From an uncultured Bacteroidales bacterium (GTDB taxonomy: Bacteria > Bacteroidota > Bacteroidia > Bacteroidales > Paludibacteraceae): a DNA stretch of 36,054 nt. The stretch spans positions 1 through 36,054 of the forward strand of contig CACYKR010000013.1 in assembly GCA_902774995.1 (NCBI GenBank). Direction: 5' to 3'. The notes below the pieces were generated by a model. It was given only the letters and a program-made list of their open reading frames with translations. It was not told where the DNA came from and did no database searches. Positions 1 to 36,054 of the stretch are shown here, in pieces. Every line of letters starts with the position of its first letter. Position 1 is the first letter of the stretch. A program made the translations under genes and the position numbers.

Positions 1-20
1 ATATCTCTCAAAATCGGGTG

Positions 21-52
21 CAAAGGTACTACTTTTTTTTGAATTATGCAAG
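21..52 (-). promoter_or_regulatory. Bacteroidetes-type promoter reading out of the window
   Basis: On the minus strand CTTG (49-52) is followed after exactly 20 bases by TACCTTTG (21-28), matching the Bacteroidetes sigma consensus TTTG/TAnnTTTG. The -33 region continues as CTTGCATAATTC, resembling the other promoters in the window. Transcription would start near position 14 and run left, so the gene it serves lies outside the window. Confidence 0.8.
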
Positions 53-84
53 TTTTTTTAACAAAATAAATTCAACTGCACATC

Positions 85-105
85 TATATATACTATGTAT
101 ATATA
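85..105. repeat. AT-rich perfect palindrome
   Basis: TATATATAC (85-93) and GTATATATA (97-105) are perfect inverted arms around a 3-base centre. It lies between the outward promoter at 21-52 and the helicase gene. It could be an operator or a chance product of AT-rich DNA; nothing decides between these. Confidence 0.45.
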
Positions 106-120
106 AATATAAGTAGGATA

Positions 121-240
121 CGTGTTAGGTCCGATGTTGCTCTTGAGTTGCTCTTGGACTACTCCGTAAGTCCAGGCAAAAAATCGTGTTAGAAGTCATG
201 TTCAGGGCATGTTAGAAGTCGTGTTCAAGCCATGTTGGAA
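121..240 (+). repeat. phased short direct repeats upstream of the helicase gene
   Basis: Two tandem 11-mers, GTTGCTCTTGA (136-146) and GTTGCTCTTGG (147-157), are followed by two 23-base units starting GTTAGAAGTC (188-210 and 211-233). Each 23-base unit resolves into a 12-base and an 11-base piece that begin RTGTT. A partial third unit runs into the helicase start codon. I see no TAnnTTTG promoter here. Confidence 0.7.
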
Positions 241-1638
241 GATTTTATAATAGGACGAATTAAGGCGGAACTGCCGTTTGAACCGAACGAGGAGAAAGCC
301 GGGTTGTTCAAAGCACTCGGTGCTTTTCTGGTGTCCCGTGACGAACGGAAAGCATTTATCCTGCGCGGCTATGCCGGAACGGGCAAGACCAGTGTGATGA
401 GTGCGTTAGTCCGTGCGTTAGCGGGGCTGAAACAGCCGTGTGTCCTGCTCGCCCCTACCGGCCGGGCGGCGAAAGTGCTGAGCAAATACTCCGGCAGACA
501 GGCATACACCATTCACAAGAAGATTTACCGGCAAGACCAACTGGGTGTAGAAGCCTTCTCGCTGAGCGACAACCTGCATAAGAACACGCTATTCATCGTC
601 GATGAGGCGTCCATGCTCTCCGGCAACCGCGACAACGGCACTTTCGGCAGCGGCTGCCTGCTGGACGACTTAGTGCGATATGTCTATAACGGACAGGGAT
701 GCCGTCTGCTGTTGCTGGGCGATGACGCCCAGTTGCCGCCGGTCGGGAGTCTGCAGAGCCCCGCGCTGGACGCGGATTTCATGAGTGGGTATGGGTTACA
801 GGTGACCGGTTACGGGTTACGGGAAGTGGCACGCCAGGCACTGGACAGCGGTATCCTGAGTGAGGCGACAAGGATCCGGGAACTTATTTCTGATTCGGAA
901 TACCCGATGACCAATTTATCCATCCATCCCAACGGAAAGGACATAATCAAGCTGCAAGGGGAAGAAGTCATCGAGCGGCTGGAGGACAGCTGGCGGGAAG
1001 CTGGCTCCGAAGAGACACTGATCATCGCACGGAGCAACAAGATGACCAACCTCTATAATCAAGGCGTGCGTGCACGTGTGCTTTGGAAAGAAGACGAACT
1101 CTCCAACGGCGACCGGGTGATGGTAACGAAAAACAACTATTTCTGGACGGAGGCATACGATGATCTGGAGTTTTTAGCTAACGGCGATATGCTGGAAATC
1201 AATCGTTTGACCAACATCCATGAGATGTACGGTTTTCACTTTGCACAGGCGGAGTTACGGTCGGTGGACTATAACTGGGAGATAGAGGCGATGATTTGGC
1301 TGGACACCCTTACCACCGACAGCCCGGAGACCAACTACGCGATGCAGAAAGAGCTCTTCGGCCGTATTGCGGAGGATTATCCGGAAATCCGGAACAAAAA
1401 AGAGCTGGTCAAAAAGATATACGCTTCGCCCTATTACAACGCCCTGCAGATCCGTTACGCGTATTGCGTGACCTGCCATAAAGCGCAGGGCGGCCAATGG
1501 AAACATGTCTATCTGGACACGTCCGGCATCGGCGAAGACGAGGAGCGTATGGCGGACCCTACGGAAAGACAGGAATACCTGCGATGGCTCTATACCGCAG
1601 TGACTCGTGCAACGGAGAAAATCTATCTGTTGCGATAA
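232..1638 (+). CDS. RecD-like SF1B ATP-dependent DNA helicase
   Basis: A 468-residue superfamily 1B helicase. Motifs in order: Walker A GYAGTGKTS (residues 46-54), APTGRAA (74-80), TIH (93-95), Walker B FIVDEASM (121-128), motif III LLGDDAQLPPVGS (161-173), and near the C-terminus VTCHKAQGGQW and YTAVTRA, which together form a UvrD_C_2-type end. There is no RecD2-like long N-terminal extension, so this is the short stand-alone form common in Bacteroidetes. It probably unwinds DNA in repair or recombination; the specific role is unknown. The ATG at 232 lies inside a short upstream repeat unit, but the N-terminal peptide resembles that of relatives, which supports this start. No clear promoter was found upstream. 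Confidence 0.88.
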   Translation: MLEDFIIGRIKAELPFEPNEEKAGLFKALGAFLVSRDERKAFILRGYAGTGKTSVMSALVRALAGLKQPCVLLAPTGRAAKVLSKYSGRQAYTIHKKIYRQDQLGVEAFSLSDNLHKNTLFIVDEASMLSGNRDNGTFGSGCLLDDLVRYVYNGQGCRLLLLGDDAQLPPVGSLQSPALDADFMSGYGLQVTGYGLREVARQALDSGILSEATRIRELISDSEYPMTNLSIHPNGKDIIKLQGEEVIERLEDSWREAGSEETLIIARSNKMTNLYNQGVRARVLWKEDELSNGDRVMVTKNNYFWTEAYDDLEFLANGDMLEINRLTNIHEMYGFHFAQAELRSVDYNWEIEAMIWLDTLTTDSPETNYAMQKELFGRIAEDYPEIRNKKELVKKIYASPYYNALQIRYAYCVTCHKAQGGQWKHVYLDTSGIGEDEERMADPTERQEYLRWLYTAVTRATEKIYLLR

Positions 1639-1674
1639 GCAAAGACATTTATTTAAGAAATTTATGTCCATATA

Positions 1675-1706
1675 TTTGCATATATGGAGATTTTTTTGTA
1701 ACTTTG
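1675..1706 (+). promoter_or_regulatory. promoter of the lipoprotein-OmpA operon
   Basis: TTTG (1675-1678), a 20-base spacer and TAACTTTG (1699-1706) fit the Bacteroidetes consensus. The -33 box continues as TTTGCATATATGG. The predicted start near 1713 leaves a leader of about 36 nt before the ATG at 1750. Confidence 0.85.
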
Positions 1707-1749
1707 CACCCAAATTGTATTTTTATAACAAACAATAATAATAACGACA

Positions 1750-3534
1750 ATGAAAAAACTCATTTTCACCCTTGCCATCGGGTGCGCAATGTTGGGCTGC
1801 CGGTCAGACATTGACCTGAAGAACATTGACGCCAAGGCACAGGTTGACGGCGGCTTAGCGCTGCCCGTAGGTAGCATTCGCGCCACCATCGGCGATTTCT
1901 TAGGCGCCGAGCAAGTCAAAGAAATCAAGGTGGACGAGTATGGTATTTTTCACTTTGTGGATACCATTGACATTCCGACCAAAGATTACCGCAAGATCGA
2001 TGTAGAAAGCTACATCATCAAGGACGAAAGCACGTTGCATTTCAGCATCGCAGACAAAATCGGTACGGGTACTATCCATGGAGATGGAACCACAGTCACC
2101 AACCTGCTCTTTGATCTGGAGCTCGGTATGAAAGGTATTAACGAGGATGCCACCGAAGAGCGTATCGACAGTATCTGGGTTTCCGAAGCCGATTTCACAT
2201 CTATCATCAATGTAGAGGATTTCCAGCTGAACTGGAGCGAGATTCAGGGCGTGCAACTGATCTTGAGCGACCAGTTTCGCAGACCGGAAGGAAAGACGAT
2301 TGACATTCCGGTATCCGGCAAAGATTTTGATCAAGAGATACCGATCAAGGTACGTGATTTCACGCTCTGTCTGATGAAAGACAAAACGAATCCATCGGCC
2401 GGTACAGTGAACAAAATTAAGTTCCAGATTTTGTTCAAAGTACGTCCGACTAACGGCCACGAGATTCCTGTCTCGGACGATAGTAAGTTTGCTTATAACC
2501 TGCAGGTTAAGGTGATTAACTATGATGCTATCTGGGGTTTGTTCCAGGCCGGAAACGAGATGCGCGATGAGCAAAAACTCAACATGGACAGCCTGTGGGA
2601 AGGATGGAAAGACCTGAAGAAACTCAAAGTCCGTTTTGCAGAGCCGAGCATCGAGGTGTTTGTATCGCATAAGATCGCAGCTCCGCTCCGTATGTACGTA
2701 GATTCGTTGACCGCTGTGGATTCGCTGGGAAACACCACCTACGCGTTATGGGATGGTGACCGCCAGACGGATTTTGACTTGCGTCCTACCCTGTCGCCGT
2801 ATAGCCCTGATTTGAACGACAGCGTGACCAATACGCGTATCTTCAACTACGAGCCGAGCAAAGGACATATAGACCGGATGTTTGACGTGCGGCCTGATTA
2901 TTTCAGCTATGGTTTCCACCTTCAGTTGGACAAGAACTCGCGTAGCGACTTTCCTTGGAACCAACACCGTATCACTGCGGATCATAAGGTACGCGGATAT
3001 GCCGTGGCAGACCTGCCATTTAAGTTCAACAAGGGCTCGGAGTTGGAATACATCACTACCTTCACGGACGTAGATCTCAGTAAGATTACCCTCGACTCTC
3101 TCTTGGCAAGCGCAGATATATTGGATACCGTCAATGCCACCGATCTGAAGTTGATCATGAGGTTTGAGAACAAGATTCCGTTCAATATTGACGCACGCTT
3201 CGTTTTCCTGGACAAAGACAGCATCAATATGAATATGATCTTGTTGCAGGACAGCACCAGCAATCATATCCGCATCCCTGCTCCGAAGATGACTGCTCCG
3301 CAGGATGAAAAGAGCTATGGAGAGGTGCTTGAGGCTACAGACGCCACGCTCATCATCCGTATTGACAAGAGTAAGTTTGACCGTTTCGCGGAGGTGAAGC
3401 ATATCCGCATGGATGCCGCTATTCTCGACAATCCGCAACGGTGTATTATCAAAGACAGCTCCAGTCTCTTAGTGCAAATAGGTATCACTGCGCAGATTGA
3501 TGCAGTGCTTGATTTTAACAAGAAAAACAAATAA
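1750..3534 (+). CDS. large predicted lipoprotein, family not recognised
   Basis: A 594-residue protein with a lipoprotein signal: a short basic N-terminus (MKK), a hydrophobic stretch and the lipobox AMLGC with the lipidated Cys at residue 17. The rest is soluble, rich in Asp, Ile and beta-forming residues, without motifs I can assign to an enzyme. It has its own promoter and ends 15 bases before the OmpA-family gene, so the two are almost certainly co-transcribed. An envelope role together with that outer-membrane protein is a reasonable inference from position, not from domains. The start is supported by the lipobox spacing and the promoter 43 bases upstream. Confidence 0.8.
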   Translation: MKKLIFTLAIGCAMLGCRSDIDLKNIDAKAQVDGGLALPVGSIRATIGDFLGAEQVKEIKVDEYGIFHFVDTIDIPTKDYRKIDVESYIIKDESTLHFSIADKIGTGTIHGDGTTVTNLLFDLELGMKGINEDATEERIDSIWVSEADFTSIINVEDFQLNWSEIQGVQLILSDQFRRPEGKTIDIPVSGKDFDQEIPIKVRDFTLCLMKDKTNPSAGTVNKIKFQILFKVRPTNGHEIPVSDDSKFAYNLQVKVINYDAIWGLFQAGNEMRDEQKLNMDSLWEGWKDLKKLKVRFAEPSIEVFVSHKIAAPLRMYVDSLTAVDSLGNTTYALWDGDRQTDFDLRPTLSPYSPDLNDSVTNTRIFNYEPSKGHIDRMFDVRPDYFSYGFHLQLDKNSRSDFPWNQHRITADHKVRGYAVADLPFKFNKGSELEYITTFTDVDLSKITLDSLLASADILDTVNATDLKLIMRFENKIPFNIDARFVFLDKDSINMNMILLQDSTSNHIRIPAPKMTAPQDEKSYGEVLEATDATLIIRIDKSKFDRFAEVKHIRMDAAILDNPQRCIIKDSSSLLVQIGITAQIDAVLDFNKKNK

Positions 3535-3535
3535 C

Positions 3536-3541
3536 AGGAGG
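3536..3541 (+). promoter_or_regulatory. strong Shine-Dalgarno sequence before the OmpA-family gene
   Basis: AGGAGG lies 8 bases before the ATG at 3550. Full-length anti-16S matches are unusual in Bacteroidetes, where most genes start from AT-rich leaders, so this suggests high translation of the downstream outer-membrane protein. Confidence 0.6.
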
Positions 3542-3549
3542 GCGAAACA

Positions 3550-6144
3550 ATGAAACAGATGAAATCTATTTTGGTAGCCCTCGCGGCTGTATGCACGGTA
3601 GCTGCTTCTGCGCAGCAGGTGAACACCCTCTATTTCTTGGAGAACGCGCCTATGCGTCATACTATCAACCCGGCGTTCCAACCGGTAAGTCAGGGATATA
3701 TCAACTTCTCCCCGTTAGGATGGACATCGATGAGTCTCGGCAATAACTCACTGACAATGAGCGATATCTTCATGGTGGACCCCGCTACGGGCAAGACCAT
3801 CACCCCGATCCACCCGAACGGCGACAAGGAAGCATTCCTGAAACGTTTCCGCAGCACCACGCTCACGAACGGAGAGATGACCTTCAGCTGGATCAACATG
3901 GGATTCCGTATCAAGAAGAACGGTTATCTGACTATCGGCATCAACGAGCGTCTTCAGAGCAGTTCCTATCTGCCCAAAGCCATTCCTGAATTCTGGCTGG
4001 GCGGTATGATGAAAGATCTCAACGGCGGCTTGAACACCTTTAACCTGAACGGTTTGGGTTCCGATGTAACCGCCTATACCGAAGTCGGCGTAGGGTACAG
4101 CCACAAGCTCAACGACCAATGGACCATCGGTGGTAAACTGAAGTTCCTGATGGGTTCGTTCCATGCCGGAACAAACACCAAGAATCTGGCTATCGACGCT
4201 TCGGCTTCCCAATGGCATATCCACGGCGACATGGGTATCGATGTCACCGGTCCGATTGAGGATGACTACCTGACACGGTATATCGACAACCGCTCCGTCC
4301 GCCAGATTATTGACGGCGAAGGCGCAGAGCCGTTCCAGATGGACAGCCTTATCAACTACAGAAATATCGGCAATCTGTTGACCCCATCCGGCTATGGAGC
4401 AGCACTTGATTTCGGTTTCACATACAAACCTATCGAGCAGTTGCAGATCAGCGCCGCCATCGTTGATCTGGGCTTCATCTATTGGACGGGGAGCAGCAAA
4501 TACAAGTGCTCTGTAGATACCGTCTTCGACGGTGCCGGCCTGGTGGATTATAACGATCCAGCATACCGCGACGCGGACAACAACTTCTCCACCTCTATCC
4601 TGATGGATACCGTCACCACCCGTTTGGGCAACCTGCTCAACGGCACCAAGATGTCCGCCGATGGCAAATCGGGCATGGCGAAGATGCTCACCGCCCGCCT
4701 GAACGTAGGTCTGGATGCGAATTTCTGGGACAACCGCGTAGGCGTAGGTATCGTGTCCGCTACACGCCTGCATAACGCACGGATCTATGAGGAGGTGACT
4801 ATCGGTGCCGCTTTCCGCCCCGTGAACTGGTTCAATATCGCCGTGAGCTATTCGCTGATTGACAACGGCAAATACAGCAATATCGGTGCCGGTCTGGGCT
4901 TTATGCCGTATGACGGTATCAACCTCACCCTCGCATTGGATTATATCCCTACGAGTTATGCCAAGGTGCCTAACTCGAACCTGTATCTCCTCCCGGACAA
5001 GGCCAAGATGCTGAATCTGGCGATGGGCTTCTCCATCTGCTGGGGCTCCAACCGCCGCGACAAAGACAAAGACGGCGTATGGGACAAGATTGATATGTGT
5101 CCCGGTACGCCGCGCGGTGTGGCGGTGGACGAGAGAGGTTGTCCGCTGGACGAGGACAAAGACGGAGTACCCGACTATCTGGACCGCTGCCCCGGTACAC
5201 CGGCTGCAGCTATCGGATTTGTGGATTCGCTGGGTTGCGAACTGGATACCGACGGCGACGGTGTAGAGGACTACAAAGACCAGTGTCCGAATACGCCGGA
5301 GGCCGCTTGGGGTAAGGTGGACAGCGTAGGTTGTCCGTTGGATACCGACGGTGACGGAGTACCCGATTATATCGACCAATGCCCGGATACGCCGGAGGCT
5401 GCTTGGGGCAAGGTGGACAGCGTAGGTTGTCCGATGGATACCGACGGCGACGGAGTGCCCGATTATATCGACCAATGCCCGGATACGCCGGAGGCCGCAT
5501 GGGGTATGGTGGACAGCGTAGGTTGTCCGATTGACAGCGATACGGATGGTATTGCCGATTACCTCGACGAGTGCAGCGATACGCCGGTTGAGGCATACGG
5601 CTTCCTGGACGAGCACGGATGTCCGAAGGACAGCGACGGCGACGGTGTACCTGATTACAAAGACGAGTGTCCGCACGTAGCCGGTATCGCAGCCAACAAG
5701 GGCTGTCCGGAACTCAAACGCGAGGTACGCCAGCTCCTCCAGAAGGCTATGCAGGGTATCGAGTTCGAGACCGGCAAGGCTACTATCAAGTCCAAGTCCT
5801 ACCCGCTCTTGGACAAGATCGCCGCTACCTTCATTGAGAACGAAAACTACGTGATTGAGGTACAGGGCCACACCGACAATACCGGTAAGGCCGAGGTTAA
5901 CCAACGTCTCTCCGACAAACGCGCTAACGCCGTGATGGAGTACCTCAAGAAGAAAGGTGTTCCGGCAGAGCGGATGTCGGCGCACGGCTATGGTCCGGAC
6001 ATGCCTATTGCAGACAACAAGACCAAGGCCGGACGTCAGAAGAACCGCCGCGTAGAGTTTAAGATCACCTTCGAGGAGGTACATATCGAGACCATCCTCG
6101 ACCACGCTGACCAACCGGCTCCCGCACCGGCTCCCGCTGAATAA
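3550..6144 (+). CDS. outer-membrane protein: DUF5723-like barrel, TSP3 repeats, OmpA peptidoglycan-binding domain
   Basis: An 864-residue envelope protein. Residues 1-21 form a cleavable signal peptide ending ASAQ. Residues about 22-500 resemble the DUF5723-type beta-barrel region (NTLYFLENAPMRHTINPAF). Residues 504 to about 720 carry seven calcium-binding thrombospondin type 3 repeats of the form DxDGDGVPDYxDxCP. Residues about 737-845 form an OmpA C-terminal domain, with IEFETGKATI and the peptidoglycan-contact region GHTDNTG, and LSDKRANAV and NRRVEF further on. The protein ends in a Pro-Ala tail. It should anchor the outer membrane to peptidoglycan. Three of the TSP3 units are near-identical 96-bp repeats in the DNA. 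It is the second gene of an operon with the upstream lipoprotein. Confidence 0.88.
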   Translation: MKQMKSILVALAAVCTVAASAQQVNTLYFLENAPMRHTINPAFQPVSQGYINFSPLGWTSMSLGNNSLTMSDIFMVDPATGKTITPIHPNGDKEAFLKRFRSTTLTNGEMTFSWINMGFRIKKNGYLTIGINERLQSSSYLPKAIPEFWLGGMMKDLNGGLNTFNLNGLGSDVTAYTEVGVGYSHKLNDQWTIGGKLKFLMGSFHAGTNTKNLAIDASASQWHIHGDMGIDVTGPIEDDYLTRYIDNRSVRQIIDGEGAEPFQMDSLINYRNIGNLLTPSGYGAALDFGFTYKPIEQLQISAAIVDLGFIYWTGSSKYKCSVDTVFDGAGLVDYNDPAYRDADNNFSTSILMDTVTTRLGNLLNGTKMSADGKSGMAKMLTARLNVGLDANFWDNRVGVGIVSATRLHNARIYEEVTIGAAFRPVNWFNIAVSYSLIDNGKYSNIGAGLGFMPYDGINLTLALDYIPTSYAKVPNSNLYLLPDKAKMLNLAMGFSICWGSNRRDKDKDGVWDKIDMCPGTPRGVAVDERGCPLDEDKDGVPDYLDRCPGTPAAAIGFVDSLGCELDTDGDGVEDYKDQCPNTPEAAWGKVDSVGCPLDTDGDGVPDYIDQCPDTPEAAWGKVDSVGCPMDTDGDGVPDYIDQCPDTPEAAWGMVDSVGCPIDSDTDGIADYLDECSDTPVEAYGFLDEHGCPKDSDGDGVPDYKDECPHVAGIAANKGCPELKREVRQLLQKAMQGIEFETGKATIKSKSYPLLDKIAATFIENENYVIEVQGHTDNTGKAEVNQRLSDKRANAVMEYLKKKGVPAERMSAHGYGPDMPIADNKTKAGRQKNRRVEFKITFEEVHIETILDHADQPAPAPAPAE
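5245..5532 (+). repeat. three tandem 96-bp coding repeats (TSP3 units)
   Basis: Units begin at 5245, 5341 and 5437, each 96 bases (32 codons) reading roughly DTDGDGVPDYIDQCPDTPEA and onward. The DNA is almost identical between units, including synonymous positions, which points to recent duplication and possible copy-number variation. A more diverged unit follows at 5533. Confidence 0.85.
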
Positions 6145-6152
6145 GCATTCTG

Positions 6153-6178
6153 GGTGGCGGCTTTGACCGGCCGCCACC
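6153..6178 (+). terminator. GC-rich hairpin after the OmpA-family gene
   Basis: GGTGGCGGC and GCCGCCACC form a 9-bp stem around an 8-base loop, 8 bases after the stop codon. There is no U tract after it, so it may be a weak terminator or an mRNA-stabilising 3' end before yebC. Confidence 0.5.
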
Positions 6179-6218
6179 TAACTAACACATTTATAAACAA
6201 TCATTAATACAACACATT

Positions 6219-6938
6219 ATGGGACGCGCATTTGAATACAGAAAAGCGACTAAACTGAAAAGATGGGGACACATGTCCCGCACATTTACCAAACTGGGAA
6301 AAGAAATCACGATTGCAGCCCGCGAAGGCGGACCCGATCCGGATTCCAACCCGCGTCTGCGTGCATTGATCCAACAGTGCAAACGCGAGAACATGCCAAA
6401 GGACAATATCGACCGCGCTATCAAAAAAGCTACCGACAAGTCCTCCGAGGGCTACAAGGAGATCAACTACGAGGGATACGGTCCGCATGGTATCGCTATC
6501 TTCGTGGAGACTGCCACGGACAACCATATGCGTACGGTAGCCAACATCCGCTCCTACTTCACCAAGTTCGGCGGCACACTCGGTACGCAGGGTTCGCTGC
6601 AGTTCCTCTTTGACCGCAAGGCTTGCTTCACCGTGACAATGAAAGACGGCATCGACCTGGACGAATTGGAGCTGGAGCTCATTGATTTCGGCGTAGAGGA
6701 ACTCGGCGTGGACGAGGAGGAGAACACCATCGTCATCTACTCGGATTTCAACGAAGCTATCAACATGCAGAAATACCTGGAGGAGCAAGGCTTCGAGATC
6801 CAGTCCATTGAGTTTGTACGTATCCCGAACGACACCAAGGAGCTCACCGACGAGCAACGCGAGTCCGTTCAGAAACTCATCGACAAAATCGAGGAGGACG
6901 AGGACGTACAGAATGTCTTCACCAATATGGCAGAATAG
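6219..6938 (+). CDS. yebC: YebC/PmpR family translation/transcription regulator
   Basis: A 239-residue YebC/PmpR protein at the family's usual length. It begins MGRAFEYRKATKLKRWGHMS, with the conserved region FTKLGKEITIAAREGGPDP and the three-domain layout of the family. Members have been described as DNA-binding regulators and, more recently, as factors that relieve ribosome stalling on proline-rich stretches. It lies between the OmpA gene and rsmG. The gap to rsmG is only 18 bases, so the two are likely co-transcribed. No TAnnTTTG promoter is evident in the 74-base gap upstream. Confidence 0.92.
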   Translation: MGRAFEYRKATKLKRWGHMSRTFTKLGKEITIAAREGGPDPDSNPRLRALIQQCKRENMPKDNIDRAIKKATDKSSEGYKEINYEGYGPHGIAIFVETATDNHMRTVANIRSYFTKFGGTLGTQGSLQFLFDRKACFTVTMKDGIDLDELELELIDFGVEELGVDEEENTIVIYSDFNEAINMQKYLEEQGFEIQSIEFVRIPNDTKELTDEQRESVQKLIDKIEEDEDVQNVFTNMAE

Positions 6939-6956
6939 TCGAAAGTCGAAAGACCT

Positions 6957-7568
6957 ATGATGATCGAAGATTATTTCTCATTAACAGAACGTCAGGCTGG
7001 GCAGTTTGCTCAGCTTGACGCGCTTTATCGCGACTGGAACAGCAAGATCAATGTCATCTCCCGCAAGGACATTGACAACCTCTACGAGCACCATGTGCTC
7101 CACTCGCTTGCGATAGCCAAAGTGCTGCCTTTCCAACCGGGCACTACCATCATGGATGTAGGTACCGGCGGCGGTTTTCCGGGTATCCCCTTGGCGATTC
7201 TCTTCCCCGAGTGCAAGTTTCTGCTCATTGATTCCATCGGCAAGAAAATCAAGGTGGCATCGGAGGTGGCAAACGCCTTGGGGCTGACAAACGTGGTATG
7301 CAAACAGGAGCGTGCCGAGGAGGAGAAGCAGAAATTCGACTTTGTGGTCTCCCGCGCGGTGATGCCCCTACCCGACTTAGTCAAGCTGGTGCGCAAGAAT
7401 ATCTCCAACCATCATATCAACGCCGTGCCCAACGGTCTGGTGGTGCTCAAAGGCGGAGATTTACAAGACGAACTCCGCCCTTTCAAGGAGGCGGAGCTCA
7501 CTCCGTGCAGTACTTGGTTCGGTACTAACTGGTTTGATAACAAATACGTTATATACCTACCCTTCTAG
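6957..7568 (+). CDS. rsmG: 16S rRNA (guanine-N7) methyltransferase RsmG
   Basis: A 203-residue RsmG/GidB that methylates N7 of the conserved 530-loop guanine (G527) of 16S rRNA using SAM. The Rossmann motif I DVGTGGGFPG is at residues 67-76, followed by FPECKFLLIDSIGKKI and the later FDFVVSRAV region. Two consecutive ATG codons (6957 and 6960) are possible starts. The upstream gap contains a tandem TCGAAAG repeat. Loss of RsmG gives low-level streptomycin resistance in other bacteria. It follows yebC and ends before a palindromic element and the convergent rubredoxin gene. Confidence 0.92.
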   Translation: MMIEDYFSLTERQAGQFAQLDALYRDWNSKINVISRKDIDNLYEHHVLHSLAIAKVLPFQPGTTIMDVGTGGGFPGIPLAILFPECKFLLIDSIGKKIKVASEVANALGLTNVVCKQERAEEEKQKFDFVVSRAVMPLPDLVKLVRKNISNHHINAVPNGLVVLKGGDLQDELRPFKEAELTPCSTWFGTNWFDNKYVIYLPF

Positions 7569-7617
7569 GCGGAAGCCGCTCCTCCCGTTTCATCGGGAGG
7601 ACGCTCCGGGTTCGAAA
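7567..7617. repeat. REP-like palindromic element between convergent genes
   Basis: TCCTCCCG (7580-7587) and CGGGAGGA (7594-7601) form an 8-bp stem with a TTTCAT loop, flanked by GCGGAAGCCGC and a GGGTTCGAAACC segment. It sits between the convergent rsmG and rubredoxin genes and could end transcription from both sides. The overall look is that of a dispersed palindromic repeat; other copies cannot be tested within the window. Confidence 0.5.
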
Positions 7618-7642
7618 CCAAACAAGTGATTTATCTACCCCT

Positions 7643-7801
7643 TTAAGCCTCGGTGAATTGGTCTTTGCCAACGCCGCAGAGGGGGCATGCCCAATCAGCG
7701 GGAAGGTCCTCGAAAGCGGTACCGGGAGCGATACCGTTATCCGGATCGCCTGCTGCGGGATCATATTCGTACCCGCATACATCACATACGTACTTTGCCA
7801 T
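7643..7801 (-). CDS. rubredoxin
   Basis: A 52-residue rubredoxin with the two iron-binding CxxC knuckles: CDVC (Cys6 and Cys9) and CPLC (Cys39 and Cys42), plus the conserved GYEYDP and DWACP contexts. It binds one Fe(Cys)4 centre and acts as a cytoplasmic one-electron carrier, in anaerobes often for peroxide or superoxide reduction. It starts at the ATG at 7801 and ends TEA-stop. It lies 40 bases downstream of the lyase gene on the same strand, and nothing else here suggests a redox partner. The length and all four cysteines are typical, so the call is firm despite the small size. Confidence 0.95.
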
Positions 7802-7841
7802 AATAGATTGATGATTAAAGATTTATAATTTATGATTTGTA

Positions 7842-9557
7842 TTACAACTCCTGTCCTTGGAGTGTGTATGTCTTGTCGCCGCGACGGATAAGCAGTTGGC
7901 CGTCATGGAGGATCTTTTTGCACTGTACCCGGTACTCCGTGTTCTGTATGTCTTCCGACTTCTTATAACCGTCATCCATCGGCATCTTATGGGTCATCGC
8001 ATAATCCAGATACATCTCCAGCATCGTATAGCCGGAGGCGTGACGGACGTTGTTATCCGTGATCTCCGGATTACAGCCGTTGGCATTCTCCCACTCGTCC
8101 GGCATACCGTCTTGGTCCGTATCTACCAATGCCGCTACGGACGGGTAATCATAGAATCCTTCGGCGTCCGCCGCATTATCTATAATACCTTTCCTTTTAG
8201 CTACACTCCCGACATAGGTATGTTTACCCTCCCGGGTATCTGCTATTAGACGGAGTTCCACATGGTCACGCGGGAAACAGCCTGCCGTATCCATGACCGT
8301 TTTGAAAGCCTGCTCCGCCGTTTCATAATCCGCTACGGCATAAGCATACCTATCGAAATCATAACGGCCGTAGATACTGTCTTCCGTCCATCGCCACCAA
8401 GGTGTTTTAGGACGGATGAGCGTATCCACCCGGAGGGAAGATACCGGATATTTAGTGCTGTTCTCCGATGTCACAGCCGACCAGTTATCCGCCGTGGCAG
8501 CGTCATTGCCGTCCATCACGTTGCCGGACACATACCAATAGCTCGGTCCCCAAGAGGTGGCCTTGTTGGAGCGGTTATAATTGGAGCGGAAGAATAACAT
8601 CTTACTGGTGGTATTCGGACCTTTCTTATAATAGTTGTTGATGAAATTGCACTCGTGCACAGAGTTCAAACCATTATACTCGCCTTCCTCCAATTTGGCA
8701 GTGTTCTCACCGCCATGACATCCGGTACTTCCTCCATAATAGTTATAATTGACATTATTGATATAATCCAGATACACTACCCAGTCATTACTCTGCGCGC
8801 CGTTGAAACGACAGGAACGTCCGTTATTATTTGCCAGCAGATTATGGTGATACGATGCCGGTGAACCGCCCCACTGGCAACCATACCCACGCTGACCTTT
8901 CCCGTTCCCGGCATCAAATAACCCTTCGTGAATAATACAATACTGCACCGTAATGAAATGGCTGTCATTGGTGTTCATATTCTCCTCGGATGACCAGCCG
9001 AAATCACAATGGTCGATAATATAGTTCTCACAGTTTTCTGCGGAAAATGCGCTGGCATTCAGGAAATTACCATTAGCATCTTCATTGCCTATACGGAAAC
9101 GGATGTTGCGGAGAATAAAGTTCTTCGAGTTGCCCAGATTGACTTTGTTATGCGTAATCACGATACCCATTCCCGGAGCTGTCTGCCCGGCGATAGTGTA
9201 GTTCTGGCGGCTGATACGCAAGTCCTTGACAAGACGTATCTCGCCGGAAACGGCAAAACAAACCGTCAACGGTTCGTCGGGGTACTGTTTCACCGCCCAA
9301 CGAAGCGTGCCTTCGGTCGTACCGTTTGCGTCATCTGTCAGAGAGGTCACATAGACTACTTTACCGCCACGGCCGCCGGAGGTGTATTTGCCGAAACCTT
9401 CAGCGCCGGGGAATGCCACAATCGTGTCCGGCAGAAGGAAAACCTCTCCCCGACCCTCTCCCCAAGAGAGGGAGAAATAAGAGGACATAATGGCAATAAA
9501 AGGAATCAAGAAAATCTTTTTCTTAGCCACAAGGGCATGATTAACAAAGTTATTCAT
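7842..9557 (-). CDS. secreted polysaccharide lyase, pectate lyase (PL1)-like
   Basis: A 571-residue exported protein of the right-handed beta-helix pectate lyase type. After a signal peptide (KKKIFLIPFIAIM) the mature part begins near AFPGAEGFGKYTSGGRGGKV, a classic start for Bacteroidetes PL1-like lyases. It continues with beta-helix coils (NFILRNIRFR, YIIDHCDFGWSS). A calcium-binding-like DTDQDGMPDEWE follows near the C-terminus, and a short tail RGDKTYTLQGQEL resembles tails on other Bacteroidales exported proteins. The ATG at 9557 is preferred because it overlaps the TGA of the upstream pseudouridine synthase gene (ATGA); an in-frame ATG at 9584 lies further inside that gene. A short repeat seems to be inserted in frame right after the signal peptide. 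Substrate is inferred, not shown. Confidence 0.82.
   Translation of the reverse strand: MNNFVNHALVAKKKIFLIPFIAIMSSYFSLSWGEGRGEVFLLPDTIVAFPGAEGFGKYTSGGRGGKVVYVTSLTDDANGTTEGTLRWAVKQYPDEPLTVCFAVSGEIRLVKDLRISRQNYTIAGQTAPGMGIVITHNKVNLGNSKNFILRNIRFRIGNEDANGNFLNASAFSAENCENYIIDHCDFGWSSEENMNTNDSHFITVQYCIIHEGLFDAGNGKGQRGYGCQWGGSPASYHHNLLANNNGRSCRFNGAQSNDWVVYLDYINNVNYNYYGGSTGCHGGENTAKLEEGEYNGLNSVHECNFINNYYKKGPNTTSKMLFFRSNYNRSNKATSWGPSYWYVSGNVMDGNDAATADNWSAVTSENSTKYPVSSLRVDTLIRPKTPWWRWTEDSIYGRYDFDRYAYAVADYETAEQAFKTVMDTAGCFPRDHVELRLIADTREGKHTYVGSVAKRKGIIDNAADAEGFYDYPSVAALVDTDQDGMPDEWENANGCNPEITDNNVRHASGYTMLEMYLDYAMTHKMPMDDGYKKSEDIQNTEYRVQCKKILHDGQLLIRRGDKTYTLQGQEL
9443..9472. repeat. short palindromic repeat inserted in frame in the lyase gene
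   Basis: CCCTCTC (9454-9460) and GAGAGGG (9466-9472) form a perfect hairpin next to a CCTCTCCCC stretch. On the minus strand it encodes SLSWGEGRGE (about residues 29-38), which is not expected at a signal-peptide cleavage region. The plus strand would read SPTLSPREGE, a peptide often seen in spurious translations of dispersed bacterial repeats. Confidence 0.6.
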
Positions 9558-10234
9558 GATATTTGGGTTGTTAAAGCGCGCCATAGTGCGTCATCGGCCA
9601 CCGACGCAGTGATACATATGTTTTGCTTGCTGACAGGGTGGACAAACGCTATCTGACGGGCGTGCAGACAGATACCTCCGTCGGGGTTGGAACGCTTCGC
9701 GCCATATTTGAGATCGCCTTTGACCGGACAGCCGATAGCCGCCAACTGACAGCGGATCTGGTGGTGCCGTCCTGTCTCCAGATTGACCTCCAGCAACGTA
9801 TAGTTCTCTCCGCGGACGAGGGTCTTGTAGGTCAAGACGGCAAACTTAGCATCCTTGGTACCGAACTTGGCGATATAGGATTTGTTCTGCTGCTCGTTGC
9901 GGACAAGCCAGTTCTCCAACCGCGCTTCGGGTACTTTCGGTGCGCCTTGCACAATCGCCCAGTAGGTCTTTTGGATCTGCTCATGGCTCTTGAACATCTC
10001 ATTCAATCGGGTCAGCGCCTTGCTCGTCCTGGCAAAGAGCACTACCCCACTCGTGGGTCTGTCCAAACGGTGGGGCACTCCTAAGAACACCTCGCCGGGC
10101 TTGTTGTATTTCTCTTTGATATACGCCTTGACGATCTCCGAGAGCGGCGTGTCACCCGTCTTGTCGCCCTGCACGATCTCGTTGCAGGTCTTGTTGACAG
10201 CTATAATATGATTATCTTCGTATAAAACGGTCAT
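9554..10234 (-). CDS. RluA-family pseudouridine synthase
   Basis: A 226-residue RluA/RluC/RluD-type synthase that isomerises uridine to pseudouridine in rRNA or tRNA. The catalytic motif HRLDR with Asp58 is present, followed by SGVVLFARTSKAL and the LETGRHHQIR motif. It lacks an N-terminal S4 domain, so it is the short form; the target position cannot be assigned. It lies downstream of the DUF4421 gene across a 37-base AT-rich repeat, and its stop overlaps the start of the lyase gene, implying co-transcription. Confidence 0.9.
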   Translation of the reverse strand: MTVLYEDNHIIAVNKTCNEIVQGDKTGDTPLSEIVKAYIKEKYNKPGEVFLGVPHRLDRPTSGVVLFARTSKALTRLNEMFKSHEQIQKTYWAIVQGAPKVPEARLENWLVRNEQQNKSYIAKFGTKDAKFAVLTYKTLVRGENYTLLEVNLETGRHHQIRCQLAAIGCPVKGDLKYGAKRSNPDGGICLHARQIAFVHPVSKQNICITASVADDALWRALTTQIS

Positions 10235-10235
10235 G

Positions 10236-10270
10236 ACATTTTCTCATTTAGTCATTTGCTCATTTTCATA
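10236..10270. repeat. AT-rich TCATTT mini-repeat in a gene junction
   Basis: The 37-base gap between the DUF4421 and RluA-type genes consists almost entirely of iterated TCATTT units at 8-9 base spacing. Similar sequence lies at the murB-nadE junction (21875-21914) and, in reverse complement, inside gltX and recQ. Confidence 0.6.
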
Positions 10271-10271
10271 T

Positions 10272-11444
10272 TTACAAAAACCGGACACCGAAATAGAGCA
10301 CGGCATTCCAGTCCCACGTCATGGTTCTCATTCGTATCTCGGGGTTATAGGTGAGCGTCGAACCGTCCCCGGTAGCAATCATTCGGTCTTTTGCCTTGAA
10401 ACGGATGTTATTAACGACCGTATTAAAAGCCAGTACAAACCGCGGCGTGATATTATAGACCAGCGCCACTTTCGCCTGGCCCGTGACATATACCGGAAAC
10501 TCCGGCTTGATTTTGCGGCTCAGAATGAGGTTATAACCGGCCTCCTCGGGCATGAACATGCGGTCGTCGCCGGTGATAATCATTCGGTTGAGAACAGCCA
10601 GCATCGGCGTAGCGGAGACATGCAGCAGGAACTTACCCCTGTTGGGCGTGTAGTTATACCCGTAACCGGCTCCGATAGCAATCTGGTAAAGTTCCATCTC
10701 GTTCACTCCTCCGGTACGTGTTACCAGTGCATCGCTGAGAAGCGCCATGCGGGAGTAGATGAAATCCGCCACGATGAGCGGTGCGCCTGCCGACTTTCGC
10801 TGGATAAACGACGCATTGAAAGCTGCCGGCATGGAGAACTTACGCCGGTTGAGCGAGACATAACCGGAGAGAAAGAACGTAGTAGTAGCTACTTCGCCGC
10901 TGCCCACCTCTATCTTACCGCCTGTGCCGGAAGACTCAATCGCTCCGCCGGAGAAAGTAGTCTTGCGCCTAAAGAGTTCTATTCCGAAACCATTCTGAAG
11001 CATGGAGAACTTGAAGTTCGAATACCCGCGGAAGAGGTCTATAGAATAACCGATATTCGTATTCCGATAAGAGAGAACAAGTCCCAATTTAGGGGCAACG
11101 TTGGAGCCAAAAACCATATCCACGTTCTCGTAATAAGGTACGTCGCGGCAGTGCATCGATGTATAAACGCTACCCCAATCTCCACTAATCGCTATGCGAA
11201 AACGATGTTGCGGTAGAACAAGATACTCCGGATCCACGTTCTTCATAAAGAAACGGTCGGCTCTATCTAACAGTCGGTTGATCCAGTTCTTATGCGGTCC
11301 CGTGGGGTTAACCGGAGTAATCTGTACCTCCGGCACCGGCAGGGCAAACGCGGAATCCAAAGGCGGCAGATACGCCGGAAGAGTATCTTGCGCCATGACG
11401 CAGACACTTATCCACAGGAGACATATCGGTAGCAGACGCTTCAT
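10272..11444 (-). CDS. DUF4421-like outer-membrane protein
   Basis: A 390-residue exported protein with a signal peptide (KRLLPICLLWISVCVMAQ) and a body of alternating hydrophobic and polar strands ending in an aromatic residue pattern (YFGVRFL), as in a beta-barrel outer-membrane protein. The layout (RADRFFMKNVDPEYLVLPQHRF, then barrel strands) fits the DUF4421 family, whose function is unknown. The start at 11444 is chosen because it gives a proper signal peptide and sits 4 bases after the rlmB stop. A longer reading from 11507 would overlap rlmB and spoil the signal. Confidence 0.75.
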   Translation of the reverse strand: MKRLLPICLLWISVCVMAQDTLPAYLPPLDSAFALPVPEVQITPVNPTGPHKNWINRLLDRADRFFMKNVDPEYLVLPQHRFRIAISGDWGSVYTSMHCRDVPYYENVDMVFGSNVAPKLGLVLSYRNTNIGYSIDLFRGYSNFKFSMLQNGFGIELFRRKTTFSGGAIESSGTGGKIEVGSGEVATTTFFLSGYVSLNRRKFSMPAAFNASFIQRKSAGAPLIVADFIYSRMALLSDALVTRTGGVNEMELYQIAIGAGYGYNYTPNRGKFLLHVSATPMLAVLNRMIITGDDRMFMPEEAGYNLILSRKIKPEFPVYVTGQAKVALVYNITPRFVLAFNTVVNNIRFKAKDRMIATGDGSTLTYNPEIRMRTMTWDWNAVLYFGVRFL

Positions 11445-11448
11445 CCGT

Positions 11449-12285
11449 TTATTGCATTCTCTGGCGCACGGCTTCGTAGATAAAGACTCCGGCAGCAACA
11501 GACACATTGAGGGATTCGATCTTCCCCGTCATCGGCAGACGAACCTGGTCGGTACAGAGCTTGAGGTTCTCCTCGTAGATACCTTTTTCCTCACTTCCCA
11601 TGACGATACAGGTAGGCACAGTCATATCCACCTCGGTGTAGTTTCGGTCGGTATGTTCAGTGGCCGCAACAATGCGAAGACCGCTTTCTTGCAGATAGCG
11701 CAGTGCATTCTGAAGATTCTCAACCTTGCAGATAGGTAATGAATGCAGCGCACCGGCGGACGCTTTGACGGCATCGCCGTTGATGGCTGCGCTTCCGCGC
11801 GTACCTATAATCAGCGCATCCACGCCTGCACACACGCAGGTACGGGCGATAGCTCCGAAATTACGTACGTCAGTCACGCCGTCCAGCATCATCAAGAGCG
11901 GCGTCTTGCCTTCGTCATAGAGACTCTGTACCAGGCTGTCCAAAGGCGTGAACTCAATGGGGCTGAGGAAAGCGATGACGCCTTGGTGGTTCTTGTCGGT
12001 GAACTGATTGAGTTTCTCAATCGGTACACGCTGGATCTGCGTGCCGGTTCCCTCTAACTTAATCAGCAACTCTCTGCCGATAGCCGAACTCATATCGCGG
12101 CGGACAAGCACCTTGTCCAGCACTTTGCCGGCATCTATCGCCTCCATCACGGCGCGTACACCGAAGATCATCTCTTTCTCCGGCGGACGCTTGGTGTCGT
12201 ACGTGCGTTTGGCTTCGCGGGAGGTATGCCGGATCTCCTCGCGGTACTCGTGATTGAAATTGGGGTTGTAACTTTTCTTTATCAT
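11449..12285 (-). CDS. rlmB: 23S rRNA 2'-O-methyltransferase, RlmB/TrmH (SpoU) family
   Basis: A 278-residue SpoU-class (trefoil-knot) RNA methyltransferase. The N-terminal substrate-binding domain (FGVRAVMEAI) is followed by motif 1 DGVTDVRNFGAIART with Asn142 and Arg148, motif 2 IVMGSEEKGI and motif 3 LPMTGKIESLNVSVAAGV. By family it 2'-O-methylates a ribose in 23S rRNA (Gm2251 in E. coli for RlmB); whether the same site is used here is inferred. The N-terminus has an extra basic stretch of about 38 residues. It is followed within 4 bases by the DUF4421 gene. Confidence 0.88.
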   Translation of the reverse strand: MIKKSYNPNFNHEYREEIRHTSREAKRTYDTKRPPEKEMIFGVRAVMEAIDAGKVLDKVLVRRDMSSAIGRELLIKLEGTGTQIQRVPIEKLNQFTDKNHQGVIAFLSPIEFTPLDSLVQSLYDEGKTPLLMMLDGVTDVRNFGAIARTCVCAGVDALIIGTRGSAAINGDAVKASAGALHSLPICKVENLQNALRYLQESGLRIVAATEHTDRNYTEVDMTVPTCIVMGSEEKGIYEENLKLCTDQVRLPMTGKIESLNVSVAAGVFIYEAVRQRMQ

Positions 12286-12293
12286 AATATTAC

Positions 12294-12335
12294 TTTTTCT
12301 TTCTTACTTTTATCTTTCTACTTTTGTCTTTCTAC
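12294..12335. repeat. three tandem 14-bp repeats upstream of rlmB
   Basis: Units TTTTTCTTTCTTAC (12294-12307), TTTTATCTTTCTAC (12308-12321) and TTTTGTCTTTCTAC (12322-12335) fill most of the 55-base gap between dsbD and rlmB. They may be slippage-prone junction DNA or spacing elements. Confidence 0.75.
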
Positions 12336-12340
12336 TAAAA

Positions 12341-13948
12341 TTAGTATTTTAGCCAGTTGATAAACTCCATCGGGTCGGTGGTAAACGCCATCGGCTCGGC
12401 TACCTGATTTCCTTGTGGATCAAGTTGCACATAGAACGGCTGTGCGTTCGAGCCGAAACGCTCCCGCTGCAAACGGCTGTTTTCTGTGCCTTCACTCTCG
12501 CCGTCATGGTCCGTGTCCAGACGATGATCCACAAAAAGCTCAATGAACACATAGTTCTGCAAACGTGCTTTGACACTATCGTTATTTAGCACAAACGCTT
12601 CCATCTTACGGCAGTTCACACAACCGTAACCGGTAAAATCCACAAGTACCGGCTTGCCTTCCTGACGCGCATAAGCCATGCCCTCTTCGAAATCATCATA
12701 TACCTCGCGACCCATAATCTCCATAGGCGGCGCAAAAGCAGAGATGGCTTTCACCGGCGCCCCCCAGAGTCCTGGCACGAGGTAACCGGCAAAGGCGAGA
12801 GAAGGTAAAATAACGAGCACACGGATAATCTTGCGCGTTGTGGAGACGTTCCGTATATTCCAAAGCAGGTAGATTCCGATGCCGAGGAAGCATGCAATCC
12901 AGATGGCGATGAATAGCCATCGCGGTAATATACCCCACCCGTACGCCATATCCGCCACAGAGAGGAACTTGAGCGAGAGTGCCAACTCCAAGAACGCCAA
13001 CACCACTTTGAAGCTCGTCATCCAGTCGCCGGACTTGGGTGCCTGTTTCAACCACTCAGGGAACATCGCAAAGAGTGAGAACGGCAGTGCCAGTGCTATC
13101 GCAAAGCCTAACATACCTATCGCCGGTGCCAGAAGACTGCGCCCGGCTGCTTCGACCAGCAACGTGCCGATGATCGGTCCCGTGCAGGAGAAAGAGACAA
13201 TCACCAGCGTGAATGCCATGAGCAGAATACTGAGGAAACCGCCGGTACTCCGCGCCTTGCTGTCTAATGCTGTTGACCAACTGTCCGGCAATGTGATCTC
13301 AAAAAGCCCGAAGAACGAAAGTGCAAAAATCACCAAGATTAGGAAGAATACAATATTCACTACGGCATTGGTACTCATCTCATTGAGCGCCGAAGCACCA
13401 AAGAGGATTGTCACCAACAGCCCCAAACCGACATAGAGAATGATGATACTCAGTCCGTAGAGAACAGCGTCCCGCAGTCCGCCGCCTTTCTTCAAGAAGA
13501 ACGACACCGTCATCGGAATTATCGGCCACACGCAAGGCGTGAAGATAGCGAGCAGACCGCCCAACAACCCTAACAGGAATATCACCCACAACGACCTCCC
13601 GTCATTTTGAATTTTTAATTTTGAATTTTGAATTTGCTCATTACTGCTTGCAGAATGAGCAGTGTACTCCCACACCTCCGGGGCGGTACACATGACATCG
13701 TTGCAGTTATTGAAACGGATGGGGGTCAGGTCGGCCTTGGCTACGGTAAGCACGAACGAGTCTTTGTATTCCTCGTCGAACTCGCGGTCGCCAAACTCGA
13801 TGATGGTCATGTGCCATCCCTCTTCGATGGTTGCTTTGAGCCGCACGGAGTCACCTATTTCAGTAGCCGTCCACTTGGTCGGCTGTACCATTTGTGCCGT
13901 CACCAATAGTGGCAAAAATGCAAATAATATTATCAGTATTCGTTTCAT
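12341..13948 (-). CDS. dsbD: DsbD-type thiol:disulfide interchange protein
   Basis: A 535-residue DsbD-like protein that carries electrons from cytoplasmic thioredoxin to the periplasm. Residues 1-19 are a signal peptide. A short periplasmic domain contains Cys82 and Cys87. About eight membrane segments span residues 120-395, with redox cysteines in TPCVWP (Cys139) and SFSCTGP (Cys255). A C-terminal thioredoxin-like domain has CVNC (443-446). The linker at residues 103-117 (SNEQIQNSKLKIQ) is encoded by an AT-rich iterated repeat, an apparent in-frame insertion. No TAnnTTTG promoter is evident upstream; the 243-base gap to the ApeA-like gene holds inverted repeats and a run of nine G. Confidence 0.88.
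   Translation of the reverse strand: MKRILIILFAFLPLLVTAQMVQPTKWTATEIGDSVRLKATIEEGWHMTIIEFGDREFDEEYKDSFVLTVAKADLTPIRFNNCNDVMCTAPEVWEYTAHSASSNEQIQNSKLKIQNDGRSLWVIFLLGLLGGLLAIFTPCVWPIIPMTVSFFLKKGGGLRDAVLYGLSIIILYVGLGLLVTILFGASALNEMSTNAVVNIVFFLILVIFALSFFGLFEITLPDSWSTALDSKARSTGGFLSILLMAFTLVIVSFSCTGPIIGTLLVEAAGRSLLAPAIGMLGFAIALALPFSLFAMFPEWLKQAPKSGDWMTSFKVVLAFLELALSLKFLSVADMAYGWGILPRWLFIAIWIACFLGIGIYLLWNIRNVSTTRKIIRVLVILPSLAFAGYLVPGLWGAPVKAISAFAPPMEIMGREVYDDFEEGMAYARQEGKPVLVDFTGYGCVNCRKMEAFVLNNDSVKARLQNYVFIELFVDHRLDTDHDGESEGTENSRLQRERFGSNAQPFYVQLDPQGNQVAEPMAFTTDPMEFINWLKY
13605..13636. repeat. AT-rich repeat inside dsbD
   Basis: Iterations of TTTTGAATTT and TTTTTAATTT fill this stretch and encode the linker between the periplasmic and membrane parts of DsbD. 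The same kind of sequence (AATTTTTAATTTTAAATTT) fills the rpsB-tsf gap at 34172-34203. Confidence 0.7.
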
Positions 13949-14191
13949 TCGTTGTTATTTATATTTCGTTTGTCATAATTTCTTTTAGTTTTCGGGTGGG
14001 GGGGGGACAATTTGTCACCTCCCTTATTTAATTTCTACAGGGGGACAATTTGTCCCCTGGAAAAGTGTAACATCTTGTCACGGTTTCATTGTTTAAATAG
14101 CCCCTCTATATATAGTCAAAATAAAGCCCAAATCTATCACCTCAAATGAAAGTTTTTTAGTTTTTTCATTGATTCTATACTATTCTGCCTA
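13949..14191. other. island-edge intergenic region with inverted repeats and a G9 tract
   Basis: Two copies of GGGGGACAATTTGTC (14002-14016 and 14040-14054) lie 38 bases apart, each the centre of an inverted repeat (GGGTGG..ACAATTTGTCACCTCCC; CAGGGG..CCCCTG). A homopolymer of nine G spans 13998-14006. This marks the change from balanced base composition in dsbD to the AT-rich defence genes. It could hold the terminator of the ApeA-like gene, a dsbD operator or the scar of an insertion. Confidence 0.6.
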
Positions 14192-15457
14192 TTATTCGAT
14201 TCTTCGCAAATAAGAGTTATTACTTTTTTTGAATATTCTGTTTATTTCTTCATTATCAAAACCTATAAAATTGAGCATGCAACATAATAATATTTTTCTT
14301 AATTTGTGATTTAAATAATATAATTCTATACCATCTAAAACATTTTTCTTCTTTCCTGTTGGCAGTAGATGTGAATAATGATGCCTTGAATCACAAATAC
14401 AACCAATGTCATGATCTGATAACTCAATCGCAGCAATGTCGGAAAACTTCTCTCTCAATTGAGTTAAAAGCTTTTTAAGACAAGGCTCGTCTTTTATGAA
14501 ACGATAGTAATAACCTTCCACCGCCTGAACTACTACCAGAAAATCTACGCTACTGAACACTCTGCGTCTATTCACACTATCAATCAAATGAGCACGAATT
14601 GGAGCCAATTCTTTTTCTGCATACCACTTTTGTATTACTAAGGGGAACTTATCTTTTATAATGTCATACACAAATAAGTAGTCCCAAAAACGTTCATATT
14701 TATTGTCTCTTTCTTTCTCGCTGTCATCAAATATTTCTATAGTGTAGTTCTCTGTTGGATCTGTTTTTTTATCTTTATCAATAAGAAGCAACTTATCACA
14801 TCGCACCGAAGTTAGAGTGGCAAAAGATAGAAATTGTTCGAAAAGAAAGACTTTCATATTTGCCTCACGAATCGAAACGGGGTTTGCGAATAAAAAGTTA
14901 AGTGAAGTCCTTTGCTCAAACTCAACTCGCATACCTGTTTTGCTAGTAGTAAAATTGGATTCTCCTGCAATTTTCAAATTACAACCTTCTTCTATCTGTA
15001 CAATTACATTATTTGCTTCTTTGATATCTGCACTACACGAATAACTTTGTTCGTTCCAATGCGCGTGCAGGCAATTCGGTTTAAACCAATAAGTTAATTC
15101 GTCTATATATGCAGTAACATCGTAATTGCCCAACTCATCCAAAGACTTAATATATTTCCCCACCGCAACAATTTGCCCTTTATATTCTGCAACAGCAAAA
15201 GGACAACTTGTGTTTACAGAAATAGACTCATAACAATTAAATACACTTATTTCTTTTGATTCTGACGAAACTCCCCAGATAACATCATAACGAATACTAT
15301 CTCTACCCACAAAATGACTTAATGGATTACTTGCACCAAGAACACCAATCGTCTCAAGGGCGATTTTCCCCTTTTCGACACTTAATGTCCCTGCTACTTG
15401 ATTGTCTGGCGCGTCAGGCAACCACCATAATCCTTTATAGTCTCTTGTTTTCTCCAT
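14192..15457 (-). CDS. ApeA-like HEPN anti-phage protein
   Basis: A 421-residue protein matching the ApeA layout: an N-terminal beta-rich domain (about residues 1-180, starting RDYKGLWWLPDAPDNQVAGTL) and a C-terminal alpha-helical HEPN domain (about 250-410). The HEPN RNase motif R-x4-H is present as SRHHYSH (Arg358, His363). ApeA-type proteins act in abortive anti-phage defence, presumably as RNases triggered by infection. The gene is AT-rich compared with its housekeeping neighbours. It lies 25 bases downstream of the specificity-subunit gene on the same strand, so it probably belongs to the same defence operon. The family call is by pattern recognition. Confidence 0.78.
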   Translation of the reverse strand: MEKTRDYKGLWWLPDAPDNQVAGTLSVEKGKIALETIGVLGASNPLSHFVGRDSIRYDVIWGVSSESKEISVFNCYESISVNTSCPFAVAEYKGQIVAVGKYIKSLDELGNYDVTAYIDELTYWFKPNCLHAHWNEQSYSCSADIKEANNVIVQIEEGCNLKIAGESNFTTSKTGMRVEFEQRTSLNFLFANPVSIREANMKVFLFEQFLSFATLTSVRCDKLLLIDKDKKTDPTENYTIEIFDDSEKERDNKYERFWDYLFVYDIIKDKFPLVIQKWYAEKELAPIRAHLIDSVNRRRVFSSVDFLVVVQAVEGYYYRFIKDEPCLKKLLTQLREKFSDIAAIELSDHDIGCICDSRHHYSHLLPTGKKKNVLDGIELYYLNHKLRKILLCCMLNFIGFDNEEINRIFKKSNNSYLRRIE

Positions 15458-15482
15458 TTATAGACTTTAGTCCCTACGATAA

Positions 15483-16577
15483 TTAACTTGCCAAATAGTA
15501 CAAAGCATTTTTCGTTTTTTGTTCAATCATTTGCATATATTTCTCCATGTACTCCCAATCCGGTGTATTGGAAGCAGTAACTGGCAGCAATATGGAGAAA
15601 TCTCTGCGCATATGCCGATTCAACTCATCAATAAATGCTTTATAGTGTATTCGTCCTTCTCTAAATATCATTGTAGATATAAACCGTTTACAGTAATCTG
15701 ACATAGGATGTTTCGGTATTAATACATTTACATTTTGACTTGTATAAAATGGCTTCTCCTGTACGAAACAAGAGCCAAGATATTCTCCTCCTAATGAAAT
15801 TGTCAAACAACCGGCATCATATGGTTTAATTCCATCTATTTTATCAACACAAGCAGTCACACCATTATTAGCATTAGCACGTCCTACAAAGTTAATAGAT
15901 GGATTATTTTCAGACATCTTCACTCTATCCAATTTTGTTCCATTATCTATTATAAACAGTTCATCATCATACAAATGGAATCTCCGCCAAGTTGTTGTAT
16001 CAACCTTTATTTGAGATTTAGGACCATCTAATGCAGTCGTTATGGATAAAATATCGCTATTTACTTTTCCTTCTATATTTTGCATATATTGCTCCATATA
16101 CGCCCAGTTAGGTTTTCTGTCCGTTGTTACAGGAAGTAAAACATTCACTTCCTTTACTTTGTCCCATGTACATTTATTTTCATAACCAAATTTTTGTTTT
16201 ACACTTCGTTCTATTATGGCAGAAAGGAAAAATAATACGTACTTTGAACTTACAGGTTCTATTAATTTAATCAAATACGCATTGTATAAAACACCAGTAG
16301 ATTGAGGTTGGGGATAGACATCACCTGTAGACGCTGCTCCATCTTCAACAATATCTATAGTCATATCTTCAGCTTCAAAATCTTCACTTCTTCCATAATA
16401 CATAATACCGTTATTACTATGTTTTGCATTAACTAATGGCAAATTAAATTCGTCTGATTTCGTTAAAGAAACATCAGTAGCCTTATGGAATGTTTTTTTA
16501 CGGCACTTAAGATCTAACTTGTAAAACAATTCCTTTATTTGAAACTCACGCCAATTTGTTGTATCTATCTTCTTCAT
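15483..16577 (-). CDS. restriction-modification specificity subunit, BcgI B-like, two TRDs
   Basis: A 364-residue specificity subunit made of two similar halves, each with one target-recognition domain. The halves are marked by paired motifs: IDTTNWREF (4-12) and VDTTTWRRF (192-200) at the start, and LPVTTDRKPNWAYMEQYM (148-165) and LPVTASNTPDWEYMEKYM (331-348) at the end. Two different TRDs imply a split asymmetric DNA site. The size fits BcgI subunit B (about 340 residues). Its start overlaps the stop of the nuclease-methylase gene by 4 bases (ATGA), a sign of translational coupling. The recognition sequence cannot be read from the protein. Confidence 0.85.
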   Translation of the reverse strand: MKKIDTTNWREFQIKELFYKLDLKCRKKTFHKATDVSLTKSDEFNLPLVNAKHSNNGIMYYGRSEDFEAEDMTIDIVEDGAASTGDVYPQPQSTGVLYNAYLIKLIEPVSSKYVLFFLSAIIERSVKQKFGYENKCTWDKVKEVNVLLPVTTDRKPNWAYMEQYMQNIEGKVNSDILSITTALDGPKSQIKVDTTTWRRFHLYDDELFIIDNGTKLDRVKMSENNPSINFVGRANANNGVTACVDKIDGIKPYDAGCLTISLGGEYLGSCFVQEKPFYTSQNVNVLIPKHPMSDYCKRFISTMIFREGRIHYKAFIDELNRHMRRDFSILLPVTASNTPDWEYMEKYMQMIEQKTKNALYYLAS

Positions 16578-18367
16578 AACGTGTTTTCTTTCAATGTAAT
16601 GGTTAACTTGTCATCTTTTGCGGAAATAGTGCTACTATACATCACACGTTGTAACAATCCTTCACCAAACTCTTTAGCATCAATACCACGTTGGAATAGT
16701 TCGTAATCCATCATAGTTTTTATAAAATCCTCTTCGTATATCTCAAAAGGTTTTTCTGGCATCTGATACGAAAGATGTTCATTCGGATGAATGATTTGAC
16801 GAGTATGGAATTGCTCATCCTCTCCGTTCTGAATCGCACGTATCCAATAATCCTCTTTTTCTTGCCAGCGATTCTTGATGTCCTGACGACCTTGGTTTTT
16901 TACCGTTTCCAGTCCATCTTCCGCTATATAATATCCGATAATATCACGTCCGTTTTGTGGATGTCCGGCAATAAAAACGAATACAGAAGTTGTAACACCT
17001 TGACCAAAGAATAAATTTTCAGGGAACTTGACTATCGTAGTTAATGTATGGTTCTTTAATAATTTGTTGCCATACTTCTTATCTACCATATTTTTCTCCA
17101 ACTTCTTATCCGGCAGGATAAAAGCGCATTTCGTTCCTTGAGGGACGGAATCAAGAACATTTTTAACTATCTTTAGGCAGCCATATTTTGTTTCAAAAGG
17201 AGGATTCATCAGAACTTTTGTTATTCCTTTTGATTTTATCCATTCAGACGCCTCTTTGGTGCGCGAATCTGCATGTTCGAGGTTTGTCTTACCATCTTTG
17301 TGGATAAGCATATTAGCGCACGCAAGAGCATATATTTCTCTATCCCATTCAATGCCAAACAATTGTTCCCTTTTGATTTGTATTGCTTCTTGCGCATGCA
17401 CTCCACCGGCTTCCTTTATCATATTGCACATGGCCTTGACAAGAAATGCTCCAGATCCACAAGCGGCATCTAACACACGGTCATCTTTATTTACATCAAT
17501 GAGACGATATATGAAAGAGGTGATATGATCAGGTGTAAATACTTGTCCTGATTCTGACTTCTTTTTATATCGGTTAAACTCATTAAAGAAAATACCCATT
17601 ACATCTTCTCCGTTCCAATAATCAGAGTTTACACATTCAGAGATAGCAGAAATCCATCTTATAAAATCCGATATGGCTTTTGGATTATCGGGATTATTCA
17701 TCTTGATTTCAGAATAGACTTCTGTCAACAACTCCAATTTTGCATTTATTCTCTGATCTTCTTTCAAATGCAAAGATAATGTGTCCAATATAGAAGCTTT
17801 CATCACCTGAAACGACATATTCTTGTCCAAGATTGCGCCATATCTTTTTGCGACCAAGGCACAAGCAGTAAATATCATTCGATGATACAGATTCTTTATT
17901 CCAAATTCAGTATGCAGTGTATCATTTATTTGCTTTGTCAGACGGTAAATCTGCTGTTTATCTATCTTTTCTTCCGAATAGAGCCGTTTATAATAACTTT
18001 TATTCTGAAGTGTAGATGCTATTCCTGTAACTTCCGTTTGGTTCTTGAATACACGAATATCAGAACCATTGTAAAGAATACCTACTACTTTTGAGTATTT
18101 TGGACGAACAATGGCTATATTCTTTTGTATTTCAGTCTCCCATTTCTTCTTGTAAAGATCTTCTTTTTCTGACTTTGTTTCAAGTATAATAGCCACTTCC
18201 CCCTTGTCATTGGGCAAGTACCAACCATCAGGCTTATTGCTGTTTCCAGAAAAGCCTAATTGGTTAAATGTAGTGATTTGTCCTGTACCCTGTAGTACAT
18301 TCGCTTCACCATCATCAAATCCGAGAATAATCTTGGCTTCGTCTCTTACTTGATCTTCTGTTCTCAT
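16574..18367 (-). CDS. BcgI-like fused restriction nuclease/N6-adenine methylase
   Basis: A 597-residue single chain with an N-terminal PD-(D/E)xK nuclease domain and a gamma-type N6-adenine methyltransferase. Nuclease motif: PD46-47, then ETK at 63-65 in AIILETK. Methylase motifs: GQVFTP (274-279), motif I DAACGSG (300-306), FGIEWD (337-342), motif IV NPPF (388-391), then FGQGVTTSVFVF. Size and layout fit BcgI subunit A (about 640 residues, type IIB), which with a B subunit both cleaves and methylates; no separate HsdR gene is present, consistent with that. A type I HsdM with a decayed nuclease-like N-terminus is the alternative, but the intact motif argues against it. Confidence 0.84.
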   Translation of the reverse strand: MRTEDQVRDEAKIILGFDDGEANVLQGTGQITTFNQLGFSGNSNKPDGWYLPNDKGEVAIILETKSEKEDLYKKKWETEIQKNIAIVRPKYSKVVGILYNGSDIRVFKNQTEVTGIASTLQNKSYYKRLYSEEKIDKQQIYRLTKQINDTLHTEFGIKNLYHRMIFTACALVAKRYGAILDKNMSFQVMKASILDTLSLHLKEDQRINAKLELLTEVYSEIKMNNPDNPKAISDFIRWISAISECVNSDYWNGEDVMGIFFNEFNRYKKKSESGQVFTPDHITSFIYRLIDVNKDDRVLDAACGSGAFLVKAMCNMIKEAGGVHAQEAIQIKREQLFGIEWDREIYALACANMLIHKDGKTNLEHADSRTKEASEWIKSKGITKVLMNPPFETKYGCLKIVKNVLDSVPQGTKCAFILPDKKLEKNMVDKKYGNKLLKNHTLTTIVKFPENLFFGQGVTTSVFVFIAGHPQNGRDIIGYYIAEDGLETVKNQGRQDIKNRWQEKEDYWIRAIQNGEDEQFHTRQIIHPNEHLSYQMPEKPFEIYEEDFIKTMMDYELFQRGIDAKEFGEGLLQRVMYSSTISAKDDKLTITLKENTL

Positions 18368-18373
18368 AGTATA

Positions 18374-19015
18374 CTATTCTTCATTTTCTTTTCTAATATC
18401 ATCCAATACTTTTCCGTTGTAGGAGAAGTATTTGGCTCCTTGGTATGCGCCGGAAGCGTTGCGGTGGTCTTCGGGCATAAATGTTCCCACAAAAGGAGAG
18501 AGTTTATAAATCCGCCCTTCATACTCAATGGAATCATCAGATGCGACTTTCACAGTGATGCCTGTAGGAATAAAAGTGACTTGTTCGCCAATCTTAATTC
18601 CGCACATGGAGAACTTGAAACGTGCGCGTTTGACTTCCCGTTTCGGTTGAGGTTCCGGCTGTTTCTCCACTACGGGTTTGTTGTCTTCATATAAAGTTAC
18701 CTCGGCATCATCAATGGTCATAGCTATGTCACGGAAGATATCCAATGCCATTTGCGGCGGTACGTTAAAGAACTCACGGTTTTGGCGAATACGCAAATCC
18801 GTCAGTCGGTCTATGGTTTTATGCACCAACTTCTCCACCTCATTATATTTAGAGGTCTTCATAGTGGCAAAAATCTCGAACGGAAGAGGCACAGCAGTAT
18901 TATCCAGTTCTTTGCTCCGTATATCGACAGGGCGACTGCTTTTGCCAATCTTCACCCAATCCTCACGGAAACTGGGATTGGTGAGAATATACACATATCC
19001 GGGTTCTTTATTCAT
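18374..19015 (-). CDS. GIY-YIG nuclease (T5orf172-type) with DUF4357-like C-terminal domain
   Basis: A 213-residue protein. Residues 6-85 form a GIY-YIG domain of the T5orf172/Mug113 group: GYVYIL (6-11), VKIGKS (21-26), Arg33, the Glu61/His65 pair in EKLVH and the REFF motif (80-83). A charged linker (110-130) leads to a DUF4357-like domain (about 130-208: FKFSMCGIKIGEQVTF, VEYEG-like IEYEG, SYNGKVLDDIR). Such proteins often sit in restriction loci. It ends 6 bases before the nuclease-methylase gene, so it is translated with it. It could be an accessory nuclease or a DNA-binding regulator of the system; the sequence does not decide. Confidence 0.78.
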   Translation of the reverse strand: MNKEPGYVYILTNPSFREDWVKIGKSSRPVDIRSKELDNTAVPLPFEIFATMKTSKYNEVEKLVHKTIDRLTDLRIRQNREFFNVPPQMALDIFRDIAMTIDDAEVTLYEDNKPVVEKQPEPQPKREVKRARFKFSMCGIKIGEQVTFIPTGITVKVASDDSIEYEGRIYKLSPFVGTFMPEDHRNASGAYQGAKYFSYNGKVLDDIRKENEE

Positions 19016-19041
19016 GATTATATAGTGTTATTGTTGCTTAC

Positions 19042-19611
19042 TCATTTGTGCGATTCCGCAGCCACGGAGGGTGGCGGGGTTATTAAATCGGATTTTGTCT
19101 CCGCCGGTGACGAATTTGATCCTGTAGATAATTTGGTTTGCTTATTTGACGAAATCGCATATACATTATAAAATTTCCTGCATTTGGTCAGCGTCTCCAC
19201 ACTCCAACCTTTTCCAAACCGCTCTGTTAGTTTTTGGCTCAATTCTTTCAATACGCCTTGCCCATAAGCTGCACTTGACCACTGGCGGAAAGCTATAGCC
19301 CGTTTGGAATTTACACGATAGCCAACAGATAATATTGCATCCAAATTATAGAACAGAGTGCTGTAAACTTTGCCATCTGCAGCAGTATGTTCCAAAATGG
19401 AACTAACTGAGTTTGGGTTAAGTTCTCCCTCAATAAAAATATTGCGTAAGTGTTTTGTAATAGCAGGACGTTTTACGCCAAACAAATCAGCCATTTGCTT
19501 CTGCGTCAGCCACACGGTTTCGTTCTCCATGCGCACATCGAGTTGAACCGTGTTGTCTTCTGCACGATAGATGATTATCTCTCCTCTATTTTCAATGGGC
19601 TTCTCGTTCAT
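19042..19611 (-). CDS. RhuM-like N-terminus fused to a DUF1016-like segment (probable chimera)
   Basis: A 189-residue protein. Residues 1 to about 108 match the RhuM/virulence-protein N-terminus (GEIIIYRAEDNTVQLDVRME, WLTQKQMADLFGVKRPAITKH, FYNLDAILSVGYRVNSKRAI). RhuM proteins are usually about 330 residues. From about residue 112 the sequence changes to the winged-helix-like N-terminal segment of DUF1016 (YhcG) nucleases: YGQGVLKELSQKLTERFGKG, then CRKFYNVY. After residue 155 the tail (ending TPPPSVAAESHK) resembles neither family, and an adjacent frame also stays open there. The gene starts 24 bases after the murA stop with no visible promoter. Probably a recombinant remnant or regulator; function unknown. 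Confidence 0.65.
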   Translation of the reverse strand: MNEKPIENRGEIIIYRAEDNTVQLDVRMENETVWLTQKQMADLFGVKRPAITKHLRNIFIEGELNPNSVSSILEHTAADGKVYSTLFYNLDAILSVGYRVNSKRAIAFRQWSSAAYGQGVLKELSQKLTERFGKGWSVETLTKCRKFYNVYAISSNKQTKLSTGSNSSPAETKSDLITPPPSVAAESHK

Positions 19612-19635
19612 ACTTAACTATTGCATTTATACCGC

Positions 19636-20943
19636 TTACTCTTCTCGTTTGATGCAGGCACCGAGGGCGTTGAGGCGGGACTCGATGTCTTCGTAACCGC
19701 GGTCGATCTGGTCAATGTGGTCAATGCGGGACGTGCCTTCGGCAGACATGGCGGCAATCAGCATGGCAATACCCGCACGGATGTCGGGGGAAGTCATGTT
19801 GTTACGCTTCAGTTGGCGCTCATGGTTATGCCCCACGACTACCGCCCTATGCGGGTCGCAAAGGATAATCTGCGCACCCATGTCAATCAGTTTGTCCACA
19901 AAGAAGAGACGGGACTCAAACATCTTCTGATGTATCAGTACGGAGCCCTTTGCCTGGGTAGCAACCACCAAGAGGACAGACAGCAAGTCCGGCGTGAGTC
20001 CGGGCCACGGGGCGTCGGCTACCGTAAGGATGGAGCCGTCGAGGAAGGACTCAATCTCGTAGTGCTCCTGCGCAGGGATGACGAGGTCGTCGCCCTCTTC
20101 GTCAATGCGGATACCGAGGCGGCGGAAGGCGTCGGGGATGATACCCAAGTCGCGGATTCCGGCATTTTTTATGCGGAGTTCAGAACCGGTGATAGCCGCC
20201 ATGCCGATGAACGAACCGACCTCAATCATATCTGGCAGCAGTTTATGCTGCGCGCCGTGGAGGGCTTTGACTCCTTCGATGGTCAGGAGGTTTGAGCCTA
20301 CTCCGCTGATTTTCGCGCCCATGTTATTGAGAAGTCGGCAGAGCTGCTGCACATAAGGCTCGCAGGCTGCATTATAAATCGTGGTTGTGCCTTTCGCCAT
20401 GACCGCCGCCATGATGATGTTCGCTGTTCCGGTGACGGACGCCTCGTCGAGCAACATGTACGCGCCCTTGAGGTGCTTGCCGTCAAAACGGTACGCCAGC
20501 AGGTTCTGGTCGTAGGTAAAGGTAGCCCCGAGGTTCACCATTCCCTGGAAGTGCGTGTCCAGCCGACGACGGCCGATCTTGTCTCCGCCGGGTTTGGCGT
20601 ACGTCACTTCGCCCAAACGCGCCAAAAGCGGACCGATGAGCATGACCGACCCACGGAGTTTATTGCATTTCTTGAGGAAATCCGCCGAACGGAGATACGC
20701 TGTGTCGAGGTTAGCCGCCGTGAAGGCGAACTTGCCTTTCGAGAGTTTCTCCACCGTGACGCCCATCGACGCAAGGAGGTCGATGAGATTGTTCACGTCG
20801 AGGATATTCGGGAGGTTGTCAATGACGACTGTCTCGCGTGTCAAGAGCACTGCACAGAGCACCTGTAACGCTTCGTTCTTGGCACCCTGCGGGGTGATTG
20901 TACCATGTAGCTTATGTCCGCCTTCTATTACAAATGTAGCCAT
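19636..20943 (-). CDS. murA: UDP-N-acetylglucosamine 1-carboxyvinyltransferase MurA
   Basis: A 435-residue MurA, which transfers enolpyruvate from PEP to UDP-GlcNAc in the first committed step of peptidoglycan synthesis in the cytoplasm. It begins FVIEGGHKLHGTITPQGAKN with the substrate-binding Lys-Asn pair (22-23). The active-site loop reads KPGGDKIGRRRLDTH: Asp121 stands where most MurA enzymes have the Cys attacked by fosfomycin. This Asp form is functional and insensitive to fosfomycin in other bacteria. It follows murB by 22 bases on the same strand. The defence genes begin 24 bases after its stop. Confidence 0.95.
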   Translation of the reverse strand: MATFVIEGGHKLHGTITPQGAKNEALQVLCAVLLTRETVVIDNLPNILDVNNLIDLLASMGVTVEKLSKGKFAFTAANLDTAYLRSADFLKKCNKLRGSVMLIGPLLARLGEVTYAKPGGDKIGRRRLDTHFQGMVNLGATFTYDQNLLAYRFDGKHLKGAYMLLDEASVTGTANIIMAAVMAKGTTTIYNAACEPYVQQLCRLLNNMGAKISGVGSNLLTIEGVKALHGAQHKLLPDMIEVGSFIGMAAITGSELRIKNAGIRDLGIIPDAFRRLGIRIDEEGDDLVIPAQEHYEIESFLDGSILTVADAPWPGLTPDLLSVLLVVATQAKGSVLIHQKMFESRLFFVDKLIDMGAQIILCDPHRAVVVGHNHERQLKRNNMTSPDIRAGIAMLIAAMSAEGTSRIDHIDQIDRGYEDIESRLNALGACIKREE

Positions 20944-20965
20944 TCAATATTTACAATTTAATCAT

Positions 20966-21892
20966 TTAGATATAATTTACCTCGGGTGAGATGGTAATGC
21001 CGAATTTGTCTTTTACGCTTTTGCTGATTGCGTCAGCCAGATCGATGATGTCTTCGGGCGTGGCGTGGTCGGCATTGACGATGACAAGCGGCTGTTTGGG
21101 CCATACCTGTGCGCCTCCAAGCGTCTTGCCCTTCCATCCGCACTGCTCGATAAGCCACGCAGCAGGAATCTTGACCAGCCCGCCTTCAACAGGGAAATGC
21201 GGCATATCGGGATAGCGTTTGAGGAGTTCGCCGGCTTGCTGTTGCGGGACAAACGGGTTCATGAAGAACGAACCGGCAGATCCCACTTCACCCACCGCGG
21301 GCAGCTTCGCCATGCGGGTCTGAATAATTTCCTCGCGGGTCTTGGACGCCTCGCCGGGTTTGACCTTATACACGACGGAAGTGACGATATACTTGCCTTT
21401 GAGTTCGTGTTTGAAAATACTGTCGCGATAGCCGAAACGGCATTCCTCGTTGGTGAAGACACGTTCTTCGAGAGTCTCCACGTTGATGGTATTCACGCGC
21501 AGAATAACATCTTTCGCCTCCACGCCGTACGCGCCTACGTTCTGTACCGCACTTGCTCCTACTTCACCCGGAATAAGACTCAGTTTCTCCAGCCCCGAAT
21601 ACCCCATATCGGTTAACTGGGCAATCATGTCATCGAGACGCAAACCGTTCTGCGCCTCTACCGTCTCGTCATCTATAAAACGCGCTCTCGCCATTCCGGA
21701 ATGGAGGATCACACCCTCAAAATCTTTGGTAAAAAGCAGGTTGGAGCCCTGCCCTATATGTAAGAAAGGTTCCCCTTTATGCTCCCTGAGCACCTGCCGC
21801 AACTCATCCAAGGAATAGTACTCGATAAAGAGACGCGCCTTGACGTCCATGCCGAAAGTGTTAGGAATTGAGGCATTTTCACATTGATTCAT
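20966..21892 (-). CDS. murB: UDP-N-acetylmuramate dehydrogenase MurB
   Basis: A 308-residue FAD-dependent MurB that reduces the MurA product to UDP-MurNAc with NADPH. Visible motifs are the FAD-binding GQGSNLLF, PGEVGASAVQNVGAYG, FGYRDS and the catalytic serine region GSAGSFFMNP. It directly precedes murA, giving consecutive steps in one unit. The first 14 residues (MNQCENASIPNTFG) are partly encoded by an AT-rich TCATTT-type junction repeat, and a second in-frame Met (residue 15) exists, but residues from NTFG onward are typical of MurB, so the upstream ATG is kept. nadE ends 16 bases upstream. Confidence 0.94.
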   Translation of the reverse strand: MNQCENASIPNTFGMDVKARLFIEYYSLDELRQVLREHKGEPFLHIGQGSNLLFTKDFEGVILHSGMARARFIDDETVEAQNGLRLDDMIAQLTDMGYSGLEKLSLIPGEVGASAVQNVGAYGVEAKDVILRVNTINVETLEERVFTNEECRFGYRDSIFKHELKGKYIVTSVVYKVKPGEASKTREEIIQTRMAKLPAVGEVGSAGSFFMNPFVPQQQAGELLKRYPDMPHFPVEGGLVKIPAAWLIEQCGWKGKTLGGAQVWPKQPLVIVNADHATPEDIIDLADAISKSVKDKFGITISPEVNYI

Positions 21893-21908
21893 TTTCTCAT
21901 TTATTCAT

Positions 21909-23840
21909 TTAAATACACGACGCATCGGACGGCATTCTCCAGTCGCCGCGGGGTGAAAGGGAAACACTTACTACTTTCGGTCCGTCAGGCATGGCGGTGC
22001 GCTTGAACTGCTGGGTGCAGAAACGGCGCATGAAGGTGTTGAGCCATTTGTCGATGGTAGCCTCATCGTACTGGTCTTCAAAGGCCTGGCAAGCCATGTA
22101 TTTGATTTTCTCGCGGGTGAAACCGAAGCGGAGGAAATAATAGATGAAGAAATCATGCAGGTCGTACGGTCCCACTTTGTCCTCCGTCTTCTGCGCTATC
22201 TCGCCGTTCTCGTCCGTAGGCAGCAGTTCCGGCGAAACGGGCGTATCAACAACGTCCATCAATATGGACCGGAGTGGCTCGCCGTAGAGGTTCTGCGCCG
22301 CATAGCGGACGAGGTAACGCACCAGGGTCTTGGGTATGCCGGCATTGACGCCGTACATGGACATCTGGTCGCCGTTATAGGTACACCATCCGAGCGCCAG
22401 TTCGCTCAGATCGCCCGTACCGACCACCAGACCGTTGAGTTCGTTGGCCAGATCCATAAGTATCAAGGTACGTATGCGCGCCTGGGCATTCTCATAAGCC
22501 GCGTCATGAACGTCCATGTCATGCGCGATGTCGCTCAGATGCTGCGTAGCGACCTCGCGGATGGGTATCTCGCGGTGGGTGATTCCCAACTCCTCCATGA
22601 GCCGGAGGGCATTCTGGTACGTGCGTCCGGAAGTACCGAAACCGGGCATGGTGACACCGACTATCTTAGTCCGGTCGATTCCCAACATATCCGCCGTCAT
22701 GACACACACGAGGAGAGCAAGCGTACTATCCAGTCCGCCGGAGATACCTATCTCCAGCGTATCCGCGTGAGTGTGCTCCCACCGGCGCGCCAAGGCGCTG
22801 GTCTGGATAGAGAAGACATCCATGCAGTACTGGTCCTCTTCGCCTTTCTTAGGCAAGAAGGGCGAGGTAGAGAAGACGCGATGGACGGGTTCGGTAAACT
22901 CTTCCTCGCGCTCGATAGGAGCGACGTTGATATGGCGGTAATGGCCGGTTTTATCCTTCGTAAAGTTGGTATTACGCTGCCTGTCCGTACGGAGACGCTC
23001 TATATCCAACTCACTGACAATCATGGAACTCGTACGCTGGAACCGCTCGCCTTCCTCCAGCATCGTACCGTTCTCGGCGATATACGTACTGCCGGAGAAG
23101 ACTACGTCTGTCGTTGACTCGCCTACACCGGAAGAGGTGTAGATATATCCGCAATGGACGCGCGCCGACTGCTGGGTAATCATCTGACGGCGGAAAGCAT
23201 GTTTGCCTACGAGGCAGTTGGAACTGGAGAGGTTGAAGATGAGTTCAGCGCCCTGAATAGCGAGCTGGGTAGAAGGCGGCAGCGGAGACCACAGGTCCTC
23301 GCATATCTCCACGCCAAACGTGTAGTTGCGGGTCGTGAAGAGCAAATCGGTACCAAAAGGCACTTCCCCGCTCCATATCTCTATTTTCGGGATACGCGGC
23401 GCTACGCCCCCGGGAGTGTACTCACGCGCAGCGCGTCCGGAGGTGAACCATCGTTTCTCGTAGAACTCACCCGTGTTCGGCAGGTTGACCTTGGGCACAA
23501 CACCCATGACCTCACCGTCGGTTATCACAAACGCACAGTTAAAGAGGTCGTTATCCACCTGCAGCGGCGCTCCTACAAGGACGATGATGGCTTTTCCGCG
23601 CGTATAATCACAGATTCCTTCCAACTCGCGCAGGCTGTTCTGCTGCAAAGCCTGGGTGAAGAACAAATCGGCGCATGTATAACCCGTCACCGTCAGTTCC
23701 GGAAAACAAATCACCTCCACTCCCTGCGCTATCGCTTCGTCAATCTGGAGCTTGACCTGCTCCGCATTGTACCTGCAATCCGCTACGCGCATGGCCGGCA
23801 CAGCAGCCGCCACCCGCACAAATCCAAAATTGGCATTCAT
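21909..23840 (-). CDS. nadE: glutamine-dependent NAD+ synthetase
   Basis: A 643-residue two-domain NadE. The N-terminal nitrilase-type glutaminase has the Glu48-Lys117-Cys180 triad (CFPELT, PKVNLPNTGEFYE, EICEDLW) and releases ammonia. The C-terminal synthetase has the pyrophosphate loop SGGLDST (367-373) and amidates deamido-NAD+ with ATP. The length fits the glutamine-dependent class. It heads the minus-strand run nadE-murB-murA, and its promoter shares a -33 element with the divergent hpf promoter. The start at 23840 is about 16 bases from the predicted transcription start. Confidence 0.95.
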   Translation of the reverse strand: MNANFGFVRVAAAVPAMRVADCRYNAEQVKLQIDEAIAQGVEVICFPELTVTGYTCADLFFTQALQQNSLRELEGICDYTRGKAIIVLVGAPLQVDNDLFNCAFVITDGEVMGVVPKVNLPNTGEFYEKRWFTSGRAAREYTPGGVAPRIPKIEIWSGEVPFGTDLLFTTRNYTFGVEICEDLWSPLPPSTQLAIQGAELIFNLSSSNCLVGKHAFRRQMITQQSARVHCGYIYTSSGVGESTTDVVFSGSTYIAENGTMLEEGERFQRTSSMIVSELDIERLRTDRQRNTNFTKDKTGHYRHINVAPIEREEEFTEPVHRVFSTSPFLPKKGEEDQYCMDVFSIQTSALARRWEHTHADTLEIGISGGLDSTLALLVCVMTADMLGIDRTKIVGVTMPGFGTSGRTYQNALRLMEELGITHREIPIREVATQHLSDIAHDMDVHDAAYENAQARIRTLILMDLANELNGLVVGTGDLSELALGWCTYNGDQMSMYGVNAGIPKTLVRYLVRYAAQNLYGEPLRSILMDVVDTPVSPELLPTDENGEIAQKTEDKVGPYDLHDFFIYYFLRFGFTREKIKYMACQAFEDQYDEATIDKWLNTFMRRFCTQQFKRTAMPDGPKVVSVSLSPRGDWRMPSDASCI

Positions 23841-23862
23841 GGTTCAAATAATATTTTGCGCA

Positions 23863-23894
23863 CAAAATTACAAAAAAATTTTGATATGTGCAAA
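23863..23894 (-). promoter_or_regulatory. nadE promoter
   Basis: On the minus strand TTTG (23891-23894), a 20-base spacer and TAATTTTG (23863-23870) fit the Bacteroidetes consensus. The -33 box reads TTTGCACATATC and overlaps, on the other strand, the -33 box of hpf. The start would be near 23856, giving a leader of about 16 nt. Confidence 0.8.
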
Positions 23895-23910
23895 AAAAAG
23901 TGTATCTTTG
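23880..23910 (+). promoter_or_regulatory. hpf promoter
   Basis: TTTG (23880-23883), a 19-base spacer and TATCTTTG (23903-23910). The -33 box TTTGATATGTGC overlaps the nadE -33 box on the opposite strand. The predicted start near 23917 leaves a leader of about 30 nt. Confidence 0.82.
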
Positions 23911-23945
23911 CAGAAAAATTTGTAGAACCCTTAAAATTTTGTACT

Positions 23946-24221
23946 ATGAATCTAACCATTAATGCCGTGAATTTCGAGATGGCTGAGAAACTCGAACAGT
24001 TTATTGAGAAGAAGATGAATCGTTTTGAGCGTCATTTGGCGGGAGACGACAAAGTAGAGATCCGAATGAGTGTGATCAAGCCGCAGGCCAACGCAAACAA
24101 GGAAGTGAAAGTACGTATTGCAGGTCTGTTTGCCGAGAAGACTGCCGACAGTTTTGAGGAAGGTCTGGACGCATGTCTGGCTGCTCTCGAACCGCAATTG
24201 GAACGCCGTAAAAATGCATAA
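23946..24221 (+). CDS. hpf: short ribosome hibernation-promoting factor (HPF/RaiA family)
   Basis: A 91-residue protein of the HPF/YfiA (RaiA) family: MNLTINAVNFEMAEKLEQFI, the EIRMSVIKPQANANKEVKVRI strand region and a C-terminal helix (EEGLDACLAALEPQLERRK). It binds the small ribosomal subunit near the decoding and mRNA channel and inactivates ribosomes in slow growth. It is the short form, without the dimerisation domain of long HPF. The ATG at 23946 is chosen from family length and the promoter at 23880-23910; a longer in-frame reading upstream crosses that promoter and nadE and is not real. A strong hairpin follows the stop. Confidence 0.92.
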   Translation: MNLTINAVNFEMAEKLEQFIEKKMNRFERHLAGDDKVEIRMSVIKPQANANKEVKVRIAGLFAEKTADSFEEGLDACLAALEPQLERRKNA

Positions 24222-24238
24222 TGATTGCATAAAGTAAC

Positions 24239-24274
24239 AAAAAATGGCATACAAATTTGCGTATGTCATTTTTT
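24239..24274 (+). terminator. hpf terminator overlapping the metK promoter
   Basis: A 14-bp stem forms between AAAAAATGGCATAC (24239-24252) and GTATGTCATTTTTT (24261-24274), with one G-U pair and an 8-base loop, and runs into a U tract. The 3' arm and loop are at the same time the -33 element of the metK promoter (TTTGCGTATGTC from 24256). Confidence 0.8.
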
Positions 24275-24287
24275 TTGTGTACCTTTG
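24256..24287 (+). promoter_or_regulatory. metK promoter
   Basis: TTTG (24256-24259), a 20-base spacer and TACCTTTG (24280-24287). The extended box is TTTGCGTATGTC. The predicted start near 24294 leaves a leader of about 117 nt that contains the riboswitch. Confidence 0.87.
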
Positions 24288-24295
24288 CACCCGAT

Positions 24296-24388
24296 TTCGA
24301 TCAGAGGACGGATTTGACTGCTTGCAACCTCGTTAAAACAATGCTAAAACTTGTGCCACAAGCTTAAACAGTCGCTTGTGGATTTTTT
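24296..24388 (+). promoter_or_regulatory. SAM-II-like riboswitch with terminator in the metK leader
   Basis: The leader matches the SAM-II core as I recall it: a GAGG/CCUC stem (24304-24307 with 24328-24331) enclosing GGAUUUGACUGCUUGCAA, then AAUGCUAAA (24341-24348). The loop UGACUG (24315-24320) can pair with CAGUCG (24369-24374) as the pseudoknot. The long connecting loop carries a hairpin CUUGU-GCC-ACAAG (24350-24362), which suggests the long-loop variant. CCACAAGC (24356-24363) and GCUUGUGG (24374-24381) form an 8-bp stem followed by AUUUUUU, a probable intrinsic terminator that competes with that hairpin. Placement before metK, which makes SAM, supports feedback control. Confidence 0.78.
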
Positions 24389-24410
24389 GTAACAGAGGAT
24401 TATTGAGAAT

Positions 24411-25694
24411 ATGAATTATCTTTTTACCATCGAATCGGTGTCCGAGGGACACCCCGACAAGGTGAGCGACCAGATTTCGGACGCTATCCTGGATAACATG
24501 TTAGCGCAGGACCCGCATGCACACGTAGCCTGCGAGACGATGTGTACCACCGGCCAGGTGGTCATTGCCGGCGAGGTGAGTTGCAACGGATGGGTGGATG
24601 TACAGCAGATTGCCCGCAAGACCATCGCCGAGATAGGATACACCAAAGCGGAATACAAGTTCGAAGCAGAGAGTTGCGGTATTCTGACCGCTCTGCATGC
24701 GCAGAGCCAAGACATCAATATGGGTGTGAGCCGCGCTACGGAGGACGAGCAAGGCGCCGGCGACCAGGGAATGATGTTCGGCTACGCCACCGACGAGACG
24801 GACAACTTCATGCCCCTGACGCTGGATCTGGCACACACCTTAGTCTATACGCTTGCGCGCATCCGCAAGGAAGGCAAACAGATGACGTACCTCCGTCCGG
24901 ACAGCAAATCGCAGGTGACAATCGAATATGACGAGCAGAACCGCCCCGTCCGTATTGACACGATTGTACTCTCCACGCAACATGACGAATATATACAAGG
25001 GTACCAAACACCATGCACCAAGGTGACGCCGGAGCTGATCAAACAGGATGTGATTGATATTCTGCTGCCGAGGGTAGCTACCAGGGACAGCCGTTACGGC
25101 CATCTGCTACACGCCTTTTTGGAGGACAAGAACGCCAAACTGCTGGTGAACCCGACGGGCAACTTCGTCATCGGCGGTCCTCACGGCGACACGGGTCTGA
25201 CAGGTCGCAAGATCATCGTAGATACCTACGGTGGCCGCGGCGCTCACGGCGGCGGCGCATTCTCAGGCAAGGATCCCTCCAAGGTGGACCGTTCAGCCGC
25301 GTATGCCGCCCGATGGATTGCCAAACATCTGGTAGCCGCCGGTGTGGCGCATGAGGCGCTGGTACAAGTCAGTTACGCTATCGGCGTAGCCGAACCGGTG
25401 TCTGTTTACGTGAATACATACGGGACCGCACAAGTGCAGATGAATGATGCGGAGATCGCGCAAAAAGTTGCAAAGCTGTTCGATTTGCGCCCGGCTGCCA
25501 TTATTCGCGCCTTAAAACTCACCCAACCCATATACGAAGAGACCGCCAAATACGGTCATGTAGGACGCACCAACGAAGTGGTCACAAAGACCTTTTTTGA
25601 CTCGGAGGGCAAGACTTTCACCCGCGAGGTGGAACTCTTCACGTGGGAGAAACTGGACCGTTTGGCTGAAGTAAAAGCCGCTTTCGGATTATGA
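24411..25694 (+). CDS. metK: S-adenosylmethionine synthetase
   Basis: A 427-residue methionine adenosyltransferase, making SAM from methionine and ATP. Motifs include [18 protein letters not shown] (ATP-binding His14, Asp16 and Lys17), [12 protein letters not shown], and the C-terminal [20 protein letters not shown] and [16 protein letters not shown], the phosphate-binding part. Lengths around 420-430 are usual in Bacteroidetes. The leader carries a SAM-II-like riboswitch, so expression is probably lowered by SAM. The stop overlaps the lspA start by 4 bases (ATGA), so lspA and the DUF4296 gene likely share this transcript. Confidence 0.96.
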
Positions 25695-26233
25695 ACAGGA
25701 ACACGAAAATGAGTCTGATGGTGACGGCTATCGTACTGGTAGCCATCATCATTGACCAGATTATCAAACTCTCTGTTGCATCGCATTTCGCGATTGGCGA
25801 GAGCCGCGAGGTGACTTCTTGGTTCTGGTTGTGCTATGTGGAGAACAACGGCATGGCGTTCGGCATCGAGTGGTTCTCCAAACTGGCACTGACGATTTTC
25901 CGCCTTCTCGCCGTAGGGCTATTAGGATGGTACACTCACACGCTGATCCGCAAACCTGAGACGCCGACCGGATATATCGCTTCAATAGCATTTATCATTG
26001 CCGGCGCACTGGGAAACATAATAGACTGTGTGTTTTACGGCAAGCTGTTCGGTTACGCCGGATGGTTCTACGGGAGAGTGATCGACATGTTCTATTTCCC
26101 GCTGATTCGCAACAGCGCGGGCGAGGTGCTATTCTTCCGTCCGGTGTTCAATTTTGCGGACAGCTGCATCACTTGTGCCGTGGCTGTGATTCTGCTTTTC
26201 TATCTCAAACAACTCAATACCGATGAGAAATAG
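25691..26233 (+). CDS. lspA: lipoprotein signal peptidase (signal peptidase II)
   Basis: A 180-residue integral membrane aspartyl protease that cleaves prolipoproteins before the lipidated Cys. The two catalytic Asp residues are Asp112 in GNIID and Asp157 in FNFAD. Four membrane segments are visible (about residues 8-25, 65-82, 95-112, 156-172). The long loop between the Asp motifs, containing [10 protein letters not shown], is typical of Bacteroidetes. It is coupled to metK by a 4-base overlap and overlaps the next gene by 11 bases. That neighbour is itself a lipoprotein, a likely substrate. Confidence 0.94.
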
Positions 26234-26726
26234 ATACGTCCTATTCGTTGTGCTCTGCGCCTTCACTTTGGGTCTGACCGGTTGCCGCCCCAAAGGAATC
26301 CTGCACTCGTGGGAGATGCGGGAGGTGCTGGTGGATCTGCATAAGACCGATGCGCTGCTGCAGGTCTCCGGGTTGCAATACGGGCATAACGAGGCATTGG
26401 ATATCTATTACGCGCAAGTACTTGAGAAACACGGTATTACGCAGGCGCAGTTTGATTCCTCCATTGTCTGGTACACCGCTCATCCGCTGCTTTTCGACAA
26501 GATATATCCGAAAGTAGAAGCCGATATCGAAGCCGAACGGACGGCTTTTCAAACGGAATATGCCGCCGAGTTGAATCTCAAACCTACCACCGGCAAGGAC
26601 GAAACAGCCGGAAAAGAAACGGAACAGTTCACCTTGGACCAACTGGACAGCACTATTTGGGTAAACCTGCATGGCTACCCTACTTCATGGAATCCCTGGA
26701 CAAGACCATATCGGTTAGTCCGTTAA
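26223..26726 (+). CDS. DUF4296-like lipoprotein
   Basis: A 167-residue protein with a lipoprotein signal peptide and the lipobox LTGC (Cys21), followed by RPKGILHSWEMREVLVDLHKTDALL, the typical opening of DUF4296 proteins. Those are found next to lspA in many Bacteroidetes; their function is unknown. The rest is helical and polar, with a Lys/Glu-rich linker near residue 120. It overlaps the end of lspA by 11 bases. Its 3' end overlaps the convergent holA gene by 4 bases, leaving no room for a separate terminator. Confidence 0.82.
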   Translation: MRNRYVLFVVLCAFTLGLTGCRPKGILHSWEMREVLVDLHKTDALLQVSGLQYGHNEALDIYYAQVLEKHGITQAQFDSSIVWYTAHPLLFDKIYPKVEADIEAERTAFQTEYAAELNLKPTTGKDETAGKETEQFTLDQLDSTIWVNLHGYPTSWNPWTRPYRLVR

Positions 26727-27754
26727 TGCAAAATTTTGTAAATCAACTCTTTCCACAAATCTGCATCTTTGGCTGACGGGTTATTGATACCCTTTAGCCG
26801 TGCATCTGTGTCCCGCAGATAGCCGACAATCAAGAAAGCCTTGCCGGCAGGGAAACGTTGTGCAGCCGTTGCATAATCCTTCACGAAATAGGGGTTGATG
26901 CCTAACTCTTTAGCTACATTGCCTTGGCTTTTGTCCGGCAGGTAATGGTACATCAGCAGATTGGAGAAGAACGTGAAGAGCGGTGCCATCTCACGGATCA
27001 TGGGATGGTCCTTACTGGAAGCGAAATACTGCGCAATCTTATTGGCACGCACCACATCTCCGCGGATGAGTGCCGCCTGTAACTCCATGATATTGTAGTC
27101 CTTAGAGATACCTATATTCCGTTCCACCAGCGCAGCGTCTATCGAATTGACACCTTCCGGACGGCCGTCCATCAGTTTCTGCAACGCTCCGACGATGGCT
27201 GACAAGTCCGTACCCAGATGGTCCGCCAGTATAGGTGCCACACGCGGGTCGATAGTCACCTCCGGGTGTTGGTTTCTGAAATCGGCTATATAGACATTGA
27301 TCCACCGCTCTACCTCGTAATCGCGCAGTTTGTCGCTCTGCAGCCAGACCACTTGCGGGTGCTCCGATGCTTTCTTCCAGATACCTTGCCGTTTGTCCGG
27401 TTTGCCGTTATAGCAGATCACGAGTACCGTTTGGGGCATCATATTCTCCAGATAAGCACCCAGTGCATCCCATTTTTTGACGGCTTGCGCCTCCCTGACA
27501 ATCACAACTTTACGACCTCCCATCATCGCAAAACCACGTGCCGCTCCTATGACGGGAGATATATCTGCGCCCTGCAGGTCGCGTCCATAGACCACTTGCT
27601 GGTCAAACTCACGCGCCATCTCGTCCAGCACATGCGTGGAGAGATAGTCATACACGCGGTCGGTATAGTACGGTTCCTCGCCGCACAATATATATACCGG
27701 CGCGTATTCGCCAGCGCGCATGGCGCGCATGATATCGTCGTATTTCTTTACCAT
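26723..27754 (-). CDS. holA: DNA polymerase III subunit delta
   Basis: A 343-residue HolA, the clamp-loader subunit that opens the sliding clamp. The N-terminal domain has PVYILCGEEPYYTDRVYDYL and GGRKVVIVREAQ, followed by the middle lid and the C-terminal helical collar domain (MELQAALIRGDVVRANKIAQYF, then FTFFSNLLMYHYL). The size is normal for the family. It lies 3 bases downstream of the sugar transferase gene and so is read from that promoter. It is convergent with the DUF4296 gene. Confidence 0.9.
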   Translation of the reverse strand: MVKKYDDIMRAMRAGEYAPVYILCGEEPYYTDRVYDYLSTHVLDEMAREFDQQVVYGRDLQGADISPVIGAARGFAMMGGRKVVIVREAQAVKKWDALGAYLENMMPQTVLVICYNGKPDKRQGIWKKASEHPQVVWLQSDKLRDYEVERWINVYIADFRNQHPEVTIDPRVAPILADHLGTDLSAIVGALQKLMDGRPEGVNSIDAALVERNIGISKDYNIMELQAALIRGDVVRANKIAQYFASSKDHPMIREMAPLFTFFSNLLMYHYLPDKSQGNVAKELGINPYFVKDYATAAQRFPAGKAFLIVGYLRDTDARLKGINNPSAKDADLWKELIYKILH

Positions 27755-27757
27755 GGA

Positions 27758-29275
27758 TTATGCGGAATGGGTTTTGTGGGTTAAGATGGAACGCATCGTC
27801 AGGAAGAAATACTTGATATCCGTCCGGACGGGGTGCGCCAGATATTCTGTCAGGTACTTGTCTTCGCTGGCGAAGAGTTCCTCAAACGTATTCGGGTGGT
27901 CAATATAAAACGGCGGGATAAGTCCCGGTTTGGAGAGCGTGCGTTTGTCTTGCAGCCACTTCGGATAGGTCTCGAACATCGTCTTGCTTAACGGACGTAC
28001 GCCCACCAGTTTCACGTCGCGTTTGAGCCAGTTGATGAGCATCGGCAGCTCGTCCAGCCAGTATTTGCGCATGAATTTACCCCAGGTAGTGATCCGCCAG
28101 TCGTCGTTCGACTTGTCGGCGATATCCATACCGCCGCGTGCGTCAAAGACATATTTCTGGATATACTCGGCGTACGGGTGCATGGTCCGCATCTTATAGA
28201 AAAACTTGATTTCCTTGTTCTTACATACGCGCGGAAGTTTGATAAGCGGACCATAGACCTTCAGCTGCTCCTGCGGATAAGGCTGCGACTTACGATGGGC
28301 AAACACATACTCGATATGCCCCATCGGCACAATCTCATCCACCTCAAAACCGCAGTAATAAAGCCGTCCGAGAACCTCGGTCTTGCTCAGCATGCGCTTG
28401 CGACCTTTGTTCACATCGTAGTAGAGGCGGCTGGTGAGCATCAGTCGCGGAAGGACGCGTTTCTTAAAGAAATAGAAACTATATACAATCCAGTTGATGC
28501 CGGCGGGATAGCGGGCAAGAATCTTCTGTTTGATATATTCCTGCGGACGATAACAGCATACATAACGGCCTCCGTCCGGCAGTTTCTGGTTCACGATACA
28601 GAAGCGTTTGTTGATACCTTTCGCATCGTTCAACAGCGTCAGGTCCACTAACGTAGCATACTGGTAATCAGGTATCTGGAGGAAGGCAAAACGGTTTCTG
28701 TCACATACGGATTTCGTCTGCCGGCTGTCCAGACGGGCTTTCTCCAAAAGCATGTGGTAGTCCTCTTCCGTCGTCACGGAGAGCACCGACTGGCGGATGG
28801 AACGCATGGAAATCTCCGAACGCGGCTCGTCTTTCCGGGTAACCGTTGCGTTCTCCCGCTGCTCTATCTCCATCACCGGAACGGTCATGTTCGTAGCATA
28901 TTTCCAATAATGCTCCATGAGGACGACAAACGTCTCTATCGCCCCGACCAGCATAATCACCCACATCGCTACTCGCGGCGAGAGAGCCCATGGCAGATGA
29001 GGCAACACCGCCCAGCACAAGCCGATCAACACTCCGGCATCCGCCACAATAGACAGCCACGCCTGCCAAAACCAGGTCTCCTTGTACGGCCGGTAAAGTT
29101 GAACCGCCATACCCACGATAACCCATAGCAGAGCCAATATACCGAACAATGCCCAATAGGAACTAATCGTACTCTTGACCGCTATCCAGCGCCATAACAT
29201 ACACAGCAACACTGCTATCAACCAAATCGCGAGGTCTATCCCCACTCTTCTATGCCATCCTTCACGTATCATCAT
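27758..29275 (-). CDS. membrane sugar transferase (bacterial sugar transferase, WcaJ/WbaP-like)
   Basis: A 505-residue polyprenyl-phosphate sugar-1-phosphate transferase-like protein. Four membrane segments lie in the first 120 residues or so (IDLAIWLIAVLLCML, YWALFGILALLWVIVGMAV, a third near LSIVADAGVLIGLCW, VAMWVIMLVGAIETFVVLM). A variable middle domain follows. The C-terminal catalytic domain carries KMRTMHPYAE, then a long stretch with MRKYWLDELPMLINWLKRD and LVGVRPLS, hallmark motifs of the family. It would start a glycan on a lipid carrier for surface polysaccharide. The usual membrane helix just before the catalytic core is not obvious. It has its own promoter and is coupled to holA. 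Confidence 0.85.
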   Translation of the reverse strand: MMIREGWHRRVGIDLAIWLIAVLLCMLWRWIAVKSTISSYWALFGILALLWVIVGMAVQLYRPYKETWFWQAWLSIVADAGVLIGLCWAVLPHLPWALSPRVAMWVIMLVGAIETFVVLMEHYWKYATNMTVPVMEIEQRENATVTRKDEPRSEISMRSIRQSVLSVTTEEDYHMLLEKARLDSRQTKSVCDRNRFAFLQIPDYQYATLVDLTLLNDAKGINKRFCIVNQKLPDGGRYVCCYRPQEYIKQKILARYPAGINWIVYSFYFFKKRVLPRLMLTSRLYYDVNKGRKRMLSKTEVLGRLYYCGFEVDEIVPMGHIEYVFAHRKSQPYPQEQLKVYGPLIKLPRVCKNKEIKFFYKMRTMHPYAEYIQKYVFDARGGMDIADKSNDDWRITTWGKFMRKYWLDELPMLINWLKRDVKLVGVRPLSKTMFETYPKWLQDKRTLSKPGLIPPFYIDHPNTFEELFASEDKYLTEYLAHPVRTDIKYFFLTMRSILTHKTHSA

Positions 29276-29296
29276 TCATATACACGATTTGCGGTG

Positions 29297-29328
29297 CAAA
29301 ATTACTATTTTTTTTTGACATACGCAAG
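29297..29328 (-). promoter_or_regulatory. sugar transferase-holA promoter
   Basis: On the minus strand CTTG (29325-29328), a 20-base spacer and TAATTTTG (29297-29304). The extended box is CTTGCGTATGTC. The predicted start near 29290 leaves about 15 nt before the ATG at 29275. Confidence 0.82.
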
Positions 29329-29343
29329 TTTTTAGGCGGATTA

Positions 29344-29375
29344 TTTGCGTATGTGCAAAAAAAGTTGTACCTTTG
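29344..29375 (+). promoter_or_regulatory. gltX promoter
   Basis: TTTG (29344-29347), a 20-base spacer and TACCTTTG (29368-29375). The extended box is TTTGCGTATGTG. It is back to back with the sugar transferase promoter, with 15 bases between the two -33 boxes. The predicted leader is about 16 nt. Confidence 0.85.
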
Positions 29376-29397
29376 TACGCTAATTTGAATTGAAACA

Positions 29398-31062
29398 ATG
29401 GAAAGAAGAGTTCGAGTTCGTTTTGCGCCGTCCCCTACCGGCGCATTGCATATCGGCGGCGTGCGCACCGCCTTGTATAATTATCTGTTTGCCCGTCAGC
29501 ACGGCGGTGACATGCTGCTGCGTATCGAGGATACGGACAGCACGCGCTTTGTCCCCGGAGCAGAAGAATACATCCTCGAAGCCCTCGACTGGCTGGGAAT
29601 CGGTATTGACGAAGGTCTGAGAGCCAAGAAACCTTCAAACAATCTCAAACAAGGCGAAGCCTCAAACATCCAAATCGAATCCGTCGGCTCTCACGGTCCG
29701 TATCGCCAGTCTGAGCGTCGTGAGATTTATCACCAATATGTGAAGCAGTTGCTGGACTCCGGTCATGCCTACATCGCTTTTGATACTCCCGAGGAACTGG
29801 ACGCCAAACGCGCAGAGATTCCTAATTTCCAATATGATGCACGCACACGCATGCAGATGCGCAATTCGCTGACGATGAGCGCAGAGGAAGTAAAGGCATT
29901 AATGGACAAAGGCGAGAAATACGTCGTTCGTTTCAAAGTGGAGCCCGATGAGGACGTGCATGTGCATGACCTCATCCGCGGAGAAGTGGTCATCAACTCC
30001 AATATTCTGGACGACAAAGTGCTCTACAAATCCGCTGACGACCTGCCTACATACCATTTGGCAAACATCGTGGATGACCATCTGATGGAGATCAGCCATG
30101 TCATCCGTGGCGAGGAGTGGCTGCCTTCCGCCCCGCTCCACGTACTCCTTTACCGCGCGTTCGGATGGGAGGACACCATGCCGCAGTTCGCCCACCTCCC
30201 ATTGCTGCTCAAGCCGGACGGCAACGGCAAACTGTCCAAGCGTGACGGCGACCGTCTCGGCTTCCCTGTCTTCCCGCTGGAGTTTCATAATCAGAAAGAC
30301 GGTACGGTCTCGTCCGGCTACCGCGAATCCGGCTATCTGCCCGAAGCGGTCATTAACTTCCTCGCGCTCCTCGGCTGGCATGGTTCCGGCGACCAGGAGA
30401 TGTACACCATGGACGAACTGATTAAGGATTTCTCCCTCGACCGCGTGTCCAAATCCGGTGCCAAATTCGACTACGAGAAGGGCAAGTGGTTCAACCACCA
30501 GTACCTCCAGCTCCGCTCCAATGAAGAGTTGGCGGAGATGTTCCGCCCTGTTCTGGATGAAAAACTTTCAACCATTCAAACAAAGACGCAGTCTCAAACA
30601 ATTTCAAACAAAGACGCAGTCTCAAACCATCAACTCGCCAAGATTATCGGTCTCGTCAAAGACCGCGTGAACTTCGTCCCCGAACTCTGGGAGCAGGTCA
30701 ATTTCTTCTTTGTCGCGCCTACCGAGTATGACGAGAAATCCCTCAAGAAACGTTGGAAAGAAGACTCCCCGAAACACATGCAGGAGCTCCTTGCCCTCCT
30801 TGAAACCGTCTCCGAAGAAGACTGGCACAAAAATGAGGAAATAGAAAAAGGCGAAAATGAGAAAATAGTCCAATGGGAATTGGACAAAGTGGTGATGCCG
30901 TGGATTGCAGAGAAGGAATACGGAGTAGGAATTGTCATGAACGCCTTCCGTATCTGCCTCGTCGGTGCCGCCCGCGGTCCGCATATCTGGAATATCACGG
31001 ACATCCTCGGCAAAGAGGAAACCCTTCGCCGTGTCCGCACTGCACTGGAAAAACTCAGCTGA
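29398..31062 (+). CDS. gltX: glutamyl-tRNA synthetase with in-frame insertions
   Basis: A 554-residue class I synthetase that charges tRNA(Glu) with glutamate. The HIGH motif is in [20 protein letters not shown], and the KMSKS equivalent is KLSKR (278-282). It is about 50 residues longer than the roughly 500 I expect, owing to three low-complexity stretches: residues about 75-98 ([18 protein letters not shown], where relatives have a short PG-GG loop before YGPYRQSER), about 388-410 ([20 protein letters not shown]) and about 477-491 ([14 protein letters not shown]). All three are encoded by short direct repeats and fall in apparent surface loops; catalytic motifs are intact, so the enzyme is probably functional. 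Confidence 0.93.
29634..29667 (+). repeat. TCAAAC-type repeat inside gltX (first insertion)
   Basis: TTCAAACAATCTCAAACAA (29634-29652) and a further CTCAAAC (29661-29667) encode an extra peptide before the conserved YRQSER region. The same motif recurs in the second gltX insertion. Confidence 0.65.
30575..30627 (+). repeat. perfect 25-bp direct repeat inside gltX (second insertion)
   Basis: A 25-base unit starting TTCAAACAAAGACGCAGTC occurs at 30575-30599 and again, identical, at 30603-30627. The 28-base period is not a multiple of three, so the two copies encode different peptides, which argues that the DNA rather than the peptide was duplicated. Confidence 0.8.
30830..30868 (+). repeat. 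AAAATGAG-type repeat inside gltX (third insertion)
   Basis: AAAATGAGGAAATAG (30830-30844) and AAAATGAGAAAATAG (30854-30868) lie 24 bases apart and encode a Glu/Lys-rich loop. In reverse complement this matches the TCATTT junction repeats at 10236-10270 and 21875-21914. Confidence 0.65.
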
Positions 31063-31095
31063 TCGCAGCTCTCAATAATCCCTCGGATTCCTACA

Positions 31096-31136
31096 TGCAA
31101 AGGGGTGTGTCCATCGTTTTGACACACCCCTTTGCA
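31096..31136. terminator. 16-bp perfect hairpin
   Basis: TGCAAAGGGGTGTGTC (31096-31111) and GACACACCCCTTTGCA (31121-31136) form a perfect 16-bp stem around a 9-base loop. It lies 33 bases after the gltX stop. Neither strand has a U tract beyond it, so termination is inferred from stem strength and position; it could end both gltX and the leftward transcript. Confidence 0.65.
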
Positions 31137-31296
31137 ACTATAACGGTTGATTGTATATCCTGTCTCGTGTGCAGGTATGACTTTTTTCGGTATTATGCTA
31201 GACAATACCTAGACCATACCTAGACGATATAAACAATGTAATACCTACGTTAGTACCATGTCCAAGATGGCTCTCCTTGTACATTTGGATCGTTTT
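31097..31296 (-). ncRNA. candidate small RNA or leader transcript opposite the gltX-recQ gap
   Basis: A consensus-like promoter at 31302-31333 predicts a transcript starting near 31295 and running left, ending at the 16-bp hairpin about 200 nt later. Along it lie the three 11-base repeats. It is not part of any protein gene I recognise. It could be a small RNA, encode the 28-codon frame at 31198-31284, or be spurious. Confidence 0.4.
31198..31230. repeat. three tandem 11-bp repeats upstream of recQ
   Basis: CTAGACAATAC (31198-31208), CTAGACCATAC (31209-31219) and CTAGACGATAT (31220-31230) follow each other without a gap. A period of 11 bases places each unit on nearly the same DNA face, as in protein-binding arrays. 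Confidence 0.85.
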
Positions 31297-31301
31297 AGGC
31301 G

Positions 31302-31333
31302 CAGAGTTACAACAATTTTCTGACATATGCAAG
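31302..31333 (-). promoter_or_regulatory. leftward promoter upstream of recQ
   Basis: On the minus strand CTTG (31330-31333), a 20-base spacer and TAACTCTG (31302-31309), one base from TAnnTTTG. The extended box CTTGCATATGTC is the best match to the window-wide -33 consensus. It points away from recQ into the intergenic region. Confidence 0.6.
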
Positions 31334-31338
31334 AAAAA

Positions 31339-31370
31339 TTTGCATAAATGCAAAAAAAGCAGTACCTTTG
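31339..31370 (+). promoter_or_regulatory. recQ promoter
   Basis: TTTG (31339-31342), a 20-base spacer and TACCTTTG (31363-31370), with extended box TTTGCATAAATGC. The ATG begins 9 bases after the element, so the transcript would have almost no leader. Confidence 0.85.
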
Positions 31371-31378
31371 CAGCAGAT

Positions 31379-33109
31379 ATGACACCACGCGAGGCACTAC
31401 ATACCTATTTCGGATACGATAATTTCCGTCCTTTGCAAGCGGAGATTATTGATTCTGTATTAGCCGGGCGAGACACGCTGGCACTCATGCCGACAGGCGG
31501 AGGTAAAAGCATCTGCTTTCAGATACCTACCCTCGTCATGGGGCATGACAATCCCGACAAACGCCTATGCCTTGTCATTACGCCGCTTATCGCCTTGATG
31601 CACGACCAGGTGGAGAACCTCAAGGCGCGTGGCATCCATGCAGCGGCGGTCTATACCGGCATGAGTTGGGACAAACAGCGCGTGGCGCTGGATAACTGTC
31701 TCTACGGGCCTTACCATTTCCTCTATTGCTCGCCCGAACGACTTGAATCCGAGGAGTTCCGCAAGCGGCTGGCAGACTTGCCGGTAGGACTGATTGCAGT
31801 GGATGAAGCGCATTGTATCTCCCAATGGGGATATGATTTCCGGCCGTCGTACCTGAATATCGCAGCAGTACGGGAGTTATTACCGGGCGTGCCCGTGCTT
31901 GCGCTCACAGCTACCGCAACGCCGGAGACGATAGATGACATACAAGCTAAGCTTGGCTTTGCCGAGCCGAACGTGCTGAAGAAATCCTTCCACCGCGACA
32001 ACCTGACGTATGTCGTGCGCCGGACGGACAAGAAAGAGGAGCAAGTCGCACACATCCTCTCGCGCGTTCCCGGCTCTGCTATCGTCTATGTCCGCAACCG
32101 CAAACGCGCACAAGAGTTGGCTGAGTGGCTAAATGGTCATATAAATGACCAAATGGTAAATGATAAAATGGTAAATTACTATCATGCCGGATTAACAACG
32201 CAGCAGCGCAATGAGCGGCAGCAGGCTTGGACGGAAGGAAGAACACGAATCATCGTGGCTACTAATGCGTTCGGCATGGGTATTGACAAACCGGATGTAC
32301 GTGTGGTCATCCATTATGACCTCCCGAATACGTTAGAATCCTATTATCAGGAAGCCGGACGAGCCGGACGTGACGGGCTGACAGCCTATGCCGTGTTGTT
32401 ATATAACGAGAAAGAAGACAAGGCGAAAGCCCGGAAACGGGTTGTGGACAGCTATCCGCCAAAAGAGTTCGTCATCTCCGTCTATCATAAGACCATGGAT
32501 TTCTTGCAGATAGGCGCCGGAAGCGGCTTGGGACACCGGTTCATGGTACATATGGACCAGCTTTGCCAGGTGATGCGGCTTCCTGTACTCCAAACCTACT
32601 CTGCCCTGCACATTCTCACGCAGGCCGGTTATATTGATTTTGAAGAAGAGCACGAGACACAACCGCGCGTGCAGATCCATGTGCCGCGTCACCAGTTGGG
32701 CGAATACAACCTATCGCGCGAACAAGCGGAACTGCTGGACGCATTAATGCGTTCCTATACGGGCATCTACACCGACCTGCAGTATGTCCGCGAAGCGGAT
32801 GACAGGAAGACGCATGAGTTACTTGTTTCCCTTGCCCAACGCGGCATCATTACCTACATCCCCCGTTCTGTCGGTTGCTGCCTTACCATGACAAACGAGC
32901 GACAGACAGAGATCTATCTATCGCCCGCAATCTATGAAGAGCGTCAGGCACGCTATGTATCCAAACTGCAAGCCATGGTGGAGTACGCAGACCAGACCCA
33001 ATTCTGCCGCGAACAAGTTCTTCTATCCTATTTTGGGGAGAACAACGCAGCGCCTTGTGGCCACTGCGATGTCTGCCGTGAGTTGGCTCATCGTATTATC
33101 TCTGAGTAA
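31379..33109 (+). CDS. recQ: RecQ-family ATP-dependent DNA helicase
   Basis: A 576-residue superfamily 2 helicase that unwinds DNA 3'-5' in repair. Motifs: motif 0 FGYDNFRPLQAEII, Walker A MPTGGGKS, DEAH box VDEAHCISQWGYDFRPSYL, motif III LTATATPET, and GMGIDKPDVRVVIHYDLP with YYQEAGRAGRDG. After the helicase core comes a winged-helix-like region. The zinc-cysteine cluster (CREQVLLSYF, CGHCDVC) is at the very C-terminus, and no HRDC domain follows. An insertion at about residues 250-266 (NGHINDQMVNDKMVN) is encoded by AAATGGT repeats. The ATG at 31379 is chosen because the promoter ends at 31370 and TPREALHTYFG is the usual start of the family. Confidence 0.92.
   Translation: MTPREALHTYFGYDNFRPLQAEIIDSVLAGRDTLALMPTGGGKSICFQIPTLVMGHDNPDKRLCLVITPLIALMHDQVENLKARGIHAAAVYTGMSWDKQRVALDNCLYGPYHFLYCSPERLESEEFRKRLADLPVGLIAVDEAHCISQWGYDFRPSYLNIAAVRELLPGVPVLALTATATPETIDDIQAKLGFAEPNVLKKSFHRDNLTYVVRRTDKKEEQVAHILSRVPGSAIVYVRNRKRAQELAEWLNGHINDQMVNDKMVNYYHAGLTTQQRNERQQAWTEGRTRIIVATNAFGMGIDKPDVRVVIHYDLPNTLESYYQEAGRAGRDGLTAYAVLLYNEKEDKAKARKRVVDSYPPKEFVISVYHKTMDFLQIGAGSGLGHRFMVHMDQLCQVMRLPVLQTYSALHILTQAGYIDFEEEHETQPRVQIHVPRHQLGEYNLSREQAELLDALMRSYTGIYTDLQYVREADDRKTHELLVSLAQRGIITYIPRSVGCCLTMTNERQTEIYLSPAIYEERQARYVSKLQAMVEYADQTQFCREQVLLSYFGENNAAPCGHCDVCRELAHRIISE
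32131..32176 (+). repeat. AAATGGT repeat inside recQ
   Basis: AAATGGT occurs at 32131, 32151 and 32166 with AAATGA in between, encoding an insertion just before the conserved YYHAGL segment. It belongs to the same AT-rich repeat style as the gene-junction repeats. Confidence 0.6.
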
Positions 33110-33114
33110 TACTT

Positions 33115-33149
33115 AGCAAAAAAAGGAACCTCGTTTCCGAAGTTCCTTT
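33115..33149 (-). terminator. terminator of the tsf operon, between convergent recQ and tsf
   Basis: AAAGGAAC (33122-33129) and GTTCCTTT (33142-33149) form the stem, with extra TCG/CGA pairing inside. On the minus strand it is followed by seven U, a classic intrinsic terminator for tsf. On the plus strand the U tract is short, so it is weaker for recQ. Confidence 0.85.
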
Positions 33150-33175
33150 GGTATTCATAGGCTACTGCAAAATGA

Positions 33176-34168
33176 TTATTCAGCAGCCAATGTGATACGA
33201 CGGAAGTCGCTGATAACCACGCCTTTTGCTTTGAGTACATCCTTCACGAGCTCTTTGCTCTCGCTCATGATGTAAGCCTGCTCAACGAGGGTGTTCTCTT
33301 TCAAGAATTTACCCAGACGTCCTTGCGCAATCATCTCAATCTTCTTAGCCTGGTTAGCGAGGTTAGCCTCTGCCTCTTTAGCGACAGTAGCTTTGATCTC
33401 GCGAGCCTGCTGTGCCTGCTCGGCTGTGATCCAACCCTTAGCCTGGTTGGACTCGATATGGTCATCGCTGTCAACGTGAGCGGGGTTGATACCTGCCTTG
33501 CGGATAGCGTTCTCAACAGCTTTGTTGATCTCATCCTGCTTGGTCTTCTCGATAGCTACCTCAAGCTCATGTTTCTTTACCTCTTCTGCTACGTGGTCCG
33601 CATCAAGCGCAATAGGGCTCATAGCGGCTACCTGCATCGAGATACCGTGAACGGTCTCCTGGTCTGCGCCTGCCTCGGCTGCAACGAGCGAGGAGAGTTT
33701 GTTACCCAGGTGGTTGTACGCATCTACTACCGGTGCCTCCAAGCAAGCATAGTCCGCCAACTCCATCTTCTCACCGGTAACGCCGGAGCGCTCGGTGATG
33801 ATCTCTGCTACGGTGAACTGACCGATTTTGAGGTTCTTCAGTTCCTCAGCAGTACGTACTTTGTTATCCAAAGCAGCATCGAGGATCAGTTTTACCATGC
33901 CTACGAAGTCCTCGTTCTTGGCTACGAAGTCGGTCTCGCACTTCACGCCAACGATAGCGCCGAAGTTACCTTTTACCTTAGCCAGAACGCAACCCTCGGA
34001 AGCCTCGCGATCGCTGCGTTTGGCTGCGATAGCCTGTCCGCGCTTGCGGAGAAGATCCTTCGCTACCTCGAAATCGCCGTTAGCTTCTTCCAAAGCCTTC
34101 TTGACGTCCATCATACCTGCGCCGGTGATGTCGCGCAGTTTTTTGATATCAGCTAATGTTACAGCCAT
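33176..34168 (-). CDS. tsf: translation elongation factor Ts
   Basis: A 330-residue EF-Ts, the nucleotide exchange factor for EF-Tu. The N-terminal module [27 protein letters not shown] and the [10 protein letters not shown] motif that contacts EF-Tu are present, followed by two core subdomains. The length (330) fits the longer Bacteroidetes form. It follows rpsB by 36 bases of AT-rich repeat sequence, and a strong terminator follows. Confidence 0.96.
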
Positions 34169-34204
34169 AATCTTAATTAAAAATTTAAAATTAAAAATTA
34201 CGAA

Positions 34205-35041
34205 TTATTCTGCTGCCTCAGTAGCTTCTTTAGCTTCAGCTACTTTCTCTGCCTCTGCTTTCGGAGCAGCTTTGCGGATACGCTGGCGACGCTCTTTCGG
34301 AGCCGGAGCCTCGGTAGCAGCCTGTGCTTCGGCAGCTTCCTCATCGGCCTTCTCTACCTTGCGTTCCTCGAGTCCTTCCTTGATAGCGTCGCATACAGCG
34401 CCAAGAATCACGTCGATTGCCTTGGTAGCATCGTCGTTAGCCGGGATGACAAAATCAATGTTGTTGGGGTTCGAGTTGGTATCTACAATACCGAATACAG
34501 GGATACCCAGACGGTTAGCCTCTGCTACGGCAATCTTCTCTTCGATTACGTCCACTACAAATACGGCACTCGGCAGACGGGTCATGTCGGCGATAGAACC
34601 AAGGTTCTTCTCCAGTTTCTCGCGCTGACGGGTAATCTGCAGTTTCTCACGCTTGGATACGTTCTCCAGCGTACCGTCGGTCATCATCTTGTCAATCTGA
34701 CCCATTTTCTTCACAGCCTTGCGGATAGTAGGGAAGTTAGTCAGCATACCGCCGGCCCAACGCTCGGTGATATACGGCATACCTACCTCCTGTGCGTGAG
34801 CAGCTACTACCTCCTGAGCCTGCTTCTTGGTACCTACAAAGAGTACCTTACGACCGCTGCGGGCAAGGTTCTTGAGAGCCTCTGCTGCCTCTTCTACCTT
34901 GACTACGGTCTTGTTGAGGTCGATGATGTGGATACCGTTACGCTCCATGTAGATGTAAGGAGCCATAGCCGGGTTCCATTTGCGTTTGAGGTGGCCGAAG
35001 TGTGCGCCTGCCTCGAGAAGTTGATCAAAATTTGTTCTCAT
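34205..35041 (-). CDS. rpsB: 30S ribosomal protein S2
   Basis: A 278-residue S2 with the family opening FDQLLEAGAHFGHLKRKWNPAMAPYI, the motifs KVLFVGTKKQA and ITERWAGGMLTNF, and ADMTRLPSAVFVVDV. The C-terminal 50 or so residues are an acidic, Ala/Glu-rich tail (AEAEKVAEAKEATEAAE) beyond the conserved core, common in Bacteroidetes S2. It lies between rpsI and tsf. A 168-base gap with a hairpin (35158-35192) separates it from rpsI. Confidence 0.96.
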   Translation of the reverse strand: MRTNFDQLLEAGAHFGHLKRKWNPAMAPYIYMERNGIHIIDLNKTVVKVEEAAEALKNLARSGRKVLFVGTKKQAQEVVAAHAQEVGMPYITERWAGGMLTNFPTIRKAVKKMGQIDKMMTDGTLENVSKREKLQITRQREKLEKNLGSIADMTRLPSAVFVVDVIEEKIAVAEANRLGIPVFGIVDTNSNPNNIDFVIPANDDATKAIDVILGAVCDAIKEGLEERKVEKADEEAAEAQAATEAPAPKERRQRIRKAAPKAEAEKVAEAKEATEAAE

Positions 35042-35157
35042 TGTTTTAATGTGTTTGATTTGTTTATAAAAGACTCCTTACATTCCGGAATTCCCTTTCA
35101 CGCGCATAGTACATTAATAAATACACGCGCACGCACATGCGTTTGAGATTCCAAAAC

Positions 35158-35192
35158 AACCGTGTGGTAGTCCCGAAGGAGTCCACACGGTT
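35158..35192 (-). terminator. hairpin in the rpsI-rpsB gap
   Basis: AACCGTGTGG and CCACACGGTT form a 10-bp stem capped by a short inner helix with a UUCG loop, 17 bases after the rpsI stop. The following bases on the minus strand (GTTTTGG) form only a weak U tract, so it may be a partial terminator or attenuator between rpsI and rpsB. Confidence 0.6.
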
Positions 35193-35209
35193 TGGAGTTG
35201 GTTGCGATA

Positions 35210-35596
35210 TTAACGCTTGCTGAACTGGAAGTGCTTACGAGCTTTCGGCTGACCCGGTTTCTTACGCTCAACCTCACGAGCGTCACGAGTCATGAAGCCT
35301 TCTGCCTTCAGGGCAGCCTTGTCTTCCGGATTGATTTTCACCAGCGCGCGGGCGATAGCGAGACGGAGAGCCTCTGCCTGACCTTTGAAGCCACCGCCAT
35401 CAAGGGTTACCTTGATATCGTATTTCTCAGCCACGCCGAGTTTGTTCAGCGGCTGGAGAACGATATAGCGCAGAATAGAAGACGGGAAATAAGTCTCGAT
35501 GTCGCGGCCGTTGATCACGATCTTGCCGGCACCTTCATTTACGTAAACGCGGGCTACTGCCTCTTTACGACGTCCTAATGCATTAACTGTTTCCAT
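35210..35596 (-). CDS. rpsI: 30S ribosomal protein S9
   Basis: A 128-residue S9 of normal length: NALGRRKEAVARVYVNEGAG, the GGGFKGQAEALRLAIARAL core and a basic C-terminal tail KARKHFQFSKR that reaches the ribosomal P site. It starts 9 bases after rplM, the classic L13-S9 pair. Confidence 0.97.
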   Translation of the reverse strand: METVNALGRRKEAVARVYVNEGAGKIVINGRDIETYFPSSILRYIVLQPLNKLGVAEKYDIKVTLDGGGFKGQAEALRLAIARALVKINPEDKAALKAEGFMTRDAREVERKKPGQPKARKHFQFSKR

Positions 35597-35605
35597 GTAC
35601 TTCTA

Positions 35606-36054
35606 TTATCTGAGGGTGTTCATATCAATTACTTTCGGTTGCTGTGCCTGCATGTTATGCTCTGCGCCGGCGAAAATATACAGATTGGTAATCTGACGAG
35701 CGCCAAGACGGTTTTTCGGCAGCATGCCCTTTACTACTCGACGAACGAGTTTGTCTGCACCTTTCTTCATCAAGTCAGCCGGAGTGAACTCACGCTGACC
35801 GCCTGGGAAACCGGTGTAGCGTACATATACGCGGTCGTTCCATTTGTTTCCGGTCAGCTGCACTTTGTCAGCATTCACGATGATTACGTTGTCGCCACAG
35901 TCCACGTTCGGAGTGTAGCTCGGTTTGTACTTGCCACGCAGCAGTTTTGCTACCTTGGAGCACATACGGCCAAGAATCTGGCCCTCAGCGTCAACAACGA
36001 CCCACTCTTTCTGAGCGGTTGCCTTGTTTACATTCGCTGTTTTGTAACTGTTAA
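35606..36054 (-). CDS. rplM: 50S ribosomal protein L13 (5' end outside the window)
   Basis: The reading frame is open to the window edge. From 36052 downward it reads NSYKTANVNKATAQKEWVVV, then DAEGQILGRMCSKVAKLLRG, NVDCGDNVIIVNADKV, LTGNKWNDRVYVRYTG and PKNRLGARQITNLYIFAG, all conserved L13 positions. An internal Met at 35965 (MCSKVAK) is not the start; by family the true start is only a few codons beyond the window. It forms the usual operon with rpsI. Confidence 0.96.
   Translation of the reverse strand, partial: NSYKTANVNKATAQKEWVVVDAEGQILGRMCSKVAKLLRGKYKPSYTPNVDCGDNVIIVNADKVQLTGNKWNDRVYVRYTGFPGGQREFTPADLMKKGADKLVRRVVKGMLPKNRLGARQITNLYIFAGAEHNMQAQQPKVIDMNTLR

Follow-up and report, generated by a model that had tools for sequence, protein, structure and literature searches.

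The leader of metK in an uncultured Bacteroidales bacterium is reasonably likely to be a SAM-II long-loop riboswitch that represses the gene by transcription termination, with the 3' strand of its helix P2a placed in the loop of the terminator. We identified this candidate arrangement in a single stretch of 36,054 nucleotides (here, the window). When SAM is plentiful, metK would probably be shut off through pairing between the loop of P1 (L1) and the terminator loop, which is an unusual route. The wiring is not peculiar to one genome, as 70 of 129 loci in the host genus have the terminator-loop form. A broader proposal, about which we are more hesitant, is that the aptamer loop and the terminator's own loop may form a ligand-stabilized kissing helix that drives termination. 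The same proposal holds that the aptamer may have been rewired repeatedly within the genus among three designs (this one, an antiterminator in which L1 pairs with the 5' arm, and a cover over the start codon), with the designs that use a terminator occurring in leaders with a promoter of their own.

Layout of the metK leader

The aptamer core (GAUUU...UUGCAA...AAUGCUAAA) and the P1 stem are present, as expected of a SAM-II long-loop RNA, and a terminator lies between the aptamer and metK, as expected of a riboswitch of the termination type (Table 1). The leader is preceded by TTTG and TAnnTTTG motifs, which we take to be a Bacteroidetes-type promoter. Since this promoter ends at position 24287, the leader would start almost at P1. 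We also take GCUAAA to be the P2b partner of the UUGC core strand, on the basis of the SAM-II structure and of PMC6061858.

The first-pass annotation of the window had named a SAM-II-like (long-loop) riboswitch ahead of metK and had recommended a covariance-model search. When that search was run, RF01726 matched above its gathering score. The annotation had also placed CAGUC in the loop of an 8-bp terminator followed by U6, and had described an alternative hairpin that uses the 5' arm of the terminator; both can be read directly in the sequence. Of the 6-bp pseudoknot that it proposed (UGACUG/CAGUCG), five pairs stand, but the sixth (U24315.G24374) is a wobble that uses the base closing the terminator. 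Its view that binding, antitermination, and termination share the same bases holds in part. The terminator 5' arm is common to terminator and antiterminator, and CAGUC is common to the aptamer contact and the terminator loop, but the SAM-binding core and the small hairpin have no base in common.

Two general-purpose predictions did not pick out these structures. The minimum-energy fold of the leader, from a model that leaves out pseudoknots, was no better than that of shuffled sequences (z = -0.31). A consensus terminator scan did not list the terminator because it accepts loops of 3 to 8 nt, and the loop here is 10 nt.

Table 1 Features of the metK leader, in window numbering
Feature	Position	Strand	Details
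Bacteroidetes-type promoter (presumed)	24256-24287	+	TTTG 24256-24259; TACCTTTG 24280-24287
SAM-II long-loop aptamer	24298-24357	+	RF01726, 59.3 bits, cutoff 44, E = 4.1e-9
P1 hairpin with loop L1	24304-24331	+	GAGG 24304-24307 / CCUC 24328-24331
L1 strand GACUG, putative P2a 5' strand	24316-24320	+	Complement of CAGUC in the terminator loop
UUGC core strand	24322-24325		Read as P2b partner of GCUAAA 24343-24348
GCUAAA core strand	24343-24348	+	Read as P2b partner of UUGC 24322-24325
Candidate antiterminator hairpin CUUGU/ACAAG	24350-24362	+	5 bp; CUUGU 24350-24354, ACAAG 24358-24362; P = 0.025 versus shuffles (leader L030)
Intrinsic terminator	24356-24388	+	8-bp stem, 10-nt loop, A, U6; -11.0 kcal/mol
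Terminator parts			5' arm CCACAAGC 24356-24363; loop UUAAACAGUC 24364-24373; 3' arm GCUUGUGG 24374-24381; one A; U6 24383-24388
CAGUC, putative P2a 3' strand	24369-24373	+	In the terminator loop; pairs with L1 GACUG
metK, methionine adenosyltransferase	24411-25694	+	TIGR01034, 512 bits, cutoff 309.4

Classes of leader in the host genus

To place this leader among its relatives, we surveyed the host genus. RF01726 matched in 127 of 178 genomes (129 loci) in a search with stricter filters, under which weak matches are lost, and among genomes many of which are incomplete. The 129 locus regions were classified by script, apart from two assignments made by hand (L042 to class D and L036 to class C). 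Leaders of classes A (70 loci) and B (10 loci) have a terminator; in class A its loop contains the L1 partner, and in class B its 5' arm contains an L1 complement. In class C (40 loci), the terminator is absent and metK starts 0 to 6 nt behind the GCUAAA of the aptamer; this distance was measured in 39 loci, while L036, which lacks a start, was placed by its resemblance to L025. Class D comprises 8 other leaders, and one further locus is cut by a contig end. In four class D leaders (L042, L160, L177, and L178), GCUAAA is followed directly by GUCCC or GACCC, which matches GGGAC or GGGUC in L1. In L044, L155, L161, L172, L175, and L188 to L193, the metK start codon stands directly behind GCUAAA, so that the aptamer touches it.

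A hairpin search blind to the loop motif, covering 128 loci, returned 80 hairpins, with the L1 partner in the loop of 68, in the 5' arm of 11, and in neither part of 1. It found no terminator in the 40 class C loci and no hairpin in one class A locus. GACUG occurred in L1 in every class A (70/70) and class B (10/10) leader and in 6 of 8 class D leaders, but in only 4 of 40 class C leaders; L1 thus drifts where the terminator is absent.

The upstream TAnnTTTG box was found in 64 of 70 class A, all 10 class B, 11 of 39 usable class C, and 3 of 8 class D leaders (background, 35 of 1,565 windows). Across 123 rows, terminator and box were both present in 71 and both absent in 32, with the box alone in 14 and the terminator alone in 6. 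Counted on independent pairs from starred branches of a metK tree, this link was not significant (6 pairs, median P = 0.25), nor was that between the terminator and GACUG in L1 (6 independent pairs, median P = 0.0625), and the relations among classes may partly reflect common ancestry. The tree itself was built from 300 columns and 124 of the 129 loci, and 23 of its 120 inner branches are starred; a rough count on it gives 23 changes among the four classes. The starred branches force at least six changes for class A, at least five for C, at least four for B, and at least two for D.

Among the 51 genomes of the genus without an RF01726 match, metK was sought in nine and found in eight (L353 to L360). 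None of these eight has GCUAA plus UUGCAA within 300 nt upstream of metK, which indicates that in these genomes the missing match is a real absence.

Conservation and covariation in terminator-loop leaders

Within class A, the terminator is maintained by compensation and the loop strand by conservation. A MAFFT alignment of 22 class A leaders left the terminator arms unaligned and therefore gave no pair count, and pairs were instead counted outward from the loop by script. In the 43 unique class A leaders, 355 of 359 cells were paired, compared with 6,164 of 12,592 (49%) when arms were swapped, and every position through the ninth had at least three pair types. The loop strand is nearly fixed (CAGUC in 37 unique leaders, CAGUU in 3, UAGUC in 2, and CAGCC in 1) while the 22 distinct arms around it differ. 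When class A loops were shuffled, CAGUC arose by chance in 551 of 86,000 (0.64%). With wobbles allowed, the contact between L1 and the loop strand has five of five pairs in 69 of 70 class A loci and four pairs in the other.

The position of the partner strand is also held. In all 70 class A loci it ends 0 to 1 nt before the 3' arm and begins 4 to 8 nt after the 5' arm, within script limits of 0 to 2 nt and 2 to 8 nt, respectively. The three bases before it are AAA in 65 loci and AAG in 5. For P1, the best 4-nt partner, chosen by script within 15 nt, pairs at four of four positions in 128 of the 129 genus loci, with several sequence forms. The antiterminator hairpin takes the form CUUGU/ACAAG but also ACGA/UCGU and CGUG/CACG; it exceeded shuffled sequences (P < 0.05) in 26 of the 43 unique leaders, and 2 had none.

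The first-pass annotation had looked to covariation among related leaders. P1 and the terminator do compensate, and the antiterminator does better than shuffles to the extent just given, but the putative kissing helix hardly varies in class A, where it is backed by conservation rather than covariation. As far as comparison of leader sequences can establish them, then, the predicted aptamer, the terminator, the retention of the L1 partner in its loop, the spacing, and, in most lineages, the antiterminator hairpin are all in place.

Partners of L1 outside the genus

Beyond the host genus, we collected 175 loci, mostly from among the best-scoring matches in 266 genomes of the order and 105 of the family. 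A terminator-like hairpin was present in 28 of them, and in none of the 175 did the L1 partner lie inside a terminator loop. We also searched a named genome collection with the class A pattern, which fixes the letters of L1 and the loop, so that analogues spelled differently would escape it. This search returned 47 stretches labeled Bacteroidales, Bacteroidia, or Paludibacteraceae, including one from Candidatus Colicola faecequi; many came from the ruminant gut.

Many leaders of other genera have a partner for L1 farther downstream. Among 174 usable loci, we looked for a 5-mer complement of each leader's own L1 segment 8 to 40 nt after GCUAAA. Such a complement was found in 18 of 70 loci of the family, against 8.3% with swapped L1, and in 55 of 104 loci outside the family, against 16.1%. 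The excess lay 25 to 40 nt after GCUAAA in the family and 15 to 25 nt after it outside. The pairs include GAUUGA/UCAAUC, GACUGA/UCAGUC, GAGUAG/CUACUC, and GAACUG/CAGUUC. A covarying L1 complement about 15 to 40 nt past GCUAAA can be seen in many leaders among L194 to L222, L253 to L312, and sister-genus L223 to L252 and L313 to L352, and it is absent from the Rfam RF01726 model as printed. The distal partner is not universal, since it is nearly absent in other genera for the common L1 forms GGCTGC (0/21), GATTGC (0/13), and GACTGC (1/14).

For other genera we also considered a helix in which the linker that follows P1 pairs with the segment past GCUAAA (79 of 174 with own sequences, 30% with swapped ones); it was dropped because both segments are A- or T-rich. 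In the sister-genus leaders L232, L233, and L236 to L238, the terminator 5' arm AAUCGCA complements the leader's own altered L1 (GAGCGAUU or GUGCGAUU), an arrangement that resembles class B.

A candidate mechanism and its alternatives

We read CAGUC as the 3' strand of P2a because a distal, covarying partner of L1 occurs elsewhere and because, in SAM-II and SAM-V structures, a further helix, P2a, lies outside the P2 helix that binds SAM, according to PMC6061858, where most SAM-II riboswitches are termed transcriptional. Under the proposed mechanism, P1 and the core would be the first parts to be made. As long as SAM is absent, an antiterminator would occupy the 5' arm of the terminator; this could be the CUUGU/ACAAG hairpin, a pairing of GCUUG in L1 with CAAGC in the arm, or both, and metK would be transcribed. 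With SAM, the core strands UUGC and GCUAAA would close on the ligand, after which GACUG in L1 would pair with the CAGUC of the newly made terminator loop. The resulting helix would stack on the adjoining terminator stem, the stem would nucleate and displace the antiterminator, and transcription would end at the U tract. Viewed as a structure, P2a would be continuous with the stem of the terminator, and the A-rich spacer would cross the helix. SAM binding, the stacking, the order of folding, and the OFF direction are what we infer from this arrangement.

Because the candidate antiterminator hairpin is weak (-2.5 kcal/mol versus -11.0 kcal/mol for the terminator), it could act only kinetically. 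The pairing of GCUUG with CAAGC, which is available in many but not all class A arms, reaches -5.5 kcal/mol as a bare duplex.

The first-pass annotation had left the direction of the switch undecided, and its interpretation is otherwise supported by our analysis. The P2a contact uses only GACUG and leaves UUGC and AUUU free, so the bound aptamer and the terminator could coexist, and SAM should therefore aid the terminator. Together, the spacing and the comparison of platforms would favor OFF over the other direction, and an OFF switch is what is expected for an enzyme that makes SAM.

An alternative that we consider possible but unlikely is that L1 itself is the antiterminator. Without SAM, GCUUG(C) would pair with CAAG(C) of the 5' arm; SAM would withdraw L1 and let the terminator form, and the loop contact would be secondary. 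This reading draws on class B, in which AAGCAG complements CUGCUU of L1 in 10 of 10 leaders (GCAGCC being part of the class definition), on those class A arms that contain CAAGC or GCAAG, which pair with L1 over 5 to 6 nt with the duplex energy given above, and on the sister genus, which has GCGAUU/AAUCGC. However, the class A arms of L012, L014, L026, L048, and L051 lack the pairing and the loop partner is still kept, and the held loop strand would go unexplained. For class B itself, the L1-arm pairing takes the UU of the core strand; SAM binding would free the arm, which would give an OFF switch by another route.

It is improbable that the contact between L1 and the loop belongs instead to the SAM-free state, with the loop acting as an anti-aptamer strand that excludes SAM binding. 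Of the 73 distal duplexes in other genera, 36 enter AUUU by at least 1 nt, as such a strand might, and 8 start later. But 29 begin right at the edge of AUUU, chance alone would be expected to give single extra pairs, and in class A the contact ends at that edge because the stem of the terminator comes next.

We give slightly less credence still to an ON switch, in which the bound aptamer would pair with CAGUC while the CUUGU/ACAAG hairpin is inserted between GCUAAA and CAGUC, so that the terminator 5' arm is sequestered and metK is on. Core and hairpin could coexist because they share no base, and the hairpin's advantage over shuffles in 26 of 43 unique leaders fits such a role. Yet this reading does not account for the constant position of CAGUC next to the 3' arm of the terminator, and activation by SAM of its own synthase would be physiologically odd. 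In addition, the class C leaders of this genus, whose start codon lies at the aptamer, imply an OFF switch. Finally, a constitutive attenuator that merely adjoins the aptamer, with the loop complement idle, is very unlikely: the terminator is stable alone (-11.0 kcal/mol), but its loop strand is complementary to L1 over 22 different arms and L1 drifts where the terminator is absent.

Relation to known riboswitches

SAM-II long loops (RF01726) are described from Bacteroidetes and marine samples in a table passage of PMC2864571, in which we found no statement of an association with metK. Our leader is like that family in its aptamer core, its P1, a score above the family cutoff, and a SAM-metabolism gene downstream. 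The Rfam model ends about 11 nt past GCUAAA and has no terminator, whereas here the L1 partner lies in a terminator loop. Proteobacterial SAM-II RNAs followed by terminators are already in print (PMC1273637 and PMC2258182). They likewise combine one stem and a pseudoknot with a subsequent intrinsic terminator and a proposed OFF direction, but their terminator lies between P2 and the gene, whereas the P2a strand here would lie inside the terminator loop. That terminator mechanism was called not experimentally established in 2007 (PMC2258182).

Two further parallels come from riboswitches for other ligands. In the corrinoid riboswitch of P. megaterium metE, an L5-L13 kissing loop promotes termination (PMC10653944). 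There too, the ligand brings an aptamer loop into kissing contact with a platform hairpin, which favors termination against an antiterminator. However, L13 caps a separate stem, P13, whereas the kissing loop here would be the terminator's own, and ligand and fold differ. In the HMP-PP (thiS) riboswitch, the aptamer is embedded in the terminator and the terminator loop is conserved (PMC6478431). The likeness is an unusually conserved terminator loop that forms part of a ligand-binding RNA; the difference is that nearly the whole HMP-PP aptamer sits in the terminator stem, the two are mutually exclusive, and the switch is ON. Embedding of that type is absent here, where the RF01726 core lies 5' of the terminator and only the L1 partner strand is in the loop.

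Our search of the openly accessible journal literature turned up no account of an aptamer that completes one of its helices with its own terminator's loop and thereby promotes termination. The aptamer is already known; the terminator-loop wiring appears to be new. The coupling of sensing to output would be legible in the sequence, as the last helix of the aptamer would form with the terminator loop. Moreover, a single genus supplies natural variants with the same aptamer in at least three kinds of leader, so that the bases responsible for coupling could be tested by swapping leader pieces in a reporter.

Neighboring features

Two further features of the window flank the leader and its gene. 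Between hpf and metK is a hairpin (24239-24276) with 14 bp, an 8-nt loop, and a T run (-14.0 kcal/mol), and the TTTG of the presumed metK promoter falls inside its loop. At the other end, metK is overlapped at its end by a lipoprotein signal peptidase gene (25691-26233), which scores 174.2 bits to NF011369, below the cutoff of 200, and may be controlled together with metK.
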